DNA of 64,000 nucleotides, taken from NCBI RefSeq assembly GCF_000183725.1, contig NC_014762.1, positions 1,922,001 to 1,986,000 on the forward strand, given 5' to 3'. Source of the stretch: Sulfuricurvum kujiense DSM 16994 (GTDB lineage Bacteria > Campylobacterota > Campylobacteria > Campylobacterales > Sulfurimonadaceae). The position numbers and the translations under genes are program-made. This document shows, piece by piece, positions 1 to 64,000 of the stretch. The notes below the pieces were generated by a model. It was not told the origin of the DNA and did no database searches. It saw only the letters and a program-made list of their open reading frames with translations. Within the stretch, counting starts at the first letter, position 1; each line of letters starts with the position of its first letter.

Positions 1-432
1 CATCCCCGCCGACATCGCACCGTCGCCGATAACGACGACGGGGATCCGGCTTGATTGTTCATTATTGAGAGCAATGGCTTTAGCCGCACCGACACCCAAA
101 GATATAGAAGTCGAACTGTGCCCCGCCACGAAATAATCCATCGGCGATTCGGAGGGTTTCGTATAGCCGCTAAGCCCGTTGAACTGACGCAGCGTAGAAA
201 ATTCTTCCCAGCGGTCACTCAGAAGTTTATGGGCATACGATTGATGGGATACGTCAAAAATAAAGGGATCCTGAGCCGCATTAAAAACTTTATGCATAGC
301 TACTATAATCTCGGTAGCCCCGAGTGTAGAGCTTAAATGGCCGCCGTTGGTACTCACTACTTCTAAAATACGGTTACGAATTTTTTGAGAGAGTTCTTCC
401 AACTGAGGCAATGTGAAATTTTTTATATCCAT
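1..432 (-). CDS. dxs: 1-deoxy-D-xylulose-5-phosphate synthase, N-terminal part (cut by window edge)
   Basis: Condenses pyruvate and glyceraldehyde 3-phosphate to DXP, the first step of the MEP isoprenoid pathway, using thiamine diphosphate in the cytosol. The 144 codons seen start MDIKNFTLPQLEELSQKIR and include the substrate-pocket signature GGHLSSTLG and the thiamine-diphosphate/Mg motif GDGAMSAGM at the cut end, both typical of Dxs. It starts at ATG 432, 73 bases after the fliH stop, so it is probably the last visible gene of the fliF-fliG-fliH run. The order fliF-fliG-fliH-dxs is a known Campylobacterota arrangement. The C-terminal three quarters lie outside the window. Confidence 0.95.
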   Translation of the reverse strand, partial: MDIKNFTLPQLEELSQKIRNRILEVVSTNGGHLSSTLGATEIIVAMHKVFNAAQDPFIFDVSHQSYAHKLLSDRWEEFSTLRQFNGLSGYTKPSESPMDYFVAGHSSTSISLGVGAAKAIALNNEQSSRIPVVVIGDGAMSAGM

Positions 433-505
433 TGTGATGCACTGTCCTAAAAATAGTTATCTGTTCAAATACTTAATAGTATATAAGTGAATATTTGTAA
501 ATGCT

Positions 506-1282
506 TTACGATTCTAGCAACAAGGAACGCTTCAGTCTCTCGTAACGCTTTTTAATCTCTGAGTCGATATTCCCGGCGTCGCTGATTGCGACAACCCCTC
601 CCGGACTGATTGCACGGTCGGACAGCACCTCTACATGGGCTAGCGAGCCCACTTTTTCCGAGATAAATCCGTGATCGGCCGGATTAACCCGAAGCGTTAT
701 TTTGGAGGCATCTTTCAACTCTTCAATCAGATCATTGGAGAGTTTTGCCGCTATTTTACCACTGTGTTCTGCAGTTTCAATCCCTATCACCTCTTTGGCG
801 ATATCCAGCGCCGTATGGGTCAGCTCTTTTTGAATCGATGAAAGCGCTATCGTAAACTCTGCTGCGGCATTCTCCAATGTTTTTACCGATTGTGCCAGCT
901 GATCATGCGATTGGGCGCTTTGTCCCTCTTTTTGTGCCTTTTCCTGAGCAATACCGGCTTCCAAACCCTCTTGATAGGCAATCTTTTTAGCCTCTTCAAG
1001 TGCGCTTACATGTTCTTCCTGGAGTGATTCAAGCCTCATCTGCATTTTGATGACATTGGAACTCATTTCGTCCGCTTTTTTCAGCAACGATTCGATCAAT
1101 TCATCTTTGGAAGATTTCGATTCCTCCTTGCGGGCTTCCGTAGCCGGCTCGTTGATCGGAATACTGTTCATTTCATGCGCCGCTTCTCCGACACTCATCC
1201 CTGAAAGCGATGAAAGAATTTTGAACTGATATTTGCTAATGGAGTGAGCCCCTGCAGCATTCTGCTGAATTACCACATCCAT
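506..1282 (-). CDS. fliH: flagellar assembly protein FliH
   Basis: FliH holds the FliI ATPase and controls it at the flagellar type III export gate. The 258-residue protein has a variable N-terminus, a long charged helical stretch at about residues 60-135 rich in Glu, Lys and Gln (coiled-coil-like), and a C-terminal globular part (about 150-258) with the FliH/HrpE-type pattern around ALDIAKEVIG and RVNPADHGFI. It follows fliG after only 5 bases, so the two are surely co-transcribed. Overall sequence conservation in this family is low, so context carries part of the call. Confidence 0.88.
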   Translation of the reverse strand: MDVVIQQNAAGAHSISKYQFKILSSLSGMSVGEAAHEMNSIPINEPATEARKEESKSSKDELIESLLKKADEMSSNVIKMQMRLESLQEEHVSALEEAKKIAYQEGLEAGIAQEKAQKEGQSAQSHDQLAQSVKTLENAAAEFTIALSSIQKELTHTALDIAKEVIGIETAEHSGKIAAKLSNDLIEELKDASKITLRVNPADHGFISEKVGSLAHVEVLSDRAISPGGVVAISDAGNIDSEIKKRYERLKRSLLLES

Positions 1283-1287
1283 ATCGG

Positions 1288-2313
1288 TTACTCTACCATC
1301 TCTTCAGATTCGCCGATTTGTATAACACCCTGATCGGCCAGTGACTGAACGGCATCGACGATTTTACGCTGCGCGGCTTCGACCTCTTTCATCTTAACGG
1401 CACCCAGGAACTGAAGTTCCTCGATAAAAGCGTCTTTCGCACGTTGGGACATATTGGCGTAAAACTTCTCTTTGAGCTCTTCGGCGGCATTTTTAAGGGC
1501 CAGCATAAGATCGTTTTTATCCACCGCTTTAAGAATCTCTCGGATGCTGTTATTATCCAAATCAACCATATCTTCGAACGTAAACATCATCTCTTTGATC
1601 GATGCGGCCAGTTCCTGATCGAGTTGTTCGATTTGTGTGAGGGTCGCTTTGGACGCTTTCGCCCCCAAACGGTTGAAGACATCCGCCACGGCGCGAGGTC
1701 CGCCCACTTCGACTTTGTAGCTTGCAAGTGATTCGAGTTTCGATTCCAGGACGGCACTGACCCGCTTGATGATAGAAGGAGAGATATCCCCGAGTTTTGC
1801 CATACGCATCGCCACTTCGGCCCGTAAATCATCCGGGAAGATATAAAGGGTCTCCGCAGCGGCAGAAGGGTCCATGTGGGCCAAAATCAACGCAATCGTC
1901 TGCGGATGTTCGTTCATAATAAAGTCGGCAAGCTGCTGCGGTTTGATTTTAGAGAGATAGGCAAAGTTCTGAGTCCCCTGCATCGTCTTGCTCAGACGTT
2001 CCAGAACTTTTCGGGCTTCCTCCGGCCCTAGCGCTTTGTAAAGGATTTCACGCGCGTAATCCAAACCTCCGGTATTGAGGTATTGGTTTGACTGGATAAT
2101 GGCATAAAACTCTTCCAAAACCGCGGCACCGATATTTTTCTCGATAGAACGGTTGGATGCAATGTATTTGGAGATTTCGGTAATCGAGTCGACATTCATA
2201 CGCGAAAAAATGGTGGCGGTGACGTCTTCACCCAGCTGCACGAGCAAGATAGCTACTTTTTGTGACATACTCATTTCATCAAAATTAACTTGCTGTGACT
2301 GTGTTAACGTCAT
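1288..2313 (-). CDS. fliG: flagellar motor switch protein FliG
   Basis: FliG sits on the MS ring and transmits force from the stators through its charged C-terminal domain. The 341-residue length is normal for the family. The middle-domain signature NEHPQTIALILAHM is present at about residues 134-147. The C-terminal third carries the charged helix (VDKNDLMLALKNAAEELKEK) expected to face MotA. The start at 2313 is set by a strong AGGAGG site just upstream. It lies between fliF (9 bases upstream) and fliH (5 bases downstream). Confidence 0.97.
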   Translation of the reverse strand: MTLTQSQQVNFDEMSMSQKVAILLVQLGEDVTATIFSRMNVDSITEISKYIASNRSIEKNIGAAVLEEFYAIIQSNQYLNTGGLDYAREILYKALGPEEARKVLERLSKTMQGTQNFAYLSKIKPQQLADFIMNEHPQTIALILAHMDPSAAAETLYIFPDDLRAEVAMRMAKLGDISPSIIKRVSAVLESKLESLASYKVEVGGPRAVADVFNRLGAKASKATLTQIEQLDQELAASIKEMMFTFEDMVDLDNNSIREILKAVDKNDLMLALKNAAEELKEKFYANMSQRAKDAFIEELQFLGAVKMKEVEAAQRKIVDAVQSLADQGVIQIGESEEMVE

Positions 2314-2322
2314 TTAGCCCTC

Positions 2323-4041
2323 CTATCGCTTATGCGGACTATCGGCAGGTATCGATTCTTCATCGATCAAAGCTTGAATCAATGAAGCAATCTCTTCCGG
2401 GTGATCTTCCGCAATTTCACGCACTTTTTCCAATAGAACATCGTATTTAAGCTCATCCTCATTGAAGTTTTCACCCAATCCGAGCTGATTTTCCACTTTT
2501 TTGCGCATCAACTGTACTTTTTCTGCCAAATCCTCATCCTCATCATCGGCAATTTCCAAATTCGGCTTTTCAAATTCTTCTTCTTCTCGACTAAATTCTA
2601 GCATACGTTCGGCAAAAGGGATAATAATTTTCTTATACGCTATAAATAAAATAATTGCAACTAAGATGTATTTGAAAACCGGAGTGAACGGAGCGATATA
2701 CGTCGAAATGAAAAGCGATGTTTTGGATACGGCATCTTTCGGTCTCATCCCGTCTTTGGACATTTGGAATTCAAAGTTTCGGACCGTTACCTGATCGCCG
2801 CGCTGTTCATCGGCACCGATCGATTGTTTAACCAATGCATCGATAGCCTGAATCTGCGTTTCATCCAATGCAATGTACTCAATTTCATCCGTCGGCTGCC
2901 CGGAAGCATCTTTTTTCGGTTCATATTTTCCGTCTACGACAACTGCAGCCGTCATCCGCTTGATACGGGCAAACTCCATCTTCGTTGTTGAAACGGTTTT
3001 GGATACCTCGTAATTTGTCGTTCCGGTGGTTTTTTCAAATTTTTCACCGCCGCCGCCTGCAAGCCCTTCTACCGGCCCGATATTACTCACGGCTCCCGGA
3101 ACGCCGCCGACTTGCTGAGGCGCCGCACCTTCGCGTTTCTCTTCAGATGACTGTTCGCTGCGTACCACGTTTTCCGGATCGAATTTTTCGGATGTCGAAC
3201 TTTGCTCTGAAAAATCGTACTCTATCGTCACTTTGGCAACGACGCGATCTTTCCCTCCGATAAACGGGGCAAGAACATTAATAATTTTCTCTTCCTGCTT
3301 TTTCTCTTCTTTGGTTTTATACTGCTGCTGTATGCTAGAGAGTTCGCCCATAGCGCTGGCATCGTCATTATCGCCCAACGTTTCGCCCTCTGCGTTGATC
3401 AGTGCTACATTCTCGGGGGTAAGTTTCGGAACCGCGGCAGCTACAAGCTTTTTAATACCGCGGATTTGTTTAGGAGTCAGTTTCCGATCGGGATAAAGCT
3501 GAACCATAACTGAAGCGGATGGAGGAACCGCCTCTTCGACAAACAGGGTCTCTTTGGGAAGGGCCAGGGAAACGCTCGATTTTTCGACCGGGGAAAGAGA
3601 ATCGATTGAACGGGCCAATTCACCCTCTAGCGCACGTCGGAATTTAACCTCTTGATCGAAATTGGTCGCACCGAATTCCTGCTTGTCAAAAAGTTCAAAT
3701 CCGACGTGCCCCTCTTTCGGAATTCCCAGCGAAGCGATCGCAATACGCTCTTTATACACGACCTCTTTAGGGACTTCGATTACATTTTCGCGAGGAATAC
3801 GGTAAGGGATTTTGTCTTTTTCAAGCTGCTCAATCACTTTTGAGGCGTCTTCGCCGCTTAATTGTTCAAATAAGACTTGATACCCGTCATTATCCCCCTT
3901 CTTTCCTTCGGAAGTATACACAACCAAAAAGACCAAAAAGGCAATAATTCCCGCAACCGCTGTACCGATAATAATCTTTTGTGCTTGGGTAAGCTTTCCG
4001 TAAAAAACAACGAGTTGCGAAAAGAGGGTCTTAAAATCCAT
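2323..4041 (-). CDS. fliF: flagellar MS-ring protein FliF
   Basis: Forms the MS ring, the membrane base on which the flagellar basal body assembles. The 572 residues contain a first membrane segment at about 24-45 (IIIGTAVAGIIAFLVFLVVY), the periplasmic ring-building domains with the RALEGELARSI and SVSLALPKETLF stretches typical of FliF, and a second membrane segment at about 455-475. The C-terminal acidic tail (about 485-572) is the FliG-binding part. The start is ATG 4041 preceded by an AGG site. The stop of hisC lies 12 bases upstream, so the flagellar genes appear to be read from the amino-acid biosynthesis genes. Confidence 0.97.
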   Translation of the reverse strand: MDFKTLFSQLVVFYGKLTQAQKIIIGTAVAGIIAFLVFLVVYTSEGKKGDNDGYQVLFEQLSGEDASKVIEQLEKDKIPYRIPRENVIEVPKEVVYKERIAIASLGIPKEGHVGFELFDKQEFGATNFDQEVKFRRALEGELARSIDSLSPVEKSSVSLALPKETLFVEEAVPPSASVMVQLYPDRKLTPKQIRGIKKLVAAAVPKLTPENVALINAEGETLGDNDDASAMGELSSIQQQYKTKEEKKQEEKIINVLAPFIGGKDRVVAKVTIEYDFSEQSSTSEKFDPENVVRSEQSSEEKREGAAPQQVGGVPGAVSNIGPVEGLAGGGGEKFEKTTGTTNYEVSKTVSTTKMEFARIKRMTAAVVVDGKYEPKKDASGQPTDEIEYIALDETQIQAIDALVKQSIGADEQRGDQVTVRNFEFQMSKDGMRPKDAVSKTSLFISTYIAPFTPVFKYILVAIILFIAYKKIIIPFAERMLEFSREEEEFEKPNLEIADDEDEDLAEKVQLMRKKVENQLGLGENFNEDELKYDVLLEKVREIAEDHPEEIASLIQALIDEESIPADSPHKR

Positions 4042-4053
4042 TGTTACCTATTT

Positions 4054-5148
4054 TTATACTAAAGAATCAGTGAGCTCAAAAAATCGATCGTTTTGCACCC
4101 GCGTTCCGATTGTAACACGAATGGCGTTCAATCCGTAACTGCTTAAATCACGTACAATCATACCCTTTTTTAAGAGTTCTTGCGCAATTTTCGATGAATT
4201 TTTTTCTTCAGGAAGCAATAAAGTGACGAAATTGGTATAACTTTCAATCACAGTGATCCCCTTTGCGTGTGCAAATTCTTTGTAACGCTCCATTTGGCTA
4301 AAGTTGTCCGCGATACACTCTTGAACAAACAGTTCGTCTTCCAGTGCGACCGATGCCGCTTCTAGCGAAAGGGTCGTAATATTAAACGGAGGACGGACTT
4401 TATACAACGCTTCGATGATAGGTGCACACGCGATACCGTATCCTACGCGCATCCCCCCTAATCCGTACGCTTTTGAAAACGTCCCCAAAAAGAGGACATT
4501 ATTAAAGCGCTTAACCAAATCGCCAGGTTCAACCGCGTACGAAGGGTCTTTGAAACGGGCATACTCCATATACGCACCATCGACAATTACGAGAGTATCA
4601 TTATCGATTTTTTCGATGAATGAAACCAGTTCACTAGCAAGAAGCCCGTCACCCGTAGGGTTATTAGGGGTGCAAAGAAAAATAATGGACGGTTTGTGTT
4701 CTTGGTAAAGTGCATAAAATTCATCCATCTTATGTTCGCGTGACGCGGTGCGGATGATTTGCGCCCCTACTTGTTTGGCGTAAATCTCGTACATCGCAAA
4801 CGTAACGCTGTTCATCAGTACTTTGCTGCCGCTATGAGCTTTGGCATGAATCGCAAATTCGATAACCTGATCGCTCCCCGCACCGATAATCAGTTCGTTG
4901 CTTTGAATACCGTATTTATTCGACAAAGCGGATTTGAGTTTAACCATTGAATCATCGGGATAGAGTGCCATATTATCGATTATAGCGCGCACCGCGTCTT
5001 TCACTTTCGGCGAACACCCGAACGGATTTTCATTACTCGCCAATTTGACGATTTGGTCTTTATCGATACCGTATTCACGGACTACAAGCTCGATCGGTTT
5101 ACCCGCTTCGTACGTTTTAATGCTCTCTAATGCAGTATTAAATTTCAT
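4054..5148 (-). CDS. hisC: histidinol-phosphate aminotransferase
   Basis: PLP-dependent transfer of an amino group to imidazole acetol phosphate in histidine synthesis; HisC enzymes often also act on aromatic keto acids, which would fit the neighbouring pheA. The 364-residue class I/II aminotransferase shows [10 protein letters not shown] (about 157-166), the PLP lysine region [17 protein letters not shown] (about 222-238) and a C-terminal RVTIGT arginine motif. The start overlaps the pheA stop by 4 bases (ATGA), indicating translational coupling. Confidence 0.94.
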
Positions 5149-6227
5149 AATTCTCCCTTAACGTAGCTTCCCAGCCATGTCACTTCATCGGCATGTTTCT
5201 GGATTAATGATTGAATTTTCGGCTCATCGATATGGCCGAAGAAATCGATAAAAAACCAATATCCGAAACCGTCATTGTCTCGGGACGGACGGCTTTCGAT
5301 TTTACTGAGGTTGATGTCCGCATTGTTGAAATCTTCGAGAAAGTGGACCAACGCCCCCGCTTTTTGGGCATCTTTCAAACGGACCAGAATCGATGTTTTA
5401 TCTTCGCCGCTGATACCGTTTTTAAAATCGCTGAGGATGAAAAACCGGGTGGCATTGTTATGGGTGTCTTCGATATTTTCAAACAAGGTCGGTACACCGT
5501 ACAGTTTGGCTGCGATATGCGAACATATAGCTGCCGCTTCAGGATCTTTTGCCGCCAGAATAGCCGCTTTGGCTGTCGATTCTACCGGTATATGTTCAAC
5601 CACATCCAAACCGTGTTCCGTTAAAAATTCGCGGCACTGCCCGAACCCTTTGTCTTTAGAATAAATCCGTTTGATATGGTGTATTTTTTCCGCTTTGGTC
5701 GCAAACGCCATATGAATCGGCATATAGAGCTCGGCAACGATTTTAACGCTGCTCTTGCCCAGCAGATCCAAAGTTTCACCGACTACGCCGTCACGGCTGT
5801 TTTCGATCGGAACCACCCCGAATTTGGCACGGCTGGCCTCGAGCGTTTTAAATACCGCTTCGATAGAACCGAGTGAGAGGTAATCGCTCATCGCTCCGAA
5901 ACGCGATTCCGCCGCCTGATGGGTAAAGCTCCCCTCCGGTCCGAGATAGGCTATGCGTTCCGGGAGTTCGAGATTGCGGGCAACGGCAAAAATTTCCAAA
6001 AAGACCGCTTCGATCGCCTGGGAGTTAAGCAATCCTCCGGATGATTCGCTAATCTTCGTTAAACGGTCTATGATCGCTTTTTCCCGTTCCGGACGATAAA
6101 TAGCCGAATTGCTCTCGTGTTTGATTTCACCGACACGCCGTACCACTTCCATCCGACGATTTAAAAGGTCTACGACCTCGTTGTCAATTTCATCAATCCG
6201 TGCTCTGCACTCTTCTAGACTTTTCAT
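5145..6227 (-). CDS. pheA: bifunctional chorismate mutase / prephenate dehydratase
   Basis: Converts chorismate to prephenate and then phenylpyruvate for phenylalanine synthesis. Domain order: AroQ-type chorismate mutase (about 1-90, starting [19 protein letters not shown]), prephenate dehydratase (about 93-270, with [14 protein letters not shown]), and a regulatory ACT domain (about 278-355) containing the phenylalanine-binding ESRPSRD motif. Its 360 residues fit the P-protein family. It overlaps hisC and the upstream HAD gene by 4 bases at each end. Confidence 0.96.
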
Positions 6228-7003
6228 AAACTCTCCAATATCCCTTGCATATCAGGGTAGATTGCCGCAGGGTGCTCATCTTCTCTCAAAGATGGGATAA
6301 TTTCATCGGCATTTCTGATTTTTCCGCTCAAAACAAATACCCCTCTCATCCCAAGCTTTTGGGCACCGATAAGATCGCCTTTTAGATCATCGCTGATGAT
6401 TGTGACGTCACCGAAACGGGCATCCTCTTTTTGTTTTGCGAGACGCAAAAGCGCTTCTTCGAAAAAAGGGATACTCGGTTTTCCGACAACCGTATACGGT
6501 GTTGATGTCGCAAACTCAAGCATTTTCAAAATCGCCCCTACCCCGGGATAACGCTTATGATTTTTAACGTACAGCGTCGTTTCATGCATCCCTACCAATT
6601 CGGCGCCGGAGAGGAGAAACTCTATCATCTGTGCGTATTCATCCGCTAAAAAGTTCTCTTTGATCGCTACTAAAACCGTATCCGGAGAGGTATAATCAAG
6701 ATAATACCCCATTGAACGGACGACATCCAAAAACGGTTCCGAGCCGTAGGCGGCTATTTTTTTGCTTTTGTCGATATGCCCTTCAAGCATCATCAACGGA
6801 TCGAGATAATGCTCACGGGGGATATTCAATCCGATAGAATTCAAATATCCCAAAAACTCGTCGCTCGGGTTTTTAGTGCTGTTGGTAATCACCATGTAGG
6901 GGATATGATGCGTATTCAGGTAATCGATAAAAGCGACCGCACCACGGGTAGGGAGTTTGGTATTGTCTTCGATCAACGTCCCCTGCACATCAATAAAATA
7001 CAT
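6224..7003 (-). CDS. HAD-IIA (NagD-like) hydrolase family protein with altered motif I
   Basis: Haloacid-dehalogenase superfamily, the class usually acting as sugar-phosphate or nucleotide phosphatases in the cytosol. From ATG 7003 it starts MYFIDVQGTL: the nucleophile Asp is present, but the second Asp of the DxDGT motif, the general acid/base, is Gln. Motif II (TNSTKNPSDEF), the Lys motif (GKPSIPFFEEAL) and motif IV (ISDDLKGDLIGA) are recognisable. Three initiation codons stand in a row (TTG 7009, ATG 7006, ATG 7003); the spacing from AGGA favours 7003. The same position between lysA and pheA is occupied by a HAD protein in Campylobacter. The substrate is unknown. Confidence 0.82.
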   Translation of the reverse strand: MYFIDVQGTLIEDNTKLPTRGAVAFIDYLNTHHIPYMVITNSTKNPSDEFLGYLNSIGLNIPREHYLDPLMMLEGHIDKSKKIAAYGSEPFLDVVRSMGYYLDYTSPDTVLVAIKENFLADEYAQMIEFLLSGAELVGMHETTLYVKNHKRYPGVGAILKMLEFATSTPYTVVGKPSIPFFEEALLRLAKQKEDARFGDVTIISDDLKGDLIGAQKLGMRGVFVLSGKIRNADEIIPSLREDEHPAAIYPDMQGILESL

Positions 7004-7011
7004 CATCAATC

Positions 7012-8214
7012 CTACAGATATTCGCGTTCTAATGCGATCACGTCTTCGAAATTCTCACGTCGGCGGATCAGTCGCACATTCGCTCCTTCGACCGCTATTT
7101 CGGCTGAACGTCCGCGCGTGTTATAGTTGCTCCCCATTCCGAAACCGTAGGCACCGGCACTGTGGATAACGAGTAAATCGTTGTGTTCCATCGGAGGTAG
7201 AGGATAGTTTTTAGCCAAAAAGTCGCCGCTTTCGCATACCGGTCCCACGACATCGGCGATACTCTCTTCGCCGCTTTTGTCCAATGCTTCAATACGGTGG
7301 TACGCTTTGTACAGACTCGGACGGATCAGATCGTTCATCGCACCGTCCACCATGACAAAACGCTTTGCCCCGTTATTTTTCTCATACAGTACTTTGGTCA
7401 GAAAATAGCCCGCATTTGCCGTCAAAAAACGCCCCGGTTCACAGATGATCGTTACATCGATCCCTTTAAGGGCCGAGAGGATAGCCTGCGCATAATCGTA
7501 CGGTTCAATCGTCGTTTCATTATCGTATCGTACCCCTAAACCGCCTCCGATATCGAAGAATTTTAGCTCAATATCGATTGCCTGAAGGGATCGAAGCAAA
7601 TCGGCGACAATGACCGCCGCTTCATAGATCGGCTCGAGTTCGGTCAGCTGGCTTCCGATATGAAAATGGATTCCTACCGGATCAAGATGATCGGAGTTTT
7701 TCGCTTGGATATACATCCGTTTGGCCGCAACGATCTCAACACCGAATTTATTATCGTGCAATCCGGTCGAAATGTACGGATGGGTTTTCGGATCGATATT
7801 CGGGTTCACACGGATACTGATACGCGCTTTTGCACCCAATTCGCGTGCGATCATTTCAACCCGCCCGAGTTCCGCTTCGCTCTCTACATTGATATAGAGA
7901 ATATCACTTTCAATCGCTTCTCGAATCTCATCGTCACGCTTGCCGACCCCGCTGAAAATAATACGGTATTTCGGCACACCCGCCATCAAAGCACGGCGCA
8001 CTTCTCCGATAGAGACACAGTCTGCACCTGAACCGAGCTGTGCAAAATGTTTGACGACACTTAAATTGGAATTGGCTTTGACGGCATAGGCTAAAATCGA
8101 TTTACGTCCCCGAAACGCCTCTTTTAACGATTCGAACTGCGTTTTCATCTTATCAAAATCATACACATACAAAGGGGTCCCGTATGTTTGTGCTAAAGCT
8201 TTAAAATCGATCAC
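7012..8214 (-). CDS. lysA: diaminopimelate decarboxylase
   Basis: PLP enzyme that decarboxylates meso-diaminopimelate to lysine, the last step of lysine synthesis. The alanine-racemase-type barrel has the PLP lysine in AYAVKANSNLSVVKHFA (about 43-59), followed by HFHIGSQLTE, the phosphate-binding GGGLGVRYD and CEPGRFL. The C-terminal active-site motif GPVCESGDF is also present. Its 400 residues are usual for the family. It is 2 bases from the preceding HAD reading frame and 16 bases from the lptG-like stop. Confidence 0.96.
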   Translation of the reverse strand: MIDFKALAQTYGTPLYVYDFDKMKTQFESLKEAFRGRKSILAYAVKANSNLSVVKHFAQLGSGADCVSIGEVRRALMAGVPKYRIIFSGVGKRDDEIREAIESDILYINVESEAELGRVEMIARELGAKARISIRVNPNIDPKTHPYISTGLHDNKFGVEIVAAKRMYIQAKNSDHLDPVGIHFHIGSQLTELEPIYEAAVIVADLLRSLQAIDIELKFFDIGGGLGVRYDNETTIEPYDYAQAILSALKGIDVTIICEPGRFLTANAGYFLTKVLYEKNNGAKRFVMVDGAMNDLIRPSLYKAYHRIEALDKSGEESIADVVGPVCESGDFLAKNYPLPPMEHNDLLVIHSAGAYGFGMGSNYNTRGRSAEIAVEGANVRLIRRRENFEDVIALEREYL

Positions 8215-8230
8215 CTTAATCCTCTATTGA

Positions 8231-9319
8231 TTAGTTTTGTCGCGATTTTACCCTAACTCTCCTTAGGGGATTTCCAAGTCGCCATACCATCACGATAAAG
8301 AGCAATCCGATCGGAAGAATAATGCCGATTTCGGGGGAAATCGTTTTATTATTAGAGAGTTCGCCGAACATAAATAAAAGCCCCCAAACCATCAATGTTG
8401 CCAAAATGGCACCGAAGCTAAACAGGGAAAGATTTAAAAAGCGGCTGCTGACCGGTGTATAGGTAAAAAAGATGACCATCAGCAAGGGGGCAAACCACGG
8501 AGTGATAAACATCCGGTACATACCGCTCATGATTTTGGCCACATCAACATTTTGATTTTTTAAGAGGGTCAGCGCTTCCAATCCGTCCGTAATCGTAAAA
8601 TTGACTTTTCCCTCATACACCTGATCTAAAATTTTCGGCTTAAAATCACGGAGTACTTTTAAATTCTCTTTGTCTTCCGTTACGATCCCCAACCCTTTGA
8701 GATCAAAATCTTCCGGCGGACGCAGCATATGGGCCTTTTCAATATTCCAAAATCCATTACGATACACCGCTTCGCTGGCACTAAGAGCCTCTTTTAACTG
8801 CCCCTTTTCAAACGTAAAAATCCGAATATCCTCAGCTCGTTTACTGAGCGGATAAAGATTGCCGAAATAAATATAGTTTCCCTCATGGGTAAAAAAGAGA
8901 TTGCTCGTAGGACGGATAAATTCGGAGGAATCGCGAAGGTTATCGGCAAATTCGTTGGCACGGGCGAAATTGGTTGCGTGCAATCCGATATAGATACTGA
9001 TCAACAGCGTCGTCATGGTCAGAAAAGGGGCCAAAATTCGGGCTTTGGAATATCCGATCGAAAAATAGGCGACTAGTGCATTGGAACGTACCAATTCGAC
9101 CAATGAGGCTATCATCGCGAATGTCAGAGAAATCGGAAGCATCATATCGACGGCGTAAAAATATTTGTACATGATATAAATCAATACAAGATTGGCTGAA
9201 TGCGGCAGCTCCGATGCATTCTCCATCAGGTCAAATCCGACCATAAAACTGCTCAAAGCGATCAAAACAATCGAAAAATAGCGTAAATAAAGAGACGATA
9301 ATGTAGTAAATGCGAGCAT
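8231..9319 (-). CDS. lptG: LptF/LptG-family permease (lipopolysaccharide export)
   Basis: Integral membrane partner of the LptB ATPase that lifts lipopolysaccharide out of the inner membrane. The 362 residues have the family layout: three N-terminal membrane segments within about 1-120, a periplasmic beta-rich middle region (about 125-265), and three C-terminal segments (about 275-355). The fragment ELVRSNALVAYFSIGYSKAR (about 72-91) corresponds to the coupling-helix region of LptF/G. I cannot firmly tell LptF from LptG; the G symbol is the better guess from the syntenic gene before pth in Campylobacter. Confidence 0.78.
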   Translation of the reverse strand: MLAFTTLSSLYLRYFSIVLIALSSFMVGFDLMENASELPHSANLVLIYIMYKYFYAVDMMLPISLTFAMIASLVELVRSNALVAYFSIGYSKARILAPFLTMTTLLISIYIGLHATNFARANEFADNLRDSSEFIRPTSNLFFTHEGNYIYFGNLYPLSKRAEDIRIFTFEKGQLKEALSASEAVYRNGFWNIEKAHMLRPPEDFDLKGLGIVTEDKENLKVLRDFKPKILDQVYEGKVNFTITDGLEALTLLKNQNVDVAKIMSGMYRMFITPWFAPLLMVIFFTYTPVSSRFLNLSLFSFGAILATLMVWGLLFMFGELSNNKTISPEIGIILPIGLLFIVMVWRLGNPLRRVRVKSRQN

Positions 9320-9374
9320 AGGTGCCTAAACTAAAAAATTAGTGCTTATTGTACCCAATAAATCCTGCAAATTT

Positions 9375-9923
9375 TTACAAACTCTTTTGTGAATATTTTG
9401 CGGCGACATCGCTGCATTGCTGGGTAAAGAGCATTTCTACGGCATCTGCCGCACGTCCTATCCATTGGGGAAGCTGTTCTTGTTCACCGGCACTAAAAGG
9501 GTGCAATACGTAATCGGCCACTTGGGATTTGTGCTCCGGTTTACCGATACCCATCCGAACGCGCGTATAATCGGCTCCGATAGCGGCATCGGCCGATTTC
9601 AATCCGTTATGACCGCCGTGTCCTCCGCCGTTTTTAAACCGCAAAGCGCCGAAGGGCAGATCCAAATCATCATGGATGACAATAACTTCATCGATTTTAT
9701 AAAAATTTTTAACGGCAAGGATAGAACGACCGGAGAGATTCATATACGTCGTCGGCTTGAGGAGAAAGTGCGACCCCATTTTAAACAACTCCCCTTCAAA
9801 GGAGCTCTTTGAAATGTTCTGGACACTGTGACGGCGGCAAAGCTCGTCGATGACCATAAACCCGATATTATGACGGGTAGATACATACGCCGAGCCGGGG
9901 TTTCCCAGTCCGACGATAAGCAT
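9375..9923 (-). CDS. pth: peptidyl-tRNA hydrolase
   Basis: Releases tRNA from prematurely dropped peptidyl-tRNA. The family hallmarks are all present in a 182-residue protein: GLGNPGSAYVSTRHNIGF at the N-terminus including the catalytic His, KPTTYMNLSG, HDDLDLPFG and the GGHGGHNGLKS loop. The start follows the rplY stop by 2 bases; the pair rplY-pth is a widely conserved couple. Confidence 0.97.
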   Translation of the reverse strand: MLIVGLGNPGSAYVSTRHNIGFMVIDELCRRHSVQNISKSSFEGELFKMGSHFLLKPTTYMNLSGRSILAVKNFYKIDEVIVIHDDLDLPFGALRFKNGGGHGGHNGLKSADAAIGADYTRVRMGIGKPEHKSQVADYVLHPFSAGEQEQLPQWIGRAADAVEMLFTQQCSDVAAKYSQKSL

Positions 9924-9925
9924 CC

Positions 9926-10462
9926 TTATTTCGCTTTAATGATACTAAGAACCGATACACGGTCAGAATCAGTAAATGTTACGTTTTCAACACGCGGAAG
10001 ATCACGAACCAATACTGAATCACCCAAGTCAAGCGGAGCAACATCGATTGTGATGCTTGTCGGCAAGTTTTCGATCGCCGCTTTTACGCGAAGACGTTTT
10101 TTAGCAACGAACAACATCCCTTTGTTTTTCAAACCGACCGGAGTTCCTACCGCTTTAACCGGAACATGATAGTGAGTCACAACACCTGGTTGTGCAACCA
10201 TTAAATCAACGTGCAACAAATTGCCTGATACCGGATGAGACTCATACCCTTGTACAACAAGGTTCATCTCTTTTCCGTCTACTTTTACTGCAAATGCCAC
10301 GGTTTCTTTATTGCGCACAGTACGGATAAAATCGTTCATTTTGAACGCGGCGTGAACGTTTTCAAGCCCTTTTCCGTAGATGTTGGCGATAAGATAACCA
10401 TCACGGCGGTATGCTTTTGTAGCAGCTTTGCCAATACTCTCTCTTACGATGCCTTCTAACAT
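9926..10462 (-). CDS. rplY: 50S ribosomal protein L25, Ctc type
   Basis: Binds 5S rRNA in the large subunit; the long form has a second beta domain and is linked to general stress response in other bacteria. The reading frame can be extended to a TTG at 10477, but ATG 10462 has AAGGA at 7-base spacing, giving 178 residues starting MLEGIVRESIGKAATKAYR. The N-terminal L25 domain (about 1-90) is followed by the TL5/Ctc C-terminal domain (about 95-178) with HYHVPVKAVGTPVG. Confidence 0.96.
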   Translation of the reverse strand: MLEGIVRESIGKAATKAYRRDGYLIANIYGKGLENVHAAFKMNDFIRTVRNKETVAFAVKVDGKEMNLVVQGYESHPVSGNLLHVDLMVAQPGVVTHYHVPVKAVGTPVGLKNKGMLFVAKKRLRVKAAIENLPTSITIDVAPLDLGDSVLVRDLPRVENVTFTDSDRVSVLSIIKAK

Positions 10463-10491
10463 AATCATGTCCTTCAAATAAAATGAGGCGA

Positions 10492-10497
10492 ATTATA
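10492..10497 (-). promoter_or_regulatory. -10 element for rplY-pth
   Basis: TATAAT on the minus strand, 29 bases upstream of the rplY ATG, in the 68-base gap after pilT. No good -35 hexamer stands 16-18 bases upstream, as is common for Campylobacterota vegetative promoters. It would give rplY and the genes behind it a start of their own. Confidence 0.55.
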
Positions 10498-10530
10498 CTT
10501 AAACATAGCTTATATTATCCTAAACTGCAT

Positions 10531-11727
10531 TTACCCTTTGAGCCCGAAATACTCATCCTCTTTAAATACTTTCGGCCCTTCATCAACCCCGATTTTTGAT
10601 TTATCGATCGTTGCGCCCAAGCCTTCCATTTTCAGCTTCAGATCGGATGCCGACGTTGCATAGGCAAACGCATCCTCTCGGGTAATTTGTCCTGCCAGAT
10701 ACAGATCCAGTATCCCCTGATCAAATGTCTGAGATTTGTAGAGTTCTTTCCCTTCCGCAATCGTATCGGGGATTTCAACGTCACGGTTTTCGGCAATAAG
10801 CTGCTCGATCCGCGCCGTTCGAACCAAAATTTCCAATGCCGCAACCCGTTTCCCGTCCACCGTCGGAATCAAACGCTGGGAAATGACCCCTTTTAATACG
10901 GAAGAGAGTGTCATACGCACCCGATTTTGTTCTGCAGGGGGGAAAACGGAGATAATACGGTTAACCGTCTCTTTCGCATCCAACGTGTGGAGTGTCGAAA
11001 AAACGAGGTGTCCCGTATCCGCCGCATGAAGGGCGATCTCGATCGTCTCCATATCCCGCATCTCCCCGACAAGGATAATATCGGGGTCTTCACGCAGCGC
11101 AGCGCGCAGCGCATTCCCGAAGCTGATGGTATCTTGTCCGACACTGCGTTGATTAATGATACACTTGCGATCTTTATGGACAAATTCGATCGGATCTTCG
11201 ATCGTGATAATATGTTTTCGACGCTTCCAGTTTATCTCGTCGATCAATGCGGCCAAGGTAGTTGACTTACCGCTCCCCGTTACCCCCGTAACCAATACGA
11301 GTCCCCGTTCCATTTCGGAAAACGTATGGACGACCTCGGGAAGCTTGAGTTCATCGATCGATAAAATTTTGACCGGGATCAGACGGAAAACCGCCGATAT
11401 CCCTTCCATTTGAAAAAAGATATTGATACGGAAACGGGTGTTCTCATCAAACGGATAGACCAGATCCAGTTCTTTTTTCTCTACCAATTCCGGGAAACGG
11501 GTACGAAGAAGCTCTTTTGCAAAAATAAGGGCATCTTCTTTGGAAAGTATCTCTCCTGAGAGAGGGACGATATCTCCGTTAATACGGGCACGGACGACAC
11601 TGTTGGCTTTTACGTGCAGGTCGCTTCCCCCCGCTTCTACCATTCGGCGCAGATAACTCCGTACTTTTTTTAATACATCGAAATTAAGCTCGCTGACATT
11701 CACATGGTGTTGAGACGGTTCGCTCAT
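10531..11727 (-). CDS. pilT: type IV pilus retraction ATPase PilT-like
   Basis: GspE/PilT secretion ATPase family; PilT depolymerises pili during twitching. The 398 residues contain Walker A GVTGSGKSTT (about 146-155), an Asp box with IEDPIEFVHKD, Walker B DIILVGEMRD and the His box FSTLHT. The N-terminal start (SDLHVKANSVVRARINGDI) is the PilT/PilU N-domain. No other pilus gene is in the window. It lies 5 bases from tal. PilU-type paralogues are hard to separate by eye, so the retraction role is family inference. Confidence 0.88.
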   Translation of the reverse strand: MSEPSQHHVNVSELNFDVLKKVRSYLRRMVEAGGSDLHVKANSVVRARINGDIVPLSGEILSKEDALIFAKELLRTRFPELVEKKELDLVYPFDENTRFRINIFFQMEGISAVFRLIPVKILSIDELKLPEVVHTFSEMERGLVLVTGVTGSGKSTTLAALIDEINWKRRKHIITIEDPIEFVHKDRKCIINQRSVGQDTISFGNALRAALREDPDIILVGEMRDMETIEIALHAADTGHLVFSTLHTLDAKETVNRIISVFPPAEQNRVRMTLSSVLKGVISQRLIPTVDGKRVAALEILVRTARIEQLIAENRDVEIPDTIAEGKELYKSQTFDQGILDLYLAGQITREDAFAYATSASDLKLKMEGLGATIDKSKIGVDEGPKVFKEDEYFGLKG

Positions 11728-11732
11728 ATTCG

Positions 11733-12710
11733 TTACTCCAATGCGTTTAAAATTTCGCCAAAAGCAACTTTAAATGCTTCCAGACCTTCATCTATTTGTG
11801 TTTTGATAACCTGATCCATATTAACACCGGCATGACGCACAGCCTCGGCATGTTCATCTATAAGCTGTTGCGAAAGAGGAAGTTTGATCACTCTGTCACC
11901 CCCCTTTACAAAGGCGTCAATCGTTCCGATCGGAGCCGTATTGACACTGTTCGGAGCCAAAAGTTCATCGATATAGTACGAAGCGCGATATTCATCCCCT
12001 TTAACCCCCGTACTGGCAAAAAGGACGCGGCATTTCGGAACATTCAGCGCTTCGACCCGATTATAAATATCGGCGGCATTTACGATCCCCATCCATCCGG
12101 TTTTTATCCCTTTTTCACGTAGCGTTTCATCAATCGCTCTGTCAATCCGGCTGACAAAAACACTGATGACTGTATCAACGCTCGCTTTGTGCGATGCACG
12201 TTCAAATGCTTCCGCACATTTCAGCGCCTGTTCGACCGAAAAGATCAACGTGGCATTAACCGGAATCCCCTGAGATGCAAGGGCTTCCATGGCCATGTAT
12301 CCCGCCGTTGTTGCAGGTACTTTGATCATGACGTTAGGACGCTCTATCGTTGCGTGAAGCCGAATCCCTTCCGCAATCGTAGCATTTGCGTCATCACACA
12401 AAAACGGATCGACTTCGATACTCACATATCCGTCATCTCCGGCATCATAGAGCGGGCGTAAAATATCAGCCGCGCTTTGGATATCGTAAATAGCGACCGC
12501 TTCGTATTTTTCTTTGGAAGAAAGATGCGCCAATGATGAGAGTTGCTCTTTATACGCCGGTGAGGTAAGAATGGCATTTTTAAAAATAGCAGGATTGGAG
12601 GTTGCTCCGTTAACGATCCCTTTGGAAATAAGTTCCCTAAACTCATCTTCCAAAAATGTCCGCTCAATAAAATCGGCCCATAGGGCGAAGCGTGCTTCCG
12701 CAATATACAT
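11733..12710 (-). CDS. tal: transaldolase
   Basis: Transfers a dihydroxyacetone unit between sugar phosphates in the non-oxidative pentose phosphate pathway. The Schiff-base lysine is in NVMIKVPATTAGYMA (about 125-139), preceded by SIEVDP. The 325-residue length fits the Campylobacterota-type transaldolase rather than the short TalC/MipB form. The start ATG 12710 has a GGAG site 3 bases upstream. It is the first gene of the minus-strand housekeeping run. Confidence 0.93.
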   Translation of the reverse strand: MYIAEARFALWADFIERTFLEDEFRELISKGIVNGATSNPAIFKNAILTSPAYKEQLSSLAHLSSKEKYEAVAIYDIQSAADILRPLYDAGDDGYVSIEVDPFLCDDANATIAEGIRLHATIERPNVMIKVPATTAGYMAMEALASQGIPVNATLIFSVEQALKCAEAFERASHKASVDTVISVFVSRIDRAIDETLREKGIKTGWMGIVNAADIYNRVEALNVPKCRVLFASTGVKGDEYRASYYIDELLAPNSVNTAPIGTIDAFVKGGDRVIKLPLSQQLIDEHAEAVRHAGVNMDQVIKTQIDEGLEAFKVAFGEILNALE

Positions 12711-12754
12711 ATAAACTCCGAAACATAAATTAGGCCTATTATGCCAAAAAATAA

Positions 12755-14557
12755 TTAAAAATAGAGGTTTGCCCCGAGTTTAACCCTATCCTCTCTGTGC
12801 AGCTGATACGATGCTTCGTAAGAAAATGTCACTGCCGAGGAACGATTCCACTGCCATAGATGAGAGAGAATAATGCGGCTGCGATCCACTCCGTCCAGAT
12901 AAAAAATATGCCCGCTTTCCACATAACTTTTCATCCGATTTCCCCAATTAATCCCCCCTCCGGCACTAAAACCGAGTCCGATATCGGGGTTAAAGCCGAG
13001 TCTCACTTCCGGCTCGCTCAAAAAGTATCCGAACAACTGCTCATTTCCGACTGCCGCTCCAGCCCCTACACGTGTCACAAAACTAAGACGGTCATCTCCG
13101 TACTCTCGATCCCATCCGCTTTTCATCCGCCAGGAAAACGGTTTAAAAAAATGACTCACAGGGGCAATCGAAGCGAGCGATAGAACGGTTAGTTTTTCCA
13201 GACTCACTTTATCTCGATCCAACCCTATCACGGTATCCAAAAATTCTATCTGTGCACCCAAGAGATGCCCCGCATCGTCTTCGCTTAAATCATGAAAAGC
13301 GGGGCGCCATTCGATTAATAAAGGGGAGCGTTTTTCATACCATCCCTGCGTTATCTGAATGCGGGCGGAATGATGCGCCGTATCGGGATTGGATTTATCA
13401 GGGATTGGAAGCGTTTTCCCCTCACCCAATGCGGCACGCTCGGAGAGTAAGGCATGATACCGCTGAGCATAAAGTTCTTTGGATATCTTCCCCTCGATAA
13501 AGTTATATTCGACGAGTTCAGCCGCCGCTTCGAGGGCATAACGGCGGTCTTGCACATCTGTGAGTGTCTGATTCGTATCTATATTGCCCTCACCAAGCGA
13601 TCGAACGGCGTGTATCCCCTGAGGGCTCAACGCCCTTTCATATGCCAACAGTTTTGTCCGCTTGGAAGGGCGGAAATGTTTAGTCGTCACCAATCCCTCT
13701 TCTTCAAAAGCCCGAACCGTTTCGGGAGGGATAACGTGATAGAAAAAATGGTCTCGCAAACGGACGCTCGGACGGGCGATTTCGGCGAGCCACAGCATAT
13801 GGTACGAGCAGTTCTCGTCGAAAAAGTAGTACCACGAATTCATACGCTGCAGTTCCCAGATATGGCGTACCATTGCCATCACCTCATCACGAGTCAGGTT
13901 AAGATCGTACTCCCAGACATCTCGAGATTCGCTGTCACGGTACTCTTTGAGTTTTTCATAGTACGGCAGCATGGAGTAATAGCCGTAATAGCCGCCGAAA
14001 AGCCCCTTATAGGCGAATAACAATCCGTTGGTATCATCCGTATGGGCCGCATAATTGATCGCATACGACATCAGTTTGGACTCCATCGACGAATCGATCC
14101 GTAAAAAAGTGTGTCCGAACATCGAAGCGGGGGAGTTGATATGGGCACTGGGAAAAACAAGGGTGACTTTTTGGGGATCCATTTTTGTCACAAGCGCTTC
14201 GTATTCGCTGCATTCACCCTCGCCAAACGAGATGTTGAGTTCTTTTTCAATCCATGCCCGACGCGCCGGAAAACGGCAAAAAACAGACTCATTGCTGCGA
14301 TTGATATCGTTACTGAAACGGCGGATGGTTGCATCGAGTTCGGAAGAGAGATTTTCTTTTCCCACCGGGGAGAGAAAAAAAGCGGGATCATCCACTTCAC
14401 TGATCTGATGGGGAGTATGCATCAGCAGATGCCAGTATCGTGTCTCGGAGAGTTTTTTGGCATGTGCCTGTGCAATCAGTTCATCGCTCAAGGCAGCATA
14501 CAGCGATAAACTCAATGCACATAATAAAAGAAGGAACGGCAAAAAAAACCTTAACAT
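12755..14557 (-). CDS. exported DUF4105-family protein (Lnb N-terminal periplasmic domain type)
   Basis: The 600-residue protein has a signal peptide (MLRFFLPFLLLLCALSLSLY). The DUF4105 region at about 110-340 shows FPSAHINSPASMFGHTFLRI and FDENCSYHMLWL; these His, Cys and Asn residues are the conserved core of this family and suggest a papain-fold-like hydrolase, which is inference. The C-terminal part (about 380-600) reads as alternating beta strands ending in Tyr-Phe, outer-membrane-barrel-like. No ribosome binding site is visible before ATG 14557, and a hairpin sits directly upstream. Function unknown. Confidence 0.8.
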   Translation of the reverse strand: MLRFFLPFLLLLCALSLSLYAALSDELIAQAHAKKLSETRYWHLLMHTPHQISEVDDPAFFLSPVGKENLSSELDATIRRFSNDINRSNESVFCRFPARRAWIEKELNISFGEGECSEYEALVTKMDPQKVTLVFPSAHINSPASMFGHTFLRIDSSMESKLMSYAINYAAHTDDTNGLLFAYKGLFGGYYGYYSMLPYYEKLKEYRDSESRDVWEYDLNLTRDEVMAMVRHIWELQRMNSWYYFFDENCSYHMLWLAEIARPSVRLRDHFFYHVIPPETVRAFEEEGLVTTKHFRPSKRTKLLAYERALSPQGIHAVRSLGEGNIDTNQTLTDVQDRRYALEAAAELVEYNFIEGKISKELYAQRYHALLSERAALGEGKTLPIPDKSNPDTAHHSARIQITQGWYEKRSPLLIEWRPAFHDLSEDDAGHLLGAQIEFLDTVIGLDRDKVSLEKLTVLSLASIAPVSHFFKPFSWRMKSGWDREYGDDRLSFVTRVGAGAAVGNEQLFGYFLSEPEVRLGFNPDIGLGFSAGGGINWGNRMKSYVESGHIFYLDGVDRSRIILSHLWQWNRSSAVTFSYEASYQLHREDRVKLGANLYF

Positions 14558-14558
14558 A

Positions 14559-14587
14559 TTTCAGAACGCATGTAATACGTTCTGAAA
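14559..14587 (-). promoter_or_regulatory. 10-bp inverted repeat directly before the DUF4105 start
   Basis: TTTCAGAACG at 14559-14568 and CGTTCTGAAA at 14578-14587 are a perfect inverted repeat with a 9-base loop. In the minus-strand transcript the hairpin begins 6 bases after the DUF3015 stop and ends one base before the ATG of the DUF4105 gene. It covers the place where a ribosome binding site should be. There is no T-run directly after it, so it is not a classical terminator. Confidence 0.6.
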
Positions 14588-14593
14588 ATACAC

Positions 14594-15040
14594 TTATCCA
14601 GCGATCGTTGAAACGTTATCAAGAACTGTTGCCATATCCGCTTTTTCACTGGTATAAATAGCGTTATAGTTGGCTTGCAACGCATGAGCAAATTCCGCTT
14701 TATCCTGAACGTTCAAAAGCTCTGCCAACGTTGAAACGCTCTCACCCTGACCGATAGCGATTTCACGAGATAGCTGATCCATATTCGATGCAACAAATTC
14801 CGCCGCACGCTCGTTCATCACAAATCTCGCTTTTCTGCATCCTGACGTCCCTGAGGTAACACCGAATGTTTGGTTCCCCAATGTACCGTTTGTCGTCGCC
14901 TGAAGTGCCAACATAACGGCAGAACTGTCATCATGGATGATTTGAGAACCGAGTCCGCATCCGGTTTGGTTGTTAACGGTTGCAAAACCTGCTGTACTTA
15001 ACGCCGCGAGTGCCGCAATACTGATCAATACTTTTTTCAT
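14594..15040 (-). CDS. exported DUF3015-family protein
   Basis: A 148-residue protein from ATG 15040, chosen for its AAGGGG site; the frame stays open to 15061. The signal peptide is MKKVLISIAALAALSTAGFA, and the mature part has NQTGCGLGSQIIHD, SGTSGCRK and FVASNMDQLSREIA, the pattern of the small periplasmic DUF3015 proteins. Two Cys about 45 residues apart could form a disulfide. It is read toward the DUF4105 gene 36 bases away. Function unknown. Confidence 0.85.
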   Translation of the reverse strand: MKKVLISIAALAALSTAGFATVNNQTGCGLGSQIIHDDSSAVMLALQATTNGTLGNQTFGVTSGTSGCRKARFVMNERAAEFVASNMDQLSREIAIGQGESVSTLAELLNVQDKAEFAHALQANYNAIYTSEKADMATVLDNVSTIAG

Positions 15041-15111
15041 TGAAACCCCTTTTCTATACAATAAGAATTAACAAAGAGTATAGGAGAATGAACCTTAAAA
15101 ATTTATCTCTT

Positions 15112-15774
15112 TCACTGTTTTTCTCCGGTTTTTTGCTCAGATGCCAAACGAAGCCGCTCTAAAAAAGCCGCCCTTGATATCTCTTTGGCCCCTAAACTTT
15201 TCAAATGGGCGGTAGGAACCTGACAATCGATAAAATCGTATCCCCATTCACGTAATTGTTCTATCCAAACAGCCAATGCCGCTTTAGATGCATCGGAGAC
15301 TTTGGCAAACATCGATTCCCCGCAAAATACCTTTCCGACACTCACACCGTACAATCCGCCGACAAGTATGCCGTTTTGATACGCTTCTATACTGTGCGCA
15401 TGTCCGAGTGCATGAAGCGTTTCATACGCTTCGATCATCTCCGGCACGATCCAGCTCCCTTTCTGTCCCGGACGGGGCGCCGCAGAACATTCACGGATCA
15501 CCTCGGCAAAAGCGGTATTGAAACGGATCTCGAATTGAGGGATTTTTTTGCGTAAGGATCGGCTGAGCTTAAATTCATCCAATTCCAATATCAACCTCGG
15601 GTCAGGCGACCACCAGAGAATGGGATCATTGGCACTGTACCAGGGAAATATCCCGTAACGATAGGCCAGCATAAGACGTGATGGTGAAAGATCGCCGCCG
15701 TACGCGACGATCCCCTCATCAGAAGCATCAGACGGATTGGGAAAAGAAAGATGATGGGTAAGTTTTGGAATCAT
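15112..15774 (-). CDS. aat: leucyl/phenylalanyl-tRNA--protein transferase
   Basis: Adds Leu or Phe to proteins with N-terminal Lys or Arg, turning them into ClpS/ClpAP substrates. Recognisable stretches in the 220 residues: AYRYGIFPWYSANDPILWWS, SPDPRLIL, GLYGVSVGKVFCGESMF, and the end DFIDCQVPTAHLKSLGAKEI. It overlaps the clpA stop by 4 bases, so it is co-translated with the protease chaperone that uses its products. Confidence 0.95.
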   Translation of the reverse strand: MIPKLTHHLSFPNPSDASDEGIVAYGGDLSPSRLMLAYRYGIFPWYSANDPILWWSPDPRLILELDEFKLSRSLRKKIPQFEIRFNTAFAEVIRECSAAPRPGQKGSWIVPEMIEAYETLHALGHAHSIEAYQNGILVGGLYGVSVGKVFCGESMFAKVSDASKAALAVWIEQLREWGYDFIDCQVPTAHLKSLGAKEISRAAFLERLRLASEQKTGEKQ

Positions 15775-17951
15775 ACCGCATAGTCAAAAATCAGCTTATC
15801 GGTATAATCAACCGATACTTTACCGCCCTGTACCAAACGCCCGAACAGCATCTCATCCACCAGCGGATCTTTGATCTTATCGGAAATCACTCTACCCAGA
15901 GGCCGTGCACCCATCGCTTTGTCGTATCCGATTTTCGCCACATACCCTTTGGCTTTATCGGTGAGGCTGACCGTCACTTTTTTCGCTTTCAGCTGAACGT
16001 TAAGTTCACGGATAAATTTATCGACAATCCCCTCAACCACACTCATCGGCAATGCTCCAAATTCAATCACCCCGTCAAGCCGGTTGCGAAATTCTGGGGT
16101 AAAAAACGATTTGAGCGCTTCATGCCTTGAAATTGAGCTGTCCGCATTGAATCCCATGACCGTCCGCTCACTGGCTCCGATGTTCGACGTCATAATCAGC
16201 ACGACGTTGGCGAAATTAGCTTTGAAACCCGTATTATCGGTTAACGTCGCACTGTCCATAACCTGTAACAGCACATTGATCAAATCGGGGTGGGCTTTTT
16301 CAATCTCATCGAGCAATAGCACCATATACGGGTGTTTTCGAACCGTTTCGACCAAAAGTCCCCCCTGCTCAAATCCGACGTATCCCGGAGGCGCTCCGAT
16401 AAGACGGCTGAGGGCATGTTTTTCCATATATTCGGACATATCGAACCGCTCAAAATAAATCCCCAATTCACTCGCCAGCGATTTGGCCAATTCGGTTTTT
16501 CCCACCCCGGTCGGACCGGAAAATAAAAACGAGGCAATAGGTTTTTGTGCAGCGCTCAATCCGGCGTAAGAGCGTTTGATCGCTTTAACTACCTGAGCGA
16601 CCGCCTGATCCTGCCCAATCACAAGAGTTTTAAGATCCGTTTCGAGGGAAGAGAGTTTCTCACGGCTATCCACTCCGATTTTTGATGTCGGAATTCCCGT
16701 CATTTTCGTAATAACCGCTTCAATATCATGAGGCGTTACCGTAGAGCGTTTGTGGGTTTTCAGATGAAAGGCTGCACCCGCTTCATCGATCAGATCAATG
16801 GCTACATCGGGTAAAAAACGGTCCGTAATATATTTTTTGGACAGCTCAATGCTCGAACGTAACGCTTTATCGGTATATTTAACGCCATGGTGCTGCTCAT
16901 ACCTGGCCCGAAGTCCCTTGAGGATTAAAAAGCTCTCCTCTTCGCTCGGTTCACCCACCTCGATCCGGGCAAAGCGGCGGCTGAGCGCACGATCTTTTTC
17001 AAATACGCTTCTATATTCGGCGTGAGTCGTCGCTCCCATACATTTAAGTGCGCCCGATGCCAGGGCAGGTTTGAGCTGATTGGAGGCGTCCATGCTACCC
17101 CCTCCTACCGCTCCTGCCCCGACTATCGTATGGATTTCATCTATGAAGAGGATCGCATTGGGATGCTCCGCTGCCTCATCCATCACTGCTTTGAGACGCT
17201 TTTCAAAATCGCCCCGATATTTCGTTCCTGCCAGCATCGCTCCCAAATCGAGGGCAAATATCTCGGCATTTTCCAAGAGTTTAGGGATATCACCGGAGAG
17301 AATACGCAGTGCCAATCCCTCGGCAATTGCTGTTTTTCCGACCCCCGGTTCACCGATTAAAAGCGGGTTGTTTTTCTTGCGGCGGCACAGCGTTTGAATG
17401 GCACGTTCGATTTCATTCACTCGCCCGATCACCGGATCGATTTTCCCTTTTCGGGCTTGTTCTATGAGGTTGATCGCATATTTTTGAAGTGCCCCTTCAC
17501 CGCGTGACTCCTCCTGTGCCGCTTCCAAATCGCGATGAGATATCGCTTCAAGGACATCGACGCGGCTGATCCCGTACTCTTCGAGAAGCATGCAGGCATA
17601 GGTATGGCGTTCTTCATACACTGCAGCGATCAGATCTCCCACATCGGCAGCCTCTTTTTGCGCACTTCGTACATGGTGCATCATTCCGTCAATCATCCGG
17701 GCCAACGCTACGGTTTCAAACGGCTCCTGTTCCACATCATCCGGCAGCGGTTCCATCGTCTGTATCAGATAAGCACCCAATGATTCTCGGATAAGCTCGA
17801 CATCCGCACCGCAGGAGCGGATGATAGCATCTCCGTCAGGTGAATTGAGCAAAGAGAGCATCACATGTTCAATCGTTAAATATTCGTGACGCTGATGTCG
17901 TGCAAACGCAATCGCTTTTTGGAAAATTGCATTGAGTTCTGTACTTACCAT
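15771..17951 (-). CDS. clpA: ATP-dependent Clp protease ATP-binding subunit ClpA
   Basis: AAA+ unfoldase that feeds ClpP. Its 726 residues have the ClpA order: N-terminal double repeat (about 1-140), first AAA module with Walker A GEPGVGKTAIAEGL (about 200-213), no long ClpB-type middle coil, and second module with GPTGVGKTELAKSL (about 480-493) and MTSNIGASE. The ClpP-docking loop region before FTPEFRNRLD reads VMGF, close to the usual IGL/IGF tripeptide. clpS is 2 bases upstream and aat overlaps the end. Confidence 0.96.
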   Translation of the reverse strand: MVSTELNAIFQKAIAFARHQRHEYLTIEHVMLSLLNSPDGDAIIRSCGADVELIRESLGAYLIQTMEPLPDDVEQEPFETVALARMIDGMMHHVRSAQKEAADVGDLIAAVYEERHTYACMLLEEYGISRVDVLEAISHRDLEAAQEESRGEGALQKYAINLIEQARKGKIDPVIGRVNEIERAIQTLCRRKKNNPLLIGEPGVGKTAIAEGLALRILSGDIPKLLENAEIFALDLGAMLAGTKYRGDFEKRLKAVMDEAAEHPNAILFIDEIHTIVGAGAVGGGSMDASNQLKPALASGALKCMGATTHAEYRSVFEKDRALSRRFARIEVGEPSEEESFLILKGLRARYEQHHGVKYTDKALRSSIELSKKYITDRFLPDVAIDLIDEAGAAFHLKTHKRSTVTPHDIEAVITKMTGIPTSKIGVDSREKLSSLETDLKTLVIGQDQAVAQVVKAIKRSYAGLSAAQKPIASFLFSGPTGVGKTELAKSLASELGIYFERFDMSEYMEKHALSRLIGAPPGYVGFEQGGLLVETVRKHPYMVLLLDEIEKAHPDLINVLLQVMDSATLTDNTGFKANFANVVLIMTSNIGASERTVMGFNADSSISRHEALKSFFTPEFRNRLDGVIEFGALPMSVVEGIVDKFIRELNVQLKAKKVTVSLTDKAKGYVAKIGYDKAMGARPLGRVISDKIKDPLVDEMLFGRLVQGGKVSVDYTDKLIFDYAV

Positions 17952-17953
17952 GA

Positions 17954-18253
17954 TTATGCCTCCTCCATTATTGCTTTAAGGGGAAATCCGTTTTCTCGGG
18001 CCAAGATTGAAACTTGATGCACTTTCGTCTCCGCTACTTCATACGGATACACTCCGCATAAGCCGCGACCGTTTTGATGCACTTCGATCATTATTCGATG
18101 GGCATCATGAAAGTTCTTACGAAACAGTTTCATCAATATATCCACTACAAAATCCATTGACGTATAGTCGTCATTAAGTAAAAAAACGTTGTACTGCTTA
18201 GGATGCTCTAGGATATTTTCTAACTGTGTTGAATGCTCATGTTGTGTCGCCAT
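17954..18253 (-). CDS. clpS: ClpS adaptor of the N-degron pathway
   Basis: Small adaptor that binds destabilising N-terminal residues and hands substrates to ClpA. From ATG 18253 it has 99 residues, the family norm; the frame extends to 18334 but that part overlaps the upstream gene and looks non-coding. The core motif NVFLLNDDYTSMDFVVDIL is the ClpS N-degron pocket, followed by HQNGRGLCGVYPYEVAETKV. It is followed at once by clpA. Confidence 0.95.
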   Translation of the reverse strand: MATQHEHSTQLENILEHPKQYNVFLLNDDYTSMDFVVDILMKLFRKNFHDAHRIMIEVHQNGRGLCGVYPYEVAETKVHQVSILARENGFPLKAIMEEA

Positions 18254-18275
18254 AATTGAACTATACCGAATCTTT

Positions 18276-19517
18276 TTAAATTTTTGCCGCGTTACTGAAA
18301 TCATCGATGATCGCTTCAGCACTTTCCAAGCCAATCGAAATTCTGACCAGACCCGGAGTAATCCCTAAAAATTCTTTCGTTTGGTCATTAAAATCACGGT
18401 ATATCGTTGAAGCCATGTGCAGCCCTAACGTACGGTTATCTCCGATATTGGCGGTAATCGTAATTAGCTTCGAATGGTTTAGAAACTCGAATGCGCGTTC
18501 TTTGCTTCCCAAATCGATTGTAAGTATCGTTCCGCAGCCGTTGGAAAATTGGCTCTTATAGCGTTCGTGGTGCGGATGGTGAGCCAAACATGGGTGATTG
18601 ACACTTAAACCTCTCGCAGACAACCCTTTGGCCACCGCTTCAACCGTGGAGACGATCCGATCCATTCTAAGCGGCAAAGTCTCCAATCCCAACATCGTCA
18701 GGTAGCTCCCGAATCCGTTTGCCGACATTCCAAAATCGCGTAACGCCCGTTTTTTGGCATTGGCGATTAATGCCATGGAGCCCATCTTATTAATAAAAGG
18801 GTGGATATCGCGGTAGCGATCCTCTTTAAATTTGTCATCACCTTCGTTGATAGCCCGGAAAATAACCGCACCCCCGAGCGCCGATGCATTCCCGGTGATA
18901 ATTTTGGTCGTCGAATAAACAACGATGTCCGCTCCGAGTGTTATTGGTGCGACACTCAGCGGTGTAATCGTGTTATCCACCATCAACACCACTCCGTGAG
19001 TTTTAGCGATAGCGGCAATTTTAGCAATATCGGGAAGCCGCATATTGGGGTTTCCGACACTCTCCAAAAAGAGTATTTTTGTCGCGGTATTGATTGCCTC
19101 TTCGATCGCGTCCAACTCATCCACATCGAAAAAATGGGTCGTGATCCCAAAGCGGGTCAGCGTTTCGCTAAAGTACGAATAGGTGCCTCCGAACAACCCG
19201 CCGATACTGATAATCTCATCTCCTGCCTTTAACAAACTGAGCGTCGCCATCGCAATAGCTCCCATTCCGGAGGAGGCTGCAACCGCACCGATTCCGCCGT
19301 CCATTTGAGCTAAAAGCTGTTCAAGCTGTGCCGATGTCGGATTGCCTACACGGGCATACAGCGGTTTTTTCACCGAACCCTCAAATATCCCCTCACCGCT
19401 CTCGCTGCTGCCGTAACCGAACGACGCGGAGTTGACTATTACCGGGCTGATCGGCCCCTCTTTTTTCCCGATATGTTGAACAATGCTGGTTGTAAACTCT
19501 TCAAAGCGATTCATCAT
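18276..19517 (-). CDS. O-acetylhomoserine sulfhydrylase / Cys-Met metabolism PLP enzyme
   Basis: Cys/Met-metabolism fold-type I PLP enzyme that most likely makes homocysteine or another thioether/thiol from an acylated homoserine. The PLP lysine motif is STTKIITGNASALGG (about 200), with PLYARVGNPTSAQLEQLL and SSGMGAIAMATLSLL upstream. Start: two ATGs in tandem (19517 and 19514) behind an AGG; the frame further extends to a TTG at 19541, which is less likely. MetY, MetZ and MetB cannot be separated by eye. It is followed by clpS after 22 bases. Confidence 0.8.
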   Translation of the reverse strand: MMNRFEEFTTSIVQHIGKKEGPISPVIVNSASFGYGSSESGEGIFEGSVKKPLYARVGNPTSAQLEQLLAQMDGGIGAVAASSGMGAIAMATLSLLKAGDEIISIGGLFGGTYSYFSETLTRFGITTHFFDVDELDAIEEAINTATKILFLESVGNPNMRLPDIAKIAAIAKTHGVVLMVDNTITPLSVAPITLGADIVVYSTTKIITGNASALGGAVIFRAINEGDDKFKEDRYRDIHPFINKMGSMALIANAKKRALRDFGMSANGFGSYLTMLGLETLPLRMDRIVSTVEAVAKGLSARGLSVNHPCLAHHPHHERYKSQFSNGCGTILTIDLGSKERAFEFLNHSKLITITANIGDNRTLGLHMASTIYRDFNDQTKEFLGITPGLVRISIGLESAEAIIDDFSNAAKI

Positions 19518-19540
19518 CAAACCTATATTAAAATTAGACA

Positions 19541-19546
19541 ATTATA
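19541..19546 (-). promoter_or_regulatory. -10 element for the sulfhydrylase-clpS-clpA-aat run
   Basis: TATAAT on the minus strand, 23 bases before the first candidate ATG, in the short gap between this gene and divergent bioD. No clear -35 hexamer. The gap is only about 50 bases, so the bioD promoter must overlap it or lie inside the neighbouring gene. Confidence 0.5.
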
Positions 19547-19564
19547 ACCTAAAAGGCTCTTACC

Positions 19565-20236
19565 TTGTCTAAACGAATTTTCGTAAGCGCGACCAACACC
19601 GATATAGGCAAGACCTATACCTCGAAACTGCTGATAGATGCGCTCTCACGCTTAGGTTACCGTGTCGGTGTTTACAAACCGATTGAAACGGGTGTGATGA
19701 CACACCCTTATGACGGAGATGAACTTTATCAATGTGCCTTATCTTTTAATCCGGGGCTTTCGGTATTATCGTTGGACGATATCGTTACCCTTCAATTCCC
19801 GCTTCCCGCAGCTCCTTTTGTCGCCAATGAAGGCAGAGCGATCGATTTGGCATCGTTTGACACAGCGCTGGCCAAAATCGAAAGCCTATGCGATATCGTT
19901 ATTATCGAAGGGGCCGGCGGGCTAATGGTTCCGATCGATGAGCAGACCATGATGATCGATATCCCCCGATACTTTAATGCCGTAACGTTTCTGGTCACAC
20001 ACTGCAATCTCGGATGCATCAACGATACTCTTCTCAGTCTCAAAGCCCTCGAAGATGCTAAACTTCCTCATCTTTGGGGATTAAACTGCCGAAGCAATGA
20101 CAAGGGATTCGAAACCACCTCGCTCCCTTACCTAAACCATCGGTTCGGCTCCGTCTACCAAATCGATAAAGATATCGATACCATTGCCAAAGCACTTTTG
20201 GATACAATTTCACTACATAATGAGGAGAAAGCATGA
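19565..20236 (+). CDS. bioD: dethiobiotin synthetase
   Basis: ATP-dependent carboxylation of diaminopelargonic acid to dethiobiotin in biotin synthesis. It begins with a TTG codon (19565) preceded by AAAAGG. The N-terminal P-loop reads [16 protein letters not shown], with YKPIETG (about 38-44) and [10 protein letters not shown] (about 115-124), all typical of BioD. Its 223 residues are normal. It is the first gene of a plus-strand trio, overlapping pyrB by 4 bases. Confidence 0.93.
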
Positions 20237-21102
20237 AACACCTGATTCGCACGGATGATTTTACAATTGAACAAATTATTCAGGTTTTACACGATGCGGA
20301 ACATTATCTTCAGGGGCAATTTGATCCCATTCTCAAAGAAAAAATTATCATCACCCTCTTTTTCGAAAACTCGACCCGTACTAAAAGCTCTTTTGAAATC
20401 GCAGCCAAACGTCTCGGAGCCGAGGTCGTCCATCTGGATGTTCAAAAAAGCTCGACCCAAAAAGGGGAAAGCCTTGTCGATACCGCAGCCAACCTCGATG
20501 CGATGGGCCCTCATGCGATGATCGTCCGTCATGCCCATGCAGGTGTTCCCAATATCCTTGCCGAACATACCCATGCTTCCATAATCAATGCCGGTGACGG
20601 GGCACACGCCCATCCCACTCAGGCACTTCTCGATCTCTTTACCCTCCGCCGTCATTTCGGTGAGCTTAAGGGGAAAAAAATCGCCATTGTAGGGGATATC
20701 AAAAATTCCCGTGTTGCCAACAGTAATATCGAGTTATTGACCCGCTTCGGAATGGATATCACTCTGGTAGCACCGCCCCATTTTCTTCCCGATTCCTATT
20801 TAAAAATGACCCATAACCTTCATGATGTTATCCATAATGTCGATGCAATCATGAGTCTGCGTACCCAAACGGAGCGCCATTCGCACCAAACCTACGGTTC
20901 GCTTAAAGATTACGCCAGCGATTTTTGCATTACCAAAGAACTTGTCGGAGAACGAGATATCATCCTTCTTCATCCGGGTCCCGTTCATCGCAATATCGAT
21001 ATCGATGACATGATGCTCAAAGATCCGCGCTGCAAAGTGTTAGAGCAGGTACGTAACGGGGTCGCGATTCGTATGGCTGTCCTTAAAGCGCTTATTGCTT
21101 AA
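20233..21102 (+). CDS. pyrB: aspartate carbamoyltransferase catalytic chain
   Basis: Joins carbamoyl phosphate and aspartate in pyrimidine synthesis. The carbamoyl-phosphate site [20 protein letters not shown] (about 41-60) and [13 protein letters not shown] (about 125-137) are clear, as is [10 protein letters not shown] near the C-terminus. At 289 residues it is a plain catalytic chain; no pyrI is next to it. The start overlaps bioD (ATGA) and its TAA overlaps the pabB ATG (TAATG). Confidence 0.97.
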
Positions 21103-22037
21103 TGACCCGATACTTCAGTGAACTCGTGTCATCAGGAGTTCCCTGCCTATTTTATACCGATTTTACCGGAGAGCGGTTTCATTGTTACAAAATAGAGGAA
21201 CTCGCTTTACACGATATCGAGTTTTCTTTTAACAGTACCCAGCATCCGAACAATACTCCACACAAGCCGTTTATCTACCCGATACCTTTTGAAGAGTACC
21301 GTCAAAAATTCGACACCGTTCAAGAACATATCCGCAGCGGCAATACCTATCTGCTTAATCTAACACAACCGACACCGATTGAATCCCCCTACAATCTCAA
21401 AGATATCTATACGATGGCACATGCGCAGTATAAACTTCGTGTCAAAGATCAATTTGTCTGTTTCTCGCCTGAGCCGTTTATCACCATGGAGGGCAATACG
21501 ATCCATACCTATCCTATGAAAGGGACGATTGATGCATCCGTACCGAATGCTATCGACACCATACTCAAAGATCCGAAAGAGTTTGCGGAACATACGATGA
21601 TCGTCGATCTGTTACGCAATGATTTAGGAATGATTGCTAATGATATACGTGTCGAACAGTTCCGCTATATTACTACTATCGATACGGGTGAAAAAAAGCT
21701 ACATCAGGTAAGTTCGCATATCTGTGGTACATTAGGGGAAGATTGGCGAACTAATGCCGGTGAGCTTATCACTAAACTTCTCCCTGCAGGAAGTATCAGC
21801 GGTACACCTAAACACAAAACGGTTGAGATCATAAATGAGGTAGAAGGGTATGATCGCGGATACTTTACCGGTGTATTCGGCTACTTTGACGGCATAAATT
21901 TATACAGTGCCGTTGCCATCCGATTTATCGAAAATTCTCAAGAGAGATTGGTTTATAAGAGCGGCGGCGGCATTACAAGCGATAGTAACACACGCAGTGA
22001 ATATCAAGAACTGATTGATAAAATCTATATCCCTTAA
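21102..22037 (+). CDS. pabB: aminodeoxychorismate synthase component I-like
   Basis: Chorismate-binding enzyme that makes 4-amino-4-deoxychorismate for folate. The C-terminal signature LLPAGSISGTPKHKTVEI and EVEGYDRGYFTGVFGYFDG are diagnostic of the anthranilate/ADC synthase family. At 311 residues it is short: the N-terminal half of the classic PabB is reduced, and there is no fused PabC lyase. Short PabB forms occur in Campylobacterota. Other chorismate-using enzymes are possible but less likely. Confidence 0.87.
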   Translation: MTRYFSELVSSGVPCLFYTDFTGERFHCYKIEELALHDIEFSFNSTQHPNNTPHKPFIYPIPFEEYRQKFDTVQEHIRSGNTYLLNLTQPTPIESPYNLKDIYTMAHAQYKLRVKDQFVCFSPEPFITMEGNTIHTYPMKGTIDASVPNAIDTILKDPKEFAEHTMIVDLLRNDLGMIANDIRVEQFRYITTIDTGEKKLHQVSSHICGTLGEDWRTNAGELITKLLPAGSISGTPKHKTVEIINEVEGYDRGYFTGVFGYFDGINLYSAVAIRFIENSQERLVYKSGGGITSDSNTRSEYQELIDKIYIP

Positions 22038-22276
22038 CGAATACTCACATGAGGCTTTAATTTGATAAGTGTCCTAGGGCCGATCCCTTTTACATTAACC
22101 AGCTCATCAACCGTATTAAAGCGCCCGTGCGCTTTACGATATTTCAATATCTCCTGCGCTTTTGCAGGACCGACACCGTTTAGCGTCTGAAGTTGAGCCG
22201 AATTGGCTCTGTTAATATTAACCGTACCGAAAAGAAGTGATACGAAGAGAAGAAGGGTTGTGAGTATTTTAACCAT
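22034..22276 (-). CDS. small exported helix-hairpin-helix protein, ComEA-like
   Basis: The 80 residues from ATG 22276 have GAGG 6 bases upstream; an upstream TTG in frame is ignored. A signal peptide (MVKILTTLLLFVSLLFG) is followed by NINRANSAQLQTLNGVGPAK and FNTVDELVNVKGIGPRTLIK, a pair of helix-hairpin-helix motifs that bind DNA backbone. ComEA proteins capture DNA for natural transformation in the periplasm; this is one of the shortest possible forms. Its stop codon overlaps that of pabB on the other strand. Confidence 0.85.
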   Translation of the reverse strand: MVKILTTLLLFVSLLFGTVNINRANSAQLQTLNGVGPAKAQEILKYRKAHGRFNTVDELVNVKGIGPRTLIKLKPHVSIR

Positions 22277-22303
22277 ATCTAACCTCAAAAAATAAAGTAT
22301 TAG

Positions 22304-22332
22304 ATTTTAGCGCGAAGAAATAAGTTTGTCAA
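22304..22332 (-). promoter_or_regulatory. sigma-70 promoter of the comEA-like gene
   Basis: Reading on the minus strand: TTGACA (22327-22332), 17-base spacer, TAAAAT (22304-22309). This is near consensus, and the start codon follows 27 bases after the -10 box. Confidence 0.8.
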
Positions 22333-22407
22333 TTTTAAATATTATAGAAAAGGCATTTCGATTGATTATTTAGAAGGGGGATTATAAAAAGAAGATGAAT
22401 CTCTGAG

Positions 22408-22524
22408 AGCCAGGCGGCGACCTACGTTTCCACACCTGAAAGATGCAGTATTATGAGCGATGAGGGTCTTAGCTTCCGGGTTCGGAATGGGACCGGGCGT
22501 TTCCCCCTCTCTATAGCCACCTGA
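22408..22524 (-). rRNA. 5S ribosomal RNA
   Basis: About 117 bases. Reads on the minus strand from CAGGTGGCTATAGAGAGGGG through CCCATTCCGAACCCGGAAG to GTAGGTCGCCGCCTGGC; the two ends pair as helix I. The CCGAACCCGGAAG stretch is the classic 5S loop. The ends are estimated to within a few bases. Last gene of the rRNA operon. Confidence 0.95.
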
Positions 22525-22630
22525 ACACTCAGAGTGAGGATCATCGAAATGAGCTTCACTCTAAGTGCTTAGAGTTGATTGTTGTTAAGTCGTCAGACAC
22601 GTAACTTCATGCACATTCCACCATTTATGC

Positions 22631-22647
22631 TTAATAAGGCGGTGAGC
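22631..22647 (-). repeat. pre-23S processing stem, 3' arm
   Basis: TTAATAAGGCGGTGAGC on the plus strand here is the exact inverted repeat of 25577-25593. The two arms bracket the 23S gene and would form a 17-bp RNase III-type stem in the precursor RNA. Confidence 0.85.
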
Positions 22648-22649
22648 AT

Positions 22650-25572
<2,923 letters not shown>

Positions 25573-25576
25573 TTGC

Positions 25577-25593
25577 GCTCACCGCCTTATTAA
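25577..25593 (-). repeat. pre-23S processing stem, 5' arm
   Basis: GCTCACCGCCTTATTAA on the plus strand, perfectly complementary to 22631-22647 across the 23S gene. It lies between the 23S 5' end and tRNA-Ala; the rest of the 23S-tRNA spacer (25594-25791) shows no gene. Confidence 0.85.
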
Positions 25594-25791
25594 GAATAAA
25601 GCGGTGAAATGTGTTTGTAGTTACGTTGTATAGTTATTCACTATACTGTAAATGTATTCGTCATAGATTTCTCTATGTCAAACATATTTAGTTGACGACT
25701 TAACAATAATAATTCAAATAACGTTAGACTTTAAAAGTCTAATTCAAATACAACAAACTTGTACTTGAATCAGACTTTTTATTCTGATCTC

Positions 25792-25867
25792 TGGTGGAGA
25801 ATAGCGGGATCGAACCGCTGACCTCCTGCGTGCAAAGCAGGCGCTCTCCCAGCTGAGCTAATTCCCC
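25792..25867 (-). tRNA. tRNA-Ala (TGC)
   Basis: 76 bases including an encoded CCA. The acceptor stem GGGGAAT pairs with ATTCTCC, the anticodon loop is TTTGCAC (anticodon TGC), and the T loop is TTCGATC. Standard member of the 16S-23S spacer. Confidence 0.97.
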
Positions 25868-25883
25868 AGATAAGTGATACATA

Positions 25884-25960
25884 TGGTGGGTTTGAATGGA
25901 CTCGAACCATCGACCTCACCCTTATCAGGGGTGTGCTCTAACCAGCTGAGCTACAAACCC
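25884..25960 (-). tRNA. tRNA-Ile (GAT)
   Basis: 77 bases including encoded CCA. It begins GGGTTTGTAGCTCAGCTGG on the minus strand, the anticodon is GAT in the loop CTGATAA, and the T loop is TTCGAGT. Sixteen bases separate it from tRNA-Ala; together they fill the usual Ile-Ala spacer. Confidence 0.97.
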
Positions 25961-25982
25961 AATTGTTAAATCAAATAACATG

Positions 25983-26005
25983 GATCACTGAAAACTAAGT
26001 AGGTT
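25983..26005 (-). repeat. pre-16S processing stem, 3' arm
   Basis: 23 bases complementary to 27752-27774 with a single change that still forms a G-U pair in RNA. They bracket the 16S gene, as expected for the precursor stem cut by RNase III. Confidence 0.8.
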
Positions 26006-26076
26006 AACGGTCAAGACAATACTCTGTGAGATTTTAAGATGACGCAGTCAAATGAATGACTCGTCGTTACTCTTAG

Positions 26077-27588
<1,512 letters not shown>

Positions 27589-27751
27589 TGGTGTTCAATC
27601 CTATGACCCAAGATGTTAAAATCATTGGCTTCATAAATTGTTATCTATTTTACTTTTTGGTGATTGGTTAACCCAACCAAAGTAAATAGACGGTTGTTGT
27701 ATTGTGTTGACATTAAAGGTCAACGTCTTCGAGATTGTCTCGAAACCGCTA

Positions 27752-27774
27752 AACCTACTTAGTTTTCAATGATC
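27752..27774 (-). repeat. pre-16S processing stem, 5' arm
   Basis: Pairs with 25983-26005. It lies in the 16S leader between the promoter and the gene. The leader region 27589-27828 otherwise shows no gene. Confidence 0.8.
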
Positions 27775-27828
27775 GCAAACTCAAACTCTAAACCTTAACT
27801 CAAGGCCTATCAGCGTTTGTGGACGGGA

Positions 27829-27857
27829 ATTATAGGGGAAAATAGAATAGATGTCAA
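27829..27857 (-). promoter_or_regulatory. rRNA operon promoter, perfect consensus
   Basis: On the minus strand TTGACA (27852-27857), exactly 17 bases, TATAAT (27829-27834). Upstream (27858-27905) is very A/T rich and may be an UP element. The promoter drives 16S-Ile-Ala-23S-5S with a leader of about 230 bases. Confidence 0.92.
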
Positions 27858-27989
27858 GAGGTTTTCGAAAGAAAATCGAAAATATGGCAAAAAAATTTTA
27901 CTAGTCGTATCACTCTTATCATTATATATAGAATTTGAATACCTAGAGAATATCGTTTATGCCAAAAAGGGACAAAAATATGAATACGC

Positions 27990-27995
27990 TATAAT
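27990..27995 (+). promoter_or_regulatory. -10 element for phnA
   Basis: TATAAT 28 bases before the phnA ATG. A GGGACA stands 15 bases upstream as a poor -35. The region 27858-28023 between the divergent rRNA promoter and phnA holds no other gene I can support; the longer open frame from 27817 overlaps the rRNA promoter and is not convincing. Confidence 0.55.
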
Positions 27996-28023
27996 TGCGC
28001 TATTAATTAAACAAGGTGTTATT

Positions 28024-28593
28024 ATGAGTATTGAACAATCATTACAAGAGAGAAGCGGAAATATCTGTGAATTATGCGGTGCAACTGAAGGCTTATCTGC
28101 TTATGAAGTCGCTCCGAGTGACGCTTCGGCAGATCAATCTATCTATATCTGCGAAACGTGCAAAAGTCAAATAGAAAATCCTCAGAATCTCGATTCTGAC
28201 CATTGGCGCTGTCTTAGCGATAGCATGTGGAGTCAAGTTCCTGCCGTGCAGGTGATGGCGTATCGCCTTCTCAGCGCACTGGGGGACCAAGATCAACTTG
28301 ATATGATGTACCTCGAAGACGATATCAAAGCATGGGCACAAGCGGATATGCTTAATACTGCCGCGAATGACGACGGCGGAGCGGTCATTCAACGCGACAG
28401 CAACGGAACCATCCTCGCTGAGGGGGATACCGTAACGCTTATCAAAGATTTGGAAGTCAAAGGGGCAGGATTTACCGCTAAGCGCGGAACTATTGTCAAA
28501 AATATCCGCCTCACCGACGATGCTCGATACATCGAGGGAAAAATCAACGGCACTACGATTGTCCTCGTTGCCGCGTTTATGAAAAAAGCGTAA
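28024..28593 (+). CDS. PhnA/YjdM-family zinc-ribbon protein
   Basis: 189 residues from ATG 28024, preceded by AAGG at 7 bases. The N-terminal zinc ribbon has CELCGA and CETCKS (about residues 14-43). The C-terminal PhnA domain (about 125-189) reads EGDTVTLIKDLEVKG, KRGTIVKNIRL and EGKING. The family was named from a phosphonate operon but its members are not phosphonoacetate hydrolases, and their role is unclear. It is transcribed away from the rRNA operon and ends in a terminator before tRNA-Arg. Confidence 0.88.
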   Translation: MSIEQSLQERSGNICELCGATEGLSAYEVAPSDASADQSIYICETCKSQIENPQNLDSDHWRCLSDSMWSQVPAVQVMAYRLLSALGDQDQLDMMYLEDDIKAWAQADMLNTAANDDGGAVIQRDSNGTILAEGDTVTLIKDLEVKGAGFTAKRGTIVKNIRLTDDARYIEGKINGTTIVLVAAFMKKA

Positions 28594-28601
28594 ACTTTCC
28601 G

Positions 28602-28624
28602 AGGCGGTTTTCCGCCTTCTTTTC
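28602..28624 (+). terminator. rho-independent terminator after phnA
   Basis: AGGCGG, loop TTTT, CCGCCT (28602-28617) followed by a T-rich run TCTTTTCTTCTTC. It starts 9 bases after the phnA stop and ends just before tRNA-Arg. Confidence 0.75.
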
Positions 28625-28637
28625 TTCTTCTCTTCAA

Positions 28638-28714
28638 GCGTCCGTAGCTCAGCTGGATAGAGCATTGGTTTCCGGTACCAAGGGTCAGGGGTTCGAATCC
28701 CTTCGGGCGCACCA
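28638..28714 (+). tRNA. tRNA-Arg (CCG)
   Basis: 77 bases with encoded CCA. The acceptor GCGTCCG pairs with CGGGCGC, the anticodon loop is TTCCGGT (anticodon CCG), and the T loop is TTCGAAT. A lone tRNA on the plus strand. Confidence 0.96.
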
Positions 28715-28733
28715 TTCAACCAAAAATATTACA

Positions 28734-29597
28734 TTAGGGTGTTCGACTATTTTTACTTTGTGCTTTTTTTTCCTGCTGTTCAAGCCGGGAAAGTTCATGC
28801 GCGGTACGTTCACGGTCGGCTTTAGCTTTCGCAAGTGCTTCTCTCGCTCGCTTCAATGCATCACTCTCTTCTTTTATATCTTTACCCTGAAATGCGATAA
28901 CTTCTTTCTCCATAACCTTAATTGTTTCATCCTGTTTGATGAGTGAATCACGTGTTTGAGATACACGCTGATGAAGCGATTCGATAAATTGCGCTAGCAT
29001 GGCGGGATCGATTACTATATTTCCGGAAGCTTCTACCGGGCTTGGCGGCTCGGGAACATTTGGAATCACCGGTGTACAATCGGGTGCACGCTGCCCCCAG
29101 CTTCGGTTGGCATCATTATTAGCAATACAATCAAGCTGAGATCGTGCGGGAGGGATCGGTTTTAGCAAAATCTGGTTTGAAGGAGGCGAAAGTGTCACAT
29201 CTTTCATCCCTTGGAGCATCTTTTCTTTTTCTTGAGCAAATTGTTTTTGATATGCCGCTTTTTTTAGAGCCTCTTTCGTTTTATTAAGGTTTTCCGCCGC
29301 TTTTTGGGCAGAATTATCAACCGTTTGATCCGATTTAACAGCTTTGGATGCGCCGGTTTTCGGATATAGGCCCGGTTTAAAATAACAAGGACCGGCACAG
29401 TCGTTTTTGTAGTTTGAGTTCATACAACGCGAAAAGTAATAGGAGTTGCATTCCGATTCGCTAGGCCAGCAGTGCCCCGACTGTCCTGCGTAACTTTGAA
29501 GCCATGATTTCCAGTCGATACAATATTCGGCATATGCTGCAGATGCAATCAATATAGTTGATAAAACCGCTATTGGAAAACTGATAAAACGGGACAT
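28734..29597 (-). CDS. exported cysteine-rich coiled-coil protein of unknown function
   Basis: 287 residues; ATG 29597 has AAGGGAG upstream, and a TACAAT stands at 29619-29624. The signal peptide ends at SAAYA, followed by a Cys-rich head (about 25-70; six Cys, with GHCWPSESECNSYYFSRC). A Lys/Ala/Gln helical segment follows (about 90-135), then a Pro-rich linker with two more Cys, then a long heptad-like helix (about 210-285). It looks periplasmic and possibly disulfide-bonded. I do not recognise a family. Confidence 0.75.
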   Translation of the reverse strand: MSRFISFPIAVLSTILIASAAYAEYCIDWKSWLQSYAGQSGHCWPSESECNSYYFSRCMNSNYKNDCAGPCYFKPGLYPKTGASKAVKSDQTVDNSAQKAAENLNKTKEALKKAAYQKQFAQEKEKMLQGMKDVTLSPPSNQILLKPIPPARSQLDCIANNDANRSWGQRAPDCTPVIPNVPEPPSPVEASGNIVIDPAMLAQFIESLHQRVSQTRDSLIKQDETIKVMEKEVIAFQGKDIKEESDALKRAREALAKAKADRERTAHELSRLEQQEKKAQSKNSRTP

Positions 29598-29674
29598 TTA
29601 TACTCCCTTTTTTTACAGATTGTATCCCGTTCTCTTTTAAAATATGACCCCTTCTTTCTTCATTCTTTTTTACC

Positions 29675-29704
29675 TTGTGAATCATGATATATCTTTTGTA
29701 TAAT
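29675..29704 (+). promoter_or_regulatory. promoter of the TPR-protein gene
   Basis: TTGTGA (29675-29680), 18-base spacer, TATAAT (29699-29704), 30 bases before the ATG at 29735. Confidence 0.65.
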
Positions 29705-29734
29705 AGCTTAAGTAACAGAAATAAAGGATAGTAC

Positions 29735-30526
29735 ATGAAGACCTTATTCAAAGCTGTTTGTCTTGCAAGCTTGCTCTTAACTTCCTTGATAGCTGATGAT
29801 CGGTTTGAAGAGGGTCGCCGATACTTTATACGGGGTATCGCAGCAATCGAAATGGCAAAATCGGATAAAGAACTTTCAGGAGCAGCTGAACAGTTTGCGA
29901 AAGCTACCGAAATCGCCCCTGAACTCTCTGCAGCATGGTACAATCTCGGATCGGTACAATCTAAACTTGGCCGTTACAAAGAGGCGATGTACAGTTACCA
30001 GCGTTATTTAGATCTTAATCCTAAAGCTGAAGATGCACCTAAAATCCGTGATGAAATCATTAAACTCGAATACCGCATGGAACAGGCGGCAAAGGTTACT
30101 TCCCTTGCAGGCACATGGATTGGACATAATGGTTGGGGTTATACACTTGAAATGTCCGGAAATCACCTAAAACTTACCGCGAATCGAAGTCCCGACGATG
30201 ATGATGTTATTTCAACATATACTCTCGTCGGCAAAGTACCCGTATCCGCACAACTCACTGAAATATTCGATTTGGAAATATCGGGGGTAGATTTAAGCGG
30301 GAAATGGAGCCGAAACGGTTTTCAAGCGGACAAATGTACAATTCCTCCCGACGGCGGTGATGTAACGGGTGAAATATTCTATGATCAAAACAAAATTGTA
30401 TTGCGCTACACACGCACAAAGTACTCCGCAGCAACTCAGGTCAGTGTCTTTGACGATTTTTGTATCAACGTCAAAGTCACTGACCGAAAAAGTATCGAAG
30501 ATACTTTTGTCAAACAGACGAAATAG
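29735..30526 (+). CDS. exported TPR-repeat protein
   Basis: 263 residues with an AAAGGA site before the ATG. The signal peptide ends near SLIAD. Two TPR units at about 55-115 (AAEQFAKATEIAPELSAAWY and NLGSVQSKLGRYKEAMYSYQ) would hold a protein partner. The C-terminal half (about 125-263) is beta-rich, beginning LAGTWIGHNGWGYTLEMSGN, and resembles a small barrel or lipocalin-like sensor; this is inference. Two Cys occur in the C-terminal half. It converges on a lipoprotein gene with one base between the stops. Confidence 0.75.
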   Translation: MKTLFKAVCLASLLLTSLIADDRFEEGRRYFIRGIAAIEMAKSDKELSGAAEQFAKATEIAPELSAAWYNLGSVQSKLGRYKEAMYSYQRYLDLNPKAEDAPKIRDEIIKLEYRMEQAAKVTSLAGTWIGHNGWGYTLEMSGNHLKLTANRSPDDDDVISTYTLVGKVPVSAQLTEIFDLEISGVDLSGKWSRNGFQADKCTIPPDGGDVTGEIFYDQNKIVLRYTRTKYSAATQVSVFDDFCINVKVTDRKSIEDTFVKQTK

Positions 30527-30527
30527 C

Positions 30528-31334
30528 CTACTTTTGTGAAGAACTGTCGATTTGTAACGCCAATTCCGAATAAATACGCGCTTTAGCAATGTTGTAGCGA
30601 TTGGCTTGTCCGCTTTTCTCCAAGGAGACGATTTTTTGGTTCAGCTGTGCCATACGCGTGTTAATCGAAGAACGGTTTTGCGCCACTTTATTTTTATCAT
30701 CTCCGCCCGGCTGTGACAACCCTACGAAACTTTTAGCCTGATCGACATAAGCGCTTGTCGAATCCAACGCATCGGAAATGCTCTGTGTCGTTGCCGACAT
30801 CATCGCCGTTGATGAGGATATCTCATTTAGAGAGTCTTCGAGGGCACGGGCATCGCTGAGGAGTTTCGTATCGGCATATGCCGCCAATTTTGAGACATCC
30901 GCTGCATTGAGATTGGCCCGGTTGAGTTTGTCGAAACCGGCTAAAAATGTATCCGAACTGTTTTTATACCGGTTCAATGCGCTTGCCGCTCCGCCGAGAT
31001 TTAAGAGCGTTTTAGAAATCAACTTCGTCGTATTGGATACCTCACCCGCATACGGTACCGGCAAATACCGAACAACATTGCTGATATAGACACTCGATTT
31101 GATCATATCCGAATAGTTATCGACCGTCCCTTTCATCACATTGATAAACAACTCAAACGACGCAATGTTCTTTTTATCCTCGCGTAGCAATTTAGCCACT
31201 TTTTCAAGATGATCATACCCGTAACTATTTAATTGTGCTGCATTCATGCACGCTTTTTGCGGACTAGGTGCTGGCTGTTGTGCACATCCTCCCAACATCA
31301 GCAATACTGCTGCCGCTACCACCGTTCGTTTCAT
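30528..31334 (-). CDS. lipoprotein of unknown function
   Basis: From ATG 31334 (AGG 7 bases upstream) the protein is 268 residues, with lipobox VLLMLGGCAQQ, so it is lipid-anchored, probably in the outer membrane. The rest is almost wholly helical with many Ala, Ser and Asn (about 40-268), with no Cys after the head region. An alternative ATG at 31349 overlaps the stop of the ribbon-helix-helix gene (ATGA), which ties translation of the two genes. I do not recognise a family; placement behind parA-like and RHH genes is unusual for a lipoprotein. Confidence 0.72.
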   Translation of the reverse strand: MKRTVVAAAVLLMLGGCAQQPAPSPQKACMNAAQLNSYGYDHLEKVAKLLREDKKNIASFELFINVMKGTVDNYSDMIKSSVYISNVVRYLPVPYAGEVSNTTKLISKTLLNLGGAASALNRYKNSSDTFLAGFDKLNRANLNAADVSKLAAYADTKLLSDARALEDSLNEISSSTAMMSATTQSISDALDSTSAYVDQAKSFVGLSQPGGDDKNKVAQNRSSINTRMAQLNQKIVSLEKSGQANRYNIAKARIYSELALQIDSSSQK

Positions 31335-31345
31335 CACCGCACCTA

Positions 31346-31597
31346 TCATATCATCCCCATCTCTTTGAGCGCCCGCCGTATCGCCCCCGCGATCGATTCG
31401 CCCGTGCGTGCCGTATGCTCGTCGAGTTTGGCTTTTTCACCCTTGGTCAGCGTCAAAAATACTTTTTCGCTCTGTTTGATTTCATCGGTTTTTTTAGGAC
31501 GTCCGCCAGGATGTTTGGCCGTTTGAATCTCTTTATGGGTTGAGAGCTCACGCTGAGTGACCCGTGCAGCAAATTTGTTCCCTTTGACCTCTTCCAC
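31346..31597 (-). CDS. ribbon-helix-helix DNA-binding protein, partner of the ParA-like ATPase
   Basis: Basic protein of 83 residues from GTG 31597 (AAAAGG 8 bases upstream; the frame can start at GTG 31606). It has an AT-hook-like GGRPKKTDE and a C-terminal CopG/Arc-type segment (about 40-83) reading KVFLTLTKGEKAKLDEHTA then SIAGAIRRALKEMG. RHH proteins act as centromere-binding partners or repressors beside small ParA ATPases. It lies 31 bases after the ParA-like gene and overlaps the lipoprotein gene. Confidence 0.78.
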   Translation of the reverse strand: MEEVKGNKFAARVTQRELSTHKEIQTAKHPGGRPKKTDEIKQSEKVFLTLTKGEKAKLDEHTARTGESIAGAIRRALKEMGMI

Positions 31598-31628
31598 TTT
31601 AACCACCTTTTATAGATTTTGAAACCGA

Positions 31629-32219
31629 TTAGATATTTTCGTATTCCCGGATTTTGGCATGCAGATCATTGATCAACTGTGCCCCTTTTTTATAGGCATA
31701 CGCTTTGATCCCCCCCTGCTTTGAGAGCTCGCCGATTGATCGGTTTTCATTGATCGCCGTTTGAAGAGCCACGCTCATCGGAATCGGAAACATTTCGACC
31801 TCAAATCCGAGCGTATCTTCGAAGACGAATTTTGCATCACCGATATCGTTCTCTTTTTGGCTCATGTTTGGCACCATCAAAATCGGTTTGTTTGCCGATG
31901 CGACCCGTACGAGGGTATCGACTGTCCCTTGTATCGTCTCCAACGTCGGTATAAAAGGGATGATAATCAGATCCGAATAACCGATCGCCTGATCGAGTTT
32001 GATATCATCGAATCCCCCGAAATCAAATATTGTTTCCTTTTTCGGCTTCTCGATATTTTTTTGCTGTATATCGATCCGTTCGACACTTTCGGGAAGACGG
32101 TCTGAAAGGGAACCGTACGGATCGATTTCAAATCCGCAAAACCCGAATCCGGTAATCAATTGATGGGCAATCATCGATTTACCCACTCCCCCTTTAAAAT
32201 TGACAATGGTAATATTCAT
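31629..32219 (-). CDS. ParA-family ATPase
   Basis: The 196 residues from ATG 32219 have AAGGA 5 bases upstream. A deviant Walker A KGGVGKSM (about 9-16) with the signature Lys, and FDFGGFDD as the Walker A-prime region, are visible. It lacks the N-terminal helix-turn-helix of large ParA proteins, so it resembles small ParA/MinD-like partition or positioning ATPases. With the RHH gene behind it, it looks like a plasmid-type partition pair living in the chromosome. The cargo is unknown. Confidence 0.85.
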   Translation of the reverse strand: MNITIVNFKGGVGKSMIAHQLITGFGFCGFEIDPYGSLSDRLPESVERIDIQQKNIEKPKKETIFDFGGFDDIKLDQAIGYSDLIIIPFIPTLETIQGTVDTLVRVASANKPILMVPNMSQKENDIGDAKFVFEDTLGFEVEMFPIPMSVALQTAINENRSIGELSKQGGIKAYAYKKGAQLINDLHAKIREYENI

Positions 32220-32232
32220 CAAATTCCTTATA

Positions 32233-32272
32233 ATTTATAACTGTAATATACAGTATTTTATCAGTTATAAAT
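32233..32272 (-). promoter_or_regulatory. nested palindromes upstream of the ParA-like gene (operator or centromere-like site)
   Basis: ATTTATAACTG (32233-32243) and CAGTTATAAAT (32262-32272) are a perfect 11-bp inverted repeat. The overlapping ACTGTAATATACAGT (32240-32254) is a second 6-bp inverted repeat, and ATACAGTA recurs at 32290-32297. RHH proteins bind such short repeats. The rest of the 178-base gap up to 32400 is A/T rich with no gene. Confidence 0.65.
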
Positions 32273-32400
32273 AGGTAAAGTCAAGTTTAATACAGTAAAA
32301 AACTATTTTTTTGATGTATCTATTGTGCAATGTTTTGAAGTGAACTAAAAATTATCAATAAGTATCGAGAAAGAGCGGCAAATCAAGAATAAAAAAGGGA

Positions 32401-32640
32401 TCAAACAAAGATAAAATCCTTTTTATACAGTAAATGCTCGCTCGTTTGCTTAAACGCTTCCATTTTTTCAAGGACGTCAGTAAGGGGGATTTTGCTCATT
32501 GCGCTGATCTTTTGGCACAGAAGTATCTCGTAGTTGCTCATTTTCGCACGAAAGACGATGATCATCTGCTGCGTGGAAATTTGTTTCAGCCGTTGAAGTA
32601 CCTCTTCTTCATTCAACCATTCATTGTTATCATTTAACAT
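32401..32640 (-). CDS. small protein of unknown function
   Basis: 79 residues from ATG 32640 with AAAGG 7 bases upstream; the open frame reaches 32694 but without a ribosome site. Mostly helical and charged (NEEEVLQRLKQISTQQMIIV, then YEILLCQKISAMSKIPLTDV). The pattern is like a short MarR- or adaptor-type helical protein, but I do not recognise it. It is read toward the parA-like group. Confidence 0.55.
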   Translation of the reverse strand: MLNDNNEWLNEEEVLQRLKQISTQQMIIVFRAKMSNYEILLCQKISAMSKIPLTDVLEKMEAFKQTSEHLLYKKDFIFV

Positions 32641-32761
32641 TTTGAAACCTTTTATGATGAACTTGCACCATTTTATCAATTGCAAATCTAACAATTCAAG
32701 ATATTAAATAAAATTATATATTTATGTGATAAAAGATAAAAATCCGGGATTATAAAAAGTT

Positions 32762-33442
32762 TTATGTCAGCATGTATCCGACTTTAGCCAGATTGCGCAG
32801 GTTACCATCGTCACGCAATTTTTTACGGATTCGAAGGATGAGATTTTTCAATGCCCCGTCCGACATCTCTTCTTCCAAAACATTCGAAAATGTTTCATAC
32901 GTGACGACTTGACCTCTGTGTGCGAGCAAAAGTTCCATCGCATTGATCTCATTTTTTGTCAAAACCGATATTTCTCCCTCAGCATGAATAAAAGCTTTGG
33001 CAAAATAATCATACGATACCGAGTCATTGATTTTTGCAATCAACATCCCCTGTGACTTAAGACGGTCAACGGCCAGATACAAGACTTTAATCAGGGCATT
33101 AAACTCAATCGGCTTATGCATATACTCTATCAAATTCAGTTTGCAGGCTTCCAATAGATCCTGAGTCGCAATCGATCCCGATACGATCACAATAGGGACT
33201 TTATCGTTACTTTTTCGTATCGTTTTCGCAACATCGATCCCGCTGACCGATCCCATATGAATGTCCAATATGACAATATCGATACGGTTATTCTCATAGA
33301 CCGATAAAGCTTCCGTACCGTCGGTAACCGAAAAGACGTGTCCTACGACAAGCTGAAGAGTTTTTGTGGTTATTTCCCGCAGCTCGAAATCATCTTCTGC
33401 GTACAGAACCGAAAGATTCTTAAACTCATTGAATTTAGACAT
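32762..33442 (-). CDS. OmpR/PhoB-type response regulator
   Basis: 226 residues. The receiver domain (about 1-120) has acidic pocket AEDD, phospho-acceptor Asp in VILDIHMGSVSG and Lys in MHKPIE. The winged helix (about 140-226) has LTKNEINAMELLLAHRG, the DNA recognition region LKNLILRIRKKLRDDG and the wing LAKVGYML. It is the last gene of the minus-strand signalling cluster, 11 bases behind the HD-GYP gene, so it may answer to the CHASE kinase encoded two genes upstream. Confidence 0.92.
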   Translation of the reverse strand: MSKFNEFKNLSVLYAEDDFELREITTKTLQLVVGHVFSVTDGTEALSVYENNRIDIVILDIHMGSVSGIDVAKTIRKSNDKVPIVIVSGSIATQDLLEACKLNLIEYMHKPIEFNALIKVLYLAVDRLKSQGMLIAKINDSVSYDYFAKAFIHAEGEISVLTKNEINAMELLLAHRGQVVTYETFSNVLEEEMSDGALKNLILRIRKKLRDDGNLRNLAKVGYMLT

Positions 33443-33453
33443 CCATTGCCTTT

Positions 33454-34887
33454 TTAATCTTGATATTTAGCGGCTACTTCTTTAAAACGATCTATATTTT
33501 CCATAAACATATCAACCAAATCCGGATCAAAATGTCTCCCCCGTTCATTCAGGACAAACTCGATAATTTTTTCCATCGGCCATGCTTTTTTATAAACACG
33601 TTCACAGCTTAGGGCATCAAATACATCTGCCAATGCGGTAATACGCCCGTAAATATGGATATCACTTCCGCTCAAGGCATTAGGATAACCGCTTCCGTCC
33701 CATTTTTCATGGTGTTCACGCGCAATGATAGCGGCGGCTTTCAAAAGGGGACGGGAAGAATTTTTTAAGATATCATACCCTATTGTGCTGTGTGTTTTCA
33801 TTACATCGTATTCTTCCGGTTCAAGTTTTCCGGGCTTAAGCAAAATAGCATCCGAAATACCGATTTTACCGATATCGTGCATCGGTGAAGCACTGTAGAG
33901 AAGACGATTTTCCTCATCTTCGAGTCCGTAAAGTTCTCCCAATATTTTTGCATATTTGGCGACACGGCGGACATGATTTCCGGTTTCATGGGATCTCGTC
34001 TCCCCTACTTCACCCAATAATGAGAGCATTTCATGTTGTGTCTGCCAAATCTCTTCATTGAGATCAAACAGTTCCGTGACGTCATGGCTGGTACTGATAT
34101 AATCAATGATCTCTCCATGCTCATCCAAAATCGGTTTGACCGTCGTATCGGTTATATAATATTCACCGTTTTTTTTGAGATTTTTGATCGTCCCTTTCCA
34201 CGACTGTTTATTTCGTATCGTTTTCCAAAGATTATCGTAAAATTCACTTCCCATGTCAGGGTGTCGAAGAACTTTATGACCTTTCTCGATGATTTCATCT
34301 AGTTCATACCCGCTGGTCTTACAAAACAACTCATTCGCATAAACAATATTACCTTCCAAATCGGTTTGAACGACGATACTAGAGAGATCAACAACCTCTT
34401 GGTATTGTTCCAATAACGTTGTTTGGTGTACTAAATCATTTTTGATTTTAGCATTGAATCGCGCTACTTTACGTTCATTGTAAATATTTTTAACCACTTC
34501 ATGAAGAATCTGTATGATCTGCTCGGTCTGAATGGGTTTGAGTAAAAACTGAGCTACACCCAGATTGATCAACTCCAGCAAATAGCTGCTCTCTTCGCAG
34601 GCTGATGTAACAATAAATCGTTGAGACGAGTTGATCTCTTTCATTTTCCGGATCATGTTGACACCGTTCATTTCCGGCATCAAAATATCGGTAATAACGA
34701 TATCGAACACTCTTTCTTGATAGTGTTCCATCCCTTCACGTCCGTTTGATGCTATTTTGACATACGGGAAAATCGTCTCCAATAGCAGCTTTGTATTATC
34801 CCGTATTAACGGTTCGTCTTCAACGTAGAGAACATTCATCCCTTCTGCACATTCTGAAACTTGCTGTACCATCTCTTTAAACGTCAT
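33454..34887 (-). CDS. receiver-PAS-HD-GYP protein (c-di-GMP phosphodiesterase)
   Basis: 477 residues from ATG 34887, whose ATGA overlaps the stop of the upstream kinase. Domains: receiver (about 15-140, Asp in IVITDILMPEMNG), short coil, PAS (about 165-280, with KVLRHPDMGSEFYDNLW), HD-GYP (about 295-477) with HDIGKIGI and HHEKWDGSGYP, so the metal and GYP residues are intact. It should hydrolyse c-di-GMP in response to phosphorylation and a PAS signal. Translational coupling points to the CHASE kinase as its donor. Confidence 0.92.
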   Translation of the reverse strand: MTFKEMVQQVSECAEGMNVLYVEDEPLIRDNTKLLLETIFPYVKIASNGREGMEHYQERVFDIVITDILMPEMNGVNMIRKMKEINSSQRFIVTSACEESSYLLELINLGVAQFLLKPIQTEQIIQILHEVVKNIYNERKVARFNAKIKNDLVHQTTLLEQYQEVVDLSSIVVQTDLEGNIVYANELFCKTSGYELDEIIEKGHKVLRHPDMGSEFYDNLWKTIRNKQSWKGTIKNLKKNGEYYITDTTVKPILDEHGEIIDYISTSHDVTELFDLNEEIWQTQHEMLSLLGEVGETRSHETGNHVRRVAKYAKILGELYGLEDEENRLLYSASPMHDIGKIGISDAILLKPGKLEPEEYDVMKTHSTIGYDILKNSSRPLLKAAAIIAREHHEKWDGSGYPNALSGSDIHIYGRITALADVFDALSCERVYKKAWPMEKIIEFVLNERGRHFDPDLVDMFMENIDRFKEVAAKYQD

Positions 34888-37400
34888 TCTGTTTCCCTGC
34901 ACGGTAGTTTTACCGTAAATGTAGTTGAATTTCCTTCGCTTGAAACCTCGATCAAACCGCCGCAATGTTCCTCAATAATTATCCTGCTCATATACAGCCC
35001 GAGTCCGGTACCGTACCCGTCATATTTAGTTGTAAAATAGGGGCTGAAGAGTTTGTGTATTATCTCTTTTGGAATCCCTCCCGCATTATCACAAACATCA
35101 ATGACACAGTATTGATCCTCAGGCTGGACACTGATCGTAATCTCCCCTCCGATTATTTTGTTTTCCACAAAGGCATCAAGAGAATTTTTAAGTAATACGA
35201 TCAACACCTGAAGCACTTCATTACGATAGGTGAAAAGGGTTAAATTTTGCATATTGGCTGTCTCAATATGTATCGAATGATTTTTCAGTGTATGATCGAT
35301 AAGGTTCAGAGCGTGATTAATCAAAGAAACGGCATTAAAATGTTCTTTAGGTTTATCGGGTCGGAAGAAATCCCGGTAGTCTGAAATCGTTTGAGAAAGA
35401 TGAGAACTCTGCTGCTCTATTTTCACTAAATTGTCCACAAACTCATCATCTTCACTACCATTCATGATCGCTTTAAATCGCATTTGGGTAGTGATCGCAT
35501 TGATAATTGCCAGAGGTTGTCGCCATTGATGGGCAATCATGGAGATCATCTCCCCCATCTGTGCCTGACGTCCGTGCATCGTCAACAATTTTTCTTCTTC
35601 CACTTTGCGGGTAATATCACGGGAGATCATGACCAATTTATTCTCATCGTTTGTTCCAAATCGTGAAAAAGAGAACTCAACAATTTTAATAACATTGGGA
35701 TTCTTATGAAGACGCAGCGTGCATCGTGCAGAGGTAGATTCGCCGTTATAAGCATTGCTAATATGATGATGAAGAGGGTAATCTTGACATTCAATCTCAT
35801 ACGCCGTATCAAAAATCGATTCCCCGATCAATGACTCTTTCGTCGTATCAAATAATCGAAGTGCTACATCGTTGCAATCGACAATACGGTTTTCATTCAA
35901 AATAACAATGGACTCTTCGATCGAAGCGAATACCGTTCGGTAAAACGCTTCGCTCTCCTGCAACTGCACTTGAGTCCGTCTCACCTGTGTAATATCTTCT
36001 CCCGAACTCAGGATACCGATCATATGTCCATCATCGTCTTTTAACAAACGGTTCCGCCAGGCAATAAGACGCTCCTCACCCTCTTTGGTGACAATCGGAT
36101 TTTCGTAATATTCGAACCCACTATAATAAATTACACTGTTTGCGACGGCTTTCAACTCTTCACGCATCCGTTCGGGGATAAACAGCTCCATAAAGTTTTT
36201 ACCGATTGCCTCTTTGGCACTATAGCCGATTATCTCACAGCCTCGACGGTTTATAACCTGTATTGTAAACTCGGTATCCAGCACCAACACCATTACTTCA
36301 ACGATATCAAGGTAATTTTGAGCAATCTCTTTTTCATGTTCAAGAGCTTCTGTTTTTATTTTGAGTAACGAACGTTTCTTCAAAAGTTCAACGATAACAT
36401 AGAGCATAACCAAGTACATAATCAAACCGACAAGGGCAAAAAGTATAGGGTATTGACTGCTATGACGTTTATCAAACGACGGAGAACTCGAATAGTAAAT
36501 ATGCCATTCCCGTCCTCCTATTTTAACTACACGTTCGGTATGATAATCCGACTGATAATTTTGAAAATCGGGGGATTTGTAAAGGAGATTCAACTCTTTT
36601 CGCGCACCATCGTAGATCTCGATACGCATCATATCTTTATGGGTAAAATTTGCATTCATGAAATCACCCATCCGAAAGGGAGCATAAATATACCCGATCA
36701 AAGATCGACGGCGTTCTTCTACCGTACCCGCGTCCTCCCCTTCCGCATAATAAGGGAGATACATCAAAAATCCGGACTGGACATTCTTATCGATTTCCTG
36801 AAGAAGGGTGACCTTTCCCGACAAAGCCGCTTTTCCACTATCTCTGGAGCGCTCCATCGCCTCGCGCCGCACAGGTTCTGAGAACATGTCATAGCCGATC
36901 GCGGCTTGGTTTCGTTTATCAAGCGGTTCCAGATAAAGTATAGTCGTATAGAAATTTCGCTTTCCCTTAGGATTTATTTCAAAGGAAGGATACCCTTCTC
37001 GATGCATTTTATTTTCAATAGTTTGCACGGCATCCGGCGAAACGACCGTCGAATACCCCATTCCCTGCATTCCGGGATAATACTGTTTCAAGTCGATCGC
37101 TTGGACATAGCGATGCCAATCGGTTCGAGAAACATCGTCACTTGCCTGAAAAAAACCGACTCCGCTTTGAAGTGCATTCTTATATTTCATAAGACTATGT
37201 TCAAGAGTATAAATATCCTCATTTACATGATGTTCAAAACGCATCTGTGACTGATGATAAAAAAAACGTTCCGAAAAAAACCAAACACCGTAAATCAATG
37301 CGATTGAAAGCATCAAACCGATCAGGGAGAGGAAGCGGCTGTGAATAAACTCTTTTGCGTCAAGCATCTCGTAAAAAAGTTTTTTGAACCGGTATTTCAT
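34884..37400 (-). CDS. CHASE-domain PAS sensor histidine kinase
   Basis: 838 residues from ATG 37400; the open frame goes on upstream into the previous gene. Order: membrane segment (about 15-40), periplasmic CHASE domain (about 60-280; YYPGMQGMGYSTVV, GKAALSGKVTLLQE), second membrane segment (about 315-340), PAS (about 355-470), PAS (about 480-600), dimerisation box MIAHQWRQPLAI with the phospho-His, and HATPase (about 715-835; NAGGIP, GYGTGLGLYMS). CHASE domains sense small extracellular ligands. The HWRQP box defines a group very common in Campylobacterota. Confidence 0.93.
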   Translation of the reverse strand: MKYRFKKLFYEMLDAKEFIHSRFLSLIGLMLSIALIYGVWFFSERFFYHQSQMRFEHHVNEDIYTLEHSLMKYKNALQSGVGFFQASDDVSRTDWHRYVQAIDLKQYYPGMQGMGYSTVVSPDAVQTIENKMHREGYPSFEINPKGKRNFYTTILYLEPLDKRNQAAIGYDMFSEPVRREAMERSRDSGKAALSGKVTLLQEIDKNVQSGFLMYLPYYAEGEDAGTVEERRRSLIGYIYAPFRMGDFMNANFTHKDMMRIEIYDGARKELNLLYKSPDFQNYQSDYHTERVVKIGGREWHIYYSSSPSFDKRHSSQYPILFALVGLIMYLVMLYVIVELLKKRSLLKIKTEALEHEKEIAQNYLDIVEVMVLVLDTEFTIQVINRRGCEIIGYSAKEAIGKNFMELFIPERMREELKAVANSVIYYSGFEYYENPIVTKEGEERLIAWRNRLLKDDDGHMIGILSSGEDITQVRRTQVQLQESEAFYRTVFASIEESIVILNENRIVDCNDVALRLFDTTKESLIGESIFDTAYEIECQDYPLHHHISNAYNGESTSARCTLRLHKNPNVIKIVEFSFSRFGTNDENKLVMISRDITRKVEEEKLLTMHGRQAQMGEMISMIAHQWRQPLAIINAITTQMRFKAIMNGSEDDEFVDNLVKIEQQSSHLSQTISDYRDFFRPDKPKEHFNAVSLINHALNLIDHTLKNHSIHIETANMQNLTLFTYRNEVLQVLIVLLKNSLDAFVENKIIGGEITISVQPEDQYCVIDVCDNAGGIPKEIIHKLFSPYFTTKYDGYGTGLGLYMSRIIIEEHCGGLIEVSSEGNSTTFTVKLPCRETE

Positions 37401-37422
37401 ATTTATCACTGCAATACGGGGA

Positions 37423-38472
37423 TCAAAAGAAATCCATATCGCCGCCGTCATCGGCTAGATCAGGGCGGATCAAACCGATTATCTGCTGGATGCTCAAGGA
37501 TGTCGGCTGATGAATATGGTGAATATTTTTCATCGCCATACTCTCAACAGCAAAGCGTTTGACATAGAGACTCAAATCGATACAAATCGCATCGAATAAC
37601 GAAAGTATCTGATCGGGCTTTGCCTCGAGTTTCGCCAATAAATCTTGTTCCTGTGCGATAACGTCGGAAAGCTCATCGAGACTTTTAGCCAACGGATCCA
37701 GAAAAGGGGTATAGTGAAACAAGATGTTTGAAAGTTTGCCGACATCATCCCGAACCGTCTGAATATGACGGATATCTTTGTCCACAACGTAGCGTGAAAG
37801 CTGATCGGGAATTTCTCCTAATAAATCGGTCATCTCCTCGCAATCATCACCTAGAAACACCACTTTTTCGTTCTCATTCTCTTCATCTTTCGCAAAGTAT
37901 TCTTCGAGCATTTGCGACCGCTCATCTGGATTATTTTGCGCATACAGTTTCCCCATCTGCGAATTTTTGATCTCGACGGTACGTAAATGGGCCAGCAGTT
38001 TTTCAACAATGTGTTTGTATTTGATTCGTTCTTGATTCAGTTCTTCAAAAAGTTCGGCATTGACATTTTGGGCGGATGCATCACGACATACCGGATAAAT
38101 GATTCGTATCATCTCTTCAAGATTGATAGGTTTTAGCAAAAAAGTGCTTACCCCTCGACGCATCATATCGATCAATATTTCAGGTTCATCGTGAGCGGAA
38201 ATAGCAATAATTTTTTGTTCGGGATTGATTTCTCGAATTTGGGAAATCATCTCGATTCCATTTAGACGGGGCATATTGATATCCGTGATAACAATATCAT
38301 ACGTTTCGTGATTGTACTTTTCTATCCCATCTTGACCGTTACCCGCCGTATCCACTTTGGCAAATAAAAGCTTGAAAATCTCCGTAGTTTCTGTTCTGAC
38401 TTGATCATTATCCTCAACATACAATACGGAAAGTTGCTTTGAATAGTTTTGTACATCTTTGATCGTTATCAT
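37423..38472 (-). CDS. receiver protein with unnamed helical C-terminal domain, tail DMDFF
   Basis: 349 residues with GGAGG before the ATG. The receiver (about 10-130; VEDN, IVITDINMPRLNG, LLKPIN) is followed by helices (about 150-335) and an acidic tail ending GGDMDFF. The last ~65 residues match the end of the 48069-49520 protein in pattern (DLSLYVKRF; NIHHIHQPTSLSIQQIIG). There is no DNA-binding or enzymatic domain. It lies between cheB and the CHASE kinase, so it may be a chemotaxis adaptor or phosphate sink. Confidence 0.8.
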   Translation of the reverse strand: MITIKDVQNYSKQLSVLYVEDNDQVRTETTEIFKLLFAKVDTAGNGQDGIEKYNHETYDIVITDINMPRLNGIEMISQIREINPEQKIIAISAHDEPEILIDMMRRGVSTFLLKPINLEEMIRIIYPVCRDASAQNVNAELFEELNQERIKYKHIVEKLLAHLRTVEIKNSQMGKLYAQNNPDERSQMLEEYFAKDEENENEKVVFLGDDCEEMTDLLGEIPDQLSRYVVDKDIRHIQTVRDDVGKLSNILFHYTPFLDPLAKSLDELSDVIAQEQDLLAKLEAKPDQILSLFDAICIDLSLYVKRFAVESMAMKNIHHIHQPTSLSIQQIIGLIRPDLADDGGDMDFF

Positions 38473-38548
38473 CTGTGTCCTCCAACCCCGTCCGTCATTT
38501 GATTAGCAATATGATAGACATTTAAAGTCATAAAACAATCACACCAAT

Positions 38549-39571
38549 CTATAATAGTTCCAAAATCCCTTTGGCGATATTTTGCAACGGAAGCTGTCTT
38601 TCCACCGCACCGATATCGTATGCCACTTTCGGCATACCATAAACTATACAGCTCGCCTCATCCTGACCTATTGTTCGGGAACCCGCATTACGCATGGCCA
38701 ACAGCCCGCGGGCGCCGTCTCCCCCCATTCCCGTCAAAATAACACCGATTGCATTCACCCCGGCAATTTTAGCCACAGAGTTAAACAATACATCGGCTGA
38801 GGGTCGGTGTCCGGATACTTTTTCACCGCTGCCGATTTCAACATAGTAGCGGGCGCCGGAACGGCGAACGACCATGTGATAATCTCCCGGAGCGATGAGT
38901 GCGACTCCCGGAGTAATAGAGTCACCGTTGCGTGCTTCGCGCACTTCCATGGCACATAACCCGTTCAACCTCTCAGCAAACGGACCGGTAAAGTTCGAGG
39001 GCATATGCTGTACGATAATAGTTCCCGGTGCATTACGCGGCAATCCCATCAGCACGTCTTTGAGCGCTTCGGTACCTCCGGTTGAGGCACCTATAGCCAA
39101 AATTTTGTTTGTGGTTTCAGCCAATGAAGTAGTATTGGCTTGTTGAATACTTTCGAGGGCACGCTGCCGAACACGGACGCGCGATGCCATTTTAATTTTG
39201 CTTAACAGTTCTTCCCGCATCGTCTCCACACCGTCATAAATGTGCGAATGGGGTTTCCCGACGAAATCGACTGCACCCGCTTCGAGCGCTTCAAGCGTCG
39301 TACGGGCACCGTTTTGGGTTAGAGAAGAGACCATCACGACCGGAACCGGCATATAGTGCATCAGCCTCTTTAAAAAAGTGATGCCGTCCATCCGTGGCAT
39401 TTCCACATCCAAACATACTACATCGGGTTTTAGCTCAACGATTTTATCACGTGCTACATATGCATCTGAAGCGGTTGCTACCACCTCGATAGCTGGATCA
39501 CTTTCCAAAATTTCACGCAGAACGGCACGTGCTGTTGCACTGTCATCGACGATCAATACCCGTATTGCCAT
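38549..39571 (-). CDS. cheB: chemotaxis protein-glutamate methylesterase CheB
   Basis: Removes methyl groups from (and deamidates) chemoreceptors when phosphorylated by CheA. Its 340 residues comprise a receiver (about 1-125; VDDS, VCLDVEMPRMDG) and a methylesterase domain (about 150-340) with the catalytic Ser in IGASTGGTEAL, His in QHMPSNFTGPFAERL and Asp in GMGGDGARGL. AAGGAG precedes the ATG. Twelve bases separate it from cheD. Confidence 0.97.
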   Translation of the reverse strand: MAIRVLIVDDSATARAVLREILESDPAIEVVATASDAYVARDKIVELKPDVVCLDVEMPRMDGITFLKRLMHYMPVPVVMVSSLTQNGARTTLEALEAGAVDFVGKPHSHIYDGVETMREELLSKIKMASRVRVRQRALESIQQANTTSLAETTNKILAIGASTGGTEALKDVLMGLPRNAPGTIIVQHMPSNFTGPFAERLNGLCAMEVREARNGDSITPGVALIAPGDYHMVVRRSGARYYVEIGSGEKVSGHRPSADVLFNSVAKIAGVNAIGVILTGMGGDGARGLLAMRNAGSRTIGQDEASCIVYGMPKVAYDIGAVERQLPLQNIAKGILELL

Positions 39572-39582
39572 TCGAGTTCTCC

Positions 39583-40053
39583 TTACAATTCACTGCGGGT
39601 AGCATATTTCATTAACACTTTCCCCCGTTCGAGATTAAACTGGATTTTTCGACCGCTTTGTCCTCCGATATCTTCGGCAACAATCGGTATCCGATACTCA
39701 TTTAATATTTCATGGGCAACCAGTACGTTTTTTTCACCGATCATCATGGCTTCAGAACCGCTGATTCTCATCGATGCTCCGCCAAAAATCTTTGCTTCGA
39801 GCGTTTTAGGAGTCGATCCCTTCGCCATCATCAGCTCAATCATCTTCGGTATCGAGATATTTCCGAACTTCGGTGATTGTAAGCCGTTTCCGTTCCAAAA
39901 CGGCAACAGATAATGATTCATACCGCCGATGCCGAGCTTACTGTCATACAGACAGACCGCGACACAGGAACCTAATACCGTCGAAATAGCTTGCGGTGCC
40001 TGATCGACATGAATCTGCCCGACATGGATAAAAATAGATGATCCGTGTATCAT
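39583..40053 (-). CDS. cheD: chemoreceptor glutamine deamidase CheD
   Basis: Deamidates Gln residues in chemoreceptors. The 156 residues show the CheD active site: Cys in STVLGSCVAVCLYD (about 26-39) and His in GGMNHYLLPFW (about 46-56), with the following KIFGGASM segment. Its ATG directly follows the stop of the pseudokinase gene (TAAATG). Confidence 0.95.
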   Translation of the reverse strand: MIHGSSIFIHVGQIHVDQAPQAISTVLGSCVAVCLYDSKLGIGGMNHYLLPFWNGNGLQSPKFGNISIPKMIELMMAKGSTPKTLEAKIFGGASMRISGSEAMMIGEKNVLVAHEILNEYRIPIVAEDIGGQSGRKIQFNLERGKVLMKYATRSEL

Positions 40054-40863
40054 TTAAAGTTCAATAGCATCATCAAATGATTCAAATAAAAACTCGTTTG
40101 ATCCGCATGCTTCAGAATCGGCTTGTACCGCTTGTTCCGGTATCGTTACCGTAAAAGTCACACTGGTTTCATCGGTTTCATAGTCTATTTTTCCGTCTAT
40201 CAATCCGCACAACTCTCGTGCAATGCTTAACCCAAGTCCTAAACCGTGCGATCCCTCCATCCCCTCGGCAAATCGGGTAAATACCTGCGCTTTGTATTTT
40301 ACATTCGGGCCATGCCCCCGGTTTTTTACGGTAACAATAATTTCAGAGCCTTTTTGAACGATATTAATATTGACAATAGCGTCCGGATCGCCGTAATCGC
40401 AGGCATTGGCGATAATATTTTTTAGAATCAAATAGAGCTTTTTCGGATCGGTGACGATTTTTTCTTTTAACGAACTCTCAACGATGACTGAAATATTTTT
40501 ACGCTTCAGCTTATATTTAAACTCCTCAAGAGCCTCTTCAACGAGTTTTTCAGGATTGACCGACGCATGAGTGACATCCATCATTCCGCTTTCTATTTCG
40601 GAAGCGGCCACTAGATTCTGGATACGCGATTCCAAAAGAAGCGCTTCATCGTGTGCCAGTTCAAAAATTTCCTCACGAGGGTCACCTGCCGGAGGTGTCA
40701 AATGAGGAATCATCCCTAAAAGTGCCGTCATAGGATTATTGAGTTCACTCGCTATTAAAGATAAAAAACGCGATTTAACTTTTTCACTTTCCATAAGCTG
40801 TTTGTTCAACTCAAGGATTTTCCGGCTTAAAAATGCAAATTCTTCATTCTCTTGTTCATTCAT
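40054..40863 (-). CDS. histidine-kinase-like protein lacking the phosphorylatable His
   Basis: 269 residues, no membrane segment. The dimerisation helix reads FLSLIASELNNPMTALLGM where a kinase has FLxxxSHELRTPLxxILGM, so Ser39 stands in place of His. In the ATP-binding domain the N box (ILKNIIANACDYG) and G2 box (GLGLGLSIAREL) are good, but the G1 box reads KNRGHGP, with Asn181 for the usual Asp. It may bind ATP weakly or not at all and act as a scaffold. Placed between the PAS protein and cheD with near-zero gaps. Confidence 0.85.
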   Translation of the reverse strand: MNEQENEEFAFLSRKILELNKQLMESEKVKSRFLSLIASELNNPMTALLGMIPHLTPPAGDPREEIFELAHDEALLLESRIQNLVAASEIESGMMDVTHASVNPEKLVEEALEEFKYKLKRKNISVIVESSLKEKIVTDPKKLYLILKNIIANACDYGDPDAIVNINIVQKGSEIIVTVKNRGHGPNVKYKAQVFTRFAEGMEGSHGLGLGLSIARELCGLIDGKIDYETDETSVTFTVTIPEQAVQADSEACGSNEFLFESFDDAIEL

Positions 40864-40868
40864 TGTCT

Positions 40869-42248
40869 CTACTCATCCATTGTTTTTATAATTTCCGATT
40901 CGGTTCTAAACTGTTTTAACAACGTGCCGATCCCGCCGGCTTCACCCATCAAATTTTGATTTTCTACATGGAAATTGTGCCCCATTTTTTGCATTACAAT
41001 AATCTCTTCGGACGTTTTTCCGATCAATCCCTTAAGCTGCGAAAAAATACCGCCGAAACCGACTTTCTCATCATTATTGCTAGCTGCTTCAATAATCCCG
41101 TACACTTGTATATAGCCTAAATACATCACCTGCCGTTCAAGCTGATCGAGATAGGTGCTGCTCTCTTTTATAAAACAATCCATTTTCAGCTGCAAAGCGA
41201 TCAGTTTCTCATTATACATAGAGACCAGATTGATCAAAAAACTGATGTTCTCTTTCAGCTCCGATGAAACAGATTGAACATGACATTGCAATGTCTCAAA
41301 TAAAAAATAGCTCACCGCTTCAATCTGAATATTCAATGCTGAAACCGTAAAAATGAGTTCATTAAGAGTATCGGTCAGTGATTGGACTAACGTATGGATA
41401 TGTCCGATCAATGTATCGTTCTCTTTGGCATTGACACGAACATCGCTGGCAAGAACCCCGAATGTTTCCCCGCCGTTAGCTACTTTATAGGAAGCTACCG
41501 ATGCGTTAAGTGACAGGAAAACGATATCGCGGGCAAGATGACGAAGTTCCTGTCCTTTTTCATCAAAGACGATTTTGACTTGCTTGTACATATCGACCTT
41601 CTCAAACCACCGTTCATATCGGTGCATTAAAACTTGACTGTATTCCAGCAAAAGCTTTAATTTTGTACCGAGCTGCGTATGAATCTCAGGACATACTTTT
41701 GAATTTTGATCAATGTCGGCAAGAATTTTTTTGTGTTCTCCGAGTTCAGACAAAAGTGCATCCGACATAAAATCGTCATAGCTGTTGTACCCGAGTTCTG
41801 CTAAAAGACCCATCAGCATAGGTTCGCTGGATTCCATCCCACCGCTCGCTTCGGCCATTAAAAGCTTGAAATAAAGCTCACGCACAGCAGCAAATATTTG
41901 AGAATTTGGTTTTATCCGTATCGAAATGAATCTGTCGTTAAGCGGAAAAACAGCGGCCAAAACCCAATAATACTCACCTGTTTTAGCCTGATTTTTGACA
42001 TATGCGACAACCGGCTTGTCATTGTTGATATGATCCCACAACACTTTAAATACGACTCGCGGCATATCGGGATGGCGGATAATATTATGGTACTGTCCGA
42101 TCAGTTCCTCTTTTTTGTAGCCGCTGATACGGACAAAAACTTCATTTCCCGTAAGGATCGTACTCGTACGATCGGTTATCGAGAAAAAAAGTTCGTCGTT
42201 TTCGAATTTAGCCTCTTTGCTTTCGCCAGCAGGGCTTCGATTTTCCAC
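40869..42248 (-). CDS. soluble Aer-type PAS protein with receptor-tip-like segment
   Basis: 459 residues starting at GTG 42248 behind AAGGG. The PAS domain (about 17-120) has the Aer-type IIRHPDMPRVVFKVLW, which in Aer binds FAD, so redox or energy sensing is possible. A long helical part follows. Residues about 243-276 (FLSLNASVASYKVANGGETF and on) line up with the chemoreceptor tip (LLALNAAVEAARAGEHGLGF in the neighbouring receptor), but the key EAARAGE residues are changed. No transmembrane segment. Possibly a soluble adaptor of the receptor array. Confidence 0.78.
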   Translation of the reverse strand: MENRSPAGESKEAKFENDELFFSITDRTSTILTGNEVFVRISGYKKEELIGQYHNIIRHPDMPRVVFKVLWDHINNDKPVVAYVKNQAKTGEYYWVLAAVFPLNDRFISIRIKPNSQIFAAVRELYFKLLMAEASGGMESSEPMLMGLLAELGYNSYDDFMSDALLSELGEHKKILADIDQNSKVCPEIHTQLGTKLKLLLEYSQVLMHRYERWFEKVDMYKQVKIVFDEKGQELRHLARDIVFLSLNASVASYKVANGGETFGVLASDVRVNAKENDTLIGHIHTLVQSLTDTLNELIFTVSALNIQIEAVSYFLFETLQCHVQSVSSELKENISFLINLVSMYNEKLIALQLKMDCFIKESSTYLDQLERQVMYLGYIQVYGIIEAASNNDEKVGFGGIFSQLKGLIGKTSEEIIVMQKMGHNFHVENQNLMGEAGGIGTLLKQFRTESEIIKTMDE

Positions 42249-42258
42249 TTTTAATCCC

Positions 42259-43080
42259 TTATAGTCGTTGATAGATTGAAGAACCCAAAAGTTTCAGACT
42301 CTCACGATGGGTCGTAAGCGATTCGGAGCTTCCCAGAAACAGAGGAGCCCCTTTCGGAAGAAGCGTCGTAAAACGCCCTATCAAGTCATGACGGGTAACG
42401 TCATCAAAATAGATCATTACATTTCGGCAGAATATCATATCAAACCTGTTTTTGAAAAAAAACGGATCGGTCACCAGATTGTATTTACGAAACAGAATTT
42501 TCTCTCTTAACGATGAACGGATTTGATACCGCCCCTCCTCTGTTTTTTTTGCCTCAAAGGATCGGGCAATGATCTCTTTAGACAATCCCTCTACCGCTTT
42601 GGGATCGTAGGCACCTTTCATTGCATGGGTAAGCACTTTCGACGAGATATCGGTTGCTAAAATCTTGATGTCCCATCTCTCAAAATCGCTCAAATGGTGC
42701 TGTAAAAACATCAGTATCGTATAAGGTTCTTCCCCGCTGGAACATCCGGCCGACCAGATACGGATTTTTTTTTCCTTTTTAGAAGCGATAAATGCTGGCA
42801 AATAGCTCTCCAACCACTTCCATTGGGCCCCTTCGCGAAAAAAAGAGGTGACATTAGTTGAAATCGCACTGACGAAGAATGAGAGTTCTTCACCGCTTAC
42901 ATCGGATACCAGATAATCATAATAATCCCGAAACGATTTTAACCCCAGATGATTGAGTCTCTTATTCAGCCGCCCTTTAACCAACGTGGTCTTTTGATCC
43001 GATAAAGATATTCCGACTTTTTCATAAATATACTTGCGAAACAGAGCAAATTCTTCAGGACGAAGCTCAATTTCAAGCAT
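42259..43080 (-). CDS. cheR: chemotaxis protein methyltransferase CheR
   Basis: Methylates receptor glutamates with S-adenosylmethionine. 273 residues from ATG 43080, preceded by GAGGGA and overlapping the cheA stop by 8 bases. The N-terminal helical domain (about 1-75) is followed by the SAM-binding motif IRIWSAGCSSGEEPYTI (about 105-121), ILATDIS, and FCRNVMIYFDD. Overlap with cheA suggests matched production. Confidence 0.95.
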   Translation of the reverse strand: MLEIELRPEEFALFRKYIYEKVGISLSDQKTTLVKGRLNKRLNHLGLKSFRDYYDYLVSDVSGEELSFFVSAISTNVTSFFREGAQWKWLESYLPAFIASKKEKKIRIWSAGCSSGEEPYTILMFLQHHLSDFERWDIKILATDISSKVLTHAMKGAYDPKAVEGLSKEIIARSFEAKKTEEGRYQIRSSLREKILFRKYNLVTDPFFFKNRFDMIFCRNVMIYFDDVTRHDLIGRFTTLLPKGAPLFLGSSESLTTHRESLKLLGSSIYQRL

Positions 43081-45184
43081 GTGTTCCCTCAATTACCGGA
43101 CGAAGCGCATCAACGTTCAGAATTAATGCAATGTCCCCGCTTCCTAAAATCGCTCCGCCGGATATCTCTTTGAGTTTCGCCAAAGATTTTCCGAGCGGTT
43201 TGATAACAACCTGTTGACGCCCTACCAGTTCATCGACCATGATAGCAATGCGGCCTGCTTCGGTCTCCACACATACCAAAATTCCATCCCACGGCTCAAT
43301 CCGCTCAGTCGTAGGTAGATTAAATACATCGCTAAGACGGATAATCGGAAGATGCTGTCCGCGCAACGATACAAATTCCCCTTTTTCTTTGAGAGCATGG
43401 ACGATCTCCTGTTCCGGCCGGAACGACTCAACCACACTCAGGGTAGGGATAATGTAAATTTCACCCGCCGCTTCAACCAGCATACCGTCAATAATGGCAA
43501 GTGTCAGAGGCAACACCATCGAAAAGGTTGTCCCCTCCCCCTCTTGCGATTCAATCTCTATTTTCCCTCGCAGCTTTTCAATCGACGTTTTCACGACGTC
43601 CAATCCGACACCGCGACCGGAGAGATCACTGATCGCATCGGCGGTTGAGAATCCGGGCTGCATAATCAATCCGAAGATTTGAGAATCGGTGAGATTTTCA
43701 TCCCCTGTAATAATTCCCCGTTCAATCGCTTTTTGCAATACTTTCTCTTTGTTGATTCCACGACCGTCATCGCTGACACTGATGACGATACTGCCGCTTT
43801 TATGGTAGGCACGCAAGGTAATATTCCCTTCCGTTTTTTTGCCCGCTTTCAGCCGTTCCTCACCGTCGGCTTCAAGCCCGTGGTCGATAGCGTTACGGAT
43901 AATATGGATCAACGGGTCTGAGAGGCTGTCAATCATCGTTTTATCGATCTCGGTCTCTTCTCCCAAGACATTGAGATGAAGTTCTTTCCCCGTCTTTTTG
44001 GAGGTATCGCGGACTACACGTTTCATCTTATCAAACGTATCACGAATAGCGACCATCCGCAAACTCATAACGCGATCTTGTATCCGTTTGGTGATTTTCG
44101 ATAGAGTCTCAATCGTTCGGCTGATCGATTCATCTTCGATCAAACGTATTTTCTCATTTTGAGCGATAAAGTTTTGGGCAATAACCAATTCTCCGACCGA
44201 ATCGAAAAGTTCATCGAGTTTGAAAGTATCGATTCGGATCGTCGATTTGGCCGCCGCATTCAACGTTGACGTATCCATCCCAGCCGAAGAGGTTTTTGAA
44301 GCCGTTTTCGGTGTATCCGCTACGGTTTCAATAGGAGCCGTAACGGTTTCAGGCACACTGTTTTCAGCTGCGTTTTCGATCACACGTATCGAATACTCAT
44401 GATCAAATAAGAACTCAAAATTCTCTTCAATTTCTGAAATGGATTGAGTTGTTAAAAGGATAATTCCCATTTTAGGCAAATAGTTCTCTTCACACGAGAA
44501 ATTTTCCATTACCGGAACCGACTCAAAATTGAAAACACTCTCAATCAAGACCGCTTTTTCGGCAAGAAGTCCGATAAAAATCTGATGATCGAACCCCCGT
44601 TTGTAGCTATCCGGATCCAGAGTCAATTCGATACGATAGATATGCATCCCCTCTTGTTGGGAAAGACGCATCATCTCAATCGACTGAGTTATCATATTCT
44701 CATACTGATCAGGACATTCCAATCCGAATTCCGCTGCAAGATCGGCAAATGCAGAAACAGGCTCCGCCGGAGCACTGCTCTGAACCGATCCTCCTTTTTT
44801 AGATGCGATCAGTACTTTAATCCCCTCTAAGCACTGTTCATAGTCCTCAGGCAGATCAGGGAGTGCATCAAGTTCGCATACCATCACCTCTTTGATTACA
44901 TCGACACTGTTGACAATCAATTCGAGATGAATGATCTCGATCTCCTCTTTTGTACTGCGATAATAGTCTAGAACATCCTCAAAATGGTGGACAAATTCAC
45001 CTAAACGGGTAAATCCGAAGGCATTGGCATTCCCTTTGAGGGTATGTACCCCTCGAAATATTTCGTTTAGGAGATCAAAATCGGTAGAGTTTTCTTCAAA
45101 GCGGAGAATGTCGACATCGAGTTTTTCGATAATCTCTCCCGCCTCTTCGATAAAAATGGCTTTGACTTGTTCTTGTTTAGTCAT
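43073..45184 (-). CDS. cheA: chemotaxis histidine kinase CheA (no receiver domain)
   Basis: 703 residues from ATG 45184 (the frame extends into the STAS gene). P1 HPt domain with phospho-His47 in GVHTLKGNANAFG; CheY/CheB-docking-like middle region; P3 dimerisation helices (about 320-385); P4 kinase (about 390-560) with HIIRNAIDHGLEADG and GRGVGLDVVKTSI; P5 CheW-like domain to the end (GSGDIALILNVDALRP). Campylobacterota usually have a CheA fused to a C-terminal receiver; this one lacks it, so it probably belongs to a second, separate chemosensory system. Confidence 0.96.
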   Translation of the reverse strand: MTKQEQVKAIFIEEAGEIIEKLDVDILRFEENSTDFDLLNEIFRGVHTLKGNANAFGFTRLGEFVHHFEDVLDYYRSTKEEIEIIHLELIVNSVDVIKEVMVCELDALPDLPEDYEQCLEGIKVLIASKKGGSVQSSAPAEPVSAFADLAAEFGLECPDQYENMITQSIEMMRLSQQEGMHIYRIELTLDPDSYKRGFDHQIFIGLLAEKAVLIESVFNFESVPVMENFSCEENYLPKMGIILLTTQSISEIEENFEFLFDHEYSIRVIENAAENSVPETVTAPIETVADTPKTASKTSSAGMDTSTLNAAAKSTIRIDTFKLDELFDSVGELVIAQNFIAQNEKIRLIEDESISRTIETLSKITKRIQDRVMSLRMVAIRDTFDKMKRVVRDTSKKTGKELHLNVLGEETEIDKTMIDSLSDPLIHIIRNAIDHGLEADGEERLKAGKKTEGNITLRAYHKSGSIVISVSDDGRGINKEKVLQKAIERGIITGDENLTDSQIFGLIMQPGFSTADAISDLSGRGVGLDVVKTSIEKLRGKIEIESQEGEGTTFSMVLPLTLAIIDGMLVEAAGEIYIIPTLSVVESFRPEQEIVHALKEKGEFVSLRGQHLPIIRLSDVFNLPTTERIEPWDGILVCVETEAGRIAIMVDELVGRQQVVIKPLGKSLAKLKEISGGAILGSGDIALILNVDALRPVIEGTHA

Positions 45185-45440
45185 GACATATCCAATGAAT
45201 GGTTCCATACGCCGGTGAAACGGTGGACCCTTTTTCTAAAAAAGGGATGATGAGTTCACGGCGTGTTTTTTTTAAGCTCGCTAAAAGAGCCAGAAGAGCA
45301 CTGCTTTTTAAAATCCCCCCATCTTCTATCTCAATACGATCGATATAGTCGATACGGGGACGGACGAACGCTTCAAATTCTTTAATCTCTTCCATACTCA
45401 TCGATAAATCGATGGTGAGAGCGTCTCCGTCGAATTCCAT
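45177..45440 (-). CDS. STAS-domain protein encoded next to cheA
   Basis: 87 residues; the fold pattern (DALTIDLS at the start, IEIEDGGILKSSALLALLAS in the middle) is that of anti-anti-sigma/STAS domains, where a Ser after the DxxG turn can be phosphorylated. Here SS at about 48-49 are candidates. The gene starts right after the receptor stop (TAAATG) and overlaps cheA by 8 bases. STAS next to CheA is seen in some non-standard chemosensory systems; the role is not settled. Confidence 0.78.
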   Translation of the reverse strand: MEFDGDALTIDLSMSMEEIKEFEAFVRPRIDYIDRIEIEDGGILKSSALLALLASLKKTRRELIIPFLEKGSTVSPAYGTIHWICHD

Positions 45441-47087
45441 TTAAAACTCTTTCAGATCGTTCTCAGAGAGCGGAAACACTTCATCGGCTTTCGGAGTCGC
45501 TTTGCTTTTCAATGCAGGCGGCGCTTTACGCGGTGCCGGAGCTTGCGCTTTCATCTCGATATGGTGAAGATTCATCTTTTTGATACTGTGTGCCGCGGGG
45601 GCGTCGCTCTCCATCCCTACCATTTTCGCTAAGATTCGTACGGTCTCCATCATGGAGGTCGCCTGTGCGTTCAGCTCTTCTGCCGCTGCCGCCGCCTCTT
45701 CGGAGTTTGCCGCAACTTGTTGGGTTACTTGGTCGACTTGCCCCATTGCCTGATTGATCTGCGTCATCCCCTCTGCCTGCTCTTTTCCGGCGATAGCGAT
45801 TTCTCCGATCAGGTCGGATACTTTTTTACTTTGTTCGACGATCTCTTGGAATGAGGTATGGGTCGCAAGGGCGATTTGGTTCCCCTCTTTGATCTGACCG
45901 ACTACCTCTTCGATGATATCGGAGGTCTCTTTGGCAGCCGATGCCGCGCGTTGAGCCAAATTACGGACTTCGTCCGCAACTACCGCAAACCCTAAACCGT
46001 GCTCACCGGCGCGTGCCGCTTCGACAGCCGCATTGAGTGCCAAAAGGTTGGTTTGGAAAGCGATCTGATCGATCGTTTTGATAATACCTGAAATCTTAGC
46101 CGCCGATTCGGTGATCGCGTGCATCGAATGGGAAAGCTGCTCACCCTTCTCGTATCCCGCTTTTGCCGAATCGTTCGCGTTTCTTGCCAGAATATCGGCT
46201 TGGCGTGCGTTATCGGTATTTTGGGTATTGATCGCGGTGGACTCTTCGAGTGTCGCGCTGACTTCTTCGACACTGCTTGCCTGCTCGCTCGCACCCTGGG
46301 CCAATGACGATGACGACGATGCAACCTGATCCGATGCCGACGTGATCTGCATCGCTCCGTCACGAATCGACGTAACGCTCGCGGTGATTGAACGGGTGAT
46401 TGAACGGATCAATGCCCATGCTAAAAGAATCGCAAAAAGAATCGAAAGAACCGCAACAATCATAAACATCTGTTTGTACGATGATGAGTTCTCTTTTGCT
46501 TCCGCATTAGTCTTAGCGATGACGTCTTTATTAATGTCATACACATTTTGCAAATGTTCGGCAGAAGCTTTACGTTCTGCTCGAATTACATCCAGTTGCT
46601 CGGTCATTTTATTAAATAAAAGTTCAATTTGGGCAGGATCATCGGTTTTTGCTAAAATACCTACAACTTCTTTGTGAAATTGTTCGCTATGTTTGCGCCA
46701 TGATTCATAAGTAGGTTTAAATTCTTGCCACTCTTTTGCTTCTTCCGGAGTTTGAGGAAGCGGCTCGTAAATCACCATACCTTTATCAATACGTTCAAAT
46801 GCCTCTTGCATCTCCTCAGAAGCATTCTGCATCTTCTCTTTCAATTTAGGATCACCTTTTAGACCACGGACACGGTTTTGCTGAATAGCAATCATCTGTG
46901 TGCCATTGCGGATTGTCCCGACACTGACCAACGAAGGCACACGGACGTCCCCGATTTCAATAATATCAGCTTCCCATCCGGCAGTTGCTTTAAATCCCAT
47001 AACTCCTAAAAGGATCATCGCAACAACCATTACTCCGGTAAGCAATGCTAACTTTGTTTGTAATACCATATTTTCTAACCAATTCAT
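45441..47087 (-). CDS. methyl-accepting chemotaxis protein with four-helix-bundle sensor
   Basis: 548 residues with AGGAG before the ATG. Membrane segment (about 14-34), periplasmic helical bundle (about 35-205; 4HB-MCP type), second membrane segment (about 208-230), HAMP (about 230-285), and signalling hairpin with tip FQTNLLALNAAVEAARAGEH and GFAVVADEVRNLAQRA. The C-terminal linker is basic and Pro/Ala rich and ends SENDLKEF, which could tether CheR/CheB-like enzymes in the way NWETF does in enteric receptors (inference). The only full receptor in the cluster. Confidence 0.95.
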   Translation of the reverse strand: MNWLENMVLQTKLALLTGVMVVAMILLGVMGFKATAGWEADIIEIGDVRVPSLVSVGTIRNGTQMIAIQQNRVRGLKGDPKLKEKMQNASEEMQEAFERIDKGMVIYEPLPQTPEEAKEWQEFKPTYESWRKHSEQFHKEVVGILAKTDDPAQIELLFNKMTEQLDVIRAERKASAEHLQNVYDINKDVIAKTNAEAKENSSSYKQMFMIVAVLSILFAILLAWALIRSITRSITASVTSIRDGAMQITSASDQVASSSSSLAQGASEQASSVEEVSATLEESTAINTQNTDNARQADILARNANDSAKAGYEKGEQLSHSMHAITESAAKISGIIKTIDQIAFQTNLLALNAAVEAARAGEHGLGFAVVADEVRNLAQRAASAAKETSDIIEEVVGQIKEGNQIALATHTSFQEIVEQSKKVSDLIGEIAIAGKEQAEGMTQINQAMGQVDQVTQQVAANSEEAAAAAEELNAQATSMMETVRILAKMVGMESDAPAAHSIKKMNLHHIEMKAQAPAPRKAPPALKSKATPKADEVFPLSENDLKEF

Positions 47088-47088
47088 C

Positions 47089-47580
47089 TCATTCTCCTGT
47101 TTGGGGTTTTTGAATTTGTTCTAAACTAACGAGTTCATCCGCTTCAAAAAGCTTTAAAACATCCAAAATCATCACGACGTTCTCTTCCATCTGCGCCATC
47201 GAGCAGATAAAATCGGTATCGATGTTGTTGCCGAATCTCGGCGGTTCGCTTAAGGCAGTGCTGTCAATGCTTGCCACCTCTTCGACACGGTCGACGATAA
47301 AACCGACATTGACCTTATCCACTTCGACAATGACGATTGCGGTGTGCATATCCTCATCCTTCGTCTCCATCCCGAAACGGAGGCGTGTATCCACAACAGG
47401 GATGATCGAGCCGCGCAGATTGATCACCCCTCTCATGTACTCGGGAGTTTTTGGAACATTCGTTACTTTCATAATCGCGATGATCTCTTTGATCCGATCG
47501 ATCGCAATCCCGTACTGCTCTTCTCCCAAAAAGAACGTCAGATACCGTTCCCTCCGGGACTGTAGTGTGTTTTGTTCCAT
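47089..47580 (-). CDS. cheW: chemotaxis coupling protein CheW
   Basis: 163 residues joining receptors to CheA. Recognisable blocks: YLTFFLGEEQYGIAIDRIKE, RGVINLRGSIIPVVDTRLRF (about 49-68), and GFIVDRVEEVASI. It lies between cheY and the receptor gene with 1-2 base gaps. Confidence 0.95.
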   Translation of the reverse strand: MEQNTLQSRRERYLTFFLGEEQYGIAIDRIKEIIAIMKVTNVPKTPEYMRGVINLRGSIIPVVDTRLRFGMETKDEDMHTAIVIVEVDKVNVGFIVDRVEEVASIDSTALSEPPRFGNNIDTDFICSMAQMEENVVMILDVLKLFEADELVSLEQIQKPQTGE

Positions 47581-47582
47581 AT

Positions 47583-47969
47583 TTAGACCCCCAGTACCAT
47601 TTTGATCGATTTAACCAGTTTCTCATCATTAAACGGTTTGACCATCCATCCGGTTACTCCGATCTCTTTTCCCGTCATTTTCATTGATTCCGAGCTCTCA
47701 GTCGTGAGTACGATGATCGGCTTCGTCTTATAGCGTTCATCGGTTTTGATCGCCCTAGCCAAATCCAATCCGTTCATTTCAGGCATATTGACATCACTGA
47801 TCAATAAATCAAAATTCTCCGCTCCGCTTTGCAATGCACCTAAAAGTTCCAACGGGTTCAAATACGATTTAAATTCTATTACGCCGCTCCCGATCAAGCC
47901 ATCCAATGCCAACTCTGCTGTCGCAATAACCGCTCTGGAATCATCAACAATAATTACTCTTTTTGCCAC
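47583..47969 (-). CDS. cheY: single-domain response regulator, CheY-like
   Basis: About 128 residues from GTG 47969, chosen because AAGGAG lies 9 bases upstream; an in-frame ATG at 47990 is upstream of that ribosome site. The acidic pair is VDDS, the phospho-acceptor Asp is in LLISDVNMPEMNG, switch Thr/Ser in VLTTES and Lys in MVKPFND. It is a plausible partner of the local CheA, though the motor-binding surface cannot be judged by eye. First gene of the che run after a terminator. Confidence 0.9.
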   Translation of the reverse strand: MAKRVIIVDDSRAVIATAELALDGLIGSGVIEFKSYLNPLELLGALQSGAENFDLLISDVNMPEMNGLDLARAIKTDERYKTKPIIVLTTESSESMKMTGKEIGVTGWMVKPFNDEKLVKSIKMVLGV

Positions 47970-47998
47970 TTTAATTTTCTCCTTATACATAGTTGTTA

Positions 47999-48042
47999 AA
48001 AAATCTTTCTACATAATTGTATGAATAATTATGCAGAAAGAA
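47999..48042 (-). terminator. rho-independent terminator between the receiver gene and cheY
   Basis: On the minus strand a 15-bp stem (48028-48042 with 48005-48019, one G-U pair), an 8-base loop, then TTTTTT (47999-48004). It lies after the 48069-49520 gene, so cheY and the genes behind it need their own promoter or read-through. Confidence 0.85.
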
Positions 48043-48068
48043 TGATTTTTACAGTTTCAACATGCCGT

Positions 48069-49520
48069 TTAAAAAAACTCCATATCGTTATCGTCATCCG
48101 TCTCAATCTCTTTGTTTCCGACAATCTGCTCTATCTGCATGCACGAGCTGAAAAAAGAGCTGTCCAGATAGTGAATATCCGCTGCATCCTGCAATGAAAA
48201 TATGTGTTCCCTCCATGATGTGAGATCGCTTCCCAAATGTTCAGTCAACATAACTAACATTTTGAGTTTTGAACTATCGGCGATGATTTCATCCGCATGC
48301 TCTTTCATAAACGTCCCTAAAGATGAGAGCGCGTAAGCCAGTGCGGTAAACTCAAATAAATTATTCATAGCACGGACATAAACACCCAATACGCCATCGG
48401 CGAATTGACGGATATTTTCGTGACTCGGTTCCGATTCGAGTATATTAAGCTTCTCTATCCATTCCTCATCCAGACCTTCCAAATCACGGATCTCGTCAAG
48501 AACATCTCCGCCGATCTCACGGACATAATCCACGGCACTCGTTTTCTCGACAAAACTCTGACGGAGAAGCCCCTGTTCATTCTCATCGATCGTACGAACC
48601 TCTTTTTCAATAACAGGCTCTACCACCGGGGCAACCGCTATGATGGGTTCCGCAATTGTTTGCGGTTCAGGAAGTGCCGCCTCTTTTTTCGGTTCCGAAA
48701 TTTTTTCGATCACCTTCGCCCGGGAGAGAGGTTTTACAGTTGAAGCCGCCCCTTTGTTATGCAAACGGACACAGGCTAAATTTTGGCGAATGATGCAGTT
48801 TGACTGCAAGTCATCCGCCAGCTCCTGAGCCTTCGGTTTGAGTACAATCGGATTAGCCAACTTCATCGTAACAAATATCTCTTCGAAACTCTCTTCAATA
48901 ATGATGCTCACCTGCTTTTCTTCTCGAATTCCCTGACGCATCAGCTCATAAAAAAGCTCTATCATCGGATCTACTTTTGACGAAGTGCCGGATCGGCGCT
49001 CTTCGCATCGTGAAAGGACCCATACCCCGAAATCCATCATCCCTTCGGCATCGCTGATATCAAAGATGGTTTTAAAATGGCGAACGTCGGGACAAAAAGG
49101 GTTCAACGCCTCTTTGGTAGAGAGTTTCGCGTGGATTCCGTCTTTGGAGCGCAAAAAGGCACCGAAGCTTTGCAATTTGTATCGAATCAGCTCTTTATCG
49201 ATCGGTTTGTGGACATACGCAGCAACCCCGATAGAAGCCATATTGGCTTCCATATGCGGATCGATGACGGCGGTAACGATGATAATCACCGTTTCGGGAA
49301 AACGGGCTTTGATTACTTTGGATGCTTCAAATCCGTCAAGATTTGGCATCATGACATCCATCAGGATAATATGGGGATGCCATGTTTCACACACCGTGAT
49401 CGCATCGACACCGTCAACCGCTTCTTTAAGATCAAAGCCTTCCATTTTCCGGCAAATAGCGTTGAGGACCAAACGGTTATCTTCAATATCATCAACGATC
49501 AAAAGTCTTAAATTTTCCAT
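48069..49520 (-). CDS. receiver protein with long C-terminal region, tail DMEFF
   Basis: 483 residues. Receiver (about 1-125): VDDIEDN, IILMDVMMPNLDG, VHKPID. The middle (about 140-320) is of unknown type with a Pro/Glu/Val linker at about 285-315. The C-terminal helical part (about 330-475) ends DDDNDMEFF and matches the end of the 37423-38472 receiver protein (DIHYLDSSFFSSCMQIEQIVG against its NIHHIHQPTSLSIQQIIG). There is no DNA-binding domain. A terminator separates it from cheY. Confidence 0.78.
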   Translation of the reverse strand: MENLRLLIVDDIEDNRLVLNAICRKMEGFDLKEAVDGVDAITVCETWHPHIILMDVMMPNLDGFEASKVIKARFPETVIIIVTAVIDPHMEANMASIGVAAYVHKPIDKELIRYKLQSFGAFLRSKDGIHAKLSTKEALNPFCPDVRHFKTIFDISDAEGMMDFGVWVLSRCEERRSGTSSKVDPMIELFYELMRQGIREEKQVSIIIEESFEEIFVTMKLANPIVLKPKAQELADDLQSNCIIRQNLACVRLHNKGAASTVKPLSRAKVIEKISEPKKEAALPEPQTIAEPIIAVAPVVEPVIEKEVRTIDENEQGLLRQSFVEKTSAVDYVREIGGDVLDEIRDLEGLDEEWIEKLNILESEPSHENIRQFADGVLGVYVRAMNNLFEFTALAYALSSLGTFMKEHADEIIADSSKLKMLVMLTEHLGSDLTSWREHIFSLQDAADIHYLDSSFFSSCMQIEQIVGNKEIETDDDNDMEFF

Positions 49521-49656
49521 TTTTCACCGTCTATCGTAGATTTAAACTGTGTATTCTGTCTCAAAATATTAGAAAGTGTAATATTAAAAAGTCACAGAAA
49601 AATCACAGCAAGATATTTCCGTACACATTCTGAATAAAAACGGACAAATAACAGCT

Positions 49657-49677
49657 TAATGAAAATATTTTTCATTA
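49657..49677. repeat. A/T palindrome in the 49521-49704 gap
   Basis: TAATGAAAA, 3 bases, TTTTCATTA: a perfect 9-bp inverted repeat in the 184-base gap between the 1924-residue kinase gene and the 483-residue receiver gene. No T-run follows on the minus strand, so it is more operator-like than terminator-like. Confidence 0.45.
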
Positions 49678-49704
49678 TATAGAATAAATTATAATATTTT
49701 TTTA

Positions 49705-52700
49705 TTATATTTGGCAATGAAGAGGGAAGCGCAGGGTAAACTTAACCCCCTCATCAATGTTTTCAACACTTATGGAGCCGTGGCAGTGCTCCTCAATAAT
49801 GGTTTTTGACATGTACAGTCCCAGTCCTGTTCCATTCTCACTTTTACTTGAGGTATAGGGGGAAAAAATCGTATCAATAAATCCCGAATCGATCCCTCCG
49901 GCATTGTCTTCAACGGTGATAATCACATCTCCCTCGCGCTGATCGGTATGGATAACGATCAGGGGATTTTTTATCTTTTTCTCTTCAAAAGCGTCTTGGG
50001 CATTTTTAATAAGGTTCAGCATTACCTGTATCAGCTCATTTTCATACGTCCGATATTCAGCGTCATTCACATTATTGACCTCAACGTTAATATTCTTATT
50101 CATCAACGTATGTTCAACCAGTTCAAGCGTTTTGGACACGATAACAGAGCTCTTGGTCATTGCTGTTTGCTTATCGGGTTTGAAAAAATCTTTAAAATCG
50201 GTAATCGTCCGGGAGAGGTGCTGAACCTGAACTTCCATTTCATCAAAACTTTTAGTGATCTCGTCAAGAGTTGAGCGTTCGAGCATAATATTGATTTTTT
50301 GACGGCTCATCAGTGCACTCATAATTGCTAACGGCTGACGCCATTGATGGGCGATCATACTCAACATTTCTCCCATCTGTGCCTGACGTGTTTGCATCAA
50401 AAACAGCCTGTCTTTCATATTTCTCTCGGTAACATCGTCTTGTATCGTTACAAAATTGATAATTTCATCCTGTGTGTTAAAAATCGGAAAAATCGTGGAT
50501 GCACAATCGCGTAACTCACCGCTTTTCATCCGATTAATAATCGTTCCCCGCCAAAAAGAGCGTTTTTCCGTAATTGTCGTCCATACATCTTGATAAAACG
50601 ACTCAGGATGAAGCCCCGAATTAAAAATATTCATTCTCTGGCCGATCAACTCATGGCTGAAATAGCCGGTCAGTTTGAGCGTATGATTGTTGACGTATTC
50701 AATAACACCCTGCGGATCGGTAATGATCGTCGAGAGCGGCGTTTGATTAACAACCTGCGATAAACGGCCGATCATCTCTTCGGAGCGTTTGGATGCGGTA
50801 ATATCCTGAATCGTACCGGAAAATTTCTGACGGTCATCTTCCCAGTAGACTTCCGCACGCTGATGGACGATCCGGATATTTCCTTTTGCCGTCAGTATCC
50901 GATGGATCACATCGTAATATCGTTCGCCGCTGAATGCTTTTTCTTTTGCATCCTGAACCAGTGCAACATCATCGGGATGCAGGTGGGCAAAAAACCATTC
51001 GCCGTTGATTGGAATCGAAAACGGTTCCAACTCATAAATACGATAGGTTTCGGCAGACCAGACAACCTCATCGGTTACACTGTCGTACTGCCAGCTTCCC
51101 ACATGAGAAATCTGCTGTGCTTTATTGAGCTTCTCTTCATTACTTTTCAACGTTTCATACAACATAGTATTTTTATAGATAATCACGGCTTGGGTCAACA
51201 ATAATCGAAGGGTTTGAAGGGTATCAGTATTGAGCGGGGTAGAAACTTCTTTATTTTCGAGATACAGAACTCCTCGGACGCTCCCGTCTATCAAAGTCGG
51301 GATCGCAATGGAAGATGCCGGATTGTTTTTGAGAAAATAGTCATCATATTGAAACTTTCCGCTCTCAGAGGGGCTGTTTTGGATCACTTTATGACGGGTC
51401 TCGATTGCATGATTGATTAAATGAAACGGAATAAAATCGGTTTCACTCAGTTTTATACGATACAGATCGATTTTTCCGTTTTCCAACGAAAAACCCGCAC
51501 TGGTATAAAACATCTCCTCTTCTTTGAGGATCAATACCGCTTTGCTCGCCGTCGCATTTTCCAAAATTGTCTGCATTAACGTCTCTAAAAGCTCATTTTT
51601 CTCCATACTTTGGGAGAGTGCATAAAATGATTTTAGGAGACTGCGATAGTTTGTAGGCTCAGCACGCAACAATGAACTGTTCGAAGAGTGATCTATTGTT
51701 TCGGTTGATCGTGAGTCATTTAAATGCATTTTTGCCTTGAGCCGCTCTGCCGCCCGGTATGCACCCCATTGATTTAATGCTACGGCGGCTTCGCTAAAAT
51801 AAAAACGGCTCAGATCATCAAAGCGTTTTTCCTTCCAAAAACGGCCTGCACTCAATGCACTGACCGCGACGCTAAAGGGATTGTTATTTTTACGTGCTTC
51901 ATTTAACGCTTCATCATAGAGTTTGGCAACATCCCAATACTGATTTACTTCGCTAGCCCTTTTTGCACGAAACAGAGCTTTCCAAAACTTAAACTCTTTG
52001 GGCGAAGAAGCGGCGTAGCCATCACAAAGCTTCAAATCTTCTGCCAGCCAAGACTCCTCTTCGGCAGACAACGGAGTTTTTTTCCCAAGCAGCAGCAATG
52101 CGCGTAGCGGATGAAGCCTCATTTTGGGGAACATGATGACTTCGTTCGCTTCACTGCGAATAAATCGGTGCAAATATTTCAGCCCTTTGTCGATTTCCCC
52201 CTCGATCCAGCATGTCTGAGCTTTAATGATCCCGTACCATGCCAATGCGGGATAAAACTTCTCTTCTTCCCACAGTGTGATTGCCGCCGCTTCCGTTTCT
52301 GACGTATCATCTTCTCTCTCCTGCCACATATGGACGGTTGAGCGGAGAACCTCAAAAATAGCAATCATTTTCTGATCACCCGAATTTAAGAGAAACTGGC
52401 TCTCTTTATCTATATTTACCCGAAGCGATTCAAGCGATTTTCCACTGAGATACTCGCTAAAATGCATCAAAAAGTTTGCCCATGTTCCGAAAACAATATC
52501 ACCGTTCACCTTGCTTTGATGGAGGCTCTTTTGATACAGCGGAATGTTTCGTTCTAGCGGTTTCATATAGGGGCTGATAAAATTGGCCATAAAATTATGG
52601 ACTTTCGGAAGCATCTTCTCATCTTCAAATCGATGGTTGAGTTTCAATGCCGCCGCACCGAATCTGTACGCCTCTTTATAACTGTGTTCGCTCACCATCT

Positions 52701-55479
52701 GGGCACCGTAAAGAACGTATCCGAAAGCTGAACCGCTGGAGTTTCCAAAACGAAACGAGACTTCAATGATACTAAGATAAGCCCACTGCATCAGAGGAAT
52801 ATCGGCTAAATAGTATGCGGCTTCCCAATACTCGACCAGTATGGAAATAATCCGCTTTTTGGAAACATTCTTGAGTTTCGGAAGCGCTTTTATCGCTTCC
52901 GTTTCCTGAGAAGCACGATGATTGAGAATAAAGGTTCTAAGACCTAAAACCCGTTCTTCTATCTCTTTACGTTCTCGGGGGGCACCCAACCCAAGTTCCT
53001 GCAGGAGTCTGTTTCCGAAATCGATCAACTCCGCAAACCCTCCCCCTTTCGTCACACACAGATCTTTAAAAAGGGTAAAACAGACTAAGCGTTCTTGAAG
53101 CGTATTAGTCTGAACCATCAATGTTTCAAGCGCATTCTGTGCTTCTTCATGCAATGCATTCAGATAATAGACTTTGACTTTCAATACTTTCAAATCAAAT
53201 GTATCGGAGTGTTTTAATTCTTCGAGCATCTGGCATAGTCCGCTTTCTTGCATCCATCTCAAATGTTCCAGGGCTACCGGATATGAACCGCTTAGTATCA
53301 TCTCCTTTAGGGCTTTGAGATTTAAATGGAGCGAACGCTTATCCCATTTTCCGGGGATAACTCCACGACTGAGATGCATAACGACACCGATAACATCATG
53401 ATAATGTCCGCTCCTATAGGCCCGTTCCAAAAATTCACCGATAGTACGGTCTATCTCTTCTCGCTGCGATGAAGGGATAGATGCAATAATATGATGCTGT
53501 ATCACATCGTGTACAAACTGATAGTATCCGCCGAATAGCTCAATAAACCCTTTAGTTTCAAGCAACTCCATCATCGAATCGGGGGATTTCTGCATTTTCA
53601 TCATTCGGCGCGTCAGATTCGTTTCAAAACGGTTCCCCAACACTGCCAAATAGCGTAAATAGTTCTGTTCTTCGATTGTAAGTTTTGTAAACTTATCGGT
53701 GATTAATCCGGCAATATTGATACTGGCACCGTAAGTTCGAATCTTTTCGATTTGAAAATGCCATCTTCCTTTCTCATAGGTAATCTCTTTGGCGTCAATT
53801 AAGTTATAAAGAAGTGTCTTAATATAAAACGGATTACCGTCCGTTTTTTTAAAGACAATGTCTGACAAAGCATCTACCTGCCGCCCTTCGCTCCCCAATA
53901 TTGTATGAAATATACGGCGTACATCTGGTTTCGTGAGCACAACAAGGTCAAAGATAAATAAACTCGGAGATCGGTTCACGCGAACTTTTTGGACAAATGA
54001 CCATGCACCCGGATTGGATTCTATCTCACTGTCACGGTAGCTGAAAATAAAATGGAGGTTGGGAATATCCATCTGAAAAATCGTTCGATAGATCAAATCC
54101 AGTGATGCGGTGTCCGCCCATTGAAGATCATCCATAAAAATGACCAATGGAGATGTATCGCTTGATAGCTGGCTTAAAAGCTGTTGGAATGCGTACGGAA
54201 GCTGATGATGTATCTCTTCTCCCGATGAAGCGTACGAAATATGTTTATGCATCAACATTTCGCTGAGTTCCGGGAAATAATATCCCAGCGTATGTGCACT
54301 TCGGGCATCCAGATGAAAAGGCTTATTGGCGTGAATATGTCGTTTCCAGACGATTTTAAGCTGAACAAAAAGCTGTTTAATGCTCAAATACGGGTGGGAT
54401 GAACGGTACTGTTCGAATTTTCCCCGGAGAATGCGGCTGCCTCCGGTACTCATTAACGTTAAAAACTCTTCGATAAAACGGGTCTTCCCTACACCGGGCA
54501 TACCGGACACGACCAAACGAACCGGCTTATGCAAAGCCGCTTTATTCGCCGCATCTTTCAAGAGCTCTATCTCCATCTCTCTTCCGAACAGCTGATCGCC
54601 GAAGCGGATAGAGGGCTGATCGCGACTCCCTATTTCAAACAGAGGGATTTGATCGGATGAGTTAAGCGTTTGAAGGGCGAATTTGAGATCATAAATCAGT
54701 GCTTCGTCACTTTGGTAGCGTTCGTCGGCCTTTTTCGCTGTAAGACGATTGATGATTAACGAGAGGAGTGACGGAAAATTTTCAATGTATTGTTCAATCG
54801 GTTCAGGACGAAGGGCGATTTGCTTATGGATCAACTCATAACGGTCTTTTGCTTCATAAGGAAAGCGTCCGGAAAAAAGGTGATAAAGACTCATTCCCAA
54901 GCTGTACAAATCACTTCGTGAATCAATACGCTGTTTGGTCCTCCCCGTCTGCTCCGGTGACATATACATCAGATTCCCGGACGTTCCGACATCAGAATCA
55001 CTGTTGTAGCGGAAATGATTGTCGATCACCGAGTATCCGAAATCGATAATCTGAAGCTCTTTCGTTTCCATATTGTAGATGATGTTTTTAGGATTGACAT
55101 CGGCATGAATGATATGCTTCTTATGAATCGTTCGAAGCGCTTCGGCAATTTTAATGGCGATATTCAACCCTTCCGAAATCGAAAAACGACGTTCTTGCAG
55201 CAACGAATAAAGAGAACTGCCGCCGATATCTTCAAATACGTGAAAATACTCTGAGGGCAGTGCGACAATCTCGACCAATTTAACGATATTAGGAGATTTT
55301 AGAGAGGAAAGAATCTGCTGCTCATTCATAAACTGAGATACTCTCTGCTCCGTTATCTCACCCGGTTTGAGCATTTTAACAATCACCTTGCGTTCGTCGT
55401 TCGTACGGCTTGCACGATAAACGACCGTCGAAAGATTTTCATGCAGCGTATCGATAATATGATAGTGGCGACTAAACAC
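49705..55479 (-). CDS. Ser/Thr kinase - AAA ATPase - TPR - GAF - PAS - histidine kinase fusion
   Basis: 1924 residues starting at GTG 55479 behind AAGGA. Ser/Thr kinase (about 1-275): ATP Lys in VIVKML, catalytic loop HADVNPKN (Asp kept, Arg of HRD is Ala), DFG; the glycine-rich loop has no glycines. AAA_16-type ATPase (about 295-570): GMPGVGKT and FMDDLQWAD. Helical TPR-like region (about 620-1290). GAF (about 1310-1460), two PAS domains (about 1490-1720), His box MIAHQWRQPLAI, HATPase to the end (GTGLGLYMS). This layout is known mainly from cyanobacteria and delta-proteobacteria. No membrane segment. Confidence 0.93.
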   Translation of the reverse strand: MFSRHYHIIDTLHENLSTVVYRASRTNDERKVIVKMLKPGEITEQRVSQFMNEQQILSSLKSPNIVKLVEIVALPSEYFHVFEDIGGSSLYSLLQERRFSISEGLNIAIKIAEALRTIHKKHIIHADVNPKNIIYNMETKELQIIDFGYSVIDNHFRYNSDSDVGTSGNLMYMSPEQTGRTKQRIDSRSDLYSLGMSLYHLFSGRFPYEAKDRYELIHKQIALRPEPIEQYIENFPSLLSLIINRLTAKKADERYQSDEALIYDLKFALQTLNSSDQIPLFEIGSRDQPSIRFGDQLFGREMEIELLKDAANKAALHKPVRLVVSGMPGVGKTRFIEEFLTLMSTGGSRILRGKFEQYRSSHPYLSIKQLFVQLKIVWKRHIHANKPFHLDARSAHTLGYYFPELSEMLMHKHISYASSGEEIHHQLPYAFQQLLSQLSSDTSPLVIFMDDLQWADTASLDLIYRTIFQMDIPNLHFIFSYRDSEIESNPGAWSFVQKVRVNRSPSLFIFDLVVLTKPDVRRIFHTILGSEGRQVDALSDIVFKKTDGNPFYIKTLLYNLIDAKEITYEKGRWHFQIEKIRTYGASINIAGLITDKFTKLTIEEQNYLRYLAVLGNRFETNLTRRMMKMQKSPDSMMELLETKGFIELFGGYYQFVHDVIQHHIIASIPSSQREEIDRTIGEFLERAYRSGHYHDVIGVVMHLSRGVIPGKWDKRSLHLNLKALKEMILSGSYPVALEHLRWMQESGLCQMLEELKHSDTFDLKVLKVKVYYLNALHEEAQNALETLMVQTNTLQERLVCFTLFKDLCVTKGGGFAELIDFGNRLLQELGLGAPRERKEIEERVLGLRTFILNHRASQETEAIKALPKLKNVSKKRIISILVEYWEAAYYLADIPLMQWAYLSIIEVSFRFGNSSGSAFGYVLYGAQMVSEHSYKEAYRFGAAALKLNHRFEDEKMLPKVHNFMANFISPYMKPLERNIPLYQKSLHQSKVNGDIVFGTWANFLMHFSEYLSGKSLESLRVNIDKESQFLLNSGDQKMIAIFEVLRSTVHMWQEREDDTSETEAAAITLWEEEKFYPALAWYGIIKAQTCWIEGEIDKGLKYLHRFIRSEANEVIMFPKMRLHPLRALLLLGKKTPLSAEEESWLAEDLKLCDGYAASSPKEFKFWKALFRAKRASEVNQYWDVAKLYDEALNEARKNNNPFSVAVSALSAGRFWKEKRFDDLSRFYFSEAAVALNQWGAYRAAERLKAKMHLNDSRSTETIDHSSNSSLLRAEPTNYRSLLKSFYALSQSMEKNELLETLMQTILENATASKAVLILKEEEMFYTSAGFSLENGKIDLYRIKLSETDFIPFHLINHAIETRHKVIQNSPSESGKFQYDDYFLKNNPASSIAIPTLIDGSVRGVLYLENKEVSTPLNTDTLQTLRLLLTQAVIIYKNTMLYETLKSNEEKLNKAQQISHVGSWQYDSVTDEVVWSAETYRIYELEPFSIPINGEWFFAHLHPDDVALVQDAKEKAFSGERYYDVIHRILTAKGNIRIVHQRAEVYWEDDRQKFSGTIQDITASKRSEEMIGRLSQVVNQTPLSTIITDPQGVIEYVNNHTLKLTGYFSHELIGQRMNIFNSGLHPESFYQDVWTTITEKRSFWRGTIINRMKSGELRDCASTIFPIFNTQDEIINFVTIQDDVTERNMKDRLFLMQTRQAQMGEMLSMIAHQWRQPLAIMSALMSRQKINIMLERSTLDEITKSFDEMEVQVQHLSRTITDFKDFFKPDKQTAMTKSSVIVSKTLELVEHTLMNKNINVEVNNVNDAEYRTYENELIQVMLNLIKNAQDAFEEKKIKNPLIVIHTDQREGDVIITVEDNAGGIDSGFIDTIFSPYTSSKSENGTGLGLYMSKTIIEEHCHGSISVENIDEGVKFTLRFPLHCQI

Positions 55480-55535
55480 TAATGTTTCCTTCTTAAAACA
55501 AAAAAATATTTTTTATAAAACTTTATTCATAATGA

Positions 55536-57170
55536 CTATCGAATTTTTTTAGCCGTGAGGGTAAAGCAGCTTCCAGTTCCTTCAACCGAACGTACGTCAA
55601 GTGAGATCTTCATCATTTCTGCATATTCGCGGACGATATTCAATCCAAGCCCGGTGCCGAAACCGTGATCACGAACTTGTGCAAACGGTTCAAAAACGTA
55701 GGAGAGTTTTTCACTCGGTATTCCGATACCGCTGTCTTCAACTTCGATTACACAACTATCCGACTTTTCTTCCAATCTAATTTCTACAAACCCGTTTGTG
55801 GTAAATTTTAATGCATTTGAAATAAGATTAGTGATAATTTGTTTAAATTTTACACCGTCACACTCTATCGGTATAACACTTTTTTCCGCCTTAAACCGAT
55901 AGTCGATCGAGCCATTTTTGTGAAGACTGGAACAATTTTCAAATGCCTCGCGTGCTAGTGAAACCGCGTTGTACTCAGCAATATCAAAAACTGTTTTTCC
56001 CGATTTCATTTTCGCTATATCGAGGAGAGAATTGATCAGTTCCAAAAGATTCTCGGCATTAGCGTAAGAGCGTTGCAAATATTTTTTGACCAATACACGG
56101 CTAACCTCATCTTCAACTATCTCGTCATAACTTTCCAAGGCCTGATCGGTAAAATTTACAATAGCATTCAAAGGGGTACGGAGTTCATGCGATACCTGAT
56201 CGAAAAACTTTGTTTTGGCCTCAAGCGTTTGAAGTGCTTCTTCTTTTGCTTTGACCATATCGGTAATATCATGGCGGATCGAGAGGATTTCTATAATCGT
56301 TTTATCGGCATTTTTAATGGGGACAATGGTCGTCGCAAAATAGTGTGCTCCGCCGAATTTATCTCTATTCTTGAGCACCCCTTTCCAAATTTCACCGTTA
56401 TAGATCTTCTCCCGTGCCATTTTTTCGCACATGACTTCACTGTTGCCTTCGAAAAAAATCGATACGTTCTGCCCTACTAATTCTTCCGGCATATAGTCAA
56501 GCGCTTCGCATAACGCATCATTGACATAGGTGATGATACCGTCAAGGTTACACCGTGCCACCAGATTCGACGTGTCAATCGCTTCATAATACTGGGAAAG
56601 AATATACTGTGTCTCTTCTTTTTCATGGGTGCTGACACGTATCCCCTCTTCCAAAACGCATTTATAGCTCATCATATCGGTGACATCGGAGAGGGTAATG
56701 ACATAAATATTTTCACTCGGATCGAGCAGGCTTACCGAAACCGAGAATGTATATATTTGATCCCGCCCGCTGATACCGACTCTGTAATGCTCTTTTTCGC
56801 CGCTCAATACTGTTTTAAACCACGGAGCGTTTAAGTACCCTTCATACACATACCCGTATTTATCAATTATGAGAAACTGTTGTGAAAGACGAAAATCCGG
56901 ATCAAATACATCCGATCCGATTGCGGCGAAAAAATCACTGAACGCTTTATTGGCATCTACAATCCGATACCCGTCACTCAAGGCAATCATATTATCCGTC
57001 AGATGAAAAATCGATTTGTAATATCGATAGGTCGGGTCACTTTCCCTCAACCTCGATTTAAGCTGATCTTTTAACGTCGCGTCCCTGTTTTCTTGCGGCA
57101 CACTTATCCTTATCAAATACAAATTCACTAATAATAAACAAAGAACGATTAAAGAACAAAATCGAAACAA
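55536..57170 (-). CDS. PAS-domain sensor histidine kinase
   Basis: Up to 544 residues. The frame can start at TTG 57170, giving an N-terminal membrane segment (SLIVLCLLLVNLYLI) but no ribosome site; GTG 57101 has AAGG at 6 bases and would drop the membrane segment. Domains: PAS (about 50-160), PAS (about 200-310), His box QVSHELRTPLNAIVNF (about 335-350), HATPase with GIGIPSEKL and GFGTGLGLNIV. It is 56 bases upstream of the 1924-residue gene, probably in one transcript. No receiver is next to it. Confidence 0.88.
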   Translation of the reverse strand: MFRFCSLIVLCLLLVNLYLIRISVPQENRDATLKDQLKSRLRESDPTYRYYKSIFHLTDNMIALSDGYRIVDANKAFSDFFAAIGSDVFDPDFRLSQQFLIIDKYGYVYEGYLNAPWFKTVLSGEKEHYRVGISGRDQIYTFSVSVSLLDPSENIYVITLSDVTDMMSYKCVLEEGIRVSTHEKEETQYILSQYYEAIDTSNLVARCNLDGIITYVNDALCEALDYMPEELVGQNVSIFFEGNSEVMCEKMAREKIYNGEIWKGVLKNRDKFGGAHYFATTIVPIKNADKTIIEILSIRHDITDMVKAKEEALQTLEAKTKFFDQVSHELRTPLNAIVNFTDQALESYDEIVEDEVSRVLVKKYLQRSYANAENLLELINSLLDIAKMKSGKTVFDIAEYNAVSLAREAFENCSSLHKNGSIDYRFKAEKSVIPIECDGVKFKQIITNLISNALKFTTNGFVEIRLEEKSDSCVIEVEDSGIGIPSEKLSYVFEPFAQVRDHGFGTGLGLNIVREYAEMMKISLDVRSVEGTGSCFTLTAKKIR

Positions 57171-57246
57171 ATAATTATTGTTTCTTATATTGCTTTTTTC
57201 TTACACAGTTAGGACCTTATGAATGTAACGGGAGGATATTGAGTAA

Positions 57247-57270
57247 TGGTGGAGGCGTCCGGGGTTGAAT
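57247..57270 (-). repeat. tRNA/tmRNA 3'-end fragment, att-like repeat 1
   Basis: On the minus strand this reads TTCAACCCCGGACGCCTCCACCA: T loop, 3' T stem, 3' acceptor strand and CCA. No matching 5' half lies next to it, so it is a fragment. The same block recurs in the same orientation at 59269-59291. Such 3' ends are the usual core of integrase attachment sites. The rest of the gap 57171-57508 holds the next promoter and no gene. Confidence 0.72.
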
Positions 57271-57425
57271 GGGATTAGCAAGTACCTATATAGGGTGGTT
57301 TAGGACTTTTTCGATCTCAATAGTCGTCAAAAAGTGCCCTACTCTGACACAGTTTGGGCACATAACTTCATTCTATCTTAAACTTAATATTTTTATATAT
57401 AATTTAGAAGCTTTATGCCTTATCG

Positions 57426-57453
57426 TTGCCATCGTCATAATATCCGGTATAAT
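57426..57453 (+). promoter_or_regulatory. promoter of the diguanylate cyclase gene
   Basis: TTGCCA (57426-57431), 16-base spacer, TATAAT (57448-57453), 55 bases before the ATG at 57509. A second TATAAT lies at about 57468. Confidence 0.6.
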
Positions 57454-57508
57454 CATTTTCAATTAGATATAATTTCTTCCAATATCTCACTATGAGGATA
57501 ATCTTATC

Positions 57509-59164
57509 ATGAAAGTTTCTGAAGTTGATGACTCCCTCTTAGCAATAATTTTACAAAACATCCCTTTTTCGGTTACTACAACAACACCTGAAGGGCTCAT
57601 CACCCGATTTAGTCGAGAAGCAGAAAATCTAACAGGATATAAAGCTTCCGAAATGATAGGGAAACAAACTCCGGTCATTTTCCATTATACTCCGGAAGTA
57701 GAAGAACGAACCATCCAGTTTTCAAACGCGCTTGGGATTGCAATTGAGCCAGGTTTCGATACTTTCACTATCAGAAGTCAACTCAACCTTCCTAATGAAT
57801 TTGAATGGACGTATGTTCGCAAAGACGGTACGCATATTCCTGTCTCACTATCCGTCAGTGCACTGCGTGATAATGATGGGATCATCACCGGATATGTAGA
57901 GATTGCGAAAGATCTTAGCAAGATAAAAGAAAATCAGCAAAAATTGATGCGCTCTAAGCAGTTGCTTGATGAAGCGCAGCATCTCTCCGCAATCGGAAGC
58001 TGGAGCTTGGATCTAGTAGAAAATAGATTGGAATGGAGTGATGAAATTTTTCGAATATTTGAAATTGATCAAAGTCGGTTTGAGCCGAGTTACGAAGGAT
58101 TTTTAAACGCCATTCATCCTGACGATATCGAAATGGTTCAAAAAGCGTTTTCAGATTCTGTAGCGAATAAGACACAATACACTATTACCCATCGTCTTTT
58201 AATGAGCGATGGAAGAGTTAAATACGTCACGGAACGGGGGAAAACTACCTACAATGAAGACGGTACTCCTCTGTTGTCACAAGGAACGGTACAAGATGTA
58301 ACGGAATCAAGACGGATAGAAAAAGAATTGAATGATTATGTTGCCCTTATAGATGAATCAGTCATCACCTCCTCCACCGATCTTAATGGAGACATTATTT
58401 ATGCTTCAAACGCATTTTGCCGCATTAGTAAGTATGACAAATCGGAACTTATTGGAAAAAATCACCGCATTATTCGCCATCCTGACATGCCGGCAGAAAC
58501 TTATAAAGAATTATGGAATACTCTAACCCACAACCAAACATGGCAAGGTGAAATCAAAAACAAAGCAAAGGATGGCTCAACCTATTGGGTGTACGCTGTA
58601 ATTTCTCCTGATTTTGATGATAATGGGAATAAAAGAGGCTACACTGCAATACGCCAAGATATCACCGATAAAAAACATGCCGAAGAACTGGCGATAACGG
58701 ATCGCCTAACGGGTCTTTACAATCGACTAAAACTTGATGAAGTGCTCAATTATGAGATAGCTCAGACCAGCCGATATGATACGCCTCTCTCAATAATTAT
58801 AATCGATGTAGATCATTTTAAAAATGTTAATGATACCTATGGACATCAAACAGGAGATATGGTCCTCAAAGAAGTAGCCCAAATACTTCGATCTTGCAGT
58901 CGTAAATCAGATACATCTGGGCGATGGGGAGGGGAAGAATTTTTAATAATTTTACCGAATACCAATCTTACCGGGGCATTGGAAGCGGCTGAAAAAATCC
59001 GTACCGCCATCGAAAATTATCCTTTTTCTGTTGTTGGTCAAAAAACTGCTTCTCTAGGAGTTTCCGAATTTTTAGCCAATGAAAATGAAGATTCTTTTAT
59101 AGAAAGAGCAGACCAAGCATTGTATCGTGCAAAATCTGGCGGCCGGAATCAAGTAGTGGGATGA
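57509..59164 (+). CDS. PAS-PAS-PAS diguanylate cyclase
   Basis: 551 residues, AGGA before the ATG. Three PAS domains (about 10-125, 145-265, 275-385; the last has the Aer-type IIRHPDMPAETYKELW) and a GGDEF domain (about 390-551) with DVDHFKNVNDTYGHQ and an intact RWGGEEF active site. The inhibitory I-site RKSD is 5 residues before GGEEF, so product inhibition is likely. No membrane segment. It should make c-di-GMP. It is the only gene between the two att-like repeats and looks richer in A/T than its neighbours. Confidence 0.92.
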   Translation: MKVSEVDDSLLAIILQNIPFSVTTTTPEGLITRFSREAENLTGYKASEMIGKQTPVIFHYTPEVEERTIQFSNALGIAIEPGFDTFTIRSQLNLPNEFEWTYVRKDGTHIPVSLSVSALRDNDGIITGYVEIAKDLSKIKENQQKLMRSKQLLDEAQHLSAIGSWSLDLVENRLEWSDEIFRIFEIDQSRFEPSYEGFLNAIHPDDIEMVQKAFSDSVANKTQYTITHRLLMSDGRVKYVTERGKTTYNEDGTPLLSQGTVQDVTESRRIEKELNDYVALIDESVITSSTDLNGDIIYASNAFCRISKYDKSELIGKNHRIIRHPDMPAETYKELWNTLTHNQTWQGEIKNKAKDGSTYWVYAVISPDFDDNGNKRGYTAIRQDITDKKHAEELAITDRLTGLYNRLKLDEVLNYEIAQTSRYDTPLSIIIIDVDHFKNVNDTYGHQTGDMVLKEVAQILRSCSRKSDTSGRWGGEEFLIILPNTNLTGALEAAEKIRTAIENYPFSVVGQKTASLGVSEFLANENEDSFIERADQALYRAKSGGRNQVVG

Positions 59165-59268
59165 TTTTAGTGTAACGTATACGTATGAACTATTTAGTCT
59201 CGTGAATTACAATAAGTCTATTTTAATGATGCATTGGTTGAAGTTTGAATGGGTAATGAAATAGGATT

Positions 59269-59291
59269 TGGTGGAGGCGTCCGGGATTGAA
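59269..59291 (-). repeat. tRNA/tmRNA 3'-end fragment, att-like repeat 2
   Basis: Minus strand TTCAATCCCGGACGCCTCCACCA, one base different from the copy at 57247-57270 and in the same orientation. The 5' side of the T stem (AAAAG) does not pair with CCGGA, so the tRNA-like structure is broken here too. The GGAC further upstream resembles the tmRNA layout, so the target may have been ssrA (inference). It lies 205 bases before the integrase gene. Confidence 0.75.
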
Positions 59292-59420
59292 CTTTTGTCC
59301 AAAAAATTTCAAAAAATTACCGTTTGCATAAATTGCGAATAAACACCTATTTTATGGGATTTATTAAATGCTTAGATATGCGTAAATAAACATAATTCAG
59401 GAATAATAAAGTTTAAAAAG

Positions 59421-59473
59421 GTGGTCTTAAAGGATATTTTTTTATAATTAGTGGTCTTAAAGTGGTCTCAAAA
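59421..59473 (+). repeat. three direct repeats around the integrase promoter
   Basis: GTGGTCTTAAAG at 59421-59432 and 59451-59462, and the variant GTGGTCTCAAAA at 59462-59473. A TATAAT at 59443-59448 lies between copies one and two. Placed to control integrase transcription or to serve as arm-type sites. Confidence 0.65.
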
Positions 59474-59495
59474 TCATACTAAAAAAGGCTTAAAA

Positions 59496-60941
59496 ATGGA
59501 ATCTTTAGGTGGAAATTTCAAAGGAATTATGATTCAGAAGCTCCAATCGGGTGCCACAGCTTTCTATATCAAATTCAAAGATGAAATGAATGTCTCTCGT
59601 AAGCTGAAAGTCGGTGAGTCTCCCGATATGACTAAAACAAGAGCCAAAGATTTATTGATTGAAAAAAAGAAGGAGATCAAAACGAAGCGGAGTCTTATAC
59701 GAGGTTCGGCAACATCACTCCCCTCCCCCATCCCAAGTATTCTTCAAAAGAAGTATAATCCATCTCCTAAAACCTTCAAAACACTGAACGATCTAGCTGA
59801 TTTCTATTTTTCCGACCACTCTATAAAAACAATGAAAGAACTTAAAAATCGATACGATTATCACGTCAGAAATGAACAGTTCGCCAATAAGCCCGTTCAG
59901 CTCATTACCAAACATGAACTAATCAATTTTATCGAGCGAAAAAAAGTTCAAAGAGCTGATAAACGCAGAGGAGAAAATACTCGCAACAAATCGGTCGAAG
60001 AAAAAGAAATGTCCGAATATCAAATGAACCTTCAAAAAATCATTGTACTCGCGGCAAATGATGATTGGAGAAGCAAAAATACGATTGAATTTTTGAAAAA
60101 AAAGAATGAAATTCTCCTGCTGAGAAATAATGATGAAGCTAAAAAACGCCTATGGAACGATAAATCCGTATCAGAAGACGATAAACGGGCGATGATTGGG
60201 CTTCTGTCAAGAAAAACCATCAAAGAGATTTTTCAGATATGTTTAACAGCTATCAACTATTCTATTGATTCTCATAAAATCGCTCCCTTTGCCAATCCGT
60301 TTGTCGTCTCAAAAAGGGATAAAAAGCTTTATATCGAGGTGGACAACATCAAAGACCGATATATGTCAAAGGATGAAATCAAAGACTTTTTGAAAGAGTG
60401 TAAAGAAATCTCTAAAAAACCAAAGCACAAAAACATTTTTTTGATGGCTTTGTTGGCTTTATCCGTTGCGGCACGTCAATCGACTCTTTTAAGTATTAGG
60501 ATCTCCGATATTGACTTGGAAAACGGATTTATAAACCTTCGCAATCATAAAACAGAAAAATGGTACAACAGTTTCATCGGCTCGGATGAAATAAAACAAG
60601 AAATTTTGAGACTTATTGGTGATAGAGATCGAAACGATTATCTTTTCGTCAATTACACGAAAGAACGCCCATACCGTTATCCCCGTGTTATGGGGGATAT
60701 TCTTGACTATACGGTGAATTATAAACATCGATATGTCAATTGGTTATCACTCAAAGACCTGAGAAACACTTCTGCAAGTCATTTAGCCATGCAAGGAATA
60801 CCGATTTCGCACATTTCGCAAATTTTGAATCACTCATCGGTTGTTATGACAGAAAGATATGCCCATTTAAGTCCGTCAATCGCTCAAGACGGAATCAGAA
60901 CATTGGTTGATGGTTTTGGATTGGAAGATTTGGAGAAATAA
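59496..60941 (+). CDS. tyrosine recombinase / phage-type integrase
   Basis: 481 residues from ATG 59496 (AAGG 7 bases upstream); the open frame from GTG 59451 lies inside the repeats. The N-terminal arm/SAM-like parts are followed by a catalytic domain (about 275-475): first Arg in AARQSTLLSIRISDID, then LKDLRNTSASHLAMQG, LNHSSVVMTERYAHL with the nucleophile Tyr. The box II HxxR reads KDLR, with Lys for His, a variant known in some recombinases. The position next to the att-like repeat supports site-specific integration. Confidence 0.92.
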   Translation: MESLGGNFKGIMIQKLQSGATAFYIKFKDEMNVSRKLKVGESPDMTKTRAKDLLIEKKKEIKTKRSLIRGSATSLPSPIPSILQKKYNPSPKTFKTLNDLADFYFSDHSIKTMKELKNRYDYHVRNEQFANKPVQLITKHELINFIERKKVQRADKRRGENTRNKSVEEKEMSEYQMNLQKIIVLAANDDWRSKNTIEFLKKKNEILLLRNNDEAKKRLWNDKSVSEDDKRAMIGLLSRKTIKEIFQICLTAINYSIDSHKIAPFANPFVVSKRDKKLYIEVDNIKDRYMSKDEIKDFLKECKEISKKPKHKNIFLMALLALSVAARQSTLLSIRISDIDLENGFINLRNHKTEKWYNSFIGSDEIKQEILRLIGDRDRNDYLFVNYTKERPYRYPRVMGDILDYTVNYKHRYVNWLSLKDLRNTSASHLAMQGIPISHISQILNHSSVVMTERYAHLSPSIAQDGIRTLVDGFGLEDLEK

Positions 60942-61010
60942 ATTTAGTAGTCAATTCAATTCCCTAAATCGGAATCGAACCCAGTGGAAAAAAGTTTATT
61001 TGAGGATGAG

Positions 61011-61247
61011 TTAAGCGGCGTCGGCGAAAGCCAAGAAGTTTGCCACTTCAATAATAGGGAATACATAACGGGCTTTTTGACTCACCCCAATTCGTTTATA
61101 ACGGATAGGAAGATCACCCTTCAAAATCAACCCTTCAAGTGAAGAAACAGAAATTTCTAACGTCTCCGCAAGTTCTTGACGGGTCAATTGGGTTTTACCG
61201 TATTTGCGATACAAAAGGTCGACATACATTTGGGTTGTGGAATTCAT
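61011..61247 (-). CDS. small helix-turn-helix protein, excisionase/AlpA-like
   Basis: 78 residues from ATG 61247, with GGGAGGGG directly upstream inside the preceding short ORF. The segment LTRQELAETLEISVSSLEGL (about 20-39) is a helix-turn-helix, followed by the wing-like PIRYKRIGVSQKARYVFPI usual in excisionases and AlpA-type regulators. It is convergent with the integrase gene, 69 bases away. Role as recombination directionality factor is inference. Confidence 0.75.
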   Translation of the reverse strand: MNSTTQMYVDLLYRKYGKTQLTRQELAETLEISVSSLEGLILKGDLPIRYKRIGVSQKARYVFPIIEVANFLAFADAA

Positions 61248-61294
61248 GAAACCCCTCCCAACTCGTATAAACCGAAACAAAACAAATTTTTCAT
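61244..61294 (-). CDS. 16-residue short ORF overlapping the excisionase-like gene
   Basis: Encodes MKNLFCFGLYELGGVS and then TGA, with GAAAGGAC 4 bases before the ATG. Its TGA overlaps the ATG of the helix-turn-helix gene, and the ribosome site of that gene lies within its last codons. It shares its start leader with three other genes of the island. It may be a leader peptide for translational coupling; a real short protein is also possible. Confidence 0.55.
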   Translation of the reverse strand: MKNLFCFGLYELGGVS

Positions 61295-61327
61295 TTTAGT
61301 CCTTTCAATTTTCATAACGAGATTATT

Positions 61328-61828
61328 TCATTCTATAAAAGTCAATTTACCTACAAGAAATACCTCGATCATATCCTGATCACTAGACTGAAGTAAAGCA
61401 CTCGGTTCATTGTCTGGATAGGTTGCTTCATAACGATACATCTCATCTAATTCGTCTTCATCTTCGATTAGATATAGCCATTTCTTTGAACTAAATTTGT
61501 CGACAACATAGATACAGATACCTACCCAAAACGTCCAATACCGCCAAAGATCAATTCTAAAAACATCTTCAGGATTTTGTAGTGTATGCTCAAATCCTTC
61601 ATTGAAAAAATCCAAAGAACCATCTATCTCTTCATGGATATCAACTTCGATACATTCCAGATTCACGGGCATGTCTTTTTGAGATGTATATACCTCTAAA
61701 ATATCAATTAAATCAGGTAAATTCTTTTCTTGTTTAATAGAATTGATTTGATCCAAAATCAATTGGTGTTGTTCATCAAACCCGCCGTCAGATAGGGATT
61801 TAAATTTGTAGTTATCAAAATTTCTCAT
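61328..61828 (-). CDS. protein of unknown function, island gene
   Basis: 166 residues, very acidic, with a Trp/Phe-rich stretch in the middle (DLWRYWTFWVGICIYVVDKF, about 93-112) and an acidic DEDELDEMYRYEATYPDNE segment after it. AAAGGAC stands 5 bases before the ATG. There is no signal peptide. I do not recognise a family; the composition recalls small immunity- or anti-restriction-type acidic proteins, which is only an impression. Confidence 0.62.
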   Translation of the reverse strand: MRNFDNYKFKSLSDGGFDEQHQLILDQINSIKQEKNLPDLIDILEVYTSQKDMPVNLECIEVDIHEEIDGSLDFFNEGFEHTLQNPEDVFRIDLWRYWTFWVGICIYVVDKFSSKKWLYLIEDEDELDEMYRYEATYPDNEPSALLQSSDQDMIEVFLVGKLTFIE

Positions 61829-61882
61829 TGTATGTCCTTTGTCAAATGATTTTTTTCTTTAAAATATAGAGATTGTTCAACC

Positions 61883-62329
61883 TTATGAAGGCATGAACAA
61901 CCGTTCCAACATTTTGTATAACTCGAATTCATCCTTATCAAGTACGTTCGTACTGGTCGCGACGGAGTTTCCTTCCATGTCATAGAATTTTTGGATTCCA
62001 TGCAGTAAGTCCATACATACAATTTTTTCACCGGTTTTTTCTTCCAATGAAGCGATTGACAGAACGATTTGACTCAACAATTTTCCATACCCTTGAAGGT
62101 CTGTTTTGATAAATTTCAAAACCTCCACTGGAGAGTATTTTTTACGGATATCCTTTGAAATAATGTCAAAGTCTTCCGCACCGAATGTGGTGGTGTCTCC
62201 GTCAACACTTACATCCATTGAAACGTGAAACAGAACACCTTCATCACCTGTCCCATAAGAAAGGTGGATTAACCCTTCCTCAGTAATATGAATACCTTTG
62301 AAATCGATAATATTTGTTAAATTTTTCAT
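61883..62329 (-). CDS. protein of unknown function, island gene
   Basis: 148 residues from ATG 62329 with AAAGGAC 5 bases upstream; the frame stays open to 62392 without a ribosome site. The start MKNLTNIIDFKGIHITEEG is followed by strands and a helical C-terminal half (VEVLKFIKTDLQGYGKLLSQ, about 75-94). No membrane segment, no motif I can name. It is 54 bases upstream of the acidic-protein gene in the same direction. Confidence 0.62.
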   Translation of the reverse strand: MKNLTNIIDFKGIHITEEGLIHLSYGTGDEGVLFHVSMDVSVDGDTTTFGAEDFDIISKDIRKKYSPVEVLKFIKTDLQGYGKLLSQIVLSIASLEEKTGEKIVCMDLLHGIQKFYDMEGNSVATSTNVLDKDEFELYKMLERLFMPS

Positions 62330-62499
62330 TTTTTGTCCTTTAATTTTTAATATTCGCCCGTCAATCAAGACCCTTAAACCATCGAAACCCATCCAACTTG
62401 ACCACTGATCCTATCAAGGGTCGATTTCGGGGTTCCAAAGGGGTTTAACACACTCATAAATAGTTAAATTACTCGTAATTGTTGGGTGTGTATCAACGA

Positions 62500-63855
62500 T
62501 TACGATACCGACTTTAAAAAGGGGATAACCACTTTCAAATGACGGTAGTGGATGTTATTGTTGATAACCATCGATGGAGTCATAGAAACCATTGGGAACA
62601 TTGAAACCATTGGATAAGTTGGAATCAATGGAACGGTTTGAACCGTAGTTGGTTCAACGACAGTTTCCTCTTGAACGGACGGTTGTGTTTCAACGGTAGA
62701 AACTTCCGGAGTCGTTTCTTCAACGGTTGTTTCGTTGTTCCAAGTGGAGAAATAAATCACTTCAACACATCGTGGTTTTTTCTTATTTGAGATAGATTTA
62801 GTGTTATTGATCGCTTTGTGGACTTCGATATGACCGATGGTTTTGTCCTCACTGAACATTTTTGTTTGGACGTTATTTCGATAATTGTGGTAGATGAACT
62901 GACCTTTCAACCCTTTCACCATATTGATACATTCCTCATGAGGGAAATCAGGGTTCCCGTACGTCACTTTCGTAGAAACAAGAACGTCCACGTCTTGTTG
63001 TAGATACGGAGGATCGATAAGGAAAAGGGTATTTATTCCATCGTATTTTTTCAGGATTTTTTTGTAGTCTTTGTTCTCTATTACGACTTTGAAGTATCCT
63101 AGATAGAATGACATCAGTTTGATTTTTTCGATGACTTTTGAATACCCTTGGAATTTTTTGATGTCACTGGAAATACTGATACGACTTTTTCCATTTTTCC
63201 ACTCGTAGTTTCCTCCGAATGTCGTGTTCATTACGACTAGGAATAATGCTGCACGGCGGACGTTCATTTCTCTGTCAAGTTCCAGTTTGTTTAATTCCTC
63301 CACCAACAATTTGTGGTACACCTTGTAATCTTCAAGGGTAGGATTTTCATCCAACAACTCTTTTTGGTCTAGGATGATTTGTCTTACCTCTCTGATCAGT
63401 TGTTGTCGGAAGAACTTTGATGATATTTTTTTCAATAGATTCACGATGGACGTATTCAAGTCATTAAAGACAAGAATAATTTGTTTCCCAGATTTTTTGA
63501 TTTCTTCTATCAAAAGTGGGGCAATGGTTAAAAAATCACTTCCTGAACCAGCAAACGGGATAACGACCGTCACTATATTAGATAGAATAATTCGATTTAG
63601 AATAAGAGATTGGTTAATTTTCCAGAAAGATTGTTTGTTCCCAACGTATTCCAACAATACACGGACTTTGGTTTTATCCCCATCTGGATTGTACTTGTTG
63701 CTATAGGTTGTTGGATTGAATGTGCTGTCCTTGAAGTATTGTTGTGGATTCTCAATGAAGTCCTCAACATATACCGTTTTACCATTTGGAAAAGTTTGAA
63801 ACCCACCTTTAACATATTTACCTTTTACAGTGTTTTTTCCATTTACATTTTTCAT
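62500..63855 (-). CDS. Dam-like DNA adenine-N6 methyltransferase with repetitive C-terminal tail
   Basis: 451 residues, AAAGGAC before the ATG. After a Lys-rich lead of about 65 residues come the D12-class motifs: RVLLEYVGNKQSFW, PFAGSGSDFLTIAP (SAM site, about 99-112) and LIDPPY (catalytic, about 277-282). A Thr/Glu/Val tail (about 375-420) and Met/Pro repeats PMVSMFPMVSMTPSMV follow, which are not part of the enzyme fold. Target sequence unknown; no restriction endonuclease is in the visible part. The gap 62393-62499 downstream holds a small hairpin (62467-62480) and no gene. Confidence 0.82.
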   Translation of the reverse strand: MKNVNGKNTVKGKYVKGGFQTFPNGKTVYVEDFIENPQQYFKDSTFNPTTYSNKYNPDGDKTKVRVLLEYVGNKQSFWKINQSLILNRIILSNIVTVVIPFAGSGSDFLTIAPLLIEEIKKSGKQIILVFNDLNTSIVNLLKKISSKFFRQQLIREVRQIILDQKELLDENPTLEDYKVYHKLLVEELNKLELDREMNVRRAALFLVVMNTTFGGNYEWKNGKSRISISSDIKKFQGYSKVIEKIKLMSFYLGYFKVVIENKDYKKILKKYDGINTLFLIDPPYLQQDVDVLVSTKVTYGNPDFPHEECINMVKGLKGQFIYHNYRNNVQTKMFSEDKTIGHIEVHKAINNTKSISNKKKPRCVEVIYFSTWNNETTVEETTPEVSTVETQPSVQEETVVEPTTVQTVPLIPTYPMVSMFPMVSMTPSMVINNNIHYRHLKVVIPFLKSVS

Positions 63856-63911
63856 GATTCGTCCTTTAAATTTTGATTTCAGGACGAAAGATAAACTTCC
63901 AAAATAGCTTA

Positions 63912-63940
63912 TTTACCTACAAAGAAAAACATGCTAAAAT
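63912..63940 (+). promoter_or_regulatory. promoter of a gene beyond the right edge
   Basis: TTTACC (63912-63917), 17-base spacer, TAAAAT (63935-63940) on the plus strand. The window ends in AAAGGGGA, a good ribosome site, so a plus-strand gene probably starts just outside. Confidence 0.5.
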
Positions 63941-64000
63941 AGGGAGTTTGATTTGATAGTGATAAAATCCATTAATCAATTTTTGGAGTGTTAAAGGGGA

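Follow-up and report, generated by a model that had tools for sequence, protein, structure and literature searches.

A helical domain family with a conserved phenylalanine-ended tail, and similar receptor and pseudokinase ends, in a chemotaxis cluster of Sulfuricurvum kujiense

Results

Two receiver proteins encoded in one chemotaxis (che) cluster of Sulfuricurvum kujiense DSM 16994, 349 and 483 residues long, are members of a single domain family that lacks a Pfam family and is characterized by an undescribed C-terminal helical domain; a short, acidic, phenylalanine-ended tail is a fixed part of this family. The receptor of the same cluster has a similar end that is a second, separate motif, and a pseudo-histidine kinase is a fourth protein of the cluster with a kept tail. 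The window is the whole 64,000-nucleotide stretch analysed (NC_014762.1, 1,922,001 to 1,986,000); coordinates below are window positions, and all features given lie on the minus strand.

A preliminary description of the window had pointed to similar ends on three proteins, and the ORF translations bear this out—the 349-residue protein (37423–38472) ends in DDGGDMDFF (tail GDMDFF, 37426–37443; stop codon 37423–37425), the receptor (45441–47087) in FPLSENDLKEF (45444–45476), with NDLKEF as its last six residues, and the 483-residue protein (48069–49520) in DDDNDMEFF (tail NDMEFF, 48072–48089; stop codon 48069–48071). The same description held the two receiver proteins to be otherwise unlike at this end. 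They instead have in common a C-terminal helical domain of about 150 residues, aligned to the last residue (E = 2e-5, two-sequence search), and because this whole domain is shared, they are not independent cases of the tail. In the shorter protein, a receiver (residues 16–125, Pfam Response_reg, E = 8.5e-26) is followed by the domain at residues 183–337 (37462–37926; NIHHIH subgroup, tail-free HMM, E = 1.1e-43). ORF, Pfam, HMM, and AF2 evidence divides the longer one into a receiver (residues 7–115, E = 4.5e-21), an alpha/beta domain (about 150–254), a disordered linker (263–300), the helical domain (319–468; 48117–48566, DIHYLD subgroup), and the tail; its putative phospho-Asp, D55, is near-invariant over 58 alignment rows.

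The domain family was observed here in Campylobacterota. Queries of the initial searches included the tail, and the domain profile was built after requiring a final F; family membership alone was decided without the tail, and the selection-free count is that of the tail-free model. This model matched 161 distinct proteins, a total that includes one probably false member (L132, 1483 aa, a partial match at E = 6.4e-5). The last residue is F in 150 of the 161 and the last two are [FL]F in 141, compared with 76/990 and 9/990, respectively, among the remaining ORFs of these loci, a set that contains receptors and kinases too. The final F is missing in 11 members; among the best-scoring ones (E ≤ 1e-30, same model), 128/129 have it. 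The family consensus is acidic-[ILM]-E-[FL]-F. Set against other ORFs, the motif is thus kept in relatives beyond chance, in receptors as well (26/27, see below), and this conservation rules out a chance pattern as the explanation of the tails, though the loose codon pattern lies near background.

Indeed, across the whole genome the bare codon pattern of the tail, which also admits TGG in the stop position, gave 41 matches versus 27 for a reversed control, so the pattern alone proves little. A census of 298 genomes found (by hand count) 32 matches versus 4 controls in the 33 domain-bearing genomes, among which the weak genome match G287 was retained, and 35 versus 33 in the 265 genomes without the domain; 25 of those 32 matches are 3′ ends of domain genes. 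Twenty stretches taken from the 67 matches yielded four ORFs of at least 60 aa that ended in the motif, one of which (G099) encodes a receiver protein that the domain model matches weakly. At the protein level, of 1122 ORFs that encode other types of protein, 5 have the loose end [DE][ILMF]xxF, and three of these are long CheD proteins.

A receiver is present in 137 of the 161 members. The remaining 24 have no detectable receiver, a few of them being truncated or resembling decayed receivers, and 21 of these still end in F, so the tail probably acts in trans. It is predicted to be disordered and has low confidence in both AF2 models, which are single chains without a partner (pLDDT of the last blocks: 63 and 46 for the full-length protein, 41 and 34 for the domain alone). 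Among 141 distinct members, a che gene lies within 3 kb of 78, other two-component genes only are found near 39, and neither label applies to 24. A CheY-sized receiver gene follows 24 of the 29 proteins of the 483-residue type; the one in the window, directly after the 483-residue gene, encodes a CheY-like single receiver domain (47583–47990), a candidate partner of the receiver-protein tail.

Structure prediction tentatively suggests that the domain has a CheA-P1-like (HPt) fold without the phospho-histidine. In a VIA-align comparison of the AF2 domain, the four best structural neighbours are all CheA P1—1i5n (Z 11.9, 125 residues, 2.9 Å), 2lp4 (11.6), 3kyi (11.4), and 2ld6 (11.1)—with the next row at Z 9.1, and Z of 11.1–11.9 is a range that helical bundles can reach through arrangement alone. 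A Foldseek search against the PDB gave no match at E ≤ 0.001, and folds missing from the VIA-align rows are not thereby excluded; an hhalign comparison of the domain profile with CheA P1 was not significant (probability score 0.8, E = 0.07). The likeness to P1 thus concerns how the helices are predicted to be arranged across about 125 residues, whereas in other respects the domain differs: Pfam Hpt found no match at E ≤ 0.1 in 28 domain members, the P1 phospho-His position (residues about 379–385, register from aligned ranges only) reads GVYVRAM, with no His, the sole invariant His lies elsewhere (His450, codon 48171–48173; 58/58 rows of one alignment and 28/28 of another), and the domain usually stands behind a receiver. 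A match of the domain model on the CheA of genome G184 (L283) was rejected as sequence evidence of P1 homology, as it comprises two partial, low-scoring matches to helices, and one of these falls outside P1. In support of the docking reading set out below, the CheA proteins of G068 and G184 have acidic FGFF/IGFF repeats between P1 and P3.

The CheZ C-terminal peptide, which binds CheY, resembles the receiver-protein tail in being acidic, in its terminal F, and in belonging to a helical protein (E. coli CheZ). Membership of the receiver proteins in CheZ was rejected, however, with no CheZ match at E ≤ 1 for the two window proteins or at E ≤ 0.1 for 28 domains, and another protein of the genome is CheZ-like (NCBIfam Phos_CheZ, 246 bits, below the 350-bit cut-off) and ends in SEDIEALLASFGQK. 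The C-terminal peptide of CheZ and the N-peptide of FliM both bind CheY on its alpha4-beta5-alpha5 face; the analogy is a loose one, because CheZ terminates in LGF and the peptide of FliM lies internally.

The window receptor, an MCP with a 4HB sensor domain (Pfam), belongs to class 36H, with a gap-free span of residues 228–485 versus 255–512 of a Tar-like model. Of 27 receptors whose genes adjoin one and the same type of small STAS-like gene, 26 have DL[KR]EF at the C-terminus, the selection-free count for a receptor profile that was itself built after requiring L[KR]EF. This genome has the end in 2 of its 28 receptors (one of the 28 being interrupted by an internal stop), namely the window receptor and a paralogue at C4:1672424. 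The receptor consensus has K/R at −3 followed by E at −2, versus, in most receiver-protein tails, E at −3 followed by F/L at −2, and K/R at −3 was found in only 1/150 F-ending domain proteins.

In position, the receptor tail corresponds to the tether through which 36H receptors bind CheR or CheB. NWETF-type pentapeptides have aromatic positions 2 and 5 at the extreme C-terminus (PMC2577667, PMC7390727), and DWKEF and EFEKF are other CheR/CheB tether sequences (PMC2577667). Like NWETF, GWEEF, DWKEF, and EFEKF, the window sequence is the acidic C-terminus of a 36H receptor, is kept in a che cluster, and has F at position 5; unlike them, it has a non-aromatic Leu at position 2, and lies within a conserved block of eleven residues (FPLx[ED][DN]DL[KR]EF), and its cognate CheR lacks the Gly/Arg loop. 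Of Q182, R187, G188, G190, G194, and R197 (Salmonella numbering, alignment read by eye), the contact residues in the beta-subdomain, G194 alone is kept in the window CheR (42259–43092), and genome G213 retains a DDLKEF receptor while both its CheR proteins lack the NWETF-contact loop; a CheR tether in the NWETF mode is therefore disfavoured. The cluster as a whole resembles the F7 class of Sulfurospirillum, Sulfuricurvum, and Sulfurimonas (PMC9321776), with a 36H receptor and CheR, CheB, CheD, CheW, CheA, and CheY; the pseudokinase, the receiver proteins, and the tails are absent from the description in the available part of that account.

The pseudo-histidine kinase (40054–40863) has an HATPase domain (Pfam) and Ser in place of the HisKA phospho-His (FLSLIASELNNP); the relatives listed have Asn, Ser, or another residue there, except L239, which has the His and no such tail. 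Its kept tail, GSNEFLFESFDDAIEL (40057–40104), ends in KEF or MEF in some other lineages. All 31 homologues at E ≤ 1e-25 end in E[LIMF], 11 of them in EF (31/31 being the selection-free count, with a profile built after requiring E[FLIM]), and a distant homologue beside CheD (L270) ends in SFMFD. In one lineage (L273, L275), three proteins of one cluster end in EDDLKEF, TQEMKEF, and DDDIEFF. CheD adjoins the pseudokinase in the window (39583–40053, Pfam) and does so for 39 of 52 kinases of this sort, a count in which overlapping loci appear twice. As an obligatory partner, CheD was rejected: short CheD was detected in 27 of the 33 domain-bearing genomes and not in the other 6, the genome's third che cluster (L225) has the domain tail and no CheD gene, and genome G215 has a DDLKEF receptor and no CheD at E ≤ 0.001.

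Discussion

These short tails are probably docking handles. The preliminary proposal that they are docking peptides stands insofar as they are kept C-terminal peptides, predicted to be disordered in the receiver proteins, on several proteins of one cluster; it is weakened in that the receiver proteins are not independent and the receptor consensus differs. Our main reading, held tentatively and at somewhat less than an even chance, is that of a tailed P1-like domain family whose tail docks in trans on a CheY-like receiver, with the receptor tail as a separate tether element. In their commonest form, the receiver proteins consist of a phosphorylatable receiver, a helical domain (probably of CheA-P1-like, or HPt, fold with the phospho-histidine lost), a short acidic linker, and the terminal [ILM]-E-[FL]-F. 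The tail would dock in trans, most likely, in the manner of CheZ and FliM, against a CheY-like receiver at its alpha4-beta5-alpha5 face, and the proteins may sequester, scaffold, or present CheY-like proteins, governed by their own receiver. For the receptor tail, in which Leu replaces the aromatic residue at position 2, recruitment of CheB is likelier than that of CheD, and so is recruitment of CheR through an altered contact; our best guess is that the tail tethers CheB or CheR.

All the tails may have a single docking partner, and CheR, CheD, or the pseudokinase had been suggested; CheR keeps 1/6 NWETF contacts, CheD is not obligatory, and the pseudokinase has a tail of its own. In one version, receptor, pseudokinase, and receiver-protein tails would all dock on one adaptation protein (CheB, CheR, or CheD), so that the receptor would face competition there from the pseudokinase and the receiver proteins. 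The three ends from L273 and L275, all aliphatic at −4 with F at −1, argue for such a hub, as does the frequency of cheD beside the pseudokinase gene and of short CheD in domain-bearing genomes, though co-occurrence of tails with CheD is expected anyway from the shared gene cluster. In CheB (38549–39571), which may be the partner of the receptor tail, the region that follows the receiver is basic, as it is at the pentapeptide site modelled in PMC8609364. Against these points stand the differing consensus at −3 and −2, the domain tail without nearby CheD and the six genomes without detected short CheD, tailed domain proteins away from che genes, and the SFMFD end of a pseudokinase that neighbours CheD, and we consider a common hub rather unlikely. 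The receptor tail could equally be unrelated to the others and simply the usual CheR/CheB tether of a 36H receptor of the F7 type, as its position, receptor class, distinct consensus, and likeness to DWKEF and EFEKF suggest; given a CheR without NWETF contacts, the Leu at position 2, and a pseudokinase of the same cluster that is near-identical at its end in several lineages, we regard this as a serious candidate that falls a little short of being probable.

Two further explanations concern the receiver-protein tail or F-ending tails at large. Most domain members have a receiver, and an acidic, hydrophobic tail could fold back onto that receiver's output face, or onto the helical domain, and control it in cis; its retention in members without a detectable receiver and its low confidence in the AF2 models make this improbable. 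Hydrophobic C-termini can be degrons, and F-ending tails might accordingly mark proteins for a protease or adaptor and so set their turnover. An acidic run and E at −3 are kept alongside the hydrophobic positions, however, and the tail is tied to one domain family, with the codon pattern unenriched in genomes without it, so a degron seems very improbable indeed. Beyond the main reading, there may be a Campylobacterota layer in which dead copies of kinase parts (the pseudo-histidine kinase and the receiver–pseudo-HPt proteins), together with the receptor, use acidic, mostly Phe-ended peptides to compete for one or a few CheY-like or CheB docking sites, such that peptide competition, not phosphotransfer, sets adaptation and CheY availability; we offer this as an unlikely extension.

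Among the matches listed in literature searches, titles and abstract openings contained nothing on these tails or the domain, whether the subject was DLKEF-like tails and Campylobacterota or Sulfuricurvum chemotaxis or CheY-binding C-terminal Phe, CheA motifs, FGFF, and pseudo-HPt; a search on P2-less linkers gave no match. C-terminal docking peptides determine which enzyme serves which receptor, and to our knowledge the NWETF and CheZ types are the understood ones. Here, a large family without a Pfam name bears a near-invariant terminal peptide, beside a drifted receptor tether and a dead kinase of similar end. A partner for the tail, if found, would provide a wiring rule, recognisable from sequence, for the chemosensory systems of free-living Campylobacterota, as well as a test case of peptide competition in adaptation.

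C-terminal tails of the receiver proteins

Translation of the open reading frames, in a genome of 2,819,357 bases on five contigs, bore out the C-termini given in the preliminary description, each directly followed by a stop codon—GDMDFF in a 349-residue receiver protein (37423-38472, minus strand), NDLKEF in the receptor (45441-47087, minus strand), and NDMEFF in a 483-residue receiver protein (48069-49520, minus strand). The further statement that these proteins are otherwise unlike at this end is wrong for the two receiver proteins, in which about 150 residues behind the receivers, a C-terminal helical domain, align up to the final residue (E 2e-5). Relatives of the two were present in 18 and 11 of 61 family genomes; named relatives are mostly Sulfuricurvum and Sulfurimonas. 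A Pfam search of both proteins and 28 members found no family over the helical domain, and the invariant columns of the 28-sequence domain alignment were one His and the final Phe.

Using a domain model built without the tail columns, we recovered 161 distinct members among 1486 open reading frames of 219 loci; a final F is present in 150 and a final [FL]F in 141, against 76 and 9 of 990 non-family reading frames of the same loci. For the receiver proteins, the motif is thus neither missing from orthologues nor equally common elsewhere, the two outcomes that the preliminary description had named as counting against it. The final F is kept in 128 of 129 members at E<=1e-30, and six of the 11 members lacking it stop within three residues after the domain. 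Counting back from the last residue as -1, the 149 F-ending members with at least eight residues behind the domain have I, L, or M at -4 (88 percent), E at -3 (82 percent), and F or L at -2 (94 percent), with D the commonest residue from -9 to -5. A codon census of 298 genomes of the phylum for [DE][DE]-phi-E-[FL]-F-end, with TGG also accepted as an end and the reversed pattern as control, gave 32 matches versus four controls where the domain is present (33 genomes) and 35 versus 33 where it is absent (265 genomes); by hand count, 25 of those 32 sit at the ends of domain genes. The shared-tail observation is real, and stronger for the receiver proteins than the earlier reader could know; the tail is a fixed property of the helical domain.

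A receiver was detectable in 137 of the 161 members, and the final F is kept in 21 of the 24 others (some of them shortened or resembling decayed receivers), a retention that argues for a domain-protein tail that would work in trans. At three loci (L125, L129, and L131), domain proteins adjoining CheB and CheR carry an extra internal motif copy (DDFEFF, DGFDFF, and DDFAFF) besides the C-terminal one.

Predicted structure of the helical domain

For the whole 483-residue protein (58 rows), AlphaFold2 predicted a receiver followed by an alpha/beta domain, then the helical domain behind a disordered linker, and finally a tail of low confidence; the helical domain modeled alone (60 rows) reached a mean pLDDT of 85 and a pTM of 0.78. 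The second alpha/beta domain, at about residues 150-254 between receiver and helical domain, was mostly confidently predicted. Foldseek returned nothing for the helical domain model at E<=0.001. In VIA-align, the best four rows were CheA P1 chains (Z 11.9, 11.6, 11.4, and 11.1; 1i5n aligned over 125 of 128 residues at 2.9 A), followed by a designed bundle (Z 9.1) that is also matched by the CheA P1 profile. Similarly, the two best PDB matches of the domain sequence profile were designed proteins (E 0.0031 and 0.011), both matched by the CheA P1 profile; natural P1 chains were absent up to E 1, and direct comparison of the domain and P1 profiles was not significant. The phospho-His position of P1 corresponds to about GVYVRAM in the domain, whose invariant His450 sits in a loop ahead of the last helix. 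Together, the P1-like alignments, the non-significant profile comparison, and the replaced phospho-His site lead us to label the domain, tentatively, a pseudo-HPt.

Gene neighborhoods

The usual gene order in relatives from Sulfuricurvum and Sulfurimonas runs from the 483-type protein through CheY, CheW, receptor, a small STAS-like gene, CheA, CheR, PAS/MCP-like protein, pseudokinase, CheD, and CheB, with a 349-type protein after CheB in some clusters (e.g., L135, L136, and L138); this order fits the F7_Sulfurospirillum type named in passages of PMC9321776. For 141 distinct members in annotated loci, a che gene lies within 3 kb of 78, only other two-component genes near 39, and neither near 24. 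In the window, a 459-residue protein with a PAS domain (40869-42248), perhaps a decayed receptor-like protein, lies between CheR and the pseudokinase; its MCP signaling match is weak and partial (E 3.2e-4, under the Pfam cut-off).

The genome encodes four domain proteins, two in the window and one in each of two further clusters. The second cluster (L044) combines its domain protein with an NDLKEF receptor, CheW, CheD, and a pseudokinase, and no CheR or CheB gene is labeled within 16 kb. The third (L225, G000:C4 960-980 kb) lacks CheD; its domain protein ends ELEFF and its receptor NFDRY, and CheR, CheB, and CheW are present. Also encoded there are a protein with weak ParA-type matches and a 304-residue protein ending SQLDFFE without an NCBIfam match.

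Tails of the receptor and pseudokinase

The genome encodes 28 receptors, two of which end in DLKEF. In annotated loci, DL[KR]EF ends 26 of 27 receptors adjoining a STAS-like gene, the 27th being the second receptor of one cluster. Elsewhere in the genome, a receptor match (G000:C4 994101-994538) has an internal TAG, its reading frame stopping inside the signaling domain, and is probably a broken gene; two more (C4:1911129 and C4:2041793) were flagged with one stop.

The pseudokinase preceding CheD (269 residues, 40054-40863, minus strand) is a histidine kinase by Pfam with Ser in place of the phospho-His. The relatives compared have Asn, Ser, or another residue there, except one (L239) with His and without such a tail. 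E[LIMF] is the ending of all 31 homologues at E<=1e-25, and in 11 it is EF; a more distant one (L270) ends SFMFD. Four long CheD proteins (201-224 residues; L133, L269, L272, and L283) also have tail-like ends (GVTLF, DITLF, EIELF, and EIELF), which the short ones compared lack.

One cluster (L273 and L275) combines EDDLKEF in the receptor, TQEMKEF in the pseudokinase, and DDDIEFF in the domain protein. In 28 receptors chosen by their ending, the kept block extends back to FPL, and the consensus reads K/R at -3, then E at -2; domain proteins mostly have E at -3 and F/L at -2, with K/R at -3 in one and E/D at -2 in five of 150 F-ending sequences. The two consensus sequences remain distinct.

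Candidate partners

The window receptor aligned to Tar-like models without net gaps and so belongs to class 36H, whose pentapeptides tether CheR and CheB. In Geobacter, passages of PMC2577667 give DWKEF on 36H and EFEKF on 34H receptors. The window CheR (42259-43092, minus strand) keeps one of the six residues that contact NWETF in Salmonella CheR. In a comparison of 44 distinct CheR proteins, the loop is missing from that of L242 (genome G213), though the receptor there ends DDLKEF, and the sole other CheR found in G213 likewise lacks it; the third-cluster CheR has a KGKG...G loop, and the receptor there ends NFDRY. In the window CheB (38549-39571, minus strand), the stretch behind the receiver is basic, as in the pentapeptide site modeled in PMC8609364. 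CheB would thus be the better candidate partner for the receptor tail. For CheD (39583-40053, minus strand), 27 of 28 genomes with a short form have the domain and six of 33 domain genomes lack a short form, a weak co-occurrence as support because both lie in one cluster; one genome (G215) has no CheD at E<=0.001, yet has a DDLKEF receptor.

CheY-like receivers are the favored candidates for the domain-protein tail, since 24 of 29 genes for 483-type proteins have a CheY-sized receiver gene behind them, since known CheY ligands (the CheZ tail and the FliM N-peptide) are acidic hydrophobic peptides, and since CheA proteins of two genomes, G068 and G184 (L272:10526-12592 and L283:7479-9566), have EEFGFF/DSIGFF-type repeats. 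Each of these CheA proteins has four repeats between P1 and P3 (of the kind EEFGFF, NIGFYDEE, and NFGFFDGM), possibly CheY-binding repeats replacing P2. A docking role for the tails is plausible, and one partner common to them is possible.

Follow-up and report, generated by a model that had tools for sequence, protein, structure and literature searches.

A histidine pseudokinase conserved directly upstream of short-type cheD in chemosensory clusters of Campylobacterota

Gene content of the chemosensory cluster

The sequence analyzed here (hereafter the window) is a stretch of 64,000 nucleotides from the genome of Sulfuricurvum kujiense DSM 16994 (NC_014762.1, positions 1,922,001 to 1,986,000), which carries the chemotaxis genes listed in Table 1. 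Among them is a gene for a small pseudo-histidine kinase (pHK), whose open reading frame runs from 40863 down to 40054, where the plus strand contains many stop codons. A preliminary description of this gene, made from the sequence alone, had placed it without gaps between a PAS protein and cheD. Its packing is indeed that tight: 5 bases lie between the stop codon of the PAS protein and the pHK ATG, and cheD begins with its ATG immediately after the pHK stop codon.

Table 1 Features of the pHK gene and of the surrounding chemosensory cluster (positions in the window)
Feature	Position	Strand	Remarks
pHK, 269 aa	40054..40863	-	HisKA-like helix pair, HATPase_c and conserved C-terminal tail
Phospho-acceptor codon 39 (AGT, Ser)	40747..40749	-	Plus strand reads 'act'; Asn/Ser/Tyr, His in 0/80 homologues
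Codon 43 (AAT, Asn), HisKA phosphatase Thr/Asn position	40735..40737	-	Role according to PMC3510030
N box, residues 149-153 (NIIAN)	40405..40419	-	Intact
G1-box Asn181 (codon AAC) replacing Asp	40321..40323	-	Box reads NRGHG; alignment of 80
G2 box GLGLG, residues 207-211	40231..40245	-	Intact
Conserved C-terminal tail, residues 252-269 (ACGSNEFLFESFDDAIEL), 18 residues	40057..40110	-	Alignment
cheD, short type, 156 aa	39583..40053	-	Pfam; start abuts pHK stop; beside every pHK found
PAS and degenerate MCP-like protein	40869..42248	-	Pfam; lineage-specific, between cheR and pHK
cheR	42259..43092	-	Conserved upstream neighbour; named from sequence and conserved synteny
cheA (Hpt, dimerisation, HATPase_c and CheW domains)	43073..45208	-	Pfam
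cheB	38549..39571	-	Conserved neighbour downstream of cheD; named from sequence and conserved synteny
Chemoreceptor, C terminus ...DEVFPLSENDLKEF	45441..47087	-	Resembles pHK tails of other lineages
cheY-like receiver	47583..47990	-	Candidate ligand or substrate of pHK (putative partner)

In Pfam searches, pHK matched HATPase_c clearly (61 bits versus a cut-off of 26.4) and HisKA marginally (27.2 bits versus 26.9); among the A1 members, HATPase_c was found in 25 of 25 and HisKA at E<=0.01 in 17 of 25. These were the only families above their Pfam cut-offs, with no match to PAS, CheC, CheX or CheZ domains. NCBIfam returned only generic histidine kinase matches, all far under their cut-offs, so pHK has no curated NCBIfam family that describes it. 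An AlphaFold model built from three sequences was of low confidence (pLDDT 62, tail below 50) and contained the expected helix pair and ATP domain. Using this low-confidence model, the top chains retrieved by Foldseek included HK853-RR468 complexes and DivL, the latter being the second-best fold match. A scan of genome contigs with one pHK protein yielded three relatives, all from Sulfuricurvum, and a non-exhaustive literature search found no paper that names the gene.

The PAS gene is absent from most loci that do not belong to clade A, the Sulfuricurvum/Sulfurimonas-type clade, and from some clade A loci as well. An obligate partnership with pHK was rejected on this distribution, and the PAS protein is not the core partner but a later insertion. 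Across 33 sequences, its MCP-like hairpin has a degenerate yet conserved tip, with FLSLNASVASYK..GGETFGVLASDIR in place of LLALNAAVEAARAGE; the protein is possibly a pseudo-receptor specific to Sulfuricurvum/Sulfurimonas-type loci. In addition, the window has a gene for a PAS-containing histidine kinase (PAS-HK) not far from pHK, and another lies directly upstream of a second pHK copy found elsewhere in the genome. The receptors of these two pHK loci (45441-47087 in the window and 4424-6070 on L200) have nearly identical cytoplasmic halves and different sensor parts, and the CheW proteins of the two loci are ~90% identical. This likeness of receptors and CheWs points to recent duplication or gene conversion.

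Loss of the phosphorylation site

A set of 80 pHK homologues was assembled from Campylobacterota genomes of several families: clade A (42 sequences, including the window copy), set B (19, including the second copy of the host) and set C (19, from other families). The H-box helix of the window protein reads KSRFLSLIASELNNPMTAL, in which Ser39 aligns with the phospho-accepting histidine present in six canonical kinases of the same genome. Site 39 was occupied by Asn in 65 homologues, by Ser in 14 and by Tyr in one, and by His in none; the usual residue is therefore Asn rather than the Ser of the window. Pro44, N149, N153 and the three glycines of the G2 box were invariant (80/80), and the G1 position held Asn in 60 and Asp in 20. 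Thus, the phosphorylation site of the kinase has been lost across the pHK homologues, and pHK can be classed broadly as a histidine pseudokinase, that is, a protein with a kinase fold and no phospho-histidine that is conserved as such. The preliminary description had reported the serine codon in an otherwise clear H-box context, the replacement of the G1 aspartate by Asn181, and the intact N box, G2 box and reading frame, all of which we confirmed. It had also named orthologues with His at this site as evidence against its view, and there were none among the 80.

In a phylogenetic tree, all 80 pHKs formed one clade (support 100/100) apart from the six canonical kinases of the host. Since every member lacks His, the simplest history is a single, early loss of this residue. 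The G1 residue, when mapped on the tree, requires five changes, at least four of them forced by well-supported branches, so the loss of the G1 Asp came later and more than once. We also considered a displaced phospho-histidine elsewhere in the helix. The candidate, H54, was kept only in clade A (38/42) and not in set B, and hence it is no general replacement.

It should be noted that the HisKA helix serves two activities with partly separate residues. The residue needed only for kinase activity, Glu40, was replaced in 27 of the 80 homologues, while position 43, whose residue is reported to be needed only for phosphatase activity (PMC3510030), was Asn in 73 and Asp in the remaining seven. The statement in the preliminary description that both catalytic functions are damaged therefore overlooked receiver dephosphorylation.

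A decaying or non-functional gene, or a sequencing error at the codon of the phosphorylation site, can practically be dismissed. Broken pHK copies do exist, one in a Sulfuricurvum metagenome-assembled genome (MAG; L050/L074, 6172-6919, split by a frameshift) and one in G115. However, cheA is split on the same contig of the MAG, which suggests an assembly error, and the large majority of genomes, from several families, carry an intact gene with strong residue conservation. Decay and sequencing error are in fact already refuted by the 80 homologues without His and with conserved boxes. Because the gene is conserved and each copy found across the phylum stands directly before cheD, pHK probably regulates chemotaxis and has been overlooked in this role, and is not a gene in decay.

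As a separate observation, locus L201 (4724-5461, plus strand) encodes a small stand-alone HisKA/HATPase protein of 246 aa that belongs to another family of the phylum, with an H-box (YLELAKEQLTSPLDYIL) in which His again seems to be absent. The 10 kb fetched for this locus showed no cheD.

Pairing with short-type CheD

By length, the CheD proteins of Campylobacterota form two classes, one of about 150-165 aa and one of about 220-270 aa (L188-L195), which are encoded in different che clusters and present together in several genomes. To define partners, we surveyed 397 Campylobacterota genomes, which contained 53 pHK and 97 CheD genes; open frames of <200 aa were counted as short-type CheD (n=53) and the others as long-type (n=44). 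All 53 short-type cheD genes had pHK directly upstream on the same strand, and none of the 44 long-type genes did. No pHK occurred without CheD (0/53), and the genomes with pHK and those with short-type cheD were identical sets of 50. In eight long-type loci the order was cheA-cheR-cheD-cheB; there, cheD followed cheR immediately or overlapped it, without an intervening gene. Nearly all short-type loci had the order cheA-cheR-pHK-cheD-cheB, and a divergent group had cheR-cheY-pHK-cheD-x-cheB. The second locus of the host contains, as named from sequence, a PAS histidine kinase, pHK2, cheD2, two receivers, a glutathione-peroxidase-like gene, cheW2 and a receptor; pHK2 and cheD2 overlap by a few bases, and no cheA, cheR or cheB was present in the 18 kb examined there. 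The kinases and receivers downstream of pHK differed from locus to locus and CheD was constant.

Thus, the tightest genomic partner of pHK is CheD and not CheA. The preliminary description was right in recognizing a pseudo-histidine kinase within a che cluster, probably with a regulatory role, and wrong in assuming damage to two functions. CheA, which it had named alongside a receiver protein as an example of a binding partner, is not the most likely one, given the invariant presence of CheD (53/53) and the second copy, with no cheA, cheR or cheB in the 18 kb examined. The main alternative for the pairing is that pHK and short-type CheD may simply be co-inherited members of a single operon type. 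The second locus without cheA and the divergent gene order argue in part against this.

Regional constraint and the C-terminal tail

Within clade A, mean pairwise identity was 80% for the H-box helix, 81% for the tail (residues 252-269) and 76% for the coiled coil, and it dropped to 44% in the N/G1 part of the ATP domain and to 27% in the spacer that precedes the tail. The best-conserved parts of pHK are therefore the H-box helix and the C-terminal tail. A terminal Glu followed by Phe, Leu or Ile was found in the pHK of 69 out of 77 loci versus 12 of 777 other open reading frames of the same loci. In nearly all loci, the last five residues of the cluster's receptor are DLKEF or DLREF; those of pHK are DAIEL in the window and DMKEF in several members of set C. 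The pHK tail thus suggestively resembles the receptor C terminus, although the resemblance is weak in the window and not unique to pHK.

Several limits apply to this resemblance. Over 14 residues, no more than 28 of 64 loci had pHK as the protein that best matched the receptor tail, because other acidic tails in the clusters match equally well or better. Considering also that the sequences are related to each other, mimicry of the receptor tail was rejected as a statistically clean claim and is retained as a lead. In the host genome, DLKEF followed by a stop occurs twice, once per pHK-locus receptor, and the two occurrences are partly one event because the cytoplasmic halves of these receptors are nearly identical. 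This DNA pattern was also discarded as a phylum-wide marker, as control counts point to chance hits in many genomes and the pattern is present in many genomes that lack pHK. The canonical C-terminal pentapeptide recognized by CheR and CheB (NWETF type) has aromatic residues at positions 2 and 5 (PMC7390727), a rule that DAIEL of the window, DMKEF (Met at position 2, Phe at position 5) and the receptor DLKEF all fail. The receiver at 37423-38472 (minus strand) has an acidic, aromatic C terminus, GGDMDFF, and in this respect resembles the tails of pHK and the receptor encoded beside it; similar DDIEFF-type tails occur in related loci. A common C-terminal docking motif in the receptor, pHK and this receiver is possible.

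Proposed function and alternative explanations

From these data we infer candidate partners and a mechanism for pHK, with CheY as ligand, binding to CheD and a function for the tail. In the reading we prefer, to which we tentatively give a probability of about 0.4, pHK is a kinase-dead reader or phosphatase of phospho-CheY that works with CheD as a functional analogue of CheC. It would have been retained as a part specific to one class of chemosensory systems in Campylobacterota. As a dimer, it would use its HisKA helix bundle to bind phosphorylated CheY or a different receiver encoded in the cluster. The bound receiver would be either dephosphorylated through Asn43 or merely sensed, and this binding would control the availability of CheD at the receptors. 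For the tail, the docking site may be CheD or some other adaptation enzyme that recognizes the receptor tail as well. Overall, this would amount to a feedback or adaptation loop comparable to CheC-CheD of Bacillus subtilis, in which pHK substitutes for CheC.

Separation of the two HisKA activities has experimental precedent. The CrdS substitutions H371A and E372A lose kinase activity and keep phosphatase activity (CrdA~P half-life of 2.6 and 0.4 min, respectively, versus 53.5 min alone), and N375A, N375Q and N375D abolish phosphatase activity (PMC3510030). The state of pHK, which lacks the His, often lacks the Glu and mostly keeps the Asn, is what would be expected of a protein under selection for receiver binding or dephosphorylation. 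On the other hand, the phosphatase activity of PleC needs its His, as cited in the same article, and phosphatase activity cannot be universal among pHKs, given the seven Asp43 copies and the effect of N375D in CrdS. Binding without catalysis is equally allowed by these copies and by the precedent of DivL, a His-less kinase that can sense a phosphorylated receiver, binding DivK~P without kinase or phosphatase activity (PMC4211667). In B. subtilis, the binding of CheD to CheC, which is strengthened by CheY-P, outweighs either enzyme activity (PMC3513319). Since CheC thus couples CheY-P to CheD mainly by binding, and CheD is the invariant neighbour of pHK, we propose pHK in the CheC position.

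A DivL-like sensor or scaffold is a possible, less probable alternative. Such a protein would bind a phosphorylated receiver without dephosphorylating it and allosterically control another histidine kinase, for example the nearby PAS-HK, or the receptor array, and the adjacency of CheD would reflect operon co-inheritance. The place of DivL among the fold matches, its binding of DivK~P without enzyme activity (PMC4211667), the PAS-HK near both host copies and the seven homologues with Asp at the phosphatase position are all consistent with it. However, downstream kinases and receivers vary between loci and CheD never does; DivL specificity uses PAS domains, which pHK lacks, and Asn43 is kept in most homologues.

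It is unlikely that pHK is simply a dedicated CheY~P phosphatase, an extra signal-termination enzyme derived from a HisKA domain in which CheD has no role. Lost kinase residues together with a kept phosphatase Asn do fit the separation-of-function mutants of CrdS, yet the strict link to short-type CheD, the N43D change in 7 of 80 homologues and the conserved tail, which would be left unexplained, argue against it. Moreover, the same genome has five CheX-model matches and a weak CheZ-like match; its CheC-model matches are short (25-35 positions) and overlap the CheX-model matches in place. Removal of CheY-P hence does not need pHK, and the idea that pHK is the only CheY-P phosphatase of the genome was rejected. 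We regard it as very unlikely that pHK uses its HisKA helices to form a heterodimer with a canonical histidine kinase and thereby silences or tunes that kinase. The high identity of the coiled coil and H-box helix in clade A would suit such a role, but no one kinase is present at all loci, and CheA dimerises by a different domain (H-kinase_dim).

Regarding the origin of the CheD-linked receiver reader that we prefer, a rather doubtful scenario is that a kinase was stripped of its activity in the ancestor of the chemosensory class and became a CheD-dedicated receiver reader, a convergent substitute for CheC whose tail mimics the receptor to compete for an adaptation enzyme.

Significance and comparison with known systems

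Chemotaxis adaptation is among the best-described signalling circuits. A conserved protein that cannot accept phosphate at the usual site, and of which no copy without CheD was found, would add a new component to the adaptation circuit, one that generic annotation would name a sensor histidine kinase. It would illustrate the conversion of a kinase into a protein that reads or terminates phospho-signals, and would offer a natural example of a HisKA helix whose roles in kinase activity, phosphatase activity and binding have come apart during evolution.

An F7_Sulfurospirillum-type chemosensory class is described in Sulfurospirillum, Sulfuricurvum and Sulfurimonas (PMC9321776), and these genera agree with the Sulfuricurvum relatives of pHK. 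The passages on this class do not name the pHK gene, and genes of unknown function are drawn there only as dots. The cluster in the window probably belongs to this type.

Among characterized proteins, DivL of Caulobacter (PMC4211667) resembles pHK in having the HisKA and HATPase fold without a phospho-histidine, which makes receiver sensing a candidate role. In contrast to DivL, a regulator of CckA in the cell cycle that carries PAS domains at its N terminus, pHK is small, lacks PAS domains and is encoded in a che operon together with CheD; the phosphorylation site holds Asn or Ser in pHK and Tyr in DivL (Tyr in only one of 80 pHKs). By these differences, pHK is not a DivL orthologue. The role proposed here, a CheY-P reader or phosphatase coupled to CheD, is that of CheC in Bacillus subtilis and Thermotoga, although pHK is unrelated to CheC in fold and family and has no CheC/CheX domain. 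Finally, like the HisKA phosphatases CrdS and HK853 (PMC3510030), pHK has Asn at +4 from the phosphorylation site, the phosphatase Thr/Asn position; unlike them, it lacks the His and often the Glu, and is thus predicted to be without the kinase half of their activity.
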